This document shows, piece by piece, positions 1 through 64,000 of a DNA stretch of 64,000 bases (the stretch's first letter is position 1; every line of letters starts with the position of its first letter). Below the pieces are notes generated by a model. That model saw only the letters and a list, made by a program, of their open reading frames with translations, was not told the DNA's origin and did no database searches. Position numbers and translations under genes: made by a program. Source of the stretch: Candidatus Blautia intestinigallinarum (GTDB taxonomy: Bacteria; Bacillota; Clostridia; Lachnospirales; Lachnospiraceae); NCBI GenBank assembly GCA_019112635.1, contig DXIX01000002.1, positions 62,001 through 126,000 of the forward strand. Direction: 5' to 3'.

Positions 1-706
1 TCTCTGGCCGGCATGCCTGGGAAACTCCCATATCAAAGTTTCTGTGAAACTGCTGCATACAGGTATAATTGTGAGAGTGAATCACTTTCGCCTCCGCCTG
101 GTAAGCAATCCGGTAGCCGCTGTCGATCAGTTCCGCCGCATAGTACATATCTTCATTGAAAATCGCCTGCTCCGTAAAACCTCCAAGGGCCTCATATGTG
201 GCCTTGTTATACGCCGCACAGACATTGGACAAAAAGTAAGTCTTGATCCCCATCTGTTCCAAATCCAGACTGCTCTTGACTACGGATTTCTCAGGATAAT
301 TAAACTCTCTGGTCAGCCGCTCAATCAGATGACAATCTTTCGCCGGAAGCTGTCTTGCATAGGAAGCCTGGGCCTCTCCGCTGATCAGAGGTTTCAGCAG
401 ATTTTCCACCAGCCTGCTGTCCGCCGGCATGGCATCCTGGGTCATGCAGATCATATACTCACTGTTGCAGAGTCTGGCCGCCTCCGCCCTGGTTCCTCCG
501 TGGTCAAACGCCGCCTTGTCAAGATGGTGAACCTGAAGAATCGGATATTCCTGCTCCCACCGTCTCTGCCAGTACTGTTCTTCTGTGTTCATGATGACTA
601 TCTTCGTAACCGGATAAGTCTGTCTGCTCAGCCTTCTCAAAAGCTCCTCAAATATTTTTCCTGGTTTGTATGTGGGAATCACCACATCTACTGTAGGTCG
701 TTCCAT
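1..706 (-). CDS. GT2-family glycosyltransferase (rhamnosyltransferase-like), 3' end outside window
   Basis: Reverse-strand reading from ATG at 706 gives MERPTVDVVIPTYKPGKIFEELLRRLSRQTYPVTKIVIMNTEEQYW..., GT2 N-terminus; open to window edge. Confidence 0.8.
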   Translation of the reverse strand, partial: MERPTVDVVIPTYKPGKIFEELLRRLSRQTYPVTKIVIMNTEEQYWQRRWEQEYPILQVHHLDKAAFDHGGTRAEAARLCNSEYMICMTQDAMPADSRLVENLLKPLISGEAQASYARQLPAKDCHLIERLTREFNYPEKSVVKSSLDLEQMGIKTYFLSNVCAAYNKATYEALGGFTEQAIFNEDMYYAAELIDSGYRIAYQAEAKVIHSHNYTCMQQFHRNFDMGVSQACRPE

Positions 707-866
707 TTCCTTTCCCCTCTTCCGTCATCAATATGTCTTCCCATAAAGGCAAAAGATTCCGGAGAAACTTTCCCCGGAATCTTCATATTCGTGCGTCATT
801 CGGCTCTTTTGTTGTCCGCCGTTTTCTCATACTGCAGTCTCGCCGTTCACAATGGAAGCTCCGGTC

Positions 867-2321
867 CTACACACCTTCCTCAGAGTCTCCGCCGTCGGTG
901 GATTCCCCGCCGCCATCGGTGTAATCGGAACCGCCGTCATCGGTATAACCGCCGTCGTCCGTGTAGCCGCCGTCATCACTGTAATCTCCGTCATCAGTGT
1001 AGCCGCCGTCATCACTATAGTCTCCGTCATCGGTATAACCGCTGTCGCCGCTGTAATCTCCTCCGCCGGTATAATCACTGCCGTCATCGTAACCGCTGTA
1101 ATCATCACTGTAGTCCGTGTAACCGCTGTCATAGCTGCTGTCATATCCGCTGGAATCCTGTGTACCGCCAGTGTACTCTGTACTGCTGTCATCCGCTGCC
1201 GGAGTTGTAGAACTGCTTGGATCCGTAACCGTTCCATTGATGATGCCATCAATCATATCGCTCTTTCTCTGCACCTCATCGGATACCTGGTAATTCTCTT
1301 CACCGAATAAGAATTTATGAAGCTCTTTCACGTTGTCCGCCAGCGTTGTCGGAACAACGATATCCCCTTTCGAAGTGTGATTGACCTCCGTGTGTTTAAA
1401 TGGAAAACCTGTGGTCTCATCAAACTTATATGAGAGCATTCCCGCACCCATATTGAAAATCTTCTGCTGGCTGAGAGAAGTCTGCACCATCGGGAACACC
1501 TCATCCATGATAGAAGAAAGTGTGGTCAGGCTGGATTTCTTTGCCTTGTCTGCCAGCATCTGAAGCACCATTCTCTGACGCTCCGTTCTCTTGAAGTCCA
1601 GACCTGTCGTATAACGGATTCTGCAGTAAGAGGTAACCTGCACACCGTTCAAGTGATAGGTTCCCACGATCTCTGTGTCCGCCAGGGTTCCCTCCGGCTT
1701 CTCCGCCGGTTTCTCAATAGGAGTATAAGACTTGCCTGTGACCTCTGAAGTCTCCACGCAGTAATTATTCATATGTTCGATTTCGTTGTACGTCAGCGGT
1801 ATATCCAGTCCGCCCAGCGCATCCACAACCGTAACCAAAGCATTGAAATCTATGGTGGCATAATCTGTGATATTCAAATCCAGATTTGTGTTCAGCATGG
1901 AGATCGCCGCTTCCGGTCCGCCTATCGCGTAAGCGGAGTTACATTTCTGGTAGTTGTCATCTCCCACATCCAGAAGAGTATCCCGGTACAGAGATACCAG
2001 TTTCACTTCTTTTGTGTCATTGTTGATACTTGCAATGATAATGGTATCACTGTTCTGATTTCCCGCAAAGGCAGAACCCTCACTTCGGCTGTCCAGTCCG
2101 AACAGCGCAAGATTGGTATACCCGGTCAGCACTTCATTGCTCTCCACCGCATTATTCATCTGAACCTTGTCCATATCCAGATCGTCACTTCCGATTTTAC
2201 TCAACTTGGAGTTCACAAATCCGTATGCTGCCAGCGCGCCAATCAGAAGCACCAGAACCACAATCTCAATTACAAATATAATTCTTCCTGCTTTACTTCG
2301 TTTTTTTCTCGCTCTCGCCAT
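867..2321 (-). CDS. LytR-CpsA-Psr (LCP) family cell-wall polymer ligase with Asp/Gly/Tyr/Ser-rich C-terminal repeats
   Basis: N-terminal TM; LFGLDSRSEGSAFAGNQNSDTIIIASINNDTKEVKLVSLYRDTLL is an LCP signature; C-terminal YTDDGDYSDDGG repeats. Confidence 0.9.
   Translation of the reverse strand: MARARKKRSKAGRIIFVIEIVVLVLLIGALAAYGFVNSKLSKIGSDDLDMDKVQMNNAVESNEVLTGYTNLALFGLDSRSEGSAFAGNQNSDTIIIASINNDTKEVKLVSLYRDTLLDVGDDNYQKCNSAYAIGGPEAAISMLNTNLDLNITDYATIDFNALVTVVDALGGLDIPLTYNEIEHMNNYCVETSEVTGKSYTPIEKPAEKPEGTLADTEIVGTYHLNGVQVTSYCRIRYTTGLDFKRTERQRMVLQMLADKAKKSSLTTLSSIMDEVFPMVQTSLSQQKIFNMGAGMLSYKFDETTGFPFKHTEVNHTSKGDIVVPTTLADNVKELHKFLFGEENYQVSDEVQRKSDMIDGIINGTVTDPSSSTTPAADDSSTEYTGGTQDSSGYDSSYDSGYTDYSDDYSGYDDGSDYTGGGDYSGDSGYTDDGDYSDDGGYTDDGDYSDDGGYTDDGGYTDDGGSDYTDGGGESTDGGDSEEGV
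870..1170 (-). repeat. In-frame low-complexity tandem repeats encoding (D/Y)(S/T)DDGG-type units
   Basis: Repeated GTAACCGCCGTCATCxx / CTGTAATCTCCGTCATC-like units on + strand. Confidence 0.85.
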
Positions 2322-2335
2322 GATTTTTCCCCTTA

Positions 2336-3745
2336 TTAATACGCGTTTTTATTGACGAACCCTTTGAATATGGTCAAAAACATAATTTTTATATCAAATC
2401 CAACGGTCCAGTTCTCAATATAGTATAAATCGTATTCGATTCGTTTCCGTATGGAGGTATCTCCACGGTATCCATTCACCTGTGCCCATCCGGTAAGCCC
2501 TGGTCTCACCTGGTGCTTTACCATATACCTGGGAATTTCTTCCCGGAATTTTTCTACAAAGAACGGCCGCTCCGGGCGGGGTCCCACCAGGCTCATATCG
2601 CCCTTGAGGATATTAAACAGCTGCGGAAGCTCATCAATGCTCGTCCGCCTCATAAATTTACCCACACCAGTCACACGTGGATCGTTCTTTACCGTCCACG
2701 CCTTCTTTTCCTCCTGTTCCGGCTGTACTTCCATGGAACGGAATTTATACATCTGAAATGTCTTGTTGTGCAGCCCCACACGTTCCTGTTTATAAATCAG
2801 CGGCCCCGGTGAAGTGAGCTTGATTGCCAGACAGGCTGCAAGCATAACCGGAGATGCCACAATGATGCCGAAGATAGCACCCGCGATGTCCATCAGACGC
2901 TTCACCGCCGCATTGAAGGTATTCGTCAGCGGCACATAGCGAATGTTAATCACAGGAAGCCCCAGAATATCCTCCGTGTAAGGCTTGGTCGGTATGATGT
3001 TATTATAATCAGGAATAAACTTCGTATGCACACCGGACTTCTCACAGATTGCCACAATCTCTTCCAGCCGGTAATATTCATTCAGGCCCAGAGTAATCGC
3101 AATCTCATCCAGCGTACTGTACGGCAGAATCACCATAAGATTCGCGATACGTCCCAGCACCTTGATTCCCTTATATGTGGTGCCTGCCGGCACATTGTCA
3201 TCCAGAATCCCCCGAATGATGTAGCCCCACTGGGGATTGGCAATCACACGGTCAATATACTCTTCCGCCGCGCGGCTGTATCCCACCAGAATCATATATT
3301 TCTGATTCAGCCCACGCTTGCGCATATCCCGCAGGATATAACGGATTCCCATGCGCACAGCCGCCTCTGCGGCGACATTGATGCACACAAAAATATAGAT
3401 CATCAATCGGGAGAAGTCATTCTCCTTCGTCATATACAACACGAACATGATCAAGAGGACACCCAGCGCATTGGCCTTCAGAATATTGGCCAGTTCCAGG
3501 CGCCGCCCCTGTACTCTCTTGGGAGAATACAGATTGAAGGCATGGTATAAAATCAGAAATCCGGGAACAATCAATGCCAGAGCCGACATGTAATGCTGGA
3601 TGGGCAAAGTTCCCACTGAGTCCGGCTGCCCCAGCAGCAAGTCATTAAAACGGATGACCCAGGCAAGTACATAAGAGGCCGCAATCACAAAAGCATCAAT
3701 CACCACATGAAGGCGGTTGAAATGCTTCTGATTGTCTTTTATCAA
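2336..3745 (-). CDS. Undecaprenyl-phosphate sugar phosphotransferase (exopolysaccharide polyprenyl glycosylphosphotransferase)
   Basis: Multi-TM N-terminus; C-terminal YKQERVGLHNKTFQMYKFRSM...TSIDELPQLFNILKGDMSLVGPRPERPFFVEKF...GLTGWAQVNGYRGDT bacterial sugar transferase motifs. Confidence 0.95.
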   Translation of the reverse strand: MIKDNQKHFNRLHVVIDAFVIAASYVLAWVIRFNDLLLGQPDSVGTLPIQHYMSALALIVPGFLILYHAFNLYSPKRVQGRRLELANILKANALGVLLIMFVLYMTKENDFSRLMIYIFVCINVAAEAAVRMGIRYILRDMRKRGLNQKYMILVGYSRAAEEYIDRVIANPQWGYIIRGILDDNVPAGTTYKGIKVLGRIANLMVILPYSTLDEIAITLGLNEYYRLEEIVAICEKSGVHTKFIPDYNNIIPTKPYTEDILGLPVINIRYVPLTNTFNAAVKRLMDIAGAIFGIIVASPVMLAACLAIKLTSPGPLIYKQERVGLHNKTFQMYKFRSMEVQPEQEEKKAWTVKNDPRVTGVGKFMRRTSIDELPQLFNILKGDMSLVGPRPERPFFVEKFREEIPRYMVKHQVRPGLTGWAQVNGYRGDTSIRKRIEYDLYYIENWTVGFDIKIMFLTIFKGFVNKNAY

Positions 3746-3863
3746 TGCTTATCACCCCTAATAGTTCTTTTTCCAGTACTCTTTAACATTACTACTATAT
3801 AATAGTTGCCCCCAAAAGGCAACAAAATATTCGCCTTTTCCCGTTAAATTTCTATAAACGAAC

Positions 3864-4823
3864 TTACTTTCGAAGAAATCCGGAAGGAATATTTTTCCAC
3901 AATTCCACCTGAATTTTCCAGATTCTGGGGCACATTTTCCGGGTGAATTCAACTTTTTTCTCCTTTTTACACAGCTGAAATCCGTTCTTGATACCCGCCG
4001 CGTATTCTCTTCCCAGACCTTTGATTCCGAAAAACAACAGTTTCGCCGTAAATCCTGCAAGCAAAAATGGAGAATTCAAGACAATCTGCCAAAGCGGCAT
4101 ATTTTTGTACAGCATATATATATTATTTCGAGAAGAATAACGGGTTTTGAACTCGTTGTAACGGGAACCGGTGGTGCCGCTTCCCACGTGGTAAACCACC
4201 GCCTCCGGAACGAACCAGTTCTCATAGCCATAAAGTCTGGCCCGATACCCGATATCCGTGTCTTCCAGATAGGCGAAATGTTCCTCATCAAAATATCCGA
4301 TTTTCTGAAAAATTTTTCTCCGGTAAATCGCTGCCCCGGCACAGGCGGCAAAAATCTTCTCTTCCCTCACATACTCTCCCTGCGGCCGGTCCTTTCCCCT
4401 GGCAAAAGCCCAGCCCATGGCATTGTAATAATTTCCCGCGTCGTCCACCAAATCTCTTTGGTAATACTGCAGCATTTTCGCTCCGCAGGAAAACGCTCTG
4501 GGATGCCGTTCCATCGCTTCTGTCAGTTTTGCCACAAAGAAAGGATCTGCCTGAATGTCATTGTTCAACAGGAGTACATAAGGTGTCCGGGAAGCCCAAA
4601 TTCCCTCGTTCACCGCTCTGCAAAATCCCAGATTTTCAGGAAGTTCCAAAAGCCTCACTTCTGGAAAATTCTCCCGAATCCACACACAGCTTCCATCCGA
4701 AGAACCATTGTCCACCACAATAGTCTCAAAAGAGCTGCCTTTTTGAGCTCTCAGACTTTCCAGACACTCCTTCAAATATTTCATTCCGTTGAAATTAGGT
4801 ATCACTACCGTCACTTTTTTCAT
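3864..4823 (-). CDS. GT2-family glycosyltransferase
   Basis: MKKVTVVIPNFNGMKYLKECLESLRAQ...LLNNDIQADPFFV; internal start chosen within the 3864..4853 ORF. Confidence 0.9.
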   Translation of the reverse strand: MKKVTVVIPNFNGMKYLKECLESLRAQKGSSFETIVVDNGSSDGSCVWIRENFPEVRLLELPENLGFCRAVNEGIWASRTPYVLLLNNDIQADPFFVAKLTEAMERHPRAFSCGAKMLQYYQRDLVDDAGNYYNAMGWAFARGKDRPQGEYVREEKIFAACAGAAIYRRKIFQKIGYFDEEHFAYLEDTDIGYRARLYGYENWFVPEAVVYHVGSGTTGSRYNEFKTRYSSRNNIYMLYKNMPLWQIVLNSPFLLAGFTAKLLFFGIKGLGREYAAGIKNGFQLCKKEKKVEFTRKMCPRIWKIQVELWKNIPSGFLRK

Positions 4824-6657
4824 ATTGTTTCCTCGTCTGCTTCTCTGTCCCAAGAGGCCTCAGAGAGTAATTCCACTTTGTCAGAGACAGATTTTTATTA
4901 TAATAGGGATCTCCCCCTTTTAATATCTTCAGCCAATGGCTGCGCATATACTCGATCTCCGTCTGGAATCTTCTCACCTTCTGCTTATCATCTTCCGCTC
5001 CACGGGTCTTAGATTCCATATGATAGAGCTGTACATAGGGATCGTACACAATCAGCCAGCCTTTCTCACGGACTTTCAGACACAAATCCACATCATTAAA
5101 TGCCACCGCAAGCTTCTCGGTAAATCCGCCTGCCTCCCAAAAGACTGCTTTTTTCATCATCATGCAGGCAGCCGTGACTGCTGATAAATCCTGCAGCAGC
5201 GAGGCTTTGTGCAGATATCCGGTTCTGTCCCCCGGCATGTCCACGAACAGATGCCCGGCCACACCGCCCAGACCCACCACACAGCCTGCATGCTGTATGG
5301 TGCCATCCGGATAGAAAAGCTTCACGCCCACAGCACCCACTTCTTTTCTCTGGCAGACGCCCAGCATCTCCTCCAGCCAGTCTTGAGTGATCACCGTGAC
5401 ATCATTGTTCAGAAACAGCAGATACTCTCCTGTGGCATACCTGGCACCGAAATTATTGATCGCAGAATAGTTGAATTCCTTCTCCCAGGCCACCACCCTC
5501 AAATTCTCATGAGCTGACTCCAGTTCCCGGTAATATTCAAAGATTTCCTCCGTTGTACTGTTATTTTCAATGATGATAATCTCATAATTCTTATAGGTAG
5601 ATTTCTGCCAGATGGACTCCAGGCAGGATTTCAAGGACTCTTTCTCATCTTTGTTCGGAATCAGGATGGATATCTTCTCCTGCTTTTTTACCGGATACTG
5701 AACCCGGTAAAAACCGTAGTCCTTCGTGTGGCTGACCGTCCCCGGCGTCTGCGTCCGTTCCAGATGTGCCTCGATTGCCCGTCTTCCCGCCTCAAAGGCA
5801 TACATCTTGCTGGCCGGATTGTCTGCGGTGGATGCCTTGTGCGTCCTCCAGTGATAGAGAATCTCCGGCACATGAGCCACCGCCCTGGAAGTCTCCACAC
5901 ACCGGAAAATGAAATCATAGTCCTGGGCCCCGTCAAATTCTCTGCGAAAGCCCCCTACCTTCTCCACAATTGCTCTTCTCACCACAAAAAAATGGCAGAT
6001 ATAGTTATTGGATCTGAGCAGATCCAGATTAAAATCCGGCTTCAGATGGGGCTGAAAATGCTCCGTCAAATCTGTCGTCACTTTATCTTCATCTGTGTAG
6101 ACCGCATCCACCGTCTCTTCCTGAAGGCGGCTGATAATCTCATAAAGAGCATTCGGCGCCAGCAGATCATCATGATCCAAAAGCCCCACAAACTCTCCCT
6201 TGGCCATGGCGAAGGCCTCGTTGGTATTCTCGGCAATCCCCAGATTTTCTTTCAGATTTTTAAAGGAAACTCTGGAATCCTTTTCGTGATACTCCCGAAG
6301 GATTTCCCCCATCTTCTCATCTTCCGGACTCCCATTGGCGATACATAACTCCCAGTTTCCATAGGTCTGACTTCTCACAGAATCGATCATCTGCCGCAGA
6401 AAAGTCTCCGGTGTCCGGTAGGCCGGCACCACAATGCTGATCAGCGGCGCATAGGCAAATTTCTTCTTTGCCTGCTTTCTCAACGTCTCCTCCGTGGGAA
6501 TATAAGCCTCATACCAGGGGCCATAGGGGATCTCCTCCGGCTCAAAACGCTCATGAAGCCTCACCCAGAATTCCTTCGGGCCGTAATGCTTCAGATAGCG
6601 AAGCCCTTTTTGAATCGTGTAGGGGGATAATTTCTTCAGCATACACCCCCACTCCAT
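4795..6657 (-). CDS. GT2-family glycosyltransferase (two GT-A-like domains)
   Basis: ISIVVPAYRTPETFLRQMIDSVRSQTYGNWELCIANG and ISILIPNKDEKESLKSCLESI; start placed at an SD-preceded (GGGAGG) ATG. Confidence 0.9.
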   Translation of the reverse strand: MEWGCMLKKLSPYTIQKGLRYLKHYGPKEFWVRLHERFEPEEIPYGPWYEAYIPTEETLRKQAKKKFAYAPLISIVVPAYRTPETFLRQMIDSVRSQTYGNWELCIANGSPEDEKMGEILREYHEKDSRVSFKNLKENLGIAENTNEAFAMAKGEFVGLLDHDDLLAPNALYEIISRLQEETVDAVYTDEDKVTTDLTEHFQPHLKPDFNLDLLRSNNYICHFFVVRRAIVEKVGGFRREFDGAQDYDFIFRCVETSRAVAHVPEILYHWRTHKASTADNPASKMYAFEAGRRAIEAHLERTQTPGTVSHTKDYGFYRVQYPVKKQEKISILIPNKDEKESLKSCLESIWQKSTYKNYEIIIIENNSTTEEIFEYYRELESAHENLRVVAWEKEFNYSAINNFGARYATGEYLLFLNNDVTVITQDWLEEMLGVCQRKEVGAVGVKLFYPDGTIQHAGCVVGLGGVAGHLFVDMPGDRTGYLHKASLLQDLSAVTAACMMMKKAVFWEAGGFTEKLAVAFNDVDLCLKVREKGWLIVYDPYVQLYHMESKTRGAEDDKQKVRRFQTEIEYMRSHWLKILKGGDPYYNKNLSLTKWNYSLRPLGTEKQTRKQYEKSDGSDT

Positions 6658-6910
6658 ATTCCCTCCCGCTTTTTTGTCCGCTCCCATGATTCAACCTCAG
6701 TCTTTCTGCAAAAATTCTTTCAAACACTGCTTCTCATAATACCATTGTGCGGCTTTTTTTGCAAGGATGGCATTTTCCTCCCCATCCACCCTCTGACACT
6801 CGAATTTTGTCAGGCGGACGGTCTTTTCTGCTCTATAAAACTATGGTATACTTACTTTATCTGCGCATGGAAAACCATGCTGAACAAGATCTATAATTTG
6901 GAGGAGACTT

Positions 6911-8137
6911 ATGAAAAATCCGAAATTACTGACGGGGCTTCTGGCAGTAAGTATGACCGCCGCTTTGTTGAATCCTTTTTCTGTTCCCGCCGCGCCGGCA
7001 GCCGCCACAGGAACAGAAATCACCACCAACGCAACAGAAGGATGGCCCCAGGGACCTGAGATTACCTCCGGCGCTGCCATCGTCATGGAAGAATCCACAG
7101 GTACTATTCTCTATGCCAAGAATATGGACACTGCCATGTATCCGGCTAGCATCACGAAAATTATGACTACCCTGGTGGCTCTGGAAAACAGCAGTCTCAC
7201 AGACACTGTCACCATGACAGAGACCGGAACCGCTGCCTCCGCAGGCGACAGTGTGTCACTGCACTCTCAGGTGGGAGAGACTTTCACCATGGAACAGTGC
7301 CTCTACGGAATCATGCTTGGGTCCGCCAACGATATCAGCACCCAGGTGGCAGAGCAGGTGGGAGGATCTGTGGAAAACTTTATCACCATGATGAATCAGA
7401 AAGCCACCGATCTTGGATGTACGAACACCAAATTCACCAATCCCACCGGCCTTCCGGACGAAAATCAGACTTCCACTGCCCATGATCTGGCACTGATCAT
7501 GCAGGCAGCCCTTGAAAATGAAACTTTCCGGACCATCGCAGCGGCACCGTCTTATACCATACCCGCTACCAACATGACCAGTACGCAGAGGAATCTCTCA
7601 AACAGCTTTCCTCTCCTTGCCTCCACCAGTACTTCCTATTACGAGGGAACTCTGGGCGGAAAATCCGGTTACACCCAGGCTTCCGGAAGCACTCTGGCCG
7701 CAGGCGCATCCCGCAATGGCACTACTTTGGTCTGCATTCTTCTCTCAGGAACGGAACAGCAGATTTCCGCTGAGGCAGTCACCTTGTTTGACTATGGATT
7801 CTCCAACTTCCAGACTGTGACGGTATCCGACGATGCCAATCTTATCTCAGGAGGAACGGCTGTCATTCCATCCACTGCTTCTGTGGAAGATATCACTGTG
7901 GAAGAGACGGGCACCACAGAGGAAGGGACCACCCAGCAGTACATATACCATGGAGCTTTGGTGGGAACCGCTGTCCTCTCATCGGATGCAGACACAGATG
8001 AAAAAGATGCTGACATCACGCCCGAGCACGCCAAGGAGGAACCTCTCTCCGTGCTTCCTTTCGTACTGATTATCGGAGCCGGCATTATCCTTCTGGGACT
8101 GCTGGGTTACCTGATGAGAAAAATTATAAAATCATAA
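6911..8137 (+). CDS. D-alanyl-D-alanine carboxypeptidase (PBP5/DacF-like)
   Basis: Signal peptide; SxxK (PASITK), SxN (SAN), KSG motifs; C-terminal TM. Confidence 0.93.
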   Translation: MKNPKLLTGLLAVSMTAALLNPFSVPAAPAAATGTEITTNATEGWPQGPEITSGAAIVMEESTGTILYAKNMDTAMYPASITKIMTTLVALENSSLTDTVTMTETGTAASAGDSVSLHSQVGETFTMEQCLYGIMLGSANDISTQVAEQVGGSVENFITMMNQKATDLGCTNTKFTNPTGLPDENQTSTAHDLALIMQAALENETFRTIAAAPSYTIPATNMTSTQRNLSNSFPLLASTSTSYYEGTLGGKSGYTQASGSTLAAGASRNGTTLVCILLSGTEQQISAEAVTLFDYGFSNFQTVTVSDDANLISGGTAVIPSTASVEDITVEETGTTEEGTTQQYIYHGALVGTAVLSSDADTDEKDADITPEHAKEEPLSVLPFVLIIGAGIILLGLLGYLMRKIIKS

Positions 8138-8153
8138 ATAAAGGATGGGAATT

Positions 8154-9401
8154 ATGCAAAAAAGAGAACGAATGAAAACCGGAATGCTTCTTGTCCTTTG
8201 TGTGTCATTGCTCCTGGGCAGCCAGACTGTCCTGGGCGCTTCCATCTCCACAAATGCCATCTCCGGATGGCCCCAGGGTCCCGAAATCGTGGACGAGACC
8301 GGTGTGCTGATGGATGCCGATACGGACACAGTTCTATATGACAAGGGAATGAATCAAAGGATGTATCCCGCCAGCATCACCAAAGTTATGACAGCTCTGG
8401 TAGTTCTGGAGAACTGCCCGGACTTACAGGCAACGGTCACCTTCACAGATACAGGTGTCCAGGAAGTCCGTCCGGACAGCGCCAACATCCAGGCTCAGCT
8501 GGGCGAGGAACTGACTGTGGAACAATGCCTGTACGCCGTTTTGCTTTCCTCGGCCAACGAGGTATCCAGCCAGCTGGCAGAATATGTGGGCGGCACCAAA
8601 GAACATTTTGTGGAAATGATGAACGAAAAAGCACAGGAACTTGGATGTAAAGATACGCACTTTACGAACCCCAACGGACTGCATGACGAGAATCATTATA
8701 CCACGGCATACGATATGGCTCTGATTATGAAGGCGGCCATTCAGAATGAAACCTTCTGCGCCATCGACTCCACACAATCCTATACCATTCCGCCCACGAA
8801 CAAAACTTCTTCTGCGCGGAATCTCTCCAACCATCATGCTATGATGATGGAAGGAAATCCCTCCTATTACGAGGGAACTATCGCAGGAAAGACAGGCAAT
8901 ACAGCCGCGGCAAAGGATACCCTGGTCACTGCCGCCAGAAGAGAGAAAAGAACTTTAATCTGTGTGGTTATGCGTTCCGACAATGGACAGGTTGTGGCAG
9001 ACACCATCAATCTGATGAACTACGGATTCGACCAGTTTCAGAATCTGGAAGTATCTGACCCGGATCTGACACAGTCCGGGGGATATGCCACAGTTCCAAA
9101 AACGGTTACCAAAAATCAGATCGAGATCTCTGAGACAGAAGATCCCTCAGATGCCGAATTGCGTGTGCAGACTTATACATGGCAGAATGTCCAGGTAGGA
9201 AGTGCCGTCGTAAAAGAAGCGGATCCCACTCCTACTCCTGCCCCCGAGACGAAAGAAGCTCCTTCTGACAACCAAAATGAGCCGAAACCCTTCTTTCAGG
9301 ATTCCACACTCTCTTTGATCATCATAGGAGCTTTGTGTCTCTTAATTCTTCTTGGTCTTGCGCTTATCATAATAAAACTGCGCCACAAAGACAAGGAATA
9401 A
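8154..9401 (+). CDS. D-alanyl-D-alanine carboxypeptidase (PBP5/DacF-like), tandem paralog
   Basis: SxxK (PASITK), SAN, KTG (AGKTGNT) motifs; same N-terminal WPQGPEI segment as the upstream gene; C-terminal TM. Confidence 0.93.
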   Translation: MQKRERMKTGMLLVLCVSLLLGSQTVLGASISTNAISGWPQGPEIVDETGVLMDADTDTVLYDKGMNQRMYPASITKVMTALVVLENCPDLQATVTFTDTGVQEVRPDSANIQAQLGEELTVEQCLYAVLLSSANEVSSQLAEYVGGTKEHFVEMMNEKAQELGCKDTHFTNPNGLHDENHYTTAYDMALIMKAAIQNETFCAIDSTQSYTIPPTNKTSSARNLSNHHAMMMEGNPSYYEGTIAGKTGNTAAAKDTLVTAARREKRTLICVVMRSDNGQVVADTINLMNYGFDQFQNLEVSDPDLTQSGGYATVPKTVTKNQIEISETEDPSDAELRVQTYTWQNVQVGSAVVKEADPTPTPAPETKEAPSDNQNEPKPFFQDSTLSLIIIGALCLLILLGLALIIIKLRHKDKE

Positions 9402-11699
9402 AATCCAGAATACCGCACTCGCCTTCAGGCCTTCTGCCAAAAGGGGCGGTGTGAATTCCAAATGCAGGCTATGGCTTCCAGCGGATATCTTCACTCCCTG
9501 GAATCCCAGGTCTGCTTTTTCTATCTCCTGTTCCTGGCCATCCACATAAATCTTCCATCCATTTTCGAATGGAATCTTAAAGACCAGATACCCATCTTCC
9601 TCTGAGTTCACCCATCCGGTGATCTCAGACTCTTTTTCCGGAGCATTCAGGAAAACCCGGGAGGTATTGGTATCTTCCGGAATCTCATCGGAGTCAAAAT
9701 AGTTCTCTCCATCTTCCAGAACCACTGCCTTACTCAAAATCTCTATGCCCTCTTCTCCCTTGGCGCACATCTGCCGGAAGCTTTCCTCTGAAATTGTATT
9801 GGTCTGAACACTTGCCACACTGGCAGATTTTGTATTCCGGTAAAGATAGATATCCCCAAACTGCGTAATCAGACGGTACCCGTACTGCTGCATGTCCCCG
9901 GATCTGGATATCACATAGCGGATTCCGCAAAATGCGGCAAAATCTGAATCCTGAGCCACTTTTGCGAACTGATAATGGTTGGTATCCGAATACATCAATG
10001 CCGGATAACAAGTCTGAACAAAATCTTTCAAATTTCCGTTCATCGTGGAATTATAGGTACTGATTCCCCGATACTCCTGTGCCAGAGAATCCATGCAGGC
10101 TGTCGCCCCCACATAAGTCTTTTCCACCCGGTAGAACTCCGGATCCGTGGCTCTTAGATAATTCAATGCCTGCCTGATATCCCGGCTATATAACTCTCCA
10201 AAATAAGACGAGTCTCCTTTCTTCAGAGCGACTCTCTCCACAAAACAGGCATTTCCCTCAGACACCATGTTGACTACGACAGCCAGAAGAAGCAGTGTGT
10301 ACAGTCCTTTCCGGAAAGTCTGAGTCTTCACCAGCCCCATACACAAAATCACTCCCGCCATAATCTCACCGGTCATAGCAAGAATACTGGCATTCGTCTT
10401 GTGCCCCACGAAAAATGCCCGGTCATACCCTGCATGATACACCTTGATCATCAGGAGGGTGGTGAGGATGAGCCCTACATAGCTGATTTTACCCGTCTCC
10501 ATCAGCCAGTCAACCATCCAGGCAGTCACAATGACAAAAATCGGAATGAAGATAAAAGTATAACGGCTGAAAGGTTCCGTAAATCCGTTGAAAATAATTC
10601 CTCCCAGCGGGAGTACCAACGCCAGGCCGATCATCGCCGCTATGGCGTATCCGATAACCTTTCTTCTCGTGGTATACTTGGTCCGCCACAAAAGGAACAG
10701 ATACTGAACTCCCAGAAATACAAACAGCGTGGAGGTGAACGTCACCGGATCCTCATAATAGTTGAGGTAGCCGGCATATCCAGACACATTTTCCACGGCC
10801 ATTCCCCGCAGGTTGCTGGAGAAAAAACGATCCAGCAAAGTCTCATAATAGACATTGGGATAGAGGGTCAGTCCATCTAAGATTCTGGATATCAAAGAGG
10901 TGTCACTCTCCATCCGGGCAGATACCCCGAAAATCACCGCCGCCGTGGGCAGAAGAACCATCAGACTCATTCCCACTCCCAGAAGGATACTTCCGCAGGA
11001 GGCAAAGAACAGTTTTACCTTTGCCTTCGTCTTCTCATGTTCCATCATGAGGAGACGTGCGATGAGATAAAAGCCCACCAGAATCATACTCATATAGGCC
11101 AGGTATGTGCTGTAGACAGCGGTGGCACAGACCATCAGCGGAAACAAGGGGGTAATTTTCTTTTTCTGAAGAGATCTCTCCAGCAAAAACAGCAGAACCG
11201 GCACATATACCGTAATCATACCGAATTGGTAATGCTGTCCCCACACAATGAGAAAACCATTCAGGCCATAAATGTAAGCCCCCAGAAGCTTTGCCTTCGC
11301 AGAAAAAGAATAGTATCCCAGAAGATGATACATGGCAAATCCCGCCAGCAGAATTCTTCCCAGCTGAATCCAGACCAGATAATACACCATATATTCCGGC
11401 CCTGTGATCACTCCCAGAAGATACAGAAGGATCAAAGAAGGGTCAAACAGATTCAGATTAAACATATTGGTTCCGAATCCGTTTGTGAAGTCCCACCAGG
11501 AAAAACTGCCTCTGCGGATGTGGTTGACGATGGTCTGGTAGTGCATGGTGTACTGCTGCCAGGTGTCATTTCCAGAATCGTTAAATACCGGCAGATCCCC
11601 GCCAAAAATATATCTCCAGTAAATACACAAGCCGCTGGCGAGAAGCATCGCCAGCAGCAGAAATTTTGTTTTTTGTTCTTTTGTTGCTAATCGTTTCAT
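9342..11699 (-). CDS. YfhO-family multi-TM membrane protein
   Basis: GGDLPVFNDSGNDTWQQYTMHYQ...FTNGFGTNMFNLNLFDP N-terminus and many TM helices. Confidence 0.85.
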   Translation of the reverse strand: MKRLATKEQKTKFLLLAMLLASGLCIYWRYIFGGDLPVFNDSGNDTWQQYTMHYQTIVNHIRRGSFSWWDFTNGFGTNMFNLNLFDPSLILLYLLGVITGPEYMVYYLVWIQLGRILLAGFAMYHLLGYYSFSAKAKLLGAYIYGLNGFLIVWGQHYQFGMITVYVPVLLFLLERSLQKKKITPLFPLMVCATAVYSTYLAYMSMILVGFYLIARLLMMEHEKTKAKVKLFFASCGSILLGVGMSLMVLLPTAAVIFGVSARMESDTSLISRILDGLTLYPNVYYETLLDRFFSSNLRGMAVENVSGYAGYLNYYEDPVTFTSTLFVFLGVQYLFLLWRTKYTTRRKVIGYAIAAMIGLALVLPLGGIIFNGFTEPFSRYTFIFIPIFVIVTAWMVDWLMETGKISYVGLILTTLLMIKVYHAGYDRAFFVGHKTNASILAMTGEIMAGVILCMGLVKTQTFRKGLYTLLLLAVVVNMVSEGNACFVERVALKKGDSSYFGELYSRDIRQALNYLRATDPEFYRVEKTYVGATACMDSLAQEYRGISTYNSTMNGNLKDFVQTCYPALMYSDTNHYQFAKVAQDSDFAAFCGIRYVISRSGDMQQYGYRLITQFGDIYLYRNTKSASVASVQTNTISEESFRQMCAKGEEGIEILSKAVVLEDGENYFDSDEIPEDTNTSRVFLNAPEKESEITGWVNSEEDGYLVFKIPFENGWKIYVDGQEQEIEKADLGFQGVKISAGSHSLHLEFTPPLLAEGLKASAVFWILFLVFVAQFYYDKRKTKKN

Positions 11700-11719
11700 C
11701 CACTCTCATCTCCATGGAA

Positions 11720-12565
11720 TTATCCGCGGATAATTTTCAGATAGCGTGACAGCGCGTCCTGCCAGCTGGGCAGGCGTTTAAATCCCATCTCATCCAGCTT
11801 ATCTTTATTCAGGCGGCTGTTGTGAGGACGTTTTGCCTTAGCCTGAAATTCCTCACTGGTAACCGGAACCACATTGACAGAAATTCCTGCCTGACGGAAA
11901 ATCTCCACAGCAAACTCATACCAGGTGCACAGCCCCTCGTTCGTGGCATGATAGCGTCCGTATTTATCTGTCTCAATCATATCCACCAGAAGCCTGGACA
12001 GATCATAAGTATAGGTCGGAGATCCGACCTGATCATTGACCACAGTAATCGTGTCATGATTCTCGGCAAGCTTCAGCATGGTCTTAATGAAGTTCTTTCC
12101 ATTGACGCCGAACACCCAGGCAATACGGACAATAAAATACTTATCCAGATTCTCTTCAATGGCCAGCTCTCCTTCGTATTTCGTCTGACCGTACACGTTG
12201 AGGGGATCCCTCTTGTCATCCGGCTCCCAGGGGCGGGTTCCTTCCCCGTCAAATACATAGTCTGTGCTCAGATACAGCATGGGAATATCCAGCTTTTTAC
12301 ATACTTTTGCAATGTTTTCTGTTCCCTGGGCATTGACTTTCCTGCACAGATCCACGTTATCCTCTGCCGCATCCACCGCCGTGTAAGCCGCACAGTGAAT
12401 CACCTTGTCCGCTCCGGATTCTGTGATCACACGGTCCACCGCCTGGGCGTCCGTGATGTCCATCTCCTGCACATCCACGCCAATCCCTTCATATCCTCTC
12501 TTGGCCAGTTCATTCATCACATCGTATCCAAGCTGGCCTTTCGCACCTGTTACCAATACTTTCAT
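11720..12565 (-). CDS. rfbD: dTDP-4-dehydrorhamnose reductase
   Basis: MKVLVTGAKGQLGYDV...YLSTDYVFDGEGTRPWEPDDKRDPLNVYGQTKYEGE. Confidence 0.96.
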   Translation of the reverse strand: MKVLVTGAKGQLGYDVMNELAKRGYEGIGVDVQEMDITDAQAVDRVITESGADKVIHCAAYTAVDAAEDNVDLCRKVNAQGTENIAKVCKKLDIPMLYLSTDYVFDGEGTRPWEPDDKRDPLNVYGQTKYEGELAIEENLDKYFIVRIAWVFGVNGKNFIKTMLKLAENHDTITVVNDQVGSPTYTYDLSRLLVDMIETDKYGRYHATNEGLCTWYEFAVEIFRQAGISVNVVPVTSEEFQAKAKRPHNSRLNKDKLDEMGFKRLPSWQDALSRYLKIIRG

Positions 12566-12621
12566 TGTACACCTCCTGTGTTTTGTCTCCTTCTATCTCT
12601 GATTTATATTTTCCGCATTTC

Positions 12622-15075
12622 TCAAAGTCTTTTCAGAGAAAAGTCCTGGCTGTCCAAAGTCAAATTCGGATTATAGTAGGGATCCGGTTTGCGGAAGATA
12701 TCCGGCCAATGCTGTTCCAGCGTCGCGATCTCTTTGTTGAAACGCGCAATTTTCTCCGGTGTATCCTCCAGTCCTCTGGACTTTGACTCATAGTGATACA
12801 GCTCCGCATAAGGATTGTATACCACCAGTTTCCCATAATCCCTGACTTTAATACAGAAATCAATGTCATTGAACGCTACCTGCAGATCCTCACTCAAACC
12901 TCCGACTGCGTCGAAAATCTCTTTTTTCACCATCATACAGGCCGCTGTCACTGCGCTGTAATCCTGTGCACAGATGATTCTGTGGCAGTATCCGGTGGAA
13001 GTTCTCGGCTGCTGGACAAAACAATGTCCCGCGATTCCTCCAAATCCCAGCACAACTCCGGCGTGCTGAATCGTATCATCCTCATAATACAGCCTTGCTC
13101 CCACAATTCCCACATCATCTCTCATGCAGTATCCCAGCAGTTCTTCCAGACAATCCGGATTAATGATCTCCGTGTCATTGTTCAGCAAAAGCAGATACTC
13201 GCCTTTTGCCTCCTTTGCGCCAAAATTATTGATGGCGGAATAGTTAAACGGTCCATCCCAGTAAAGCACATGCGCCTTCGGATCTTCCTTTTCCAGTTTC
13301 TGATAGTATTCGAAGGTCTCCTTCTGCGTACTGTTGTTTTCCACAATAATATACTCATAATTTTGATAGGTGGACTTCTCCTCTATGGAATTCATACACC
13401 GTCTCAAATCTTCGATATGATCTTTATTCGGAATGATAATGGAGATCAATGGATCATAATCTCTTATAAATTTTGTCCGGTACAGTCCCAGATATTCTCC
13501 CTGAAGAACCTCTGCCTTCACGCCGATCCTGTCATAATGTGCCTGGACTGCTCTTTGTCCCGCGTCAAAAGCATAACGTTTGCTCTCCGGGTTCTCGGAA
13601 GTGGACTGCTCATGGCTCCTCCAATGGTAGAGAATCTTCGGCACATGGCAGATCTGATCCGTCGCTTCCACACAGCGGAAGATAAAATCATAATCCTGCG
13701 CCCCATCGTATTCCGGCCTTAACATCCCAACCTTCTCGATCAGACTTTTCTTCGCCATGAACAGATGACAGATATAATTCACGGAACACAGCAGATCCAG
13801 GTTGAAATCCGGCTTAAAATGCGGCTGGAAAAACTTGTTGCCGTCCATAGTCATCTTATCCTCATCCGAATAAAAGACTTCCAGTTTCGGATTCTCATTA
13901 TATGCCTTCACATACTCAAACAGCGCATTGGCTGTCAGAACATCATCGTGGTCTGCGAAAGCCACAAAATCTCCTGTGGAAATCCCCATCGCTGCATTGG
14001 TATTCTGGGAAATCTGAAGGGGCTTTTCAGAAGAGATCACCCGGATCCTGGAATCTTTCTCCTGGTATTCCTTCAGCACCTGCTCCAGCGGAGAATTTGC
14101 TCCGCTTCCATCCGACAGACACAGTTCCCAATTGGAATAGGTCTGGGCTTGAACAGACTCGATCAGCTGTCTCAAATACTCCCGATCCGTCTTATACAGG
14201 GGCACAACAATACTGATCTTCGGCGTGAGCGAAAATTTGGTCTTCCTTTGTCTCTCCAGCTCCGCACTGGAAGGCAGATGTTTCGGCAGCCACTTCTGAT
14301 AGTCCACAGGCCGTTCTTTGACCGTTGTCAGCTTGTGAAATGCTTTCACCGCCAAGGCTCTCGCCCCATGGGTTTTCAGATAACTCATTCCCTTTTTGCG
14401 GTATTTCTCCACCTTGTTTTTCAATATCACTGCCGGCTGCAGACTGACCACATGTACCGCTTTCGCTTCCGGAGTCCAGAAGACCAGATACAGTTTTTTA
14501 CTCTGAATCTGCTCCAGCTGAATGAAAAATCCACATTTCTCTTCCACCTGGCATTCCTTGTACATCTCTGTCACATCCACACGGTTTGTCATCTGAATGC
14601 TGCAGGAAACCGGTGTTTTGTTCTCGTCGAAAACCTTAACCGCCACACGCTGCTGGGCTACAGCCCATCCTCTGAGCTGGCACGTCTTCTCTTTGACATT
14701 TACCCGCTCCTCTTCCATATAATACTGGGGCTTTCCCTGACGTGCCAGAAGCTCTCTCACACTGATGGTAAACCAGGTCTGACGGTCTCCTTCCAGCACC
14801 GCCATAATCTTCAATTTCGAGAATTCTTTTAAATTATCCGGCAGGTCCACATACACCGTCACCTTCCTGCCGTTCAACAATTCCCATTCTTTGAAACGCT
14901 CCAGGGCACTTGTGGTCTCCCAGTCTTCCATCCTCGCCTCGATCCGCACGGAATCCAGATAGGCCTCCACCTCATATTCTTTTGGAAAAGTTCCCTGGAG
15001 AATATAGATATTCGGATTGAGCAGGTGAAACCGTTCTCTTTTGACTTCCAGTAACTGCTGATTCATCTCACTCAA
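12622..15075 (-). CDS. Large GT2-family glycosyltransferase with extra N-terminal region and two GT-A domains
   Basis: ISIVVPLYKTDREYLRQLIESVQAQTYSNWELCLSDGS; ISIIIPNKDHIEDLRRCMNSIEEKSTYQNYEYIIVENNS. Confidence 0.9.
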   Translation of the reverse strand: MSEMNQQLLEVKRERFHLLNPNIYILQGTFPKEYEVEAYLDSVRIEARMEDWETTSALERFKEWELLNGRKVTVYVDLPDNLKEFSKLKIMAVLEGDRQTWFTISVRELLARQGKPQYYMEEERVNVKEKTCQLRGWAVAQQRVAVKVFDENKTPVSCSIQMTNRVDVTEMYKECQVEEKCGFFIQLEQIQSKKLYLVFWTPEAKAVHVVSLQPAVILKNKVEKYRKKGMSYLKTHGARALAVKAFHKLTTVKERPVDYQKWLPKHLPSSAELERQRKTKFSLTPKISIVVPLYKTDREYLRQLIESVQAQTYSNWELCLSDGSGANSPLEQVLKEYQEKDSRIRVISSEKPLQISQNTNAAMGISTGDFVAFADHDDVLTANALFEYVKAYNENPKLEVFYSDEDKMTMDGNKFFQPHFKPDFNLDLLCSVNYICHLFMAKKSLIEKVGMLRPEYDGAQDYDFIFRCVEATDQICHVPKILYHWRSHEQSTSENPESKRYAFDAGQRAVQAHYDRIGVKAEVLQGEYLGLYRTKFIRDYDPLISIIIPNKDHIEDLRRCMNSIEEKSTYQNYEYIIVENNSTQKETFEYYQKLEKEDPKAHVLYWDGPFNYSAINNFGAKEAKGEYLLLLNNDTEIINPDCLEELLGYCMRDDVGIVGARLYYEDDTIQHAGVVLGFGGIAGHCFVQQPRTSTGYCHRIICAQDYSAVTAACMMVKKEIFDAVGGLSEDLQVAFNDIDFCIKVRDYGKLVVYNPYAELYHYESKSRGLEDTPEKIARFNKEIATLEQHWPDIFRKPDPYYNPNLTLDSQDFSLKRL

Positions 15076-17611
15076 TTCCTTTCTTCTTGTCTTTTTCTAT
15101 CTCTTCCACAATCTCAAATTTCTCATAGGCACTGCAGATCGAACAGTCTCCTCTCACCAGAGTCAGATTGGGATTGTAATAAGGATCTCCCTGTTCCAGA
15201 ATTCCTGCCCATTTCTCACGGAATCTGCGGATCTCCTTTTTAAACCTTGCTTTCTTCTCCGGCGTATCCTCAAATCCTCTGGATTTTGACTCATAATGGT
15301 ACAGCTCTGCATAGGGATGAAACACCACCAGCTGCCCCAGCGCTCTCACCTTCAGACATAAATCAATATCATTCAGCGCCACCACAAATTCTTCGTCAAA
15401 TCCTCCGATCAGCTGATAAATGGAACGCTTGATCATCAGGCAGGCCGCTGTCACCGCACTGATATCCTGAATGGCCGCCAGTCTTCCGAAATACCCTGTC
15501 TCGCCTCTGCGGAACCGGGTGAGGATATGTCCGGCAAATCCACCCACACCGACTACAACACCGGCATGCTGAACGGTATCATCCGAATAATAAAGCTTAG
15601 CTCCTACGATCCCCACATCTTCTCTCTGACAGTATCCCAGCATCTCGGACATCCAGTCCGGACTGATGACTTCGGTATCGTTGTTGAGCAAAAGGAGGTA
15701 TTCTCCTGTGGCGTATTCTGCCCCGTAATTGTTGATTGCAGAATAATTGAACGGCCCCTCCCAGGTTACCACCTTTACGTTGGAATATTTTCTCTGCAAT
15801 TCCTCGTAAAAAGCAAAGGTCTCCGGCAGTTCGCTGTTGTTCTCCACCACAATGATTTCGTAGTTCGGATAAGTGGTTTTCTCTTCGATGGAAACCACAC
15901 ATTTCTCCAGATCCTGTCTGTGGTCCTTATTCAGAATAATCACAGAAACCTTCGGATTCCCTTTCACTTTCATAATTGTCCGGAACACAATAAAGATTCC
16001 CGTGTACTCCACCACCGCATCGTATCCCATCCGGCGGTAGTGGTCTTCCAGGGCACGTTTCCCGGCATCGATGGCGTACTGTTTACTCTCTGGATTTCCA
16101 GCCGTGGAATTATCGTGCGCCCTCCAGTGGTATAGAACTTTAGGCACATGGGCAATGTGCTCTGTCTGTTCACAGCAGCGGAGAATGAAGTCATAGTCCT
16201 GTGCTCCATCATACTCAGACCGCAGCATTCCCACCCGGTCGATCAATGTTCTGCGTACCAGGAAAATATGACAGATATAGTTAATACTTCTCAGAAAGTC
16301 AAAATTAAAATCCGGCTTGAAGCGAGGAGAAGAGTGTACAGTTCCTTCACTGTTGATCAGATCTTCATCGGTATAGACAATGTCCGTTCTTGGATCTTTG
16401 TTGATGGCCTTTACCATCTCGAACAAGGCGTTGGGAGCCACCAGATCATCATGGTCACAGAACATCACATACTCTCCCGTTCCCATCCCGATGGCATAAT
16501 TCGTGTTGCCGGATATTCCCAGATTTTCCTTGATTTTCCGATAGTAAATCCGCTTCTCCGTTCCGTAGTGTTTCAGCAGATACTCTCCCGGTCTGGAACT
16601 GGTGCTTCCATCAGCCAGGCAGAGCTCCCAGTTGGCGTAACTCTGAGCCAGAATGGAATCCACCAATGCTTTCAGATATTTCTCCGGTGTATTAAACAGC
16701 GGAATTACAATACTGATCTTCGGCTCATAACTGAAATGGTAAGCCGCCTGTTCTTTTAGTTCCTTGGATGTGGCCTGATTTTTCTTCCACCAGTAGGCAT
16801 ATTTCTCACTCTCCGTATAGATTTCCTCTTTTACGAAATCCACAAAGCCTCCCACACCTCTGCTCTTTAGGACCTGAAGGTTTCTTGCTCCGTTCTCTCT
16901 TTTTAATACTTTTTTGACCCTTCCTCTCACGGAATTTTCGTAATCAAATTCCTTCATGTCGATCACTTTTTCCTTGGAAGTCAGGTCATTCCAGAATTTC
17001 AGGATCATTTTCTGAGAGGTGACTTTCTTCCTTGGCACCTCGATCACAAAACCGCAGGCATAATCCGGTTCCAATCCCTCTTCCTGGATCACATCACTTC
17101 GCACAATTCTGTAATTCGCTGTACAGGCGATCGGCCTTCCTTTCTCATCAGTCAGGGACATGTGATCCTGGCGGAGAGTGTCAATACACCAGCCCTGAAG
17201 CAGGACATCCTCTCCGTCCCTTTTCAGAACATCAATCTGGTAGCGGATAGAAAAATCCCGGTACTCCTGGGCCATCTGACGGCGTTCCTTCTGGATCAGT
17301 ACCTTTGATTCCTCACCCTGTTTGAGCCGGACCGTCACTCTCTCAAATCTCTGAAGCAGTACCTCCACATTGGAGATGACCACCTGAAATCCGATATTCT
17401 GGTCCTCTGGCTTCAACTCCGGCCGTGCCTCCAGCACATCCGGCCTTGGAAAGGCTATTGCCTGAAAAGAAATGGGAGTCACCTCATCTCCTCGAACCTG
17501 GATCTCAACGGGGCCTTCTCCCTGAGCCACCCGCCATCCCTGGATGATATATTCCCCCTGGTTTTTGCGGATGTATTTCTCCACATCCACAACTGCAATA
17601 ATTTTTCCCAT
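15068..17611 (-). CDS. Large GT2-family glycosyltransferase, paralog of the 12622..15075 product
   Basis: ISIVIPLFNTPEKYLKALVDSILAQSYANWELCLADGS; VSVIILNKDHRQDLEKCVVSIEEKTTYPNYEIIVVENNS; ends with same AFNDIDxCLKVR...YESKSRG block. Confidence 0.9.
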   Translation of the reverse strand: MGKIIAVVDVEKYIRKNQGEYIIQGWRVAQGEGPVEIQVRGDEVTPISFQAIAFPRPDVLEARPELKPEDQNIGFQVVISNVEVLLQRFERVTVRLKQGEESKVLIQKERRQMAQEYRDFSIRYQIDVLKRDGEDVLLQGWCIDTLRQDHMSLTDEKGRPIACTANYRIVRSDVIQEEGLEPDYACGFVIEVPRKKVTSQKMILKFWNDLTSKEKVIDMKEFDYENSVRGRVKKVLKRENGARNLQVLKSRGVGGFVDFVKEEIYTESEKYAYWWKKNQATSKELKEQAAYHFSYEPKISIVIPLFNTPEKYLKALVDSILAQSYANWELCLADGSTSSRPGEYLLKHYGTEKRIYYRKIKENLGISGNTNYAIGMGTGEYVMFCDHDDLVAPNALFEMVKAINKDPRTDIVYTDEDLINSEGTVHSSPRFKPDFNFDFLRSINYICHIFLVRRTLIDRVGMLRSEYDGAQDYDFILRCCEQTEHIAHVPKVLYHWRAHDNSTAGNPESKQYAIDAGKRALEDHYRRMGYDAVVEYTGIFIVFRTIMKVKGNPKVSVIILNKDHRQDLEKCVVSIEEKTTYPNYEIIVVENNSELPETFAFYEELQRKYSNVKVVTWEGPFNYSAINNYGAEYATGEYLLLLNNDTEVISPDWMSEMLGYCQREDVGIVGAKLYYSDDTVQHAGVVVGVGGFAGHILTRFRRGETGYFGRLAAIQDISAVTAACLMIKRSIYQLIGGFDEEFVVALNDIDLCLKVRALGQLVVFHPYAELYHYESKSRGFEDTPEKKARFKKEIRRFREKWAGILEQGDPYYNPNLTLVRGDCSICSAYEKFEIVEEIEKDKKKGIE

Positions 17612-17636
17612 TCTATTGCTTCCTTTCCTTATTGTT

Positions 17637-18896
17637 TCACTCCTTGCCTCTCATTCCCCGATAACGCTGATAAGCTTTCCATACTTTCGTGTGTTCCATC
17701 TCATCAATCTTCCGCCCCAGCTGCTGTGTCTCTTCACGAAGTGAGCGGATCTGCGCCTCCTCCTTCTGGAATCTCCTGGCCATTCCCTCCAGGAAGCCTG
17801 CCTCCACAGGATGCACTTCCAGGTAAATCTCCAGCTCTTCTGCCCCTGCCGGTACTGGAATGTTCGTCAGATTCGGGTCATCTTTTGCGATGTAAATCCA
17901 TTGTCCGCTGCTCCATCCATTCTCGCAGTGATATTGTGCTGGAATGTCCCCCGGCTGAAAATTCAATTTGTGAATTTTCACCGCACAGGCACAGCTTCCC
18001 GGATCCACACGCAGATAATCCACACCTTCTGAGATCGGAACCCTTACTTGAACCTTTTCCTCCCGGATGGGATAGAGTCTGGAATGATGCTCCTCAAATC
18101 CTGTTCCGAAAGACTCATACACCTGCAGATTCTCTCCCATCAGGACTTTGATTTCCTTGATCCCCGGACTGATGTCCCGGTACATCTCCCGCATGGGGAC
18201 ATGATTTCCCGTGATGTAGCGCTGAAACTGTACTTCCATCTCCCGGTAAGCCTTCAGCTCCTGATCTGTAATTCCCAGCTTCTGGTAGGGCAAAAACTCA
18301 TGGAATCCCTGCCTTTTGCTGTGGGTGTCCACGTAATAATGCAGGGCACGGTACACTATATAATTTCCTGGTATGGGAAAATCGAAAGTCCACTCATAAT
18401 CAATGATTGTGGCAGGCTTCGCCAAAAGCAAATTGGAGCAGACCAGATCGATGTCTGAAACTTCCGCACAGAAAAGCCCATCCGGAAGCTTGGCATCCCC
18501 GAACACCTGCTCAAACATTGCCGTCTTCTCAAATTTTTTCCGACTGTGAACTTTTTGAAGAAATCGGAGATAGTTCATAAGATCCTGGAAAGCCTCTTCC
18601 TTAAATCCCTGATCCAGCTTCTCATCCAGATACTCCTCCAGGCTTTCTGCCTGAAGATAAGCCAGCCGGACACCATTCTCCATCTCTTCACACTCGTTAA
18701 AGGCAAGTCCGCAGTCCTTGAATGTCTCACCCAGTTCCTGCTGCCAGCGGAGCAGATTTTTCACATGGGGAAGCGCTTTTTCTCCTGCCGCTGTCTTTTC
18801 AATCCACCGTCTGTCCCCATCCTGGCAGATGTCTGTCCGGATGGAAAAACGGGGATCCCTCTCATTGGAGAACTTGGAATAAATAACTTTTCTCAT
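17637..18896 (-). CDS. Putative kinase-like (APH/WbdD-kinase-like) protein with C-terminal coiled coil
   Basis: RRWIEKTAAGEKALPHVKNL (Lys region), DIDLVCSNLLLAKPATIIDYEWTFDFPIPGNYIVYRALHYY (kinase-like catalytic/metal region), C-terminal RFQKEEAQIRSLREETQQLGRKIDEMEHTKVWKAYQRYR heptad-like. Confidence 0.6.
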   Translation of the reverse strand: MRKVIYSKFSNERDPRFSIRTDICQDGDRRWIEKTAAGEKALPHVKNLLRWQQELGETFKDCGLAFNECEEMENGVRLAYLQAESLEEYLDEKLDQGFKEEAFQDLMNYLRFLQKVHSRKKFEKTAMFEQVFGDAKLPDGLFCAEVSDIDLVCSNLLLAKPATIIDYEWTFDFPIPGNYIVYRALHYYVDTHSKRQGFHEFLPYQKLGITDQELKAYREMEVQFQRYITGNHVPMREMYRDISPGIKEIKVLMGENLQVYESFGTGFEEHHSRLYPIREEKVQVRVPISEGVDYLRVDPGSCACAVKIHKLNFQPGDIPAQYHCENGWSSGQWIYIAKDDPNLTNIPVPAGAEELEIYLEVHPVEAGFLEGMARRFQKEEAQIRSLREETQQLGRKIDEMEHTKVWKAYQRYRGMRGKE

Positions 18897-19819
18897 CCCT
18901 CTGCCTCCTTTTTCAAAACTACAAAAAACGAATTCGAGAACTGGGGAAACAAGCCATTCTCCACAATGGTATCAAAGACCTTCGCCTCATCAAAAAGCTG
19001 GAGCTTCACCCGGTCAAAGTTATTCACGTTCTGCTTCAGCTCCCCTCTTCTGGGAAGGTAATCATCGGAATAGACCGTCATCGGAAACTTGTAATCCGGA
19101 TAGGGATAATAAAAAGTAGTCTGAAAATCTCCTGCCTGGGCAATCACCGACTCCAGCTCTTTTCTTGAGAAAGTCTTCACCCCTTCGGTGGTTGGATACC
19201 CTTCCAGCCCTTCAAAAAATTTCCCCACATGATCCTCCGTACAGCCAGCCCAGTACTTCAGCCCGAGTCGGTTCTCGATGGCAATGAGAATCTCTCCTCC
19301 CGGCGCCAGATGACTGGCGATCCTGCGCAGCATCTCCACATAAGGCCTTCCGGTTCCAATATAACCTTCCGAATATTCAAACACACCGATCAGCGTAATA
19401 TAGTCATAATCTGTATCCAAAGTCTTCTCAATATCCTGAAAATTTCCCACATGAATCCGGATATTGTTCCGGTCACGGTTCCGCCAGGCGTTGATCAGGC
19501 TTCTCTTTCTGGAGAGATCCACACAGACAAGCTGATCGGCCTGGTCCGCCAATGCCCCTGTGATGGCGCCGCAGCCGGCACCGATCTCAAGCACCTTGCC
19601 CTTTAAGGGATACCAGCTCACAATATTCTGACGGATATGGGAAAAGTGGTACAGAAGAGGCCAGCTCTTCCTCTGGGCAATGATCTGATTGAACTCTTCC
19701 TCTCTGAAATTCTGAGCCACTTCCAACATCTCATCTTCCACCGGGCCGTCACTGTAGAGATCCTCGCCCGGATAAAATTCATAATCTAATTCAATATTTC
19801 CGATTTTTTCTGGTGTCAT
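18893..19819 (-). CDS. Class I SAM-dependent methyltransferase
   Basis: GKVLEIGAGCGAITGALADQADQLVCVDLS motif I; overlaps the kinase-like gene by 4 nt. Confidence 0.9.
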   Translation of the reverse strand: MTPEKIGNIELDYEFYPGEDLYSDGPVEDEMLEVAQNFREEEFNQIIAQRKSWPLLYHFSHIRQNIVSWYPLKGKVLEIGAGCGAITGALADQADQLVCVDLSRKRSLINAWRNRDRNNIRIHVGNFQDIEKTLDTDYDYITLIGVFEYSEGYIGTGRPYVEMLRRIASHLAPGGEILIAIENRLGLKYWAGCTEDHVGKFFEGLEGYPTTEGVKTFSRKELESVIAQAGDFQTTFYYPYPDYKFPMTVYSDDYLPRRGELKQNVNNFDRVKLQLFDEAKVFDTIVENGLFPQFSNSFFVVLKKEAEG

Positions 19820-19830
19820 GCTCCCATCCT

Positions 19831-21117
19831 CTAATCCTGTTCCACAGTCACTTTTGAATTCATGTCATAGAATCCCACCGTATTTTTTGTAGATACCACC
19901 GTGATATTGCAGGCATCGTACAGACGGTGAAAAACATGAAAATCTCCATCCCGATACCCGGTACAGCCAAAAGAGATCAGATATTCTCCGCCCTGCAGAT
20001 CCATCTTTTGCTCGAATGTGATCACACAGGTCTCCCCTGCCTTCGGAGGGCGGATATATGCCTTCTCAAACATGGTATTGGTCCCTGTGATCTCCGTTCC
20101 CCTGGTATCCTTAAATGTATAAGCTCCTATGGGGTCCTGAATCGCCTCATGGAACAAAATTTTCATTTTAATCTGAAAACGTGATCCTTTTTCAATGGTA
20201 TTGGTAATTCTTCCATTGGAATCGAATACCGCAAAGTCCACGATCTCCGCCAGTTTTTCCCCGTACTCCAGCGTATCCGGATTCACCTGGAAATTGGACT
20301 TCCAGCTGCCGGACATTTCCTGGGCTACAATATCCCTTTCTTCCTCCTGGTTTCCGTTCTTATCTGTATTGATGGGATCCTGGTTCACAAGAAGCTGTTT
20401 GTACATATCCACCATGGCTTTGGGGCTTCCCTCTTCCAGTTTCTCCCCGTGATTGAGCAGAACCACCCGGTCACAGTACTTTGACACAGCACTCAGATCA
20501 TGGCTCACAAAGAGAATGGTCTTTCCCATCTTCTTGAACTCTTCAAATTTGTGATAACACTTTGCCTGGAAAAACACATCTCCCACGGACAAAGCCTCAT
20601 CCACGATCAGAATCTCCGGGTCGATATTTATGGCCACAGCAAAAGCCAGCCGTACAAACATACCGCTGGAATACGTCTTCACCGGCTGGTTGATGAAATC
20701 TCCGATATCCGCAAATTTCAGAATATCATCCAGCTTCGCGTCAATCTCTTCCCTGGAAAAACCGATCATTGTACCATTCAGATACACATTCTCCAGACCG
20801 GAATATTCCATATTAAATCCGGCGCCCAGCTCCAGGAGGGCAGAAATTCTGCCGTTCACAGTCACTTCTCCCTCCGTAGGATTCAGAACACCGGTGATAA
20901 TCTTCAAAATCGTAGATTTTCCGGAACCATTGGTTCCGATGATTCCCACAGTCTCTCCCTGCCGGACATCGAAATTTACATGGTTCAAAGCAAAATGTTC
21001 CCGGTAACATTTCTTCCTGGTAAGCCCAAGGCTCTCTTTGAGCCGGTCAGAAGGCTTATCATACAACTTATACATTTTGCTCAGGTTCCGGACTTGAATC
21101 GCTATTTTTTCTCCCAA
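19831..21117 (-). CDS. Polysaccharide ABC exporter ATP-binding protein (Wzt-like) with C-terminal beta-sandwich-type extension
   Basis: Walker A GTNGSGKST; YSSGMFVRLAFAVAINIDPEILIVDEALSVGD; ~180 aa C-terminal extension. Confidence 0.95.
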   Translation of the reverse strand: MGEKIAIQVRNLSKMYKLYDKPSDRLKESLGLTRKKCYREHFALNHVNFDVRQGETVGIIGTNGSGKSTILKIITGVLNPTEGEVTVNGRISALLELGAGFNMEYSGLENVYLNGTMIGFSREEIDAKLDDILKFADIGDFINQPVKTYSSGMFVRLAFAVAINIDPEILIVDEALSVGDVFFQAKCYHKFEEFKKMGKTILFVSHDLSAVSKYCDRVVLLNHGEKLEEGSPKAMVDMYKQLLVNQDPINTDKNGNQEEERDIVAQEMSGSWKSNFQVNPDTLEYGEKLAEIVDFAVFDSNGRITNTIEKGSRFQIKMKILFHEAIQDPIGAYTFKDTRGTEITGTNTMFEKAYIRPPKAGETCVITFEQKMDLQGGEYLISFGCTGYRDGDFHVFHRLYDACNITVVSTKNTVGFYDMNSKVTVEQD

Positions 21118-21135
21118 AACTCTTACCTCTTCTCC

Positions 21136-21951
21136 TTATAATACGTCCGCAAAATGTACCTTCAGCCGGTTAAAGATCCAGCTTCCAAACAGGAAACAGG
21201 CCGCGGTAAATACCCAAAAGTACAGTGTCCAGCCAGGGTGCTCCCAGAACCAGTGCTTCATGATGAACGCATCCCGGTAACCGGATACCACATAGTACAT
21301 CGGATTCAGTTTCAGTATCTGATGCAGCAAGGGATGATCCACCAGCATCGTTTCCGCCACCCACATAATCGGTGTCAGCCAGACACCCACCTGCAGAACA
21401 ATGTTAATAATCTGTGTCAGATCGCGGAAAAAAATCACGATGGAACAGGTGGCATAAGTCAGCCCCAGCACCAGCGCAAATACACAAAACGTATAATAGA
21501 TAAGCTGCAGATAATACAGATCCGGGAAACGGCCGTAGGCCGTATAAAGCAAAATGATAAAGGCCACAAAAAAAGCATGGACAAACAGCGCTGAGATAAT
21601 CTTCACAATGGGAAGGACGCTGATCTGGAAAACCACTTTCTTCACCAGATAATTATATTCAATCATCGCGTTGGTTCCCCCGTTCAGGGCATCCTGAAAG
21701 AAAAACCAGGGGACAATTCCTGCCACCAGATAGAGCACAAAAGGCACTCCCAGCTCACCGGTGCCTGTCTTGAATCCCACTGAGAAGACGAACCAGTAGA
21801 CCAGCACAGTCACAATCGGCTGAATAAACGCCCACACAATTCCCAGATAGGATCCCGCATATTTTGTCTTAAAATCATTCTTGGCCAGTTTCAATACCAG
21901 CCGGCGGTTCTGGTAGACTTCCGCCGGCAGTGAAAAGATTTGTTTTAACAT
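21136..21951 (-). CDS. Polysaccharide ABC exporter permease (Wzm/TagG-like, ABC-2 family)
   Basis: DFKTKYAGSYLGIVWAFIQPIVTVLVYWFVFSVGF and six TM segments. Confidence 0.95.
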   Translation of the reverse strand: MLKQIFSLPAEVYQNRRLVLKLAKNDFKTKYAGSYLGIVWAFIQPIVTVLVYWFVFSVGFKTGTGELGVPFVLYLVAGIVPWFFFQDALNGGTNAMIEYNYLVKKVVFQISVLPIVKIISALFVHAFFVAFIILLYTAYGRFPDLYYLQLIYYTFCVFALVLGLTYATCSIVIFFRDLTQIINIVLQVGVWLTPIMWVAETMLVDHPLLHQILKLNPMYYVVSGYRDAFIMKHWFWEHPGWTLYFWVFTAACFLFGSWIFNRLKVHFADVL

Positions 21952-21961
21952 GGGATCTCTC

Positions 21962-22513
21962 CTATTTCTTCAGATCTTTTAAGCGTCCCCACTTCTGATC
22001 TTTCTCTGAAAAGATCAGTTCCATCCCCTCAGGAATCGGCCACTCAATCCCGATATCCGGATCATTCCAGATCAGGCCTCCCTCATCGTTGGGATGATAG
22101 AAGTCTGTGCATTTGTAAGTAAACTCCGCATGATCCGACAGTACCAGAAAACCATGGGCGAAATTCTTCGGAATAAAAAACTGCTTCTTATTCTCTGCGG
22201 AGAGAATCACGCCATACCACTGTCCATAAGTCGGAGAACCCTCTCTTAAATCCACAGCCACATCGAACACTTCCCCGTTCACCACACGGACCAGCTTGTC
22301 CTGCGGATAGTGAATCTGAAAATGCAGTCCTCTCAACACACCTTTTCTGGAACTTGACTGATTGTCCTGCACAAATTCCATGTCGATGCCAGCTTCCTTG
22401 AAATCATTATAGTTATAAGTTTCCATGAAATAGCCCCGTTCATCTCCAAACACAGTAGGTTCTATCACCTTCAGCCCTTCGATGCCGCAGGTTGTCACTT
22501 TAATCTTTCCCAC
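21962..22513 (-). CDS. rfbC: dTDP-4-dehydrorhamnose 3,5-epimerase
   Basis: FGDERGYFMETYNYNDF...QDNQSSSRKGVLRGLHFQ. Confidence 0.97.
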   Translation of the reverse strand: MGKIKVTTCGIEGLKVIEPTVFGDERGYFMETYNYNDFKEAGIDMEFVQDNQSSSRKGVLRGLHFQIHYPQDKLVRVVNGEVFDVAVDLREGSPTYGQWYGVILSAENKKQFFIPKNFAHGFLVLSDHAEFTYKCTDFYHPNDEGGLIWNDPDIGIEWPIPEGMELIFSEKDQKWGRLKDLKK

Positions 22514-22528
22514 TTTACAATATCCTCC

Positions 22529-23404
22529 TTAATTTCCCAAGCCTTCTGCCACATCCATCAGATATCTGCCATAGGCAGTCTTCAGAAGGGGCTGAGCCAG
22601 GGCAATCAGCTGTTCTTTATTGATAAACCCTTTCTTGTACGCAATCTCTTCGATACAGGAAATATAGAGTCCCTGTCTCTTCTGCACCGCTGACACATAG
22701 TCGGCCGCGTCCAGAAGGGCGTCATGATTTCCCGTGTCCAGCCAAGCAAAACCACGGCCCAGTGTCTCCACGTGAAGAGTTCCTCTTCTGAGATATTCAT
22801 TGTTCACACTGGTGATCTCAATCTCGCCTCTCGCGGAAGGCTTCACATTCTTGGCAATCTCCACCACGTCATTGTCGTAGAAGTAAAGGCCCGGCACTGC
22901 GTAATTGGACTTCGGATGCTCCGGTTTTTCTTCAATGGACAGAGCTTTTCCGTTCTCGTCAAACTCCACAACTCCATACTCTCTTGGGTCTTTCACATAG
23001 TAACCGAAAATGGTAGCTCCCTCTTCTCTGGCAGCTGCCCGCTGGAGAACTTTGGTAAAACTCTGGCCGTAAAAGATATTGTCACCCAGAACCAGTGCCA
23101 CATTGTCCTCCCCGATAAATTTTTCTCCGATGATAAACGCATCGGCCAGTCCCCTCGGATAGTCCTGAACTTCATAAGACATCTGCAGTCCCAGCTGCTC
23201 CCCGCTTCCGAACAGTTCCTGGAACACCGGCAGATCCCTCGGTGTGGAGATGATCAGAATCTCCCGGATTCCAGCCAGCATCAGTGTGGACAACGGATAA
23301 TAGATCATCGGTTTGTCATAGACCGGCATAATCTGCTTGCTGATAGCCTTAGTCAGCGGATAGAGGCGGGTTCCCGCGCCGCCTGCCAATATAATCCCTT
23401 TCAT
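22529..23404 (-). CDS. rfbA: Glucose-1-phosphate thymidylyltransferase
   Basis: [46 protein letters not shown]. Confidence 0.97.
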
Positions 23405-23488
23405 GATTTTCCTCCTTAAGGTCTTTTCCATGCCGCAAGAAAGAAGGCTTATCCCGGATGCTCCGGTATAATCCTTCTTCCCCCAAGC

Positions 23489-24571
23489 TTATTTCTCTTT
23501 GTACATGTCTTCGTAATATTTCTGATAATCGCCGCTTGTCACATTCTTCATCCATTCTTCGTTCTCGAAGAACCACTGAATGGTCAGGCGGATTCCATCC
23601 TCGAACTTCGTCTCCGGATACCAGCCCACCTCGGCCTTGATCTTATCCGGCGCAATGGCATAACGGCGGTCATGTCCTTTTCTATCCTCCACAAAAGTGA
23701 TTAAGTCATCACTCACCAGTGCTTTTCTCGGGTCATCGTCCGAAAGCATCTCTCTCAACGTGTCCAGAATGATGTGAATGATCTGAATGTTCTGCTTCTC
23801 GTTGTGTCCGCCGATATTATAAGTCTCAAACAGTCTGCCCTTTTCCTGCACCATATCGATTCCCTTGGCGTGATCCATCACGTACAGCCAATCCCTCACA
23901 TTCTTTCCATCACCGTAGACCGGAAGTTTCTTTCCGTGAAGGGCGTTGTTGATAATCAGCGGAATCAATTTCTCCGGAAACTGATAAGGCCCGTAATTGT
24001 TGCTGCAGTTTGTAATATTAGCCGGGAACTTATAAGTATCCATATAAGATTTCACCAGCATATCTGAGGAAGCCTTGCTGGCTGAATACGGACTGTGAGG
24101 ATCGTAAGGCGTTGTCTCGTAGAAATAGCCGCCGTCCTCATCCAGGGAACCGTACACCTCATCTGTGGAGACATGGAGAAATTTCTTGTCCTCCTTAAAA
24201 GTTCCGTCCGGCAACTCCCAGGCAGCCTTTGCCGCATTGAGCATCACCAGTGTTCCCAGAACATTCGTCTTGACAAAGACATCTGGATTCTTAATGCTTC
24301 GGTCCACATGGCTCTCTGCTGCGAAATGAACCACACGGTCAATATCATTCTCCTCAAAAATCTTCTGGATTGCCTCGCTGTCGCAGATATCCGCTTTCAC
24401 AAAAGTATAGTTGTCACGGTTCTCCACATCCTTGAGGTTCTCCAGATTTCCTGCGTATGTCAGCTTGTCAACATTGATGATCCGGATCTCATCATTGTAC
24501 TTCTGAAACATATAATGAATATAGTTGGAACCAATAAATCCGGCTCCTCCGGTAACCAAATAAGTTCTCAC
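23489..24571 (-). CDS. rfbB: dTDP-glucose 4,6-dehydratase
   Basis: MRTYLVTGGAGFIGSNYIHYM; YSASKASSDMLV; NCSNNYGPYQFPEKLIPL. Confidence 0.97.
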   Translation of the reverse strand: MRTYLVTGGAGFIGSNYIHYMFQKYNDEIRIINVDKLTYAGNLENLKDVENRDNYTFVKADICDSEAIQKIFEENDIDRVVHFAAESHVDRSIKNPDVFVKTNVLGTLVMLNAAKAAWELPDGTFKEDKKFLHVSTDEVYGSLDEDGGYFYETTPYDPHSPYSASKASSDMLVKSYMDTYKFPANITNCSNNYGPYQFPEKLIPLIINNALHGKKLPVYGDGKNVRDWLYVMDHAKGIDMVQEKGRLFETYNIGGHNEKQNIQIIHIILDTLREMLSDDDPRKALVSDDLITFVEDRKGHDRRYAIAPDKIKAEVGWYPETKFEDGIRLTIQWFFENEEWMKNVTSGDYQKYYEDMYKEK

Positions 24572-24758
24572 GATATTTTCTCTCCTGTTTTCTTATTGAA
24601 TTGGAACCATTATAGCATCTTTAATTCCCTGGTTCAAGGCTTTCCTTCATTGCTTTTGAGCCTCTCCTATGCTATGATACGCAAAGAAGAAGCTGCATGG
24701 CAGCAAAATCCGGGCCGGCATCTGCCGCCGGAAGATGGATAGAGGGGAGATTTCAAAG

Positions 24759-26753
24759 ATGGAATTGAGTAAAAAGAAAGTGGATATGAAAAAAGCGGTG
24801 CCTTTTGTGCTTCTTTTTGCAGTTCTGGCACTTTTACTGCTGCTGATCCGTTTTTCCTATACGGATTATGTACGCCCTGCCAGTGATGAAATGCTGATGG
24901 AAATCTGCCAGGATACTCACACAGATCACGCAGATCCGTTCACCGAGGGAACTACCTGGCATCAGACGTTCACCGCCAGCCGTGATACCATCACAGGATT
25001 TGATTTCTATGTGACAACATTTCAGAGAAGAAATGACTCCACCTTTCGGGTTTCTATGGGGGAAGAAGGAACAGACACTCCTCTTCAGACCTGGGATATC
25101 CTGAGCACCGGAGTTTTAGACCGTCAATTTCTGGATTTTTATCTCACAGAGCCCGTCACCAATGCCTCCGGAAAAGAATTCTACGTGGAAATCACTTCTC
25201 TGGACGGAACCAGCGAAGATGCCATCGGAATTTTCACTGCGGACAGCAATGCATATTCTGACGGTATTTTATATGAAAACGGGCAGAAAACGGACACCGA
25301 TCTTTGTTTTCGCGTCTACGGGGAGCCGGCAAAGCTTGTGCTGAAAATTTTCTATCTGTTCTGCGCTGCTTTGCTGATCACAGTCTTCGTACTGTTTGTG
25401 TTCCTGTATCTGCGTCCTCTGAGGCTGGAATGCCTGTTTCTGGTATTTGCCGTCTTCTTGGGAGGAATCTATCTGCTTCTCTTTCCTCCTCTGACTGCTC
25501 CGGATGATTACCGTCACTTTGAGACTGCTTACTATGTGTCCAGCCGGATGCTGGGACAGGAAGGCACAGACGAACATGGAAACGTTTTGGTCCGGGAGGA
25601 TGACTACCGCGCCTTCTATGAATTGCAGACCGCCAATCTGCAGAATCTCACTGCCACCTGGGATGATCTGTTCTCCATGGACCACTCTGAAAAAATGGTA
25701 TCTGCCGGACATCCGCCCCTGGAGGCTCCGCTCTACTGCTATTGGCTCTCCGGAGCCGGCATTGCCCTGGCAAGGCTTCTCGGTCTTGGCAAGGTACTGA
25801 TGTATTTTCTTGGAAAAGGATTGATCTATCTGGGTTATCTGGCCGCAGGATATCTGACTATCCGCCTGATGCCCTTCGCCAGAAACCTGATGTTCCTGAT
25901 CTATCTGCTGCCCATCAGCCTGCAGCAGGCCACATCCTTCTCCTATGACACCACCGTCAACGCCCTGGCCTTTTTGCTGACTGCCTACTGCCTGCATCTG
26001 GCCTTCGCGGTAAAGAAACTAAAGCCTGGACATTGGATCGTTCTCGTTATACTCGCCGCTGTCCTCGCCCCCTGTAAGGTCGTCTATGTACTGATCAGTC
26101 TGTGCTGTCTTCTGATTCCCAGAAAGAAAGCGTCACAGAACCGCCAGTACTATCTGGGTATCGCCGGAACTTTCGCGGCCTCTCTAATCAGCCTTGTCCT
26201 CTTCCAGGCCGGTAAGATTCACTCTGTGGTCTCGGACAGCCATGAAGTGGCTCTGGGAGGCACCAATTATACCCTGGATTATTTCCTCCATGCGCCCGCC
26301 AAACTGATCGGCATGTACGTGCGCACCTTCCAGGAATACGGTGACTTCTATTTCACTTCCATGCTGGGAGGCAGACTGGGACGGCTGGATATCGATATTC
26401 CCTGGATGCTGATCCTTTTATTCGCCGTGCTCCTTCTGCTTTCCGTTGTGCCCCACACGAGAGAATATCTGTTTCTCTCCGCCTGGGGAAAGCTCTGGCT
26501 TGCCTTGATCTGTGCCGGAGTGATCAGCGCCTCCATGCTGGGAATTATGTTTGACTGGACCCCCGAATCTTCCATGGTCATCGAGGGCGTGCAGGGACGC
26601 TATTTTCTCCCTGTGCTTCCCTTGCTGCTTCTGCTTACCAGGAACCGCACACTGGTTCTCAGAAAAGATATCACCCGGGGAATGCTGTTTACCTTTGCGG
26701 TACTGCACGCTCTGACTGCTCTGTGGGCATTTGGAATCATTGTGGCAAGATAA
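24759..26753 (+). CDS. DUF2142-like multi-TM membrane protein
   Basis: PPLTAPDDYRHFETAYYVSSRM and PPLEAPLYCYW motifs; SD GAGGGGAG before ATG 24759. Confidence 0.75.
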   Translation: MELSKKKVDMKKAVPFVLLFAVLALLLLLIRFSYTDYVRPASDEMLMEICQDTHTDHADPFTEGTTWHQTFTASRDTITGFDFYVTTFQRRNDSTFRVSMGEEGTDTPLQTWDILSTGVLDRQFLDFYLTEPVTNASGKEFYVEITSLDGTSEDAIGIFTADSNAYSDGILYENGQKTDTDLCFRVYGEPAKLVLKIFYLFCAALLITVFVLFVFLYLRPLRLECLFLVFAVFLGGIYLLLFPPLTAPDDYRHFETAYYVSSRMLGQEGTDEHGNVLVREDDYRAFYELQTANLQNLTATWDDLFSMDHSEKMVSAGHPPLEAPLYCYWLSGAGIALARLLGLGKVLMYFLGKGLIYLGYLAAGYLTIRLMPFARNLMFLIYLLPISLQQATSFSYDTTVNALAFLLTAYCLHLAFAVKKLKPGHWIVLVILAAVLAPCKVVYVLISLCCLLIPRKKASQNRQYYLGIAGTFAASLISLVLFQAGKIHSVVSDSHEVALGGTNYTLDYFLHAPAKLIGMYVRTFQEYGDFYFTSMLGGRLGRLDIDIPWMLILLFAVLLLLSVVPHTREYLFLSAWGKLWLALICAGVISASMLGIMFDWTPESSMVIEGVQGRYFLPVLPLLLLLTRNRTLVLRKDITRGMLFTFAVLHALTALWAFGIIVAR

Positions 26754-26769
26754 ATTTTACCTGAAAAGA

Positions 26770-26814
26770 AAAAAGTCAAATTTCAGAGATCATCTCTCTG
26801 CTATTTGACTTTTT
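26770..26814. terminator. Bidirectional intrinsic terminator between convergent genes
   Basis: Perfect 12-bp arms AAAAAGTCAAAT / ATTTGACTTTTT. Confidence 0.85.
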
Positions 26815-26824
26815 CTTTTATCAC

Positions 26825-28345
26825 TTATTTTTTCACTGTACACACACCGTTTTTGTCAAATACATAAGTCTTTCCGCTCCAGTGCCTGGTGCAGTTTCGG
26901 AACTGGGCGCCTGTAGTCTTATGGAAGAAATACAGCTTACCGTCAATCCTCTGGAAACCTGTCAGCATTCTTCCGTAAGTTCCAAATCCATAATATTTGC
27001 CGTCAATCTTACGGATACAGTTTCTCACCACTCCCCGGTTTGTGGGAAGCGCATAATACTTGCCTCCCTTGTAAGTAAACCAGCCGCTGACCGCATTATA
27101 ATTCGATCCAAAATAGTATGCTCTCTTAACGCCTTTATAGGTCGCCGATACCAGTTTATTTTTCACACGCACACCGTCACTGTCCGCATAGTAGATCGTC
27201 TTCCCTGTGGAGGACACGAAGAGATGATCCGTATACAGCCAACCTTCCGGTTTGGAGAAATAGTAGTACTTCTGCTTGATGGGAATCCAGCCGGAAGGCG
27301 CATATCCGGTACGGTAATAGAAATAATATCTCTTTCCATTGATGGTATGCCATCCATACTGCCGTTCTCCGTTCTCATCCACATAGTAGATATGTCCATC
27401 CACCTTAAACAGTTTACTCCGATAAAGCTCCCCGTCATCATAGAAATAATATTTTCCATTTTCCTGCACCCAGCCATCTTTCACTCCATCCGGGCTGTAG
27501 CTGGACAGCGGCTGTGTTCTCGGTGTCACCTTGCTCAGATAATAGAGATAGCCGAAATTTAAATCCACCGCGTTCTCTGAGGGGATTCCCTTGATCAATC
27601 CATTCGTCCTGGGCAACCCTACCACATCCGTGCCGTCCGTCGCCTGCCAGATGGTATACCGGACACTGCTCTTGTCAGGAGGCGTACTGCTGCTGTTGTA
27701 CTGGGCAATCCACACATCATACTGGGCCAGCATACTCATGTTGTATTCATTTTTATACCAGTTGGTATTCATATAGAGCATAGGATAATATCCTGCACGC
27801 TTGATCTCCGACAAAAACGCGTCGGCAATCTGGGATTTTCTCATGGGAGTCAGATACTCCACCGTGGCGTCCTCCATGTCGAACACCACCGGATAAGAAA
27901 TCAGATGTCCGGTAATCTGCTCGATCACCCACTGGGCATCTTTCTTTGCCTGCTCCGTTGTGGTAGCTGTGGAATAATAATAAACACCCACCGGCAATCC
28001 CGCCTCATTGGCCCCGCGGATATTCGCCTCATATGTTTTGTCCAATCTCTGGTAATCTCCGCTTCCATAACCGCCCACACGGATGAAGGCAAAATCTACA
28101 TTGGAGTCTGCCACCTGATTCCAGTTAATATTGCCCTGCCACTCTGAGACATCAATGCCACGGGTTTTTGCCCCTGAAATGACCTGTCCCTTGCCGTTGT
28201 AGCACTTTCCTCCCGATTTCTGCCAGGCTTTCGAGGAAGCTGCCTCTACCTCTTGCACATTGGTGGACAGACAAAAAGATGATGCCGTGATGGCACCAAC
28301 TAGAATCAGGGACAATGCTTTCTTCAAAATCCCTCTCATATTCAC
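26825..28345 (-). CDS. GH25 lysozyme with cell-wall-binding repeats
   Basis: GIDVSEWQGNINWNQVADSNVDFAFIRVGGYG...GVYYYSTATT; C-terminal aromatic/Gly-rich repeats. Confidence 0.95.
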   Translation of the reverse strand: MNMRGILKKALSLILVGAITASSFCLSTNVQEVEAASSKAWQKSGGKCYNGKGQVISGAKTRGIDVSEWQGNINWNQVADSNVDFAFIRVGGYGSGDYQRLDKTYEANIRGANEAGLPVGVYYYSTATTTEQAKKDAQWVIEQITGHLISYPVVFDMEDATVEYLTPMRKSQIADAFLSEIKRAGYYPMLYMNTNWYKNEYNMSMLAQYDVWIAQYNSSSTPPDKSSVRYTIWQATDGTDVVGLPRTNGLIKGIPSENAVDLNFGYLYYLSKVTPRTQPLSSYSPDGVKDGWVQENGKYYFYDDGELYRSKLFKVDGHIYYVDENGERQYGWHTINGKRYYFYYRTGYAPSGWIPIKQKYYYFSKPEGWLYTDHLFVSSTGKTIYYADSDGVRVKNKLVSATYKGVKRAYYFGSNYNAVSGWFTYKGGKYYALPTNRGVVRNCIRKIDGKYYGFGTYGRMLTGFQRIDGKLYFFHKTTGAQFRNCTRHWSGKTYVFDKNGVCTVKK

Positions 28346-28455
28346 CTTTTCCTTCCCTTTTTTATAATCTCCTTAGTTTCTACATTATACACTGTTTTTC
28401 CCGAAAAGCGCAAGTTCTTTTGACACTGGTTTCTCATATATGCTATAATGCAGAT

Positions 28456-29583
28456 ATGATTGATTTCAATATTCCCCCTTACGTGGGGACCGAACAAAAA
28501 TACATTACAGAAGCCATCGCAGACCGCAAACTCTGCGGAGACGGAAAATTCACACGCAGATGTAGTGATTGGATGAAAGAACATTTCCAGGTCAATCACG
28601 TATTTCTGACTACATCCTGTACCCACGCTCTGGAAATGGCCGCTGTGCTGACCCAGGTAAAAGAAGGTGATGAGGTGATCATGCCTTCTTATACTTTTGT
28701 TTCCACAGCAGATGCTTTTGTACAGCGCGGTGCAAATATTGTGTTCGTGGATATCCGTCCGGACACTATGAACCTGGATGAACGTCTGATTGAAGACGCC
28801 ATCACGGACAGAACCCGTGTGATTGTCCCGGTTCACTACGCAGGAGTAGCCTGTGAGATGGATACCATCCTGGATATCGCCCGCCGGCATCACTTGATGG
28901 TTGTGGAGGATGCCGCCCAGGGATTCGACGCCTACTATAAAGGAAAATCTCTCGGAACCATCGGAGATTTCGGATGTTTAAGTTTTCATGAGACCAAGAA
29001 TCTCACCATGGGCGAGGGAGGAGCTTTGATGTTTCAGGAAGACCGCTGGCAGGAAGCCGCTGAGATTATCCGTGAGAAAGGCACGAACCGCAGCAAATTC
29101 TTCCGCGGACAGATTGACAAATATACCTGGGTGGACTACGGTTCTTCCTATCTGCCCAGTGATATCAACGCTGCCTACCTCTGGGGACAGCTTGAGCAGG
29201 CAGAAAAGATTCAGGCGGACCGCATGCGAAGCTGGAACCGCTATCATGAAGCTTTTCAGGCTCTGGAAGAAGCAGGGCGGGTGGAACGCCCATACATCCC
29301 GGATTATGCCGTTCATAACGCCCATATGTATTATCTGAAAACAGCGGATCTCGACACACGCACGCGTCTGATCCGATATCTGAGCGAGCACGGTGTCATG
29401 GCAGTCTTCCACTACATTCCTCTGCACAATGCGCCGGCAGGTAAGAAATTCGGGCGTTTTCACGGAGAAGACCGTTACACCACCAAAGAAAGCGAACGGC
29501 TGCTGCGGCTGCCTCTGTACTACGGTCTCACCCCATCCGACCAGGAACAGGTTATCACGGCTGTCTACGATTTCTTTGCATGA
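28456..29583 (+). CDS. rffA: DegT/DnrJ/EryC1 aminotransferase, dTDP-4-amino-4,6-dideoxygalactose transaminase-like
   Basis: MIDFNIPPYVGTEQKYITEAI; SCTHALEMAAVL; EDAAQGFDAYYKGKSLGTIGDFGCLSFHETKNLTMGEGGAL. Confidence 0.8.
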   Translation: MIDFNIPPYVGTEQKYITEAIADRKLCGDGKFTRRCSDWMKEHFQVNHVFLTTSCTHALEMAAVLTQVKEGDEVIMPSYTFVSTADAFVQRGANIVFVDIRPDTMNLDERLIEDAITDRTRVIVPVHYAGVACEMDTILDIARRHHLMVVEDAAQGFDAYYKGKSLGTIGDFGCLSFHETKNLTMGEGGALMFQEDRWQEAAEIIREKGTNRSKFFRGQIDKYTWVDYGSSYLPSDINAAYLWGQLEQAEKIQADRMRSWNRYHEAFQALEEAGRVERPYIPDYAVHNAHMYYLKTADLDTRTRLIRYLSEHGVMAVFHYIPLHNAPAGKKFGRFHGEDRYTTKESERLLRLPLYYGLTPSDQEQVITAVYDFFA

Positions 29584-29599
29584 GAAAGAGGTAAGAACA

Positions 29600-30037
29600 T
29601 TGAATATTTTATTTTTCTTAACCCCAAAGGAAGATGTCGCCTACATATACGAAAATGAGACACTCCGCCAGACACTGGAGAAGATGGAGCACCACCGGTA
29701 TGCCTGTGTTCCCATCCTCAGTCTGGACGGTAAGTATATCGGCAGCATCTCCGAGGGTGACCTGCTGTGGGAGATCAAGCGCAGAGGCCCCCTGTCTCTG
29801 CACGTGATGGAAGATATTCCCATTATGAATATCCCGCGCGGCCATAATTACAAACCAGTTCACGTGAACTCCAAAATGGAGAATCTGATTCACCGGGCTA
29901 TGAATCAGAATTTTGTCCCGGTAGTAGATGACGGAGACTGTTTCATCGGTATCGTGACCAGAAAAGATATCATCGGTTACTGTTACAAACAGCTTGCCGA
30001 CTGCTACCTGAAAGGAGATTGTCCAAAACAGAAATAG
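29600..30037 (+). CDS. CBS-domain protein (TTG start)
   Basis: YACVPILSLDGKYIGSISEGDLL and NFVPVVDDGDCFIGIVTRKDII CBS repeats. Confidence 0.85.
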   Translation: MNILFFLTPKEDVAYIYENETLRQTLEKMEHHRYACVPILSLDGKYIGSISEGDLLWEIKRRGPLSLHVMEDIPIMNIPRGHNYKPVHVNSKMENLIHRAMNQNFVPVVDDGDCFIGIVTRKDIIGYCYKQLADCYLKGDCPKQK

Positions 30038-30039
30038 AA

Positions 30040-30086
30040 AAAAAGAATCTCATCGCCGCAGATTGTTGGCGTATGGGATTCTTTTT
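30040..30086. terminator. Bidirectional intrinsic terminator
   Basis: AAAAAGAATC ... GATTCTTTTT stem between convergent genes. Confidence 0.75.
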
Positions 30087-30098
30087 CTTTACAAATTT

Positions 30099-30845
30099 TT
30101 ATAAAACTTTAGACAAAAATTCCTGAAGACGGGGATCTTTTGGATGTCCGAAGAATTCTTCCGGGCTGTTCTCCTCTTTAATCTGGCCGCCGTCCATGAA
30201 GACCACACGGGTTCCCACTTCTCTGGCAAAGCCCATCTCATGGGTAACCACCACCATCGTCATTCCAGATCTGGCCAGATCTTTCATGATCTCCAGCACC
30301 TCTCCTACCATCTCCGGATCCAGAGCCGAAGTAGGCTCATCGAACAACATCACTTCCGGGTCCATGGCGAGAGAACGGACAATCGCAATTCTCTGTTTCT
30401 GGCCGCCGGACAGCTGAGACGGATAAGAATCTGCCTTCTCCTCCAGACCTACCATTCTCAACAACTCCCGCGCCCTGTCCTGCGCTTCCTTCGGATCTTT
30501 TTTCAAAAGTTTGATAGGTGCCAGAGTGATATTCTGCAAAATTGTTTTATGTGGAAACAGGTTAAAATGCTGAAATACCATGCCCATCTTCTGACGGTGT
30601 TTGTTGATATCCACTTTTTTGTCTGTGATATCCACGCCCTCAAAATAAACATGGCCGGAGGTAGGAACCTCAAGCAGATTCAGAGAGCGCAGAAAAGTGG
30701 ACTTACCGGAGCCAGACGGTCCCACAATCACAACCACCTCGCCGCTGCGGATCTCTGTGGTAATTCCATTCAGAGCGTGAAGGCTGTCATCGAACACCTT
30801 ATGTAAGTCATCCACACGAATTAATACTTCTCCTTTAGTGGTCAC
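30099..30845 (-). CDS. Polar amino acid ABC transporter ATP-binding protein (GlnQ-like)
   Basis: Walker [44 protein letters not shown]. Confidence 0.95.
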
Positions 30846-31524
30846 TGTTTCGCAGCCTCCTTTCCAGCAATGCTACCAGTTTCGTGAAAATCATTACCAT
30901 CACCAGATAGATCAGAGCTACCGCGATCAATGGCATAAATGCATCGTAGGTACGGCTTCGGATAATATCGCCGCCTTTGGTCAGATCCTGCAAAGCAATA
31001 TAACCGGAGACGGAAGTCTCTTTCAGAAGTACAATAAACTCATTTCCCAGAGCCGGGAGTACATTCTTAAATGCCTGAGGCATAATGATATAAATCATCG
31101 TCTGGGCATAATTGAAGCCCAGGCTTCGTCCTGCCTCAAACTGTCCCTCATCAATTGACATAATACCCGAACGGAAAATCTCCGCCACATAAGCTCCGGA
31201 GTTCATACCAAACGCCATCACAGCCACAAATACCTTGCTCACATCCATGCTTGCAAAGACAACGAAGTAGATAATCAAAAGCTGTACAACCGTTGGTGTG
31301 CCACGGATGACTGTGATATAAATCTGACAAATAAAATTCAGGATCTTCAGTTTATGTGTCTTTTCATAAGTAGAACGGACGATGGCCACCAAAAGGCCCA
31401 GCACAATACCAATCAGGACAGCCAAGAAGGTGACTTCCAAAGTCACCTTCAGGCCATCTGTGATATATTTCCAGCGCTCATCCGTCACAAAATTCAGAAT
31501 AAATCTATCTCTTAATGATTCCAT
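30835..31524 (-). CDS. Amino acid ABC transporter permease
   Basis: [69 protein letters not shown]. Confidence 0.95.
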
Positions 31525-31562
31525 GTATTCTCCTATCTGAATTTTCTTCTAACAGTATTCGA

Positions 31563-32387
31563 TTACTCTTTTACAATGATTACCTGACGAGCTGTGTAAT
31601 AAGTATCGGAGAACAGTACCTGCTGCTGTCTCTCTTCGGTCACGGTCATACCTGCTGCGCCGAAGTCCGCTTTTCCGCTGGTCACTGCCGGGATAATTGA
31701 GTCAAATGCCATATCCTCGATCTTCAGATCCATACCCAGACGGTCTGCAATCGCCTGAGCAAAGTCTGCGTCCAAACCTATAATCTCGTCGCCTTCATAA
31801 TACTCATAGGGCGGGAACTCTGCATTGGTAGCCATAACCAGTGTGCCGCCGGAACGGTCCACATCTGCCGGAGACTCATAATAGTTCTCTCCTGCGCTGT
31901 CACCGATATAAGAATTGGCGATCTCATCGAATGTTCCGTCATCTTTCAGTTCCTGGATAACTTCATTCACCTGGTCACACAGTTCCTGATTATCTTTTGC
32001 AAAGCAAAGAGCATACTGTTCCTCGCTGTATGCGCCATCCAGAATCTTCAGGCCCTCGCTCTGTTTTACGAACTCCTGAGCCGGAAGGTCATCGATTACC
32101 ACAGCGTCAATCTTGCCCTGAGTCAGAGCCTGGACAGCCTCAAATCCTTTGTTGTAACGCTCCACATTCTCATCACCGAACTCGTCTGTCACGGACAAAT
32201 CTCCTGTTGTTCCCTGCTGAACACCGATCTTCTTTCCCTCCAGATCTTCACGGGACTCAATTGCCGCAGACTCCTGGGTGGAGCTGTCGCTGCTTCCTTC
32301 CTCACTGGATGATGATCCGCCGCCGCAGGCTGTCAGGGATGCCGCACATACTGCTGCCAAAAATACACTTAACACTCTCTTTTTCAT
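31563..32387 (-). CDS. Amino acid ABC transporter substrate-binding lipoprotein
   Basis: Lipobox SLTACGGG; GKIGVQQGTTGDL; SBP family 3 pattern. Confidence 0.95.
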   Translation of the reverse strand: MKKRVLSVFLAAVCAASLTACGGGSSSSEEGSSDSSTQESAAIESREDLEGKKIGVQQGTTGDLSVTDEFGDENVERYNKGFEAVQALTQGKIDAVVIDDLPAQEFVKQSEGLKILDGAYSEEQYALCFAKDNQELCDQVNEVIQELKDDGTFDEIANSYIGDSAGENYYESPADVDRSGGTLVMATNAEFPPYEYYEGDEIIGLDADFAQAIADRLGMDLKIEDMAFDSIIPAVTSGKADFGAAGMTVTEERQQQVLFSDTYYTARQVIIVKE

Positions 32388-32625
32388 CGTTTCTCCTCCT
32401 AATGATTTATAAATATTCATTTTTTTTTATAAAAATAAGGCTTCTATACATTGTACCATCTTTCTTTGAAAAAACAAGTGCGGCCTTGCATATTACCTGT
32501 TTTTTTTTTATAATATGGGAAAATAAATTTTGGCAAAACTGATATTTTTTTCATCTTTATACGGATATATACTTAGAAGGAAGCCTACTCAGGCACAGAG
32601 ATTTAAAGGAGTTATATTCACGGGG

Positions 32626-32913
32626 ATGAAGAAGTTATATCAGAAGAATTCGAATCTGTTCGGACAGAATCTCTCCCGCTACCGTAAACTCAGCGGTCTG
32701 ACTCAGGATGATCTTGGCCAGACTGTGGGCGTGAGCAGAACCTACATCAGTGCGCTGGAGCACGGCAGAGCCAACCCCACATTGAAACTGATGTCCCAGC
32801 TGGCTCTCGCTTTAGAAATCGACGTGGGAAATCTCCTGTCCACATCAGAGGAGCACCTAAATTCTGAGGAGGAAGAACATGAAATTCACAAAAATGCATG
32901 GTATCGGAAATGA
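32626..32913 (+). CDS. XRE-family helix-turn-helix regulator
   Basis: NLSRYRKLSGLTQDDLGQTVGVSRTYISALEHGRANPTLKLMSQLALAL. Confidence 0.9.
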   Translation: MKKLYQKNSNLFGQNLSRYRKLSGLTQDDLGQTVGVSRTYISALEHGRANPTLKLMSQLALALEIDVGNLLSTSEEHLNSEEEEHEIHKNAWYRK

Positions 32914-33718
32914 TTACGTATATGTCAACTGCTTTGAGGAAGAAGTGAAGGACCCTTCAAAGACCGCAAAATTTGTGAGCGACCGTCATTTCGGAATTGG
33001 TTCCGATGGTCTGATTCTGATTAAACCATCAACGATCGCAGACTGTGAAATGGATATGTACAATATGGATGGTTCCCAGGGGGCCATGTGCGGCAACGGA
33101 ATCCGTTGTGTGGCAAAATATGTCTATGACCACGGCATCGTTCCCAAAACTCATCTGCGTATTGCTACCAAAAGCGGAATCAAAGAATTGGATCTCACCG
33201 TGGAAAATGGCAAAGTATCACTGGTGAAAGTCAACATGGGATCCCCGATTCTTCAGGCTTCTCAGATTCCGGTTCTCGTCGATCAGGACACTGCCATCGA
33301 CCAGCCTATTGTTGTGGATAATGTATCCTACCGCTTCACCGGAGTATCTATGGGAAATCCCCACGCTGTTGTGTATCTGGATGATGTGGAACATCTGGAT
33401 ATCGAAAAAATCGGTCCGAAATTCGAACACCATGACCTCTTTCCAGATCGGGTCAACACAGAATTTGTAAAAGTGCTCGACCGCAAGACCGTGCAGATGC
33501 GTGTGTGGGAGAGAGGTTCCGGAGAGACACTTGCCTGCGGTACCGGTGCCTGTGCCGTCACCGTTTCTTCTATTTTAAATCATCTGACAGACGACGAAAT
33601 CACTGTAAAGCTGTTGGGCGGAGATCTGAAGATTTTCTGGGACAGAGACCAGAATCTGGTCTACATGACAGGACCTGCCACCACCGTCTTTGACGGAGAA
33701 ATTCAGATTCCAGAATAA
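32879..33718 (+). CDS. dapF: Diaminopimelate epimerase
   Basis: MKFTKMHGIGNDYVYVNCF; MYNMDGSQGAMCGNGIRCVAKYVYD; ERGSGETLACGTGACAV. Confidence 0.97.
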   Translation: MKFTKMHGIGNDYVYVNCFEEEVKDPSKTAKFVSDRHFGIGSDGLILIKPSTIADCEMDMYNMDGSQGAMCGNGIRCVAKYVYDHGIVPKTHLRIATKSGIKELDLTVENGKVSLVKVNMGSPILQASQIPVLVDQDTAIDQPIVVDNVSYRFTGVSMGNPHAVVYLDDVEHLDIEKIGPKFEHHDLFPDRVNTEFVKVLDRKTVQMRVWERGSGETLACGTGACAVTVSSILNHLTDDEITVKLLGGDLKIFWDRDQNLVYMTGPATTVFDGEIQIPE

Positions 33719-33730
33719 TAAATTCCAAAA

Positions 33731-33763
33731 AGGATGGGCGATTCACCTGGAACTGCCCATCCT
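33731..33763. terminator. Bidirectional intrinsic terminator
   Basis: AGGATGGGC / GCCCATCCT stem flanked by A-run and TCTTTTT. Confidence 0.85.
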
Positions 33764-33767
33764 CTTT

Positions 33768-34508
33768 TTATCCGGCTTGATTGCCCTTCCACATTCTCCA
33801 TTTATGTATCAGATGATACCAGAAGCCGCTTCCTGGATTCTTCGGTTCTTCCGGCCAGGAATCACGTCCTGGTTCCTCTTCCCCGGATTCCTCCTGATTC
33901 TTCTCAATCTCAGGCGGACAATAGCAGCGGATTTTCAGAAGGTTCTTTTCATACCGAAAATCCCATCCCGCCTCCAGCTGACAGATTTTTGCTGTCTTGC
34001 CCTGATACTGAACAAACGCCAGAATACTCGCCAGACAGGTGGCAAAGGCCAGACGGCCTCCCACTAAAGCATAATACAATGTCCGTCCGCCTTTTGCATC
34101 TCTCGCCGCAAACAGGCGTTCCTCCTCGCTGTTCCAGATCACCAGGGCGTAGGATCCCTGAAGATAATTCACGATCTCTTCTCCGTACTCCTCATAGGCG
34201 TGCAGAATCACTTCCTTATCACCGCCGCATCGAAACTGATGTCCCCGGCTCTCCAGAATCCTCTGCAGACTATCCGCATTGGAGATCTCTCCGTCACAGA
34301 CCAACACGAACTTTCCATCTTCACTCACCCGGGGCTGATAACAGCCTTTGATCTCAACGATTTCCTCCTGTCTGGAAGCCATCGCTCCGTTTTCCCAGTA
34401 ATATTCTCCAAGATCGTCATCCTCACAATGATGCAGCGCCTGCATCATGGATTCCAACGCAATCCCCTGACTCTCAACTTTTCCCACAAAACCACATATA
34501 CCGCACAT
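33768..34508 (-). CDS. Stand-alone class-II glutamine amidotransferase-like (Ntn) protein
   Basis: MCGICGFVG N-terminal Cys; CDGEISNADSLQ; GGDKEVILHAYEEYG; no synthetase domain downstream. Confidence 0.8.
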   Translation of the reverse strand: MCGICGFVGKVESQGIALESMMQALHHCEDDDLGEYYWENGAMASRQEEIVEIKGCYQPRVSEDGKFVLVCDGEISNADSLQRILESRGHQFRCGGDKEVILHAYEEYGEEIVNYLQGSYALVIWNSEEERLFAARDAKGGRTLYYALVGGRLAFATCLASILAFVQYQGKTAKICQLEAGWDFRYEKNLLKIRCYCPPEIEKNQEESGEEEPGRDSWPEEPKNPGSGFWYHLIHKWRMWKGNQAG

Positions 34509-34619
34509 GGTGATACCGCCTTTCTAAACCGGCGGATGAATTTCCGCCTCCCTGCAACTATCTGCTGTCATTATACAATAACGATCCACCCTGGCTGTAA
34601 TCTTCATTTTTTCCGCTTT

Positions 34620-35822
34620 TTATTTTAACTTTTTGGCTATCTCCGGAAACATCTGGATGCTTCTCTTCAAAATTCCTTTTGTGTGGGCAATTAAAATTCC
34701 ATAATTGGTAATCGGAATCTTCTGATCCTGCGCACATTTCACCCGATATTTCATCTCCCTCTCATTCAGCATGCATCCGCCGCAGTGGACAATCAACTGA
34801 TAGCTGGAGAGATCCTCCGGGAACTCCACGCCCGAAGTAAAATGAAATTCCAGTTCTTTTCCTGTATACTCCCGGATCCACCGCGGAATCTTCACAGTGC
34901 CAATGTCATCACACTGGCGATGGTGTGTGCACCCCTCTGAGATCAGTATATGATCTCCGTCTTTGAGATGATCCAACATGGCTGCCCCTTCCACGGCAGC
35001 TTCCAGATTTCCTTTGTACCTGGCAAACAGAATCGAGAACGACGTCATCCAGATATCCTGCGGCGTCTCTTTGTCCACCCGTGCGAAAACCTGACTGTCT
35101 GTGATCACCAGCTTGGGTTTTCTCTTCAAATTTGCCAGTGTATCCTGCAGCTCATTTTCTTTGATCATGATCGAGACTGCATCAGCCTCCAGAATATCCC
35201 GTATCGTCTGCTGCTGCGGCAGGATCAGCCTTCCCTTGGGAGCCGCTTTGTCAATGGGAATCACCAGGACTACAAAATCTGACGGCTCAATCAGATCTCC
35301 CACAATCCTCATCTTCGGCTCATCGGTCACTGCCAGCCCTGCTATTTTCTCCTTCAGCTCGTAGATATTTTCTCCATTCACCGCACTGACATAGATTTCC
35401 TTCGGCCCTGCCGGTTTTCTCTCCGGGAGAAGATCCGCCTTATTCAACACGACTATATAAGGAATCTTTTTATCCTGGATGATGGATAGCAATTCCTCAT
35501 CTTCCGCTTTCATTCCCACAACTGCGTCCACCACCAGGACCGCCACATCTGTCTTATTCAAAACCTGACGTGCTTTTCTCACCCGAAGTTCCCCCAGGGC
35601 TCCCTCGTCGTCCATGCCCGGAGTATCAATAATCACAACTGGTCCTAATGGCAGCAGTTCCATCGCTTTGCTCACCGGGTCTGTGGTCGTTCCCCGCACG
35701 TCAGAGACCACTGCCAGATCCTGGCCGGTCACTGCGTTGACAACGCTGGATTTGCCCGCATTACGCATTCCAAAAAAGCCAATATGTACCCGGTCTGATG
35801 AAGGTGTGCTGTTCAATCCCAT
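34620..35822 (-). CDS. hydF: [FeFe]-hydrogenase H-cluster maturation GTPase
   Basis: GFFGMRNAGKSSVVNAVTGQ; NKAD; CTHHRQC and HCGGC ligand motifs. Confidence 0.93.
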   Translation of the reverse strand: MGLNSTPSSDRVHIGFFGMRNAGKSSVVNAVTGQDLAVVSDVRGTTTDPVSKAMELLPLGPVVIIDTPGMDDEGALGELRVRKARQVLNKTDVAVLVVDAVVGMKAEDEELLSIIQDKKIPYIVVLNKADLLPERKPAGPKEIYVSAVNGENIYELKEKIAGLAVTDEPKMRIVGDLIEPSDFVVLVIPIDKAAPKGRLILPQQQTIRDILEADAVSIMIKENELQDTLANLKRKPKLVITDSQVFARVDKETPQDIWMTSFSILFARYKGNLEAAVEGAAMLDHLKDGDHILISEGCTHHRQCDDIGTVKIPRWIREYTGKELEFHFTSGVEFPEDLSSYQLIVHCGGCMLNEREMKYRVKCAQDQKIPITNYGILIAHTKGILKRSIQMFPEIAKKLK

Positions 35823-35842
35823 AGTGTATTCCTCCTTTTTTA

Positions 35843-36763
35843 TTACTTGTTTAACAATCTTCCCACCGGCAGCTTTGCCAGGACATCCTTCTCACCATGG
35901 ACCCGCACAATCTCCTTTAGCTTTCGGATTCCCGATGTGAGAAATTTATCCTTGTGATAGACAAAACTGAACTTCCGGTTCCACTCTTGTTCTTCCTGGG
36001 CAAAAGCCTTCAGCGTCCCCCTGCGCAATTCCTCCTCAATCAGACTGACAGACAAAACAGCCAGACACTGATTAATCTTCACAGTCTGAAGAATCGCTGC
36101 CGGAGAGTTCTCCTCAAAAACCACTTTAATGCGTATTCCATGCCGCAGCAGATACTGTTCAAACAGAGCTCTCGTCCCGCTGCCTCTCTCCCGCATAACA
36201 AACTCCTGGCCTCTCAGATCATCCGGATACAGCTTTTCCCGGTCCATAAACGGATGCTCCATCCCGCAGACCAGTACCAGATAATCATCGATCATAGGAA
36301 TGGCAATGAGATCCGGACTTTGGACCTTTCCCTCAATGATCCCCACATCCAGCTCCATAGATAAAAGCCGTTCCTCCACAGTCTGTGTGTTCCCCCCATA
36401 ACAGTAGATGTCAATCTGCGGATTTTCCATCCGGAACTCCCGCACAATCTCCGGAAGCACTCTGCTCCCCACCGTCACTGTCGCTCCGACACGCAGCCGT
36501 TCCTTCCGGTTGTTCAGCATATGCTCTTCCATCTGATCAAACTGAAAAACCACCTGTTTCGCGTAAGAATAAAATGTCTTCCCCGCCTCGGTGATATACA
36601 GCTTCTTAGACAGTCTCTCAAACAATAATACCTGATATCTCTCCTCCAGCTCCCGTATGGCCTGACTGACCGAAGGCTGGGTGATATACAATTGCTTGGC
36701 GGCCTGACTCATAGTTCCGCAGTCCGCCACTGCCAGAAAAATTTTGAGATGACGAATCGTCAT
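35843..36763 (-). CDS. LysR-family transcriptional regulator
   Basis: HLKIFLAVADCGTMSQAAKQLYITQPSVSQAIRELEERYQVLLFER. Confidence 0.95.
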   Translation of the reverse strand: MTIRHLKIFLAVADCGTMSQAAKQLYITQPSVSQAIRELEERYQVLLFERLSKKLYITEAGKTFYSYAKQVVFQFDQMEEHMLNNRKERLRVGATVTVGSRVLPEIVREFRMENPQIDIYCYGGNTQTVEERLLSMELDVGIIEGKVQSPDLIAIPMIDDYLVLVCGMEHPFMDREKLYPDDLRGQEFVMRERGSGTRALFEQYLLRHGIRIKVVFEENSPAAILQTVKINQCLAVLSVSLIEEELRRGTLKAFAQEEQEWNRKFSFVYHKDKFLTSGIRKLKEIVRVHGEKDVLAKLPVGRLLNK

Positions 36764-36792
36764 AAGCCTTCCCCACTTTTTTCCAATTTTTA

Positions 36793-36868
36793 ATAGGTAA
36801 AATCTATAACCTATATAAGATTATAATAATTTACCTATAATAATGCAAGTGTTATAATAGACAAAGAA
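36793..36868 (+). promoter_or_regulatory. Putative LysR-regulated promoter: ATAGGT/ACCTAT half-sites, -35 TTTACC, 17 bp, -10 TATAAT
   Basis: ATAGGTAAA (36793), ATAACCTAT (ACCTAT at 36809), TTTACCTAT (36840) overlapping -35; TATAAT at 36863-36868. Confidence 0.65.
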
Positions 36869-36904
36869 ACAAAGAATATGAAAAAAAATGAAAGGGGTAT
36901 CAAT

Positions 36905-38539
36905 ATGAAGGTATTAGTGATTGGCGGTGTAGCTGCCGGAACGAAGGTGGCCGCCAAATTAAAACGTCTGGACCGCAGCGCACAGGTTAAGATTCTGACC
37001 ATGAGCAAAGATATTTCCTATGCAGGATGCGGGCTTCCTTATTATGTGGGAGATCTGATTCATGACCGCAGCGAGCTGGTAGTGAACACACCGGAGAAAT
37101 ACGCTGCTTTAACTGGCGCAGAAGTTGAGACGGAGGTTGAAGTCACCAGTGTCGACCGCGGCGCGAAAACGGTGACTGCCGTAGACCACAAGACAGGGGA
37201 AACCAGAAATTATGACTATGACAAACTGGTAATCGCAACTGGAGCCTCCCCCATCGTGCCGCCTGTGGAAGGAGTTCATCTGAAAAATGTCTTCGTTATG
37301 AGAACCCCCGATGACGCAGTATCCATCCGGGAAGCCATTGAGACAGAAGGTATCAAGCGTGCCGTCGTTGCAGGTGCCGGTTTCATCGGAATGGAAGTCG
37401 CTGAAAATCTCCACGCAAAAGGAATTCGTACCACAGTCATCGACATGGCTCCCCAGATCATGCCTCCCTTTGATCCGGAAATGGCGGAATACGCAGAGAA
37501 TCATCTGGCAGATGAGGGAATCATGTGCTTCACAGGCACAACTTTGGAAGCAGTTCTCGGAACTGAAAAAGTGGAAAAAGTAAAGACCAGCCGCAAAGCC
37601 TACAAGGCAGACGCTCTGATTCTGGCCCTTGGAATCCGCGCCAACACAGCCTTTCTGGCCGATTCCGGCATTGAACTGATGCCAAACCGCACCGTCAAAG
37701 TGGATGAAACCCTTCGCACCAACGATCCGGATATCTATGCCATCGGAGACTGTGCTATGGTCACCAACCGTATCACCGGCCAGAGTGCCTGGTCACCCAT
37801 GGGATCTTCCGCCAATATCGAAGGCCGTATGCTGGCAGAGGAACTTGCCGGAAAATCCAGAAAATATCCAGGTGTGCTGGGAACCGGAATCTGTAAACTG
37901 CCAGGTCTGAACTGCGGACGGACCGGACTGGGAGAGTCTGCTGCCCGCAATGCCGGCTATGATCCCGTCAGCGTCATCACCGTGGTGGACGACAAAGCAC
38001 ATTATTACCCCGGTGCTTCCTCCTTCATCGTGAAAATGATCGCTGATAAATCTTCACAGAAACTTCTGGGACTCCAGTGTATGGGACCTGGAGCCGTGGA
38101 CAAGATGATAGACATCGCCGTCATGGCCATCAGCCTGGGCGCTGACTTGTCTTCCATGGAATATCTGGACTTCGCCTATGCACCGCCATTTTCCACAGCA
38201 ATCCATCCATTCGCTCACACTTTGAACGTTCTTCTGAACAAGCTCAATGGTGACATGGACAGCTTCACCCCAGTGGAATATAAGGAAGGCAAAGCTCAGG
38301 GATACACCGTGCTGGACGTATCCATCAACCCGACTCTGGAAGGCAAAGAATATGTCAACTTCACAAAAATTGACGGTGTACTGCCCAATCATCCCACGGA
38401 TGAGAACATCCTTCTCGTCTGCGCAAAAGGCAAACGTGCATATCTGACCCAGAACCGCCTGAAATATTATGGCTATACCAACACGAAAGTGCTGGAAGGC
38501 GGCGTCACTTTCAACGGAACAGACATCGAGACAGAATAA
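36905..38539 (+). CDS. CoA-disulfide reductase-like FAD/NAD(P)-dependent oxidoreductase with C-terminal rhodanese-like region
   Basis: MKVLVIGGVAAGTKVAAKLKRLDRSAQVKILTMSKDISYAGCGLPYYVGD; C-terminal rhodanese-like VLDVSINPTLEGKEYVNFTKIDGVLP. Confidence 0.88.
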   Translation: MKVLVIGGVAAGTKVAAKLKRLDRSAQVKILTMSKDISYAGCGLPYYVGDLIHDRSELVVNTPEKYAALTGAEVETEVEVTSVDRGAKTVTAVDHKTGETRNYDYDKLVIATGASPIVPPVEGVHLKNVFVMRTPDDAVSIREAIETEGIKRAVVAGAGFIGMEVAENLHAKGIRTTVIDMAPQIMPPFDPEMAEYAENHLADEGIMCFTGTTLEAVLGTEKVEKVKTSRKAYKADALILALGIRANTAFLADSGIELMPNRTVKVDETLRTNDPDIYAIGDCAMVTNRITGQSAWSPMGSSANIEGRMLAEELAGKSRKYPGVLGTGICKLPGLNCGRTGLGESAARNAGYDPVSVITVVDDKAHYYPGASSFIVKMIADKSSQKLLGLQCMGPGAVDKMIDIAVMAISLGADLSSMEYLDFAYAPPFSTAIHPFAHTLNVLLNKLNGDMDSFTPVEYKEGKAQGYTVLDVSINPTLEGKEYVNFTKIDGVLPNHPTDENILLVCAKGKRAYLTQNRLKYYGYTNTKVLEGGVTFNGTDIETE

Positions 38540-38597
38540 TCCGCATCAAACAGGAGATACTTTTTAACCTATTCAATCACAATCAGGAGGATATCAT

Positions 38598-39551
38598 ATG
38601 GCTACTTTGACAATCAGCCCAATTGAAGAAAAAAGAGTGAAAGCTATGGGCTTTCTGAGCAACAAAGGCACGGACAATTTCTCAGCACGTATCATCACAG
38701 TGAACGGGAAAGTGACAGCTCAACAGCAAAAAATCATCGCAGAGGCAGCAGAAAAATTCGGAAACGGAACCATCACTTACACCACCCGACTGACTGTAGA
38801 AGTCCCCGGAGTTCCTTTTGACAAAATCGAAGAATTCCAGAAATTCATCGCACAAGCCGGTCTGGTGACAGGCGGAACCGGCTCCAAAGTGCGCCCCGTA
38901 GTTTCCTGTAAGGGAACTACCTGTCAGTATGGTCTTCTGGATTCCTTTGCCATCTCTGAGGAAATCCATCACAGATTCTATGAGGGATACCGGGAAGTGA
39001 AACTTCCGCACAAATTCAAAATCGCTGTCGGCGGATGTCCAAACAACTGTGTAAAACCAGATCTGAACGACATCGGAATCATTGGTCAGATGATTCCTCT
39101 GTTTGATGAGGATGAGTGCAACGGCTGTAAGAAATGCAGTGTCATCGAGGCCTGTCCTGTCAATGCTGTGAAACTGGAAGACGGTGTGGCAGTGATCGAT
39201 CCCGATCGCTGTACCAACTGTGGACGCTGCATCGGCCACTGTCATTTTGATGCTCTCGATGAAGGAAAACCTGGATTCAAGATTTATATCGGCGGACGCT
39301 GGGGCAAAAACGTGGCACAGGGCCGTGCCCTGAGCAAGATCTTTGAGACCAAAGAAGAGGCCCTCGACGTGATCGAAAAAGCAATTCTTTTGTACCGTGA
39401 GCAGGGAAAAACCGGAGAACGTTTTGCACAGACCATCGACCGGATTGGTTTCGAAAATGTGGAAAAACAACTTCTGGCAAATGACCTTCTGGACCGGAAA
39501 CAGGAGATTCTGGACGCAGAACTTCACATGACCGGCGGCGCTACCTGCTAA
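38598..39551 (+). CDS. Nitrite/sulfite reductase-like siroheme/4Fe-4S protein with two 4Fe-4S motifs (AsrC-like)
   Basis: CKGTTCQYG and GGCPNNCVKP siroheme/4Fe-4S motifs; CNGCKKCSVIEACP and CTNCGRCIGHCHF ferredoxin motifs. Confidence 0.88.
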   Translation: MATLTISPIEEKRVKAMGFLSNKGTDNFSARIITVNGKVTAQQQKIIAEAAEKFGNGTITYTTRLTVEVPGVPFDKIEEFQKFIAQAGLVTGGTGSKVRPVVSCKGTTCQYGLLDSFAISEEIHHRFYEGYREVKLPHKFKIAVGGCPNNCVKPDLNDIGIIGQMIPLFDEDECNGCKKCSVIEACPVNAVKLEDGVAVIDPDRCTNCGRCIGHCHFDALDEGKPGFKIYIGGRWGKNVAQGRALSKIFETKEEALDVIEKAILLYREQGKTGERFAQTIDRIGFENVEKQLLANDLLDRKQEILDAELHMTGGATC

Positions 39552-39593
39552 TCAGTTCCCACATCTTTACAAGTGAAAAAATTACAGATACGA

Positions 39594-39627
39594 TACAAGG
39601 CAGTTCCCGTAAGGGAACTGCCTTGTA
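39594..39627. terminator. Bidirectional terminator hairpin
   Basis: Perfect 15-bp arms TACAAGGCAGTTCCC-GTAA-GGGAACTGCCTTGTA. Confidence 0.7.
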
Positions 39628-39639
39628 ACTTTATCACTA

Positions 39640-40809
39640 TTATTTTTCCTGATGTCTTTCTTCCGGCAAAGCATTCTTTTCTTTTTCCTTCTCCGCAAGT
39701 CTTTCATGCACCCACTCCCGGAAAAGAGCATACATAACCGAGGTCAACGGTATAAAGATGAGCATGCCTGCCACTCCCAGCAGGTTTCCTCCCACCGTCA
39801 CAGCCACCAGCACCCAGATAGAAGGAAGGCCCACCGAACCTCCCACTACATGGGGATAAATCAGATTTCCTTCGATCTGCTGCAGAATTAAAAATACAAT
39901 TACAAAAATCAGCGCCTGCACCGGATTGATAATAAGAATCAAAAGCACGCTGATCACACATCCGATAAATGCCCCGAATATGGGAATCAGGGCGGTGAAC
40001 GCAATCAGAACACCAATCAGAAGCGCATAGGGGAAGCGAAGAATGGTCAGAACCACCAGAAACATCGTTCCCAAAATCACGGCCTCGATACACTGGCCTG
40101 TCACAAAATTAGAAAATGTCCGATAGCTGAGTTCAAAGACATGGAGCACATATTTCTCTGTCTTTTCCGGCAGAAATGCTTTCAAAACCATCTTACACTG
40201 CCGGCTCAGCTTCTCCTTCTGGAGGAGAATATAGCAGGCGAAGACAAAACCGATCGCCAGATTTGCCAATGCCCGGGCAATCCCCATCGTCACACTTACC
40301 GTGGAAGTCAACACATTGCCCACACCATTTTTAACCATGTCCAGAGCCGAGGAGATCATCTTCTCCCAGTTCATATCCAGATGATTAATCCAGTTATAGA
40401 TCTGTTCGTTATCCCGGAACATATTGGCTGCCCAGTCCTGTATCTGCGGCAGACTCCTCTCCACAGTCCTTGCCAGCGTCACCACCGTCTTTCCAAGTTC
40501 CGGCACAACCACCTGTACCACCAGATAGATAATCAGTATCACAATCAAGAGTGCTCCGACCAGAGAAATTGCCCTGGAAAAACGTGCCTTCTTCCCATCC
40601 TGCCTGCTGAAAAAAACTCTCTCCAGAAAATTCATGGGAACATTCAGGATAAAAGCCATCGCCGCTCCCAGAACAAATGGAAAAGTAATCTGCCACAGCA
40701 CTCCGACCACATTCAAGATTTGATCGAATCTCTGAAGTCCCACCAGAATTAAAATGGTAAAGACAATCAGCAACATAATCTTCTTAATATTTTCTTTGCT
40801 AAAATTCAT
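39640..40809 (-). CDS. AI-2E family transporter/permease
   Basis: ALLIGVLIAFTALIPIFGAFIGCVISVLLIL; LQQIEGNLIYPHVVGGSVGLPSIWVL. Confidence 0.9.
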   Translation of the reverse strand: MNFSKENIKKIMLLIVFTILILVGLQRFDQILNVVGVLWQITFPFVLGAAMAFILNVPMNFLERVFFSRQDGKKARFSRAISLVGALLIVILIIYLVVQVVVPELGKTVVTLARTVERSLPQIQDWAANMFRDNEQIYNWINHLDMNWEKMISSALDMVKNGVGNVLTSTVSVTMGIARALANLAIGFVFACYILLQKEKLSRQCKMVLKAFLPEKTEKYVLHVFELSYRTFSNFVTGQCIEAVILGTMFLVVLTILRFPYALLIGVLIAFTALIPIFGAFIGCVISVLLILIINPVQALIFVIVFLILQQIEGNLIYPHVVGGSVGLPSIWVLVAVTVGGNLLGVAGMLIFIPLTSVMYALFREWVHERLAEKEKEKNALPEERHQEK

Positions 40810-41512
40810 ACATTACCATCCCCTGCCCTTTCTCATCATAGTTCTCCCGCTTACTGTCCTGCAGAAGATCACTGTACGTACTCACATAGACATCACAGAT
40901 TGATGCCAGATAGTCCCTTTGTGCTTTCATTGTCTCATCGTAGATACCTATTGTATAAAACCCGGCATCTGACGCCGTCTTCAAGGCAAAATCCGCATCC
41001 TCATAAACTGCCGTCTGACTTGGCCCTCCGCCCAGTCTGGCTGCCGCCTGATAATAACACCCCGGCTGCGTTTTTCCGGATCCGGCCATCTCGCAGTCCA
41101 TGATAAATTCAAAATATCCACGGACTCCCAGTCTCTCAAAAGCCATCTCAGCCAGATAAGAAGGCGTTGCCGTGAGAACACAGAGCTTCGTCCCGCATCC
41201 TTTCAGAAATTCCAGATAATTTTCCGCGCCTGGTTTTAGCAAAAGTGTATTTCGATAGGCATCCTCCATCATCTGATTCAGGTCTTTTACAATCTTTTTC
41301 CAATCTCCCGGAACCCCCAGATCCCTGTGAAAATATTCTGCACTCTCTCGCATACTCATCATTGCCAGACGTTCTTCCAAATCTTCCGGCGGATGTATAC
41401 CCAGCACAGACAGATATTCTCTGCCCAGATTCTGCCATTTTCCCATGGAGTCTAGAAGAGTTCCATCCATATCAAAAATCGCAAAAGAACAATGTTTTAT
41501 CTGTACTGACAT
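40799..41512 (-). CDS. HAD-superfamily hydrolase
   Basis: FAIFDMDGTLLDSMGKW; LCVLTATPSYLAEMAFERLGV. Confidence 0.92.
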   Translation of the reverse strand: MSVQIKHCSFAIFDMDGTLLDSMGKWQNLGREYLSVLGIHPPEDLEERLAMMSMRESAEYFHRDLGVPGDWKKIVKDLNQMMEDAYRNTLLLKPGAENYLEFLKGCGTKLCVLTATPSYLAEMAFERLGVRGYFEFIMDCEMAGSGKTQPGCYYQAAARLGGGPSQTAVYEDADFALKTASDAGFYTIGIYDETMKAQRDYLASICDVYVSTYSDLLQDSKRENYDEKGQGMVMYEF

Positions 41513-41532
41513 CTATGCCCTCCACATAACTT

Positions 41533-42156
41533 TTATTCCACAAAAATCTTCTTCAGTCTTGCCGCTGCCTGAGCCACATCCGGCTGTGCCACCACCGCGG
41601 ATACCACCGCCAGCCCCGCAATCCCTGTGTTCTTCAGGGATGCCGCATTATCTTCATGGATTCCGCCAATCGCCACAATCGGAATTTGAACACTGGAACA
41701 GATTTTCTTCAAATATTCAATGGATACACTTCTGGTATTGGTCTTCGTCCCTGTGGCAAACATAGCCCCAACTCCCAGGTAATCTGCACCGTCCTTCTCA
41801 GCCTGAACTGCTTCCTCCACCCTTGCGGCAGAGACTCCGATAATCTTATCCTCTCCCAGAATTTCCCTGACAACCTTTGCCGGAAGATCCGACTGTCCCA
41901 CATGGACGCCATCCGCATCCACTGCAAGGGCAATGTCCACCCGGTCATTAATAATCAGCGGAACCTGATATTTCTCAGTGATCTCCTTCACTCTTTTCGC
42001 TGTCTCGTAAAACTCTCTGGAAGAACTATCCTTCTCACGCAGCTGAATCACAGTACAGCCTCCCAGAATCGCCTGCTCCACAGATTCCTCGATGGTCGCA
42101 CTGCTCATCAGTTTTTGGTCTGTACACACATATAATGTATAATCCACTTTCTTCAT
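41533..42156 (-). CDS. thiE: Thiamine phosphate synthase
   Basis: GCTVIQLREKDSSSREFYE; PLIINDRVDIALAVDADGVHVGQSDLP; YLGVGAMFATGTK. Confidence 0.95.
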   Translation of the reverse strand: MKKVDYTLYVCTDQKLMSSATIEESVEQAILGGCTVIQLREKDSSSREFYETAKRVKEITEKYQVPLIINDRVDIALAVDADGVHVGQSDLPAKVVREILGEDKIIGVSAARVEEAVQAEKDGADYLGVGAMFATGTKTNTRSVSIEYLKKICSSVQIPIVAIGGIHEDNAASLKNTGIAGLAVVSAVVAQPDVAQAAARLKKIFVE

Positions 42157-42271
42157 TATTTCTCCTCACTCTTTTGATCTTGTCTGATATATTGCCTATC
42201 ATAACACCTTCTCTGTCATTTGCATATAGAATTTTACGTTTTCAGAAATCTTAAATTTTTCTAAAAAATAA

Positions 42272-42300
42272 TTGACACCCAGTAGAACCTCCAGTATAGT
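42272..42300 (+). promoter_or_regulatory. Sigma70-type promoter TTGACA-N17-TATAGT upstream of NCS2 permease
   Basis: TTGACA 42272-42277, TATAGT 42295-42300. Confidence 0.8.
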
Positions 42301-42345
42301 AAAATTGGATAGAAATTTAACAAATGTTGCGAGAATTCCTTTTAT

Positions 42346-42390
42346 ATTTCAACAGCCTGAAAGAAACACCCTCTTTCAGGCTGTCGAAAT
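42346..42390 (+). repeat. 19-bp (one mismatch) leader hairpin upstream of the NCS2 permease
   Basis: ATTTCaACAGCCTGAAAGA / TCTTTCAGGCTGTcGAAAT; no following T-run. Confidence 0.8.
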
Positions 42391-42418
42391 CTTTGGAATT
42401 TGAGGGAGGAGATCTGAA

Positions 42419-43827
42419 ATGAACTTTGAGAAATTCTTTCACCTGAAAGAGAATCACACAAACGTGAAGACAGAGATTCTGGCCGGAATCACCACCTTTA
42501 TGACAATGGCCTACATTCTGGCCGTCAACCCGAATATTCTGTCTTCCACAGGTATGGATCACGGAGCCGTCTTCACCGCCACCGCTCTGGCAGCTTTCGT
42601 GGGAACTCTGTGCATGGCACTGTTTGCCAATTATCCCTTCGCCCTGGCACCAGGCATGGGACTGAACGCCTACTTCGCCTACACCGTCGTTCTGGGCATG
42701 GGATACAGCTGGAAAGTGGCACTTGCCGCCGTACTGGTTGAAGGTATTATTTTTATCATTCTTTCCCTGCTCAGTGTGCGGGAAGCCATCTTTGACGCCA
42801 TCCCCTATAACCTAAAAAAGCCGTCAGCGTTGGAATCGGTCTTTTCATCGCTTTTATCGGCCTTCAGAATGCGAAGATCGTCATCGGCGGTTCCACTTTG
42901 CTGAGCCTGTTTTCCATCGATGACTACAATGTAATCTTACAGCAAAATGCCACCGTCAACGGCACAGAATATGTAGCCTGCAGCATGAGCGACGCGGGAA
43001 TCACTGTACTTCTGGCTGTGATCGGCATCATTATCACTGGAATTCTGGTTGCCAAAAACATCAAAGGAAATATCCTCTGGGGAATTCTGATCACCTGGCT
43101 GCTCGGAATTATCTGCCAGTTCGCAGGGCTTTATGTTCCAAATGCTGCTCTTGGCTACTATTCCCTGCTTCCGGATTTCAGCAATGGAATCTCCATTCCA
43201 AGCCTGGCACCCATCTTCGCCCAGTTCAGCCTGGAAGGTGTTCCTATCCTGGAATTTATCGTCATCGTATTTGCCTTCCTGTTTGTGGATCTGTTTGACA
43301 CCCTCGGAACCCTGATTGGTGTCTCTTCCAAGGCGAATATGCTGGATGAAAACGGAAAACTTCCGAGAATCAAAGGTGCTTTGCTGGCAGACGCTGTGGC
43401 TACCACAGCCGGCGCAGTTCTTGGTACCTCCACCACAACTACTTTTGTGGAGAGTGCTTCCGGAGTCACGGAGGGCGGACGCACCGGTCTCACTGCTATC
43501 ACCACTGCCATCCTGTTTGGACTGTCCTTATTCCTGTCCCCGATCTTCCTGGCAATTCCTTCCTTTGCCACGGCTCCGGCCTTGGTAATCGTCGGATTCT
43601 ATATGCTGGGGGCTGTGACTGATATCAATCTTTCTGATCCGACAGAAGGAATCCCTGCCTTTATCTGCATTGCGGCAATGCCTTTCTTCTACAGCATATC
43701 AGAAGGTATCTCCATGGGAGTAATCTCCTATGCAGTCATCAACCTGCTGACCGGAAACCGGAAAAAGATCAGCATCGTCATGTATATCCTGGCAGTCCTG
43801 TTCATTTTAAAATATCTGCTGATCTGA
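42419..43827 (+). pseudogene. NCS2/AzgA-like purine permease, interrupted by a -1 frameshift at A AAA AAG (42814-42820)
   Basis: ORF1 MNFEKFFHLKENHTNVKTEILAGITTFMTMAYILAVNPNIL...IPYNLKK; -1 re-reading gives AVSVGIGLFIAFIGLQNAKIVIGGSTLLSLFSIDDY, continuous with ORF2 (42898..43827). Confidence 0.85.
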
Positions 43828-43867
43828 TAAAACAAAGAAAAACTTTTTTCTGAAAAGGAAAATCCGG

Positions 43868-43896
43868 CCGGGCCCGCCCATTCACTGCGGGCCCGG
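43868..43896 (+). terminator. GC-rich terminator hairpin downstream of the NCS2 permease
   Basis: Perfect 10-bp arms CCGGGCCCGC / GCGGGCCCGG followed by TTCTATTT. Confidence 0.7.
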
Positions 43897-43935
43897 TTCT
43901 ATTTCCAAATAAAGATAAAACTGAGGTGACCGAAA

Positions 43936-44820
43936 ATGAAAAATCTGCAGCTTCGCAACTCTCTTCTGCTGCTTTTAACCGCTACAATCTGGGGAGTGGC
44001 TTTTGTAGCGCAAAGTGTGGGAATGGACTATGTACAGCCTTTCACCTTCAATGGAATCCGCTCCATCATCGGAGGCCTAGTCCTGATTCCCTGTATCTTC
44101 TTATTAAACCGCCTGAAAAGCCCTTCCGAACCCATCCAAAAATCATCCTCACGCCCCTTACTGGCCGGCGGAATTCTCTGCGGCCTGTGTCTTTTCGCGG
44201 CCAGCAGCTTTCAACAATTTGGAATTAAATACACCACCGTGGGAAAGGCCGGTTTTATCACTGCCTGCTATATTGTCATCGTTCCGATTCTGGGACTGTT
44301 TCTGAAAAAAAAGTGCAGTCCGCTGATCTGGGTCAGTGTACTGCTTGCTCTGGTGGGATTATATTTTCTGTGTATGTCCGGCTCCATCAGCCTTGGGCTG
44401 GGCGACTTGCTTGTGCTGATCGGTGCTTTTTTGTTCTCCATCCATATCCTGGTGATTGATCACTATTCCCCCCTGGCAGATGGAGTCCAGCTGTCCTGCA
44501 TTCAGTTTTTCGTATGCGGTGTTCTCTCCCTGATCTGTATGTTCCTGTTTGAGACACCGGATCTGTCCATGATTCTGATGGCATGGCTTCCCATCCTATA
44601 TGCCGGCGTTCTCTCCTGCGGAGTCGCCTACACATTGCAGGTGGTCGGCCAAAAGAACATGAATCCCACCGTAGCCTCTCTGATTCTGAGCATGGAGTCT
44701 TGCATCTCTGTTCTGGCAGGATGGCTCATCCTGGGACAGGCACTCAGCAGCAGGGAACTTCTGGGCTGTGTACTCATGTTCGCCGCAATCATACTGGCAC
44801 AGATTCCGGTGCGAAAATAA
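43936..44820 (+). CDS. DMT-family EamA transporter
   Basis: Ten hydrophobic helices; TIWGVAFVAQSVGMDYVQPFTFNGIRSIIGG. Confidence 0.9.
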   Translation: MKNLQLRNSLLLLLTATIWGVAFVAQSVGMDYVQPFTFNGIRSIIGGLVLIPCIFLLNRLKSPSEPIQKSSSRPLLAGGILCGLCLFAASSFQQFGIKYTTVGKAGFITACYIVIVPILGLFLKKKCSPLIWVSVLLALVGLYFLCMSGSISLGLGDLLVLIGAFLFSIHILVIDHYSPLADGVQLSCIQFFVCGVLSLICMFLFETPDLSMILMAWLPILYAGVLSCGVAYTLQVVGQKNMNPTVASLILSMESCISVLAGWLILGQALSSRELLGCVLMFAAIILAQIPVRK

Positions 44821-44869
44821 AACTCAATGCCTGCTTGTGCGAGCACAGCAGCTGCTCATCAGGCACACC

Positions 44870-44900
44870 AAAAAATGGGATGGCCTTGCGGTCATCCCAT
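44870..44900 (-). terminator. Intrinsic terminator on the - strand
   Basis: Minus strand ATGGGATGACC-GCAA-GGCCATCCCAT followed by TTTTT. Confidence 0.75.
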
Positions 44901-44925
44901 AATCTGATTAATGATATTCCAAAAC

Positions 44926-45194
44926 TCATATACCAGTGTCTGTGCCGGAAATTTCTGCCTCGCTGTATGCTCCCACTGCATTTTCTCCAGGATCTGACGT
45001 GGCGGAGAATACGCCCCACAACAGAACAGCAGCTATACCCAAGGCAAGCGCTGCAGACATACCCGATTGTATCTCTTTTTCTTCCCATCAGTTTCACCGG
45101 AAGAAAACTGCTCACCGTTTCCTTTTTCCTGATAAATTTTTCTCCCGTCATTTTTACTTTCCATACAATATTCCATATTCACATCCGCATTCAT
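44926..45194 (-). pseudogene. Small single-TM protein gene, apparently frameshifted in an A-tract (45076-45080), not in ORF track
   Basis: SD GAGGG before ATG 45194: MNADVNMEYCMESKNDGRKIYQEKGNGEQFSSGETDGKK; -1 shift continues KEIQSGMSAALALGIAAVLLWGVFSATSDPGENAVGAYSEAEISGTDTGI*; terminator just downstream. Confidence 0.45.
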
Positions 45195-45399
45195 TGTGCT
45201 TTCCCTCTTTCATTCCCGTTTCGATTCTTTTTTCTTATTCGCTCGGTTTTATAACTGAACCCCTGAGTTTTTGTATCGAATCGCTATTTATTTATATCAC
45301 AAAAGTTTTGAAAAAGAAAGCACCAATTTATGACAAGTCGTGCTCAGATATTTTTCTCAATTTTTTTAACTGTATTTTTACAAATCACCCAACTTATCC

Positions 45400-46113
45400 T
45401 CATGCCGGAAGCTCCCCAAGCAAATATTCGCGGAACTTCTCCTTAGCCTCATGATATTTTCCTCTGCTCACAGAGATCTTCTGACCACTGAACAGAAGTA
45501 TGTTTTCCACCGTAAAGTTCTCGATAAAATTCATGTTCACCAGATAACTTTTGTGGCATCTCAGAAAGTTTGACGGGAGCATCTGCTCCAGATCATCCAG
45601 CTTAATATAAACGGAACATCGCTTCTCTTCTCCCACAAAAGTCGCAACTCGTTTGTGGCTCTCCACATACTGCAATTCATTACATGGAATGCGGCAAAAC
45701 ATTCCTTTTTCCATCACAACAACCGCTTTCTCATCCTGGGGCGGAAGATGACGTTCTCCCCATCTGAGTGCTGCAAATAAAGCCTCTAAAGTGACAGGTT
45801 TATGGATAAAATAGGATGGTTCACTCTCAAAAATCTTCTCGATATCCTCTGGATTTTCACTCATGAATACAAGCGGTATGCTTCCACATTTCTTTCTGAT
45901 ATTTTCCGCTGCCTGAATCCCCTTGTGATCACCGAATGCCAGATCCATAAAGACGAGATCCGGCAAGGAACGAATGTCAAAAGCCATCGTCTGCAGATGT
46001 CTTTCTTCACAGAAGACCCGAATCTTTCCCTTTACTTCCGGTAAAGTCTTCAGAATGTGCAGAAATTTTCTTGCCTCATTTTCTTCGTTTTCACATATCC
46101 ATATCTTCTTCAT
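45400..46113 (-). CDS. LytTR-family response regulator (RR1)
   Basis: Receiver LVFMDLAFGDHKGIQAAENIR; LytTR domain ELQYVESHKRVATFV...FLRCHKSYLVNMNFIENF. Confidence 0.92.
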   Translation of the reverse strand: MKKIWICENEENEARKFLHILKTLPEVKGKIRVFCEERHLQTMAFDIRSLPDLVFMDLAFGDHKGIQAAENIRKKCGSIPLVFMSENPEDIEKIFESEPSYFIHKPVTLEALFAALRWGERHLPPQDEKAVVVMEKGMFCRIPCNELQYVESHKRVATFVGEEKRCSVYIKLDDLEQMLPSNFLRCHKSYLVNMNFIENFTVENILLFSGQKISVSRGKYHEAKEKFREYLLGELPA

Positions 46114-46161
46114 AACCATATTTCTATGCAATTCTCCCTATTTTATCCGATATTGAAGTTC

Positions 46162-46191
46162 ATTTTATCCCTCTGTACCACATCATTTCAA
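46162..46191 (-). promoter_or_regulatory. Putative RR1 promoter TTGAAA-N18-TAAAAT
   Basis: Read on - strand upstream of the RR1 start. Confidence 0.5.
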
Positions 46192-46311
46192 TAATTCTGC
46201 ACTAATAGACACTTTATTGTAACCAATAACCACTTTTTACAGATATTTGAATCGTAAAAATTCACTTTCAAAAGTGGCTTTCTTTTCCTTCCACATTCTT
46301 TTTTTTACATA

Positions 46312-46389
46312 AACATCCATTTTTTCGTCACTAATTGCCATTTTTTTAGTAATAGTTCCATTGTCTTATCTCGGCCAATTTCGTATAAT
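46312..46389 (+). promoter_or_regulatory. Putative LytTR-controlled promoter: three CCATT repeats at 21/20 bp spacing next to TTGTCT-N17-TATAAT
   Basis: CCATT at 46317, 46338, 46358; -35 TTGTCT 46361-46366; -10 TATAAT 46384-46389. Confidence 0.6.
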
Positions 46390-46440
46390 ATTGATGTATG
46401 TAAAATCATACCTATCTTGTTACGATTGAGGAGGCGTTTC

Positions 46441-47319
46441 ATGCGGGTAAAAAAATTTCTTTTCTATTTCTGTTTTCTTTTTTACCAGTTAATGATTCTT
46501 TGTCAAATTTATCTTCACCGCTACAAAGTGGGAAATTTCTGGGGAATGGTCTCCTCTTTGATTATTTTTGCCGCGATTGCGTGCATCGTTTTCTCTTTCT
46601 TTTCACTGGTCAAAGAAATACAATTAAATGCAAAAGCAGAAGTGGATCTCTACATCCTTCGTCAGCAGGAAGAACTTCAGTCCAAACAGACACAGCTTCT
46701 TCAGCACAGAAAAAAGGACACTCTCTGTTTTCAGAAAGAGATTCTGGATTCTCTGGAACAGCTCCAGGCATATCTCCAGGAAAAAGATATTGACAATGGC
46801 CAGCTTTGTTTCCAGCAATTGACAGAAAACTTTCAGCATGTCCGTTTCCGCCCCTGCTGTTCGGACAGTTTAATCAGTGCCATTTTGGACAGTAAAAAGA
46901 AAGCAGCCTCTGAAGATGGCATTCAGGTTACTTATCAGATCATACTTCCCAGAGAGTGTGAAATGATTCATACCTCATTGAACACCATCTTTTTTAATTT
47001 GTTGGATAATGGAATCGAAGCCTGCCGCCGTCAGAAGGCTTCGCACCCTTTTATACAGGTAACCTCAAAAATCAGTGGAGAATTTTTGATTATACATATG
47101 ATAAATTCCAAATCGGAGAATGAACGTTTCTCCCACAATACCGTGAAAAAAGACGCTCTCTCCCATGGGCTTGGACTTTCCATCATTGAAGAAATCACAC
47201 GGGAAAGAGACGGTTCCTGTGAGTGGATCGACCATGGCACCACCTTTGAATCGACCGTGATGCTTCGCTGCTCCAGCCTGCAGGAAACTCCGTCTGAAAC
47301 ATCCAAAGGAGCGAAATAA
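46441..47319 (+). CDS. Membrane-anchored GHKL ATPase protein (K1), histidine-kinase-like without evident H-box
   Basis: Two TMs, coiled coil, RFRPCCSDSLISAILDSKK, N-box TIFFNLLDNGIEAC, GLGLSIIEEI. Confidence 0.85.
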   Translation: MRVKKFLFYFCFLFYQLMILCQIYLHRYKVGNFWGMVSSLIIFAAIACIVFSFFSLVKEIQLNAKAEVDLYILRQQEELQSKQTQLLQHRKKDTLCFQKEILDSLEQLQAYLQEKDIDNGQLCFQQLTENFQHVRFRPCCSDSLISAILDSKKKAASEDGIQVTYQIILPRECEMIHTSLNTIFFNLLDNGIEACRRQKASHPFIQVTSKISGEFLIIHMINSKSENERFSHNTVKKDALSHGLGLSIIEEITRERDGSCEWIDHGTTFESTVMLRCSSLQETPSETSKGAK

Positions 47320-48165
47320 ATGAATCTTACCATTTTCAGCCACTGTATCATTCTGGCCTTTTACATTTGTGCCGTTACTTATTTTTACTGCCGGATCCTG
47401 ACCCCGAAAAAACACATTAAAAATCCTTATCTGGCCAGTGTCCTTCTCATGTCTCCGGACCTTCTGGTATGTATATATAACTACCACGATGTCACGTATA
47501 TTCACTGGCTGATGATTATGCTTCCTTTATTTTTTCTTTTTCAGGATTCCATCCGAAAGCGGATTACCTGCTATGTTACGGTTTATCTGATCCTGATGTT
47601 CAGTGAACTCTTTGGATTTTTTATCTCCTGTACGCTGATTTCTCTTACTCTTGGCAGAATTGTTCTGCCCGCCGAAGTGACAAACGGTCAGGCCATCCTG
47701 TCTTCTCTATGTATTATTTTTTCCGGCATGGTACTGATCTGGATAACTTTTTCTTATATTATCAAACTCTTTCAATACCTAAAGATGAACACCTTATTTT
47801 TGATCGGTTTGCCGGTTATCCTGTGCACCATCGTACATATCCTCGTAGAAGACAGCAGCTGGGGATATTTGATCATCGCTTTATTTATCCTTTGTTATTT
47901 CTTCTTACATAAAGGCTTCCAAAATATGAGAAAACAAGAAATCGAACGCCGTCAAAGAGAAAAGCAAAGCCTAATCATCGAAAAGCAGCTGGCTTTTTCA
48001 AAAGATCTGGAAAAAGAATACCGGGAGCTTCGAAAATGGAGCCATGACATTGACAATCACATTCTGGCTCTTTCTTATCTGATGCAAAAAGAAAAATATG
48101 AAGACTGTATCAATTATATAGAACACATAAAGGAGAATGCACATGTTAAAGATTGCAATTTGTGA
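47320..48165 (+). CDS. Multi-TM sensor protein with C-terminal His box but no ATPase domain (S1)
   Basis: Multiple TMs; C-terminus EYRELRKWSHDIDNHILALSYLMQKEKYEDCINYI, then stop. Confidence 0.8.
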   Translation: MNLTIFSHCIILAFYICAVTYFYCRILTPKKHIKNPYLASVLLMSPDLLVCIYNYHDVTYIHWLMIMLPLFFLFQDSIRKRITCYVTVYLILMFSELFGFFISCTLISLTLGRIVLPAEVTNGQAILSSLCIIFSGMVLIWITFSYIIKLFQYLKMNTLFLIGLPVILCTIVHILVEDSSWGYLIIALFILCYFFLHKGFQNMRKQEIERRQREKQSLIIEKQLAFSKDLEKEYRELRKWSHDIDNHILALSYLMQKEKYEDCINYIEHIKENAHVKDCNL

Positions 48166-48850
48166 GGATAATCCCATCCACGCACAACATCTTAGGGATT
48201 TACTGAAACTTCATATGGCTCAGCCCTATGAGACGGCAGTATTTGCCTCGGCTCAGCATTTCTGGGATACTTTCCATGAAAAACAGCAGTCTTACGATAT
48301 CGTTTTCATGGATATTGAACTGAGCACAGAAGCAGAGAACGGTATCTCGCTGGCTCAGAATATTAACCATGTATCTCCCAACACACAGATTATTTATATC
48401 AGTCAGTACCTGGAGTATGCCTCGCCGGTATATGAGACAAAGCATGTCTATTTTATCAGCAAAGAACAAGCTGATGCCTACCTTCCCAAAGCTTTGCAGA
48501 CAGCCATTCAGAACCTGACAGACATCCAAAATCAATATCTGCATTTCCGCCAGAAAAAAAGTCCCTGCCAGGTACTTCAAAGTGATATTCTGTACATGGA
48601 GCGAGTTCTCAGAACCACTTCCATTTACACTCGAACCCAGGAGAACCCTTTCATCACCGCTGAGAATCTCTCTTCTCTGCTGGAACGTCTCGCCCCGGTC
48701 TTTGTCTTGTGTCACAGAAGTTATGCTGTGAACCTGAAAGCCGTCCGAACGTTCAACCGGGAACAGATCATCCTCTTTGATGGACGGGAAGTTCCCATGG
48801 GGCGGACTCACTATGAACAATTCAAGAAAGATTTCGCGAAATTAAGCTGA
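48143..48850 (+). CDS. LytTR-family response regulator (RR2)
   Basis: MLKIAICEDNPIHAQHL; YDIVFMDIEL; LytTR VFVLCHRSYAVNLKAVRTF. Confidence 0.93.
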   Translation: MLKIAICEDNPIHAQHLRDLLKLHMAQPYETAVFASAQHFWDTFHEKQQSYDIVFMDIELSTEAENGISLAQNINHVSPNTQIIYISQYLEYASPVYETKHVYFISKEQADAYLPKALQTAIQNLTDIQNQYLHFRQKKSPCQVLQSDILYMERVLRTTSIYTRTQENPFITAENLSSLLERLAPVFVLCHRSYAVNLKAVRTFNREQIILFDGREVPMGRTHYEQFKKDFAKLS

Positions 48851-48861
48851 GGTGTCAATCT

Positions 48862-49728
48862 ATGAAACGTAAGAAAATTGCATTTTTCTTCTTTTTTTCC
48901 GTTTATCAAATCGGAACTTTAGTCATGATGAGTATTCAAAAATATTCTCCTGAAAACTTCTCCTACACCATCATGATGATATTTGTATACTGTCTTGGGC
49001 AATTCCCCTCTCTTCTTCTCTTTTTCTCACTGGTAAAAGAAATCTTTCAGGACGCAAAATTAGAGGCTGATTTGAAGATGCTGGAACAGCAGCAGGCTCT
49101 CCGGGAAAGACAATTACTCGCACTGCAAAAAAGGAAAAATGCTACCCAGAATTTTCAGGAGAAGATTACCAGGAAACTGGCCTATCTCGACCATTGTCTG
49201 GAAGAAAAAAATTATGAGGAAGCCTTGTCCTGTTATCAGAAATTATCTCTGGATTTTCAGAAAGTGCGTTTTCGTCCCTGCTGTTCAGACAGCCTGATCA
49301 ATGCCATTTTGGACAGTAAGAAACTCACCGCACAGGAGCATCATATTCAGGTAAATTACCAGATTTTCCTGCCGGAAGAAATGGAACTGATCTCCTCCTC
49401 TTTGAGCTGTATCTTCTTCAATCTTATGGATAACGGAATCGAAGCCTGTCTCAAATCCGGCAATTCCCCGCTTTTCATACAGTTATCCACCCGGGTAAAC
49501 GGAGACTTCATCATTATCCACATGATAAACTCCAAAAGCTGTGAAGAGTCCTTCAACCATAAAACCTCAAAAAACGATTCTCTCGCTCATGGGTACGGAC
49601 TTTCTATCATTGAGGAGATTGCCAGGGACAACGACGGTTCCTGCGAATGGACCGATCACGGAACTACCTTTGAGTCTACTGTCATGATCCGTGGCCGTAC
49701 ACAGGAATCGCCCGCCGGCAAAATATGA
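48862..49728 (+). CDS. Membrane-anchored GHKL ATPase protein (K2), paralog of K1
   Basis: RFRPCCSDSLINAILDSKK, CIFFNLMDNGIEAC, GYGLSIIEEIARDNDGSCEWTDHGTTFEST. Confidence 0.85.
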   Translation: MKRKKIAFFFFFSVYQIGTLVMMSIQKYSPENFSYTIMMIFVYCLGQFPSLLLFFSLVKEIFQDAKLEADLKMLEQQQALRERQLLALQKRKNATQNFQEKITRKLAYLDHCLEEKNYEEALSCYQKLSLDFQKVRFRPCCSDSLINAILDSKKLTAQEHHIQVNYQIFLPEEMELISSSLSCIFFNLMDNGIEACLKSGNSPLFIQLSTRVNGDFIIIHMINSKSCEESFNHKTSKNDSLAHGYGLSIIEEIARDNDGSCEWTDHGTTFESTVMIRGRTQESPAGKI

Positions 49729-49759
49729 CCACCTGATTTCACTTACGGAGGATTTTCCC

Positions 49760-50455
49760 ATGACTATTTATTCCATCAGCTATACCTTGACTTCTTTTTT
49801 CTACCTGTGGGCTCTCACCCATATTTATTTTAGTTTTCTCTCACCCAAACAGACCATTTCACATCCCCGGCTTCTCTGTTGTCTTCTCCTGTCTCCCATG
49901 GTTGTTCTGACGATGATCCAGCACTATTATCTGCGCATCTCCGTCTGGCTGATCATGCTGTTTCCATTGTTTCTCTTTCTGGATTCCTGGAGAAGGAGAA
50001 TCGCCTGCTATGTGACTGCTTATCTGATCTTGCTGCTCAATGAATCTATTTGCTACGCCCTGGCCTATATGGCTGCCTTCAGTATCACAAAGCAGGATTA
50101 TCAATGGATTTCCCCCATCGATTCCATGCCCCGCGCAGTTCTTCCCACAGCCATTCTCACCATTCTGACGGGTATCCCTCTGGTACTCATACTCGTTCAT
50201 TATGGAAAAGTCTGGTTCTGCTATATAAAAACTACCACTCTGCTTATGATCGGCCTTCCCATTGTGCTGAGTCTTATTCAGGAAATTCCCATATGTTCCG
50301 GAAAGATCTCTCACTTATTTATTATTCCTCTATATTCCCTGTGTATTTTCTCGCTGATTGCAGGTTTTCGCAGAATGCACCGCCAGGAACTGCTCCGAAA
50401 AGAACAGTATCCACAGACAAGCCAGTATATCAAATCAATATTAAAACATTTATAG
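49760..50455 (+). CDS. Multi-TM protein paralogous to S1/S3 but lacking the His-box segment (S2)
   Basis: Shared WRRRIACYVTAYLILLLNES and GFRRMHRQELLRKEQ, then SQYIKSILKHL*. Confidence 0.8.
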   Translation: MTIYSISYTLTSFFYLWALTHIYFSFLSPKQTISHPRLLCCLLLSPMVVLTMIQHYYLRISVWLIMLFPLFLFLDSWRRRIACYVTAYLILLLNESICYALAYMAAFSITKQDYQWISPIDSMPRAVLPTAILTILTGIPLVLILVHYGKVWFCYIKTTTLLMIGLPIVLSLIQEIPICSGKISHLFIIPLYSLCIFSLIAGFRRMHRQELLRKEQYPQTSQYIKSILKHL

Positions 50456-50464
50456 GAGGTTCCC

Positions 50465-51298
50465 ATGGATTTAATCACCTTAAGTTATCTCATATCCTGC
50501 GTTTACTATGTCGGAGCAGTCTCTTACCTCTACAGCAATCTTATGACTGCCAAGCCATCCATCAAGCGTCCTTTTATCCTGACCGCCCTCCTTTTGACTC
50601 CTATGTTTGTGGTTATTCTGATCGACTATCACTATATTGGAATGTTTTTATGGATCTTTATCATTTTCCCCTTATTTCTCTATCAGGATCCATGGAAAAA
50701 ACGTTTCACCTGCTATATCACTATCTATCTGATTATGCTGGTCAATGAATTATTAGCCGTGATGGTTTCTTATTTCCTGATCTCGCTCCTGTCGGAAAAG
50801 GGAACCGTCTTAACAAGCCTAAACAGTTCCCCGATTACCGCCATTCCCACTTCCATACTGACTGTCCTTTTTGGAACTTTCCTGACACGGCTTTTTGTAA
50901 CCTCTTTAAAACCTTGGTTTTCCCATATCCATTCCAGTACTCTTGCCCTTCTGGGATTACCTCTGGTTATTGTCACTCTCATGGAAATTCCTTACTTTGT
51001 CAACTCCTTTTCACCGCTTTTGATCGCACTGTTTTTTCCACCGTGCTATGCCTTGCTTCTCTTTGGCTTTCGCAGAATGCACCTTCAGGAATTGCTTCGA
51101 AATCAACGCTTCAATCGTCTTCTGCTCATAGAGAAACAGATCCTCTACTCCAAAGAATTAGAAAAAGAATACCAGAAGCTCCGGCGATGGAATCACGACA
51201 TCGACAATCACTTTCTCGCCCTTTCCTATCTGCTGCAGCATGAAAAATATGAGGAAAGTTCTGCCTATATCAAAGACATTCTGCAGAAGAAAAACTGA
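50465..51298 (+). CDS. Multi-TM sensor protein with C-terminal His box but no ATPase domain (S3)
   Basis: EKEYQKLRRWNHDIDNHFLALSYLLQHEKYEESSAYIKDILQKKN*. Confidence 0.8.
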   Translation: MDLITLSYLISCVYYVGAVSYLYSNLMTAKPSIKRPFILTALLLTPMFVVILIDYHYIGMFLWIFIIFPLFLYQDPWKKRFTCYITIYLIMLVNELLAVMVSYFLISLLSEKGTVLTSLNSSPITAIPTSILTVLFGTFLTRLFVTSLKPWFSHIHSSTLALLGLPLVIVTLMEIPYFVNSFSPLLIALFFPPCYALLLFGFRRMHLQELLRNQRFNRLLLIEKQILYSKELEKEYQKLRRWNHDIDNHFLALSYLLQHEKYEESSAYIKDILQKKN

Positions 51299-51320
51299 TC
51301 GACATTTTTTCTATTTTTTC

Positions 51321-51350
51321 TTGTCAGAGTAGCTCTTCGCCCTTTATAAT
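51321..51350 (+). promoter_or_regulatory. Promoter TTGTCA-N18-TATAAT upstream of the MATE gene
   Basis: TTGTCA 51321-51326; TATAAT 51345-51350. Confidence 0.65.
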
Positions 51351-51437
51351 ATATTATATATAATCTGTTATCTGCATTTTGACAACAGACTCATGCCTTG
51401 TCAGGCAAGTTTTGAATTTGGGGTAAAGGGGAAAATT

Positions 51438-52823
51438 ATGAAAGTAAAAGAAATGTTTAATCCATCCGACATGACCGTCGGAAAACCATGGGAAAAGATT
51501 GTAATTTTCACAGTTCCCATGTTAATCGGCAACATTGCCCAACAGTTATACAATACCGTTGACAGTATTGTGGTTGGAAATTTTATCGGTGACAATGCAC
51601 TGGCCGCTGTGGGCAGTGCCAATCCCATCTTAAATCTTCTTCTGGTCTTATTCATGGGAATCTCTGTAGGCGCCAATGTCATGGTTTCCCAGTATTTCGG
51701 TGCCCGTCAGAGGGAAGAACTTTCCAAAACCATCGGCACCTGTATCACTCTGACAGCCATTGCCACTGTGATTATCATGGCTGTGGGCTCTTTGATCACC
51801 ATGCCGCTGCTGCGTTTTTTAAATACACCGGAATCTATCATTGACTGGTGCGCCTCCTATCTGCGGATTCTGCTCCTGGGAATCGGAGGTGTGGCATATT
51901 ACAATATTTTGTGCGGAATCTTAAGAGGTATCGGCGATTCTTTTTCCGCTCTCCTCTATCTTTTGATCGCCACCGTCATCAATACCATTCTGGATGTCTG
52001 GTTCGTCGCAGGACTGAACATGGGCGTGGCAGGCGCTGCCCTGGCCACAGTCATCGCCCAGGTCACTTCCAGTATCCTCTGTCTGTGGAAACTTTGCCGT
52101 ATGACACAATATTTTGATCTGAAAATTTGTTATCTGAAGCCAGGCCGCAGATACAGTATTGATATGATCCGCCTCGGTCTCCCTTCAGGGCTCACCCAGG
52201 CAATTTTCTCCATGGCATTGGTGGTTGTCCAGTCTTTGACCAATAGTTTCGGGGAGATGGTAATTGCGGCAAACGTCATTTTGATGCGTGTAGACGGTTT
52301 TGCCATGATGCCGAATTTTTCCTTCGGAACTGCTATGACCACCTACGCCGGACAGAATGTGGGGGCCAACCGTTATGACCGTGTCACCCAGGGTGCCCGC
52401 CAGGGAACTTTTATCGCTGCCGGGACTTCCGCCGTGATTACTCTTCTGATCCTTCTGTTCGGCAAACCTCTCATGGGAATCTTCACCGATACCCGGGAAC
52501 TTGTCAACTTAAGCTATCAGCTGATGATGATTCTCGCCGTGGGATACATTGCCATGGGTGTGACACAGAGTCTGTCCGGCGTTATGCGCGGTGCCGGTGA
52601 CACTATGACTCCCATGTGGATTTCCATTGTGACTACCGTTATTATCCGGATTCCTATTGCTTATGGAATTTCCTATCTCACAAGGACGCCAGAACTTCCT
52701 CACGGGCATTACACCTGTGTGTGGGTATCCCTCCTGATCTCCTGGGTACTTGGCGCACTAATTACCACCTTCTTTTACCGGAGAGGCAATTGGAAGACAA
52801 AAGGATTGCATCAAAACAATTAA
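51438..52823 (+). CDS. MATE-family efflux transporter
   Basis: PMLIGNIAQQLYNTVDSIVVGNFIGDNALAAVGSANPI; twelve TMs. Confidence 0.95.
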   Translation: MKVKEMFNPSDMTVGKPWEKIVIFTVPMLIGNIAQQLYNTVDSIVVGNFIGDNALAAVGSANPILNLLLVLFMGISVGANVMVSQYFGARQREELSKTIGTCITLTAIATVIIMAVGSLITMPLLRFLNTPESIIDWCASYLRILLLGIGGVAYYNILCGILRGIGDSFSALLYLLIATVINTILDVWFVAGLNMGVAGAALATVIAQVTSSILCLWKLCRMTQYFDLKICYLKPGRRYSIDMIRLGLPSGLTQAIFSMALVVVQSLTNSFGEMVIAANVILMRVDGFAMMPNFSFGTAMTTYAGQNVGANRYDRVTQGARQGTFIAAGTSAVITLLILLFGKPLMGIFTDTRELVNLSYQLMMILAVGYIAMGVTQSLSGVMRGAGDTMTPMWISIVTTVIIRIPIAYGISYLTRTPELPHGHYTCVWVSLLISWVLGALITTFFYRRGNWKTKGLHQNN

Positions 52824-52884
52824 AATCATCACTGTGTGCAGAGCATTCATTCAATAGGGAACCGACACCCGCCGCTGGTATAAG

Positions 52885-52932
52885 TTTGTCACTCACCGCC
52901 TGTAGAGGCGGGAGTCTTCCCTATCTGACAAA
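52885..52932. repeat. Nested palindromic element just downstream of the Rpn-type nuclease gene
   Basis: TTTGTCA ... TGACAAA enclosing CCGCCT-GTAG-AGGCGG. Confidence 0.65.
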
Positions 52933-52933
52933 A

Positions 52934-53896
52934 TCATTTGCTCACATTCTCTTTTTCTAAAACCTTCTGAAGTTCTTCCACAGAATATCCTCTTTGAATT
53001 AACTGCAGAATTTTTCTTCGTTCTTCCGCTCTTCCTTCGTCTTTTCCCTCCAGCTTTCCTTCCAACTTTCCTTCTGTTTTCCCTTCGGCTTTTCCTTCTT
53101 CTCTTGCATCCATAAGCATATCATTCAATCCTTTAAACATATTCACCGTCCCCTTTCCTGCTGTCTGTCTATTTTTCTTTAACTTTTCCAATTCTTTGTT
53201 CTCTGAAAACACGCTGATCAAATCATAGGCTTCCTCTGCTAATTTTGATAAGCCTTCTTTCTCTTTAACAGCAAATCTTCGCAGTTTTTCTTTATCATCC
53301 GCATTTTGCAGAAAGCCAAACACTAATCTCAAATCTGTCTGAAATCGCTCTATGTAAGGATAACTTCCCTCCTCAATCAAATATAATGGATAGTCGGCAA
53401 CAAATTTCCGCATCTGCGGCGGCAAAGCATCCAGTTCCAGCAATTCCTGAAGACTCCTGGCCCCATCCCAGTGTTTGCCAAAATATAAAACGATGGTTAT
53501 CACCGGCCAAAAACGATCTGCCTTAGAAATCCCAGACAAAAATTCCTTCCCCGATAAGTCCTTTTTCTTCCGATGTTCTCTCCTTTTGTCTTGAAGCTGC
53601 TGCTCATACCTTCCCACGTCATATTCCATTACCCGAATTGGCATTGTATAATCCACCTGACTTTGCTCTTCCACACTAATCACCACAAACTGTGCCTTAT
53701 AAACCACTTTTCGGGTTAGATCCTGATATCTCCGAAAATATTTCTTCTCTCCTGTATAGATCTGTGTGCTATCCATCTCCTGGACATCCTCCGGATGAAT
53801 AACCATTTCCCCTTCAAAGCAATGTCCATTAATCAGGTCCGCGAAACCGCTTGGATCTCTCAGATAAATCGCTGCCATCACATCTTTTTTCGACAT
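52934..53896 (-). CDS. Rpn family recombination-promoting nuclease / PD-(D/E)XK putative transposase
   Basis: LINGHCFEGEMVIHPEDV...DLTRKVV...QFVVISVEEQSQVDYTMPIRVMEYDVGRYEQQ; EGKxEGK repeats; C-terminal RRKILQLIQRGYSVEELQKVLEKE. Confidence 0.8.
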   Translation of the reverse strand: MSKKDVMAAIYLRDPSGFADLINGHCFEGEMVIHPEDVQEMDSTQIYTGEKKYFRRYQDLTRKVVYKAQFVVISVEEQSQVDYTMPIRVMEYDVGRYEQQLQDKRREHRKKKDLSGKEFLSGISKADRFWPVITIVLYFGKHWDGARSLQELLELDALPPQMRKFVADYPLYLIEEGSYPYIERFQTDLRLVFGFLQNADDKEKLRRFAVKEKEGLSKLAEEAYDLISVFSENKELEKLKKNRQTAGKGTVNMFKGLNDMLMDAREEGKAEGKTEGKLEGKLEGKDEGRAEERRKILQLIQRGYSVEELQKVLEKENVSK

Positions 53897-54112
53897 ACGT
53901 CCTCCTCTCCGTCAGACGCAGGCCCTGCTTTGCCTTGATTATAGAAAACTTTATAAAAAATTGCAAACCATATTAAAAAAGCTCTGCATCTGGCTCTATT
54001 TATTTTTTCGTTGGATTTAACTGGCCGAATGGCCTTTAGAAAACCGATACCGGTTTTAGAACAAAGATAGTATATCACAAACTCAGCAATTTTCCTACTG
54101 TATTTCTCACAG

Positions 54113-54163
54113 AGAAAAGCAGGCAGGTATGACTTGGTATGCGTCACGCCTGCCTGCTTTTCT
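54113..54163 (-). terminator. Terminator downstream of the GntP-type permease
   Basis: Perfect 15-bp arms AGAAAAGCAGGCAGG / CCTGCCTGCTTTTCT. Confidence 0.75.
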
Positions 54164-54170
54164 ATAAAAT

Positions 54171-55508
54171 TTATGCCAGCCCTGGAAACAGAACTAAGAT
54201 CAAAGTTGTCACAGCTGTGGAGAAAATAGAAATTGCTATATTACATACAGCCACATGTTTATACCCTTCCTTAAAAGATACACCCGCGGAGGCCATGGAA
54301 ATGATTACAGCTCCTGTGTATGGCATACACTCAAAGGTCGTAGTAGCAATCACGGCTGTTCTGTGAATTGCACCTGCCGCAAGAGCACCGCTCTCCACCG
54401 AAGGCAAAACCATCGGCAATCCCAACTGAACTGCCGCTGGCGGTGACGTGGTGAGAAGCACAAATACGACAACTGCCAAAGTTCCCACCACAAGAGGATT
54501 TCCATTCATTCCTGCCACCGCATCCATGATATCCGTAAATGCTGAACTCTCCTGAAGCACAGTAGCAAATCCCATTAAAGACGCCAACTGAAAAAATACA
54601 ACACAGCCGCTGGAAATACCATCGTTGAGCATTCCAAAGACTTCTTTTACTCCTTTATTCGGCAGATACCTGGTCAAAAGAAGAACAGCAATCAGAATAC
54701 CGGCAGTCAGGCAGATTGTGATATCCAGGCTGAAGATCACAAAAAAGAGGAAAATAACTGCCAGCGGAATCAACGCCAAAAAAAAGTTTGGATACTGTCT
54801 GTTTGTATTCTGTTCTACTGTATCTCGATCCATTTCTTCAAAGGTACGCCCTGCACGGATCGCCCGCATAATCACTTTATGCATATAAATAATCCCCAGA
54901 ACAATTACAATCGCCATATTTACCAGGCCGGGAATCAAAGCAGCTGTGGCAGAAGTTCCTAAAATAGAGGAGGCTGTCAGATTTCCGATGCTCGGAGCTC
55001 CCGGTGCCGCCTGCGCCGCAATAGTTCCTCCGTTCATCAAAATTGCCGGAATAAACTCCCTTGGAATATTGGCTGTTCTTGCAATGGAAAACGCAATCGG
55101 AATGGTCGCCATCATCACAACAATGCCTGAGACACCTGTCCACGTAAGCAATACACTAACTGCGTTCATCACAATCAATCCCAGAAGAACCATCCGGCTC
55201 TGCGATACATCTTGATCTGAAGCCAGCTTATTGAGCAGATAACGGCCCACAGTCTGTGCAGCTCCGGTTTTTTCGTAGATCTTTCCAAATAAAGCACCCA
55301 AAACCGCATAGGCAAACCCCACAGACATCCAGTTGGCAATACCTCCCAGATAAGATTCCTTAAATGTGGAAAGCAACGGCAGTCCATTTGTTATCATAAC
55401 CAGCAATGCACACACCGGAGCCACATAAATATTGGACATTCCCTTATAAACCAGAAGAATCAGAAGAATCATTGAGACAATGATCCCCAAAAGTCCGATC
55501 ATATTCAT
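54171..55508 (-). CDS. GntP-family permease
   Basis: GGIANWMSVGFAYAVLGALFGKIYEKTGAAQTVGRYLL; SGIVVMMATIPIAFSIARTANIPREFIPAILMNGGTIAAQAAPGAP. Confidence 0.85.
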   Translation of the reverse strand: MNMIGLLGIIVSMILLILLVYKGMSNIYVAPVCALLVMITNGLPLLSTFKESYLGGIANWMSVGFAYAVLGALFGKIYEKTGAAQTVGRYLLNKLASDQDVSQSRMVLLGLIVMNAVSVLLTWTGVSGIVVMMATIPIAFSIARTANIPREFIPAILMNGGTIAAQAAPGAPSIGNLTASSILGTSATAALIPGLVNMAIVIVLGIIYMHKVIMRAIRAGRTFEEMDRDTVEQNTNRQYPNFFLALIPLAVIFLFFVIFSLDITICLTAGILIAVLLLTRYLPNKGVKEVFGMLNDGISSGCVVFFQLASLMGFATVLQESSAFTDIMDAVAGMNGNPLVVGTLAVVVFVLLTTSPPAAVQLGLPMVLPSVESGALAAGAIHRTAVIATTTFECMPYTGAVIISMASAGVSFKEGYKHVAVCNIAISIFSTAVTTLILVLFPGLA

Positions 55509-56114
55509 AAACGGCTCCTTTCCGCATCCTTCGCACGTAACCGATCCAGGTCTTCACGGACTTTCTTCAACATGTCATCGATCAGCCAGGTATCTCCTGC
55601 GACCATATAAAAGTCTGCCTGTTCTTCTGTATTAATAAAATCCGTAATGTGATTAGAAAAGGAAGCATAAAGTTTTCCATGAGCGTTCGCTGTTTTTTTC
55701 ACATTGGCTATTGCCTCCCGCACAATCGGAGCATCCATCTGTCCGGGAACCCCCAATGCCAGTGCCATGTCCACCCATTGGTTTAAACTTCGCAAATTTT
55801 ACTGCGTTTACCGCATCTTCGTAAGAATGAACACCTGCAACAAGAATCCCACTTGCTCCCATATCAAGCGCTTTTTTAATTTTCTCTTCATCCACATTCG
55901 GTACACGGATCATTGCCGCAGTATCATGAAGTTCACAAGCCCTGACCATTTCCAGGACATCTTTGTGATCAATCAGCCCATGTTCCATATCCATAATCAG
56001 AAAATCAAATCCCGTGTACGCAAACATCTCTGTCAGTTCCACACTGGGAAATTGCATAAACGTTCCAATAAATGGTTTTTTACTGTCAATAAGACTTCTC
56101 ACTGTTTTTTTCAT
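55505..56114 (-). pseudogene. HpcH/HpaI-family aldolase, internally deleted and frameshifted
   Basis: N-part MKKTVRSLIDSKKPFIGTFMQFPSVELTEMFAYTGFDFLIMDMEHG...VKFAKFKPMG; C-part in another frame ALGVPGQMDAPIVREAIANVKKTANAHGK. Confidence 0.85.
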
Positions 56115-56473
56115 CTAACTCTCCATTCCGCTGCCTCTTCCGGCGGCATAAATAACTCTGTTTCAGACAACATGACTCTACACCGACTGCTTTCTTACCG
56201 GCAAATGCACATGGCAATTCTATGTCCGCACACCAAGTTTTCCCACTGCCATACCCTTATTAAATGTCATAAAACGTCTGGTTCTGAAAATGCTGCCCAG
56301 TTTCTCTGTATCAGGCAGTTCCGGATTTCTGCTCTGACCAACACAGTAAGAAGTGTACACTTCAATAATTGATGGTTATAGTATATCAAAATGTAATTTA
56401 TAAGTGAAATTCAATTTAATATTATTTATTTATGAAAAAATATTATATAATACCTCTATAGGGAGGGGATCAA

Positions 56474-57373
56474 ATGACCATAAGCCAAATCTACAATTTT
56501 TATATTCTTGCCAAAACGGGAAATTTTACACGTACATCCCAGCAGCTTTATATTACCCAGCCCACACTCAGTAAAAGCATCTCTTCGCTGGAAGATGAGC
56601 TGAAAGTCAGACTCATTGACCGTACAACCCGCAATGTAAAACTGACTCCCGCCGGAGAGTGTTTTCTTCAGTCCTGCGAAAAAATTCTGGAGGAATACCA
56701 AAGCGGTGTGGACCGCGCGCGGACAGCCGCCGGGCTATTAAAGGGAAATATTAGTTTTGGCCTGCCATCCGAACAATATCAACCTCAGGCAATCCGTTTG
56801 CTGCGCAAAATTCATGATAAATATCCGGGAATTAAGACTTTGCTCCACTTTTTCCCCGGCAGTGGTCTGTTAAGAGCCGCTGACCACGGCGGAGTAGATT
56901 TCGCGATTGCTTCCGGACGCGCCAGAAATGACAAACTTTCTTATCTGCCCCTTTGCCATCGTGAGGGAGTTGCTGTGCTCCCTTCCGATCATCCCCTGGC
57001 CAACCGGACACAGCTTTCTTTTTCTGAATTGAGATATGAAGATATCATTACCATGTCTTATAAAACTTCCAGCGCCGAATTCGATGCCATTGTCGGCCTC
57101 GGCATCCAATGTGGTTTCTCTCCTCACGTTGTTCATGAAGCGACCACTATCTCCGAATTGCTTATGTTAGTCGCCGCCGGAAGGGGGGTCTCTGTCCTCA
57201 AAGATAACTACCGCGCTGCTACCGGCAATCAGGTAGTCTTCATTCCCCTGAAAGAACATTTCTCCCTGGATGAATGCCTGATATGGCAGGATCGCGGTAC
57301 ACAGCTTCAAAAACTGGTCATAGAACTGGCAGGTGAACTCATAGCAGAAGACTCGCAAGCGAGTCTTGAATGA
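56474..57373 (+). CDS. LysR-family transcriptional regulator
   Basis: MTISQIYNFYILAKTGNFTRTSQQLYITQPTLSKSISSLEDELKVRLIDR. Confidence 0.95.
   Translation: MTISQIYNFYILAKTGNFTRTSQQLYITQPTLSKSISSLEDELKVRLIDRTTRNVKLTPAGECFLQSCEKILEEYQSGVDRARTAAGLLKGNISFGLPSEQYQPQAIRLLRKIHDKYPGIKTLLHFFPGSGLLRAADHGGVDFAIASGRARNDKLSYLPLCHREGVAVLPSDHPLANRTQLSFSELRYEDIITMSYKTSSAEFDAIVGLGIQCGFSPHVVHEATTISELLMLVAAGRGVSVLKDNYRAATGNQVVFIPLKEHFSLDECLIWQDRGTQLQKLVIELAGELIAEDSQASLE
57348..57367. repeat. 9-bp-arm palindrome at the 3' end of the lysR gene
   Basis: AAGACTCGC-AA-GCGAGTCTT. Confidence 0.85.
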
Positions 57374-57392
57374 TCCGCCGCTTTCTCAAAAC

Positions 57393-57439
57393 ACAGATCA
57401 GGCATTGCGATTCGCTACTCACCGCAATGCCTGATCTGT
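57393..57439. repeat. Perfect 17-bp inverted repeat, 13-nt loop
   Basis: ACAGATCAGGCATTGCG / CGCAATGCCTGATCTGT. Confidence 0.95.
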
Positions 57440-57443
57440 CAAA

Positions 57444-57644
57444 TTAGAATACTGTTTTTTCTTTTTCCAAAACCTCACAAAGCTCCTCCAAGGAATATCC
57501 TTCCTTGATTAACTTCAAAATTCTCCTTCTCTCTTCCGTAATTCCTTCCGCTTGCCCTACGGCCCTTGCTTCTCTTTTTGCGATTTCTCTTTCTTCCCAT
57601 TCCTGCATATATCTGGCCCCCACTTCTGCATCTTCTTTGATTTT
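57444..57644 (-). pseudogene. C-terminal remnant of an Rpn-type nuclease gene
   Basis: Minus-strand reading KIKEDAEVGARYMQEWEEREIAKREARAVGQAEGITEERRRILKLIKEGYSLEELCEVLEKEKTVF*, matches C-terminus of the 52934..53896 product. Confidence 0.75.
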
Positions 57645-58262
57645 TCAGCGAAACTGGCTCTTTAAAAAATTCAGTGATCCCGGTGGGTTCTCTGTTCCCT
57701 TTTCCAGAAGAGAAATCAATGCGCCGATTGTATTCTCAATCTCCTCTTTGGAAGATGGAATCAAAGTGTTGTCCATCTTCACAGTCAGGATAATCAACAC
57801 AATCTCAGCCAGAGCCTCCGGGTCTTCAAAACGGATCTCTCCTGCTTGAATTCCCTGACGGATAATCGCCGCCAAAACGGGTTTTAATTCTGTAATAATA
57901 TGATTGATGTATTTCTGATGGAGAAAAGATTTCTCCTGTGTGCCGGGGCCTGTATGGTTTTCCGATTTTAGAAATTCCGATGAGGAATTCCGGCAAGCCT
58001 GGAAAATCATAGCCATTCTTGTGAAAGGAGAAATCTCCGTCTGATCTGCCAATTCTTTCGCAGTCTGCAGAGGTTTCTCATAATTCCGTTCCACCAGAGC
58101 ATCCAAAATCGCATCTTTGGATGGAAAATAATAGTAGATGCTCCCTTTGCCAATTCCGGCGGTATGTGCAATCTCACTGACAGAGATAGCCTGAAGTTTC
58201 TGATTCTTCAACAATTCCTGAAAGGCGTCCAGGATCTGATTATATTTCAGCTGATTCGCCAT
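57645..58262 (-). CDS. TetR-family transcriptional regulator
   Basis: ILDAFQELLKNQKLQAISVSEIAHTAGIGKGSIYYYFPSKDAILDALVERNYE; SD AAGGTGG. Confidence 0.93.
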   Translation of the reverse strand: MANQLKYNQILDAFQELLKNQKLQAISVSEIAHTAGIGKGSIYYYFPSKDAILDALVERNYEKPLQTAKELADQTEISPFTRMAMIFQACRNSSSEFLKSENHTGPGTQEKSFLHQKYINHIITELKPVLAAIIRQGIQAGEIRFEDPEALAEIVLIILTVKMDNTLIPSSKEEIENTIGALISLLEKGTENPPGSLNFLKSQFR

Positions 58263-58402
58263 ATATACCACCTTTTCTATCATAGATTTTGATTATTTTT
58301 GAGAATCTAAAGTTAAATATAACATAAGGAAACGGAGAATGCCAACCATAAAAACGCACAAAAAACCGAAAAAAATTTCCCGCAATTTGATCGTATCGAT
58401 AA

Positions 58403-58461
58403 TTGACCACCAGTCGAAAAGGTGATATTCTATCTTAGAATTCAATATGACCAATGGTCGA
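58403..58461 (+). promoter_or_regulatory. Promoter TTGACC-N17-TATTCT with two TetR-operator-like repeats
   Basis: TGACCACCAGTCGA (58404-58417, overlaps -35) and TGACCAATGGTCGA (58448-58461). Confidence 0.7.
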
Positions 58462-58494
58462 ATAAATGAAAAACCTGTCGAGAAGGAGGATATT

Positions 58495-58842
58495 ATGACC
58501 TACGCAGATATGTTTTCTAAAGTAAAAGGAATGTTTATGGAAGCGGATGTAAGTGATATTCAGGAACACCTGGCATATCAATTCAATATTACCGGCGAGG
58601 CACACGGAATCTTCTATGTGGAAGTCAAAGAAGGAAAATTATATGTGGAACCATATGAATATTTTGACCGTGACGCCCTGTTCATCTGTTCCGCGGAAAC
58701 CCTGTTTAAAATTGCGGAAGGCAAGACCGACCCAGTTCTCGCATTTACCCTTGGAAAATTAAAAGTTGAGGGAAATATAGACAAAGCACTGAAACTCAAA
58801 AATCTGATTGACAGCAAAAAGCAGGTGAAAAAAGATGAATAA
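58495..58842 (+). CDS. SCP2-like sterol/lipid carrier domain protein
   Basis: DIQEHLAYQFNITGEAHGIFYVEVKEGKLYVEPYEYFDRDALFICSAETLFKIAEGKTDPVLAFTLGKLKVEGNIDKALKL. Confidence 0.75.
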   Translation: MTYADMFSKVKGMFMEADVSDIQEHLAYQFNITGEAHGIFYVEVKEGKLYVEPYEYFDRDALFICSAETLFKIAEGKTDPVLAFTLGKLKVEGNIDKALKLKNLIDSKKQVKKDE

Positions 58843-59779
58843 ATTTCTGAAAGGAGCTGCCATACTTCTTGGCACTGCAGCGGCAGCCGAGGCTGGCGGC
58901 ACTGCTTATTTCTACCGAAGAACCATGAAACGTTACAACGCGAAAGTGGAACGCACCATGAAGATGTCCGGTGTCGACTGGGAACAATATCTCCCTCTCA
59001 TGCATCAGAGAAGAAAATGGATGATGGAACAGCCTCATGAAGATGTGTGGATACAATCCCGGGACGGACTGAAACTGCACGCTACCTATTTCAAAGGAGA
59101 AGAAGGAAATCGTGCTGTCATTTGTTTCCACGGATACACCAGCAGGGGCCTGGATGATTACGGAAGTCTTTCCTGGTATTATCTAAAGCACGGATTTCGA
59201 ATGCTGCTCCTGGATGAGAGAGCTCACGGCGACAGTGAAGGAACCTACATTGGATTTGGAACCAAAGATCGATACGACGGTCTGGATTGGACCCGATGGA
59301 TGATTGACAAAATCGGAGAAGACGCACAGATTCTCCTTCACGGCAACTCCATGGGAGGTGCAACCGTCTGTATGATGAGCGGTCTGCAGCTTCCAGAGCA
59401 GGTAAAGGGAATTGTCTCTGACTGTGCGTTCACTTCTGCTAAGGAAGTCTTCACCCATGTGCTCCACAGTATGTACCATCTCCCTGCATTTCCCATGATC
59501 CAGATCGCTGACAAGCTGAATCGAAAAAATGCCGGCTATGGTCTGGATGACTGCAACGCCGCAAGAGAAGTACAGAAATCAAAGGTACCATTTCTTTTTA
59601 TCCATGGAGAGAAAGACATTTTTGTTCCCTGCTGGATGTGCGAAGAAATCTATCAAAACTGTGCTTCACCTAAGACAAAACTGATTGTAAAAGACGCGGG
59701 CCACGGAGAAAGTTACTTTAAAGATGCAACAGCATACGAGCAGGCCCTGGATTCATTTATCGGAGGAATAATGAAATGA
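58835..59779 (+). CDS. Alpha/beta hydrolase with N-terminal membrane segment
   Basis: AVICFHGYTSRGLDDYG; LLHGNSMGGATVCMM (GxSxG); FLFIHGEKDIFVP. Confidence 0.92.
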   Translation: MNKFLKGAAILLGTAAAAEAGGTAYFYRRTMKRYNAKVERTMKMSGVDWEQYLPLMHQRRKWMMEQPHEDVWIQSRDGLKLHATYFKGEEGNRAVICFHGYTSRGLDDYGSLSWYYLKHGFRMLLLDERAHGDSEGTYIGFGTKDRYDGLDWTRWMIDKIGEDAQILLHGNSMGGATVCMMSGLQLPEQVKGIVSDCAFTSAKEVFTHVLHSMYHLPAFPMIQIADKLNRKNAGYGLDDCNAAREVQKSKVPFLFIHGEKDIFVPCWMCEEIYQNCASPKTKLIVKDAGHGESYFKDATAYEQALDSFIGGIMK

Positions 59780-61182
59780 TGAGAACAAGAAAAGGACATA
59801 AAGTGTATCCGCTGACAGTCGCACAGAAATTTCATCTTTACTATCTTCCCTTCTGTCCCACGGCAGCTGTCCTCAATATCGGAACAAGTCTGACCATTGA
59901 AGTGGAACTGGACTGGGAACTGCTGGCAAAATCCATCAACAAAGCTTATGAGCGAAGTGAAGGAATGCGCATTCGTTTTGCCAAAGACAAAGAAGGTACC
60001 TATTATCAGTATGTGGAAGATCCTGAAGAAAAAGAGATTGAATTCGTAGATTTCTCCGGCAAAACTTTGGAAGAAGCACAAGCAGTGATGCAGCAGTGGA
60101 CCACGGTTCCTTTTAAAATGGAAGACTCTCCTATGACTAAGGTTGTCATGATCAAAATGCCAGACGGATTCAATGGAATTTATTTTCTGGGACATCACAT
60201 GGTAGTGGACGCACAGTCTTTGATCTGTTTTTTGAAAGATATCATCGAACTTTACTGCAACGCCAAATACGAAGGAGTTCCTTATCCCAAGGATATGGCT
60301 TCTTATATTGAACAGCTTCAAAAAGATCTGGCCTATGAGGCGGGAAGCAAGGCACAAAAACGTGACATCGAATACTTCCAGAAAGAAATCGAAAAAGGAG
60401 AACCTATCTACAGCGGTATCCATGGAAGAGACAAGCTGGAAGCCGCCCGGACTATGTTCAAGAATCCGCAGCTGCGCACCGCGTTCAACGCGTCTGATGA
60501 CACAAAATCTGCACTGGACATCTTCCATCTGGAGGCCGAGCCAACCAAGCGTCTGATGGATTTCTGCGAAAAATATCACGTATCTCTGGCATGTCTTCTT
60601 CTCATGGGACTGCGTACTTACTTCCAGAAAATGAATGGTTTCGAGGATGTTTCCATCAACAACGCGATCGCAAGAAGAGCTACTTTGAAGGAAAAGAAAT
60701 CCGGCGGAACCAGAATTCACTCCTTCCCAATCCGCACCATCTTTTCAGAAGATATGACATTTATCGATGGTGTTTACGCAATCCGTGATAAGCAAAATGA
60801 GATCTTCCGCCATGCGAACTATGACCCAACCGCATATTTCGCATATCGTTCGAAAATCTATCCGCAGCCTCATGCCGGACTGACCTATGAAGCAATCTCA
60901 CTGACCTATCAGCCTATGACACTGCAGGAGAACGGGCTGACACAGTTGGGCGACATCCGTTATAAGACAAAATGGTATCCCAACGGCACCTGCCCTCAGG
61001 GAATGTACCTGACTGTCATGCACCGTCCGGAAGACAACGGGCTGGACTTCAATTTCGAACACCAGATAAAAGCCGTATCTAGAGAAGAATTGGAATATCT
61101 GTACTACTACCTGTGTAAGATCATGTTCAAGGGTGCTGAGAACCCGGATCTGTCTATCGGCGACATCATCAAACTCGTGTAA
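59776..61182 (+). CDS. Condensation-domain-like acyltransferase
   Basis: HHxxxD motif in YFLGHHMVVDAQSLICFLKDII; CoA-dependent acyltransferase-like layout. Confidence 0.8.
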   Translation: MMRTRKGHKVYPLTVAQKFHLYYLPFCPTAAVLNIGTSLTIEVELDWELLAKSINKAYERSEGMRIRFAKDKEGTYYQYVEDPEEKEIEFVDFSGKTLEEAQAVMQQWTTVPFKMEDSPMTKVVMIKMPDGFNGIYFLGHHMVVDAQSLICFLKDIIELYCNAKYEGVPYPKDMASYIEQLQKDLAYEAGSKAQKRDIEYFQKEIEKGEPIYSGIHGRDKLEAARTMFKNPQLRTAFNASDDTKSALDIFHLEAEPTKRLMDFCEKYHVSLACLLLMGLRTYFQKMNGFEDVSINNAIARRATLKEKKSGGTRIHSFPIRTIFSEDMTFIDGVYAIRDKQNEIFRHANYDPTAYFAYRSKIYPQPHAGLTYEAISLTYQPMTLQENGLTQLGDIRYKTKWYPNGTCPQGMYLTVMHRPEDNGLDFNFEHQIKAVSREELEYLYYYLCKIMFKGAENPDLSIGDIIKLV

Positions 61183-61196
61183 AAAGGAGAAAAATT

Positions 61197-61430
61197 ATGT
61201 TTGAAAAATTAGTAAATATTATCTGTAATTATGTGGAAGTAGAACCGGAAAATGTACATCCGGAATCTCGTTTTATGGAAGATCTCGGCTTCACTTCTTT
61301 TGATTTCATGAGCATGCTGGGTGAAATCGAGGATGAATTTGACGTGGAAGTAGAGCAGGAAGAAGCCTCCAACATCCGCACTGTGCAGGAAGCCGTTAAT
61401 TACCTCGAGACTTTGGTTTCTGAGAATTAG
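61197..61430 (+). CDS. Acyl carrier protein
   Basis: 77 aa acidic; FMEDLGFTSFDFMSMLGEIEDEFDVEV with phosphopantetheine-Ser position. Confidence 0.92.
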   Translation: MFEKLVNIICNYVEVEPENVHPESRFMEDLGFTSFDFMSMLGEIEDEFDVEVEQEEASNIRTVQEAVNYLETLVSEN

Positions 61431-61460
61431 TTCCGTTTTGGAAGAAAGGTAGGAATTCTT

Positions 61461-62969
61461 ATGCTTTTCAGTACTGTCCGCGAAATTCTGATTCATACTG
61501 AGCAAAAATACGGCCCGGAAGACGCAATCCGTTATAAAAAGAGTAAAAATGAAATTGAATCCAAAACTTATACACAGCTAAGAGAAGACAGTGAGAGCTT
61601 TTCCTGTGTCTTAAAGGATCTGGGCGAACAGGGAAATCACATCGCCGTTATCGGAGCGACTTCTTATCCCTGGCTCGTGACGTATTTTGGAACCGTCAAC
61701 AGTGAAAGTGTCATCGTTCCGCTGGATGTCAATCTCCCGGCAGAAGATGTATGTGATCTGATTGCGCGCTCTGACTCTACTGTACTTGTCTATGACGAAG
61801 TGCGAAAAGATGTGGCCAGTCTGGCAAAGGAACGTTGTCCGAAATTAAAGGTTATAATCTCCATGCAAAAAGAGAGTCACGATAATCAGGCCTATGCTTT
61901 CTGGCCTCTTCTGCGTGAGCACCAGGGAATCTGTGACACCATCCCCAGTCCGGATCAGCTGTGTACTATTATGTTCACTTCCGGCACAACTGGAAAGAGC
62001 AAAGGTGTCATGCTGACCCATCGGAACGTGGCAGAAAATGCCACCTGCCTGGATATGAAGATTCCGGAGAGAACCGTGCTTCTCTCTGTACTTCCCATCC
62101 ACCATGCCTACTGCCTGAGTATGGACATCCTAAAAGGAATCTCTCTCGGGGCAATTATCTGTATCAATGATTCTCTGATGCGGGTTGCGAAAAATATCAA
62201 ACTGTTCAAACCGGAAATGATCCTGATGGTTCCTCTGATGATTGAGACCATGGCAAAGAAATTGGAAGAAGCCTCTCTTCTTCCTGCCAAAATCGTCAAA
62301 AGCCAGGTATTCGGAAAACAGTTCCATACCATCTGCAGCGGCGGAGCTTATCTGGATCCTGCCTACATTGATTTATTCAACAAATATGACATCACCATTT
62401 TGCAGGGCTATGGAATGACTGAATGTTCTCCGGTGATCAGCACTACCGTAAGCTGGAACATCCGTAAGGACGCGGTCGGACAGCTGATTCCCAACTGCGA
62501 GGCAAAAACCGTGGACGGTGAGCTCTGGGTAAAAGGAAGCAGTGTCATGCAGGGATATTACAAAATGCCGGAAGAGACCGCAGAAACTCTCGAAGATGGC
62601 TGGCTGAAAACAGGCGACCTGGGTTATGTGGACGAGGATGGTTTCGTCTATCTCACCGGCCGCAAGAAAAATCTGATTATCACCAAAAACGGGGAAAATG
62701 TATCCCCTGAAGAACTGGAGAATGTTCTGAGCACAAACCGTCTGGTAGGTGAAATCCTCGTCAGAGAGAAAAATGGTGTGATCGAGGCAGAGATCTATCC
62801 GGATCCGGACTATGTGAAGAAGAAGCGTATCAAAGATGTGCGGGCGGCTCTTCAGGATATGATTGATGCCTACAACAAAACTGCCGCACCCCAGAAGAAA
62901 ATTTACAGCCTGGTTGTCCGGGATACAGAATTCGAGAAGACAACCACAAGAAAAATCAAGAGATTTTAA
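61461..62969 (+). CDS. AMP-dependent synthetase/ligase (acyl-ACP/acyl-CoA ligase-like)
   Basis: TIMFTSGTTGKSKGVMLTHRN; YGMTECSP; LKTGDLGYVDEDGFVYLTGRKKNLI. Confidence 0.95.
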   Translation: MLFSTVREILIHTEQKYGPEDAIRYKKSKNEIESKTYTQLREDSESFSCVLKDLGEQGNHIAVIGATSYPWLVTYFGTVNSESVIVPLDVNLPAEDVCDLIARSDSTVLVYDEVRKDVASLAKERCPKLKVIISMQKESHDNQAYAFWPLLREHQGICDTIPSPDQLCTIMFTSGTTGKSKGVMLTHRNVAENATCLDMKIPERTVLLSVLPIHHAYCLSMDILKGISLGAIICINDSLMRVAKNIKLFKPEMILMVPLMIETMAKKLEEASLLPAKIVKSQVFGKQFHTICSGGAYLDPAYIDLFNKYDITILQGYGMTECSPVISTTVSWNIRKDAVGQLIPNCEAKTVDGELWVKGSSVMQGYYKMPEETAETLEDGWLKTGDLGYVDEDGFVYLTGRKKNLIITKNGENVSPEELENVLSTNRLVGEILVREKNGVIEAEIYPDPDYVKKKRIKDVRAALQDMIDAYNKTAAPQKKIYSLVVRDTEFEKTTTRKIKRF

Positions 62970-63010
62970 CCTTCAAAATTTTATATTTTGTTTCCTCCAA
63001 GACAGAGAGT

Positions 63011-63053
63011 CCCCTTGGTGTTCTCCGGTATTTTCCGTTCTAACACCAAGGGG
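63011..63053. terminator. Bidirectional intrinsic terminator
   Basis: Perfect 12-bp arms CCCCTTGGTGTT / AACACCAAGGGG. Confidence 0.8.
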
Positions 63054-63068
63054 GCTTTCTTTCACATA

Positions 63069-63839
63069 TCAGTCCAGAGCTTTCCTCATGGATTTTACAT
63101 ATTCCCTCACCGGTTCCACACATGCTTCTTGATATTTTCCACACAATTTTACGATGGCACTGCCGACAATCACACCATCGGCATATTTACTCATCTCTTT
63201 TGCCTGTTCCAGTGTGGAAATTCCAAAGCCGACCGCACAAGGGATCTCTTTCACCTGCTTCACCAGCCTCACCATTCCCTGCACATCCGATGTGATTTCA
63301 GACCGTTCCCCGGTGACTCCCATTGAGGAGACACAATAGACAAAGCCTTCTGCCTGCTCGGCAATCATGGAAATTCTCTCATGGGATGTGGGCGCAATCA
63401 AAGAGATGAACGCAAGCCCGTATTCCCGGCAGACACTGGCAAACTCTTCCTTTTCCTCATAAGGGATATCCGGAAGAATCAGCGCATCCATCCCCGCTTC
63501 CACTGCCTTTTTTACAAACTTTTCGATGCCGTAGGAGAACACCACATTCGCATAGGTCATAAACGCAAGAGGAATCTGAGTCTGGCTGCGCAGTTCTTCT
63601 ACCATGTCAAATACTTTGTCCGTTGTCACACCGCCGGACAAAGCCCGGATATTGGCCGCCTGAATTACAGGCCCTTCTGCTGTGGGATCTGAAAATGGAA
63701 TTCCCAATTCAATCAGATCTGCTCCGGCTTCTTCCATAGCCAGAACCAGCTTCTTCGTCACTTCCAGGGACGGATCCCCACAGGTGATAAACGGTATAAA
63801 TGCTTTTTTCCCCTTAAATACGTTCTCTATTCTATTCAT
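63069..63839 (-). CDS. trpA: Tryptophan synthase alpha chain
   Basis: [55 protein letters not shown]. Confidence 0.97.
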
Positions 63840-64000
63840 ATATATCCTCCCCGCGATATCTGGCAATGGCTGCACAGTCTTTATCACCTCTGCCTGAAAT
63901 ATTAATTACCATAATCTGATCTTTTCCCATGGTAGGCGCCAGTTTTTTCGCATAGGCGACCGCATGGGCACTCTCGATTGCCGGAATAATTCCCTCAGTT
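63832..64000 (-). CDS. trpB: Tryptophan synthase beta chain, C-terminal part (5' end outside window)
   Basis: Minus-strand reading [55 protein letters not shown]. Confidence 0.95.

Follow-up and report, generated by a model that had tools for sequence, protein, structure and literature searches.

The window (the whole 64,000-nucleotide stretch of DNA that was analyzed) comes from a 2.1 Mb draft genome of the family Lachnospiraceae that is 75.5% complete and carries, at positions 45400 to 51298, a gene cluster in the order RR1(−) <> K1-S1-RR2-K2-S2-S3(+) (Table 1). All genes of this order, which had been given in a preliminary description, are present; the span of 44926 to 51298 reported there holds from 45400 onward, but there is no system gene between 44926 and 45399. 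For K1, the start preceded by a good ribosome site lies at ATG 46441, which corrects the earlier assignment, and S2, which had been left undescribed, is a sensor whose His segment has been deleted in frame. A ribosome site precedes each plus-strand gene of the K1-S3 cluster. K1 is 52% identical to K2, and S1 is about 41% identical to S3, in agreement with the earlier claim that the unit is present twice.

Table 1. Features of the K-S cluster and its regulators, numbered from the first letter of the window.
Feature	Position	Strand	Evidence
RR1, LytTR response regulator, divergent from K1	45400..46113	-	Pfam LytTR 3e-18, Response_reg 1e-8
Promoter-like site TTGTCT-17-TATAAT, 5' of K1	46361..46389	+	Consensus match only; such sites in the region are at the shuffled expectation
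K1, two TM helices, coiled coil, His-less DHp-like hairpin, GHKL ATPase	46441..47319	+	HATPase_c_5 3e-15
K1 Lys99 codon, acceptor-His column of ordinary kinases	46735..46737	+	Alignment
S1, multi-TM sensor and DHp hairpin with His, without ATPase	47320..48165	+	DHp profile 2.8e-14; no Pfam ATPase match
S1 His242 codon of HDIDNH	48043..48045	+	Alignment
RR2, LytTR response regulator, overlaps S1 end	48137..48850	+	Pfam LytTR 2e-14, Response_reg 4e-13
K2, K1 paralog	48862..49728	+	52% identity to K1; HATPase_c_5 6.5e-14; AF2 best match S. aureus AgrC kinase 6e52
K2 Glu100 codon, acceptor column	49159..49161	+	Alignment
S2, S-family sensor, in-frame deletion of His-bearing DHp segment	49760..50455	+	Ribosome site before ATG 49760
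S3, multi-TM sensor and DHp hairpin with His, without ATPase	50465..51298	+	DHp profile 4.7e-14; AF2 model stops just past second DHp helix
S3 His244 codon of HDIDNH	51194..51196	+	Alignment

The HMM search that had been proposed for K and S placed K1 and K2 above the Pfam HATPase_c_5 cut-off and returned no ATPase match for S1, S2, or S3, while SPOB_a matched S3 weakly (E 4e-4, 20.4 bits) and S1 at 13.3 bits, below the curated Pfam cut-off of 28.1. No Pfam match to the CheA domains (P1-P5) was obtained for the cluster proteins. A DHp profile based solely on ordinary kinases of the His-bearing GHKL type, with no S sequence among them, detected the large S proteins with values of 4e-7 to 1e-17. 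S1 and S3 end in a His box without an ATPase, as had been described, but they continue for 39 and 33 residues past the His rather than the roughly 25 to 35 first given. K carries two TM helices and the GHKL ATPase ascribed to it, but it is more than an ATPase, as it also keeps a His-less DHp-like hairpin.

For 16 K proteins and 45 full-length GHKL kinases from related genomes, the DHp-ATPase region was aligned with the C-termini of 21 S proteins. The acceptor column holds a His in none of the 16 K proteins, in all 21 S proteins, and in 42 of the 45 full-length kinases, and each of the three full-length kinases without it has a separate DHp-His partner. Pfam, the DHp profile, and the alignment thus bear out the claims that K1 and K2 have a GHKL ATPase and no acceptor His and that the ATPase and the His box lie on separate proteins. 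In the K protein of locus L118, a His stands one position away from the acceptor column, and the residue after it is not acidic. A Gln stands directly before the lost His in 13 of the 16 K proteins (Gln98 in K1, Gln99 in K2). Among 15 K-S pairs, the S residues conserved at 87% or more are Met1 and, in the His-box region, Y234, R238, H242, D243, H247, L254, and Y266; nearly all conserved K residues are in the ATPase domain or the linker directly before it, and the K ATPase residues are kept in 14 to 15 of 15. K and S distances correlate strongly (r 0.94), with common descent as a confounder.

K2 and S3 were modeled with AF2 as single chains from shallow alignments of 6 to 7 rows (mean pLDDT 79 and 77, respectively). 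The K2 model consists of a TM helix, two further helices (a long one at 30-114 and one at 118-135), and the ATPase fold, and the S3 model of a TM bundle and a long helix (183-258) with a helix (262-275) at its end; in both, the acceptor position lies 14 residues before the hairpin turn. The best PDB match of the K2 model was the cytoplasmic kinase of S. aureus AgrC (6e52), and the S3 model had no PDB match at E 0.001.

The gene order and the downstream genes rule out a frameshift or read-through, because RR2 overlaps the S1 end and 94 bp separate S3 from the MATE transporter gene downstream (51393-52823). The MATE gene could, as a guess, be a target of the system; a MATE gene is also beside the cluster of a Blautia MAG (L076 7940-9259), on the opposite strand there. 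A mobile origin of the cluster was rejected, since S1 had no plasmid match and the phage matches of K2 were weak and partial only. For an Agr peptide system, a search for AgrB gave no match in the 75.5%-complete genome, consistent with the initial failure to recognize an agr signal gene. The RR1-K1 intergenic region, searched for LytTR binding repeats, contains short repeats only, which are indistinguishable from chance. Elsewhere in the window, a Xan_ur_permease family gene (42419-43827) is broken into two overlapping frames, either a pseudogene or an assembly error, and a YhgA-like putative transposase lies at 52934-53896 on the minus strand, with Transposase_31 just above the cut-off. Seven further HATPase_c_5 proteins are encoded elsewhere in the genome.

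The gene-neighborhood survey that had been proposed revealed that K and S form a conserved adjacent pair: the complementary pair is present at 17 loci including the window (fused at one), each cluster also contains a LytTR-type regulator, and the complementary split recurs in 16 genomes besides this one, among them Anaerostipes sp. MSJ-23. Eight loci were found with K as the query (G105, G243, G111, G270, G241, G150, G696, and G690) and eight with S (G749, G715, G735, G750, G747, G718, the Blautia sp. SUG67 MAG, and the Eubacteriales S27M_St_58 MAG), and the partner was present or fused at 8/8 in each set. The count of 17 leaves out several short GHKL matches of about 240 aa. The locus orders include RR-K-S, S-K-RR, K-S-RR-S, and RR-S-K. 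For the controls, 21 of 22 His-bearing kinase loci were without an orphan DHp protein (at control loci L153 and L165, the His pattern missed the box, and the alignment shows the His). The locus counts are not independent events, since the positive loci were found by mutual similarity, and the Fisher p of 3.5e-10 for split vs control loci is descriptive only, given the shared descent of the loci and their retrieval by similarity. Judged from sequence comparison, with the complementary pair at 17 loci, the K/S split is not local decay. Some copies do decay: the His is missing from S2, and in G105 the second S gene (L069 6961-7848), which is split into two ORFs, is probably broken. In G688 (L132 6321-6791), a 156-aa ORF after a LytTR regulator contains pieces that resemble the S His box and the K hairpin and is apparently a decayed split system.

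Other arrangements of the two halves were found among these loci. G747 encodes S and K in one ORF, of which only the S half has the His; from the S His-box helix to the first TM of K, the sole in-frame start is a GTG inside the S hairpin, and since no in-frame K start is left, this is a real fusion and not a misread overlap. His-less kinases of full-length size (two in G241 and one in G150) adjoin a small protein (148 and 165 aa) with 2 to 3 TM segments and, at its end, a DHp-His hairpin (DHp profile 8e-5 and 2e-5 for G241 and G150, respectively), and G241 represents a reverse split in which the large sensor is kept on the ATPase chain. The G150 ORF (L130 6339-7631) has a flagellin-like N-terminus that runs directly into the C-terminus of the His-less kinase and may be a contig chimera. 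Both chains of G111 have a full sensor, and the alignment of the two spans 279 residues, with the S His opposite a non-His residue of K without a gap. G338, the sole control with an orphan DHp protein, encodes an intact kinase and, after it, a 45% identical copy that lacks the ATPase, plausibly and even likely an evolutionary intermediate at the first step of the split.

The ATPase of a histidine kinase acts on a His in the DHp bundle, often across the dimer. We hypothesize that K and S each contribute one half of a heterodimeric histidine kinase of the AgrC class, in which the K ATPase phosphorylates the S His and the S His feeds the LytTR regulators, a reading that we regard as probable. In its favor are the allocation of the parts to two chains, the conservation of the complementary split, the co-occurrence of K and S, and the one natural fusion. 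S would be the membrane sensor with the phospho-acceptor His on its DHp hairpin, and K would provide the GHKL ATPase on a second, His-less DHp-like hairpin. At the membrane, the two hairpins would come together in a heterodimer of unequal chains, one contributing the working His and the other the working ATPase; K would phosphorylate the S His in trans, and the phosphate would then pass to RR1/RR2. Since K keeps its hairpin, such a heterodimer is likelier than a kinase with a free substrate.

S might instead be a MaeK-like receptor that receives the phosphate on its His from another full-length GHKL kinase of the genome or from a small-molecule phosphodonor, with K acting independently. The seven further HATPase_c_5 proteins are in line with this proposal, as is MaeK of Lactobacillus casei, a sensor kinase described as having no working ATP domain (PMC5457438); however, K lies beside S at every examined split locus, is fused to it in one genome, and keeps its ATPase residues throughout, and we consider another donor unlikely. 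That K is an ATP-binding pseudokinase, which regulates S (e.g., as a phosphatase switch toward the regulators) without phosphorylating it, appears very unlikely: although S keeps the HD/E-x-x-N/T-type motif tied to phosphatase activity in bifunctional kinases (as cited in PMC3591291), S would be left without a phosphate source despite its invariant His, and the conservation of the K ATPase residues in 14 to 15 of 15 pairs also speaks against it.

We would give hardly any weight to the possibility that the genes are decaying duplicates or an assembly artifact, for although the draft is 75.5% complete and S2 has lost its His segment, the complementary split recurs in 16 other genomes, including that of Anaerostipes sp. 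MSJ-23, and ribosome sites precede every plus-strand gene. A phosphorelay, with S as a Spo0B-type phosphotransferase between a receiver domain and a LytTR regulator, is the most improbable reading of all; the weak SPOB_a match of S3 (E 4e-4) is compatible with it, but the clusters showed no free-standing receiver protein, and S, unlike Spo0B, has a membrane sensor and stops after the DHp hairpin.

Split histidine kinases are a known concept (PMC3591291), so the description of this system as undescribed needs qualifying; an AgrC-class or GHKL version was not found published among open-licence papers. The published split kinase CheA3/CheA4 of Rhodobacter sphaeroides (PMC3591291) likewise combines an ATPase chain lacking the acceptor His with a His chain lacking the ATPase, which together act as one kinase, but it has the CheA architecture and belongs to a cytoplasmic chemotaxis cluster, whereas the system here consists of membrane proteins of the AgrC class, each chain with its own DHp-like hairpin. 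Modeling of CheA3/CheA4 predicts that switch-like responses are possible for split bifunctional kinases, and the HATPase domain is absent from 3.66% of HisKA proteins in SMART (PMC3591291). PilL-N/PilL-C (Hik36/Hik43) of Synechocystis has also been described as a split kinase, by two-hybrid (PMC7656254), but is a split CheA homolog. MaeK of Lactobacillales is, like S, a receptor with a DHp and without a working ATP domain (PMC5457438), but its degenerate ATP domain is still there, and no partner ATPase is known for it. The K-S system resembles AgrC-class (HPK10, GHKL/HATPase_c_5) kinases in its HATPase_c_5 domain, multi-TM sensor, HDxxNH-type box, LytTR partners alongside (RR1 and RR2), and the PDB fold match of K2. 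It differs in that sensor, acceptor His, and ATPase are not on one chain: sensor and His are on one polypeptide and the ATPase on another, encoded together, as in split kinases. In addition, the 75.5%-complete genome gave no AgrB match. Phosphorylation across the dimer is itself described for AgrC by George Cisar et al. 2009, who report asymmetric dimers in which each His is phosphorylated by the opposite ATPase (as cited in PMC6066662); the study concerns AgrC dimers rather than a natural gene split.

A tree computed with IQ-TREE from 64 ATPase domains (146 columns; moderate backbone support and several long branches) placed the 15 short K proteins in one group (95/86) and four other His-less kinases in another (93/77), with the His-bearing kinases G291, G281, and G338 between both His-less groups, inside a 24-row group (91/84). 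Because His-bearing kinases separate the His-less groups, the simplest reading suggests that the acceptor His was lost at least two times, each time with a DHp partner. The intermediates indicate that the split probably arose by duplication: an ordinary kinase would have been duplicated in tandem, the ATPase lost in one copy and the His in the other, and, in a last step, the redundant sensor would have been lost on one chain. We lean toward the view that these proteins constitute an obligately heterodimeric AgrC-class kinase family that evolved at least twice from homodimeric ones, with duplicated intermediate, split, and re-fused forms in living Lachnospiraceae.

If the pair works as proposed, it would be a naturally asymmetric kinase in which sensing and catalysis are separately mutable, swappable, and titratable, and both cross-dimer phosphorylation and control by the sensor of the ATPase on the other chain would be directly testable. 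If the proposed evolutionary history is true, the duplicated, split, and re-fused forms would be a natural record of the passage from homodimer to heterodimer.
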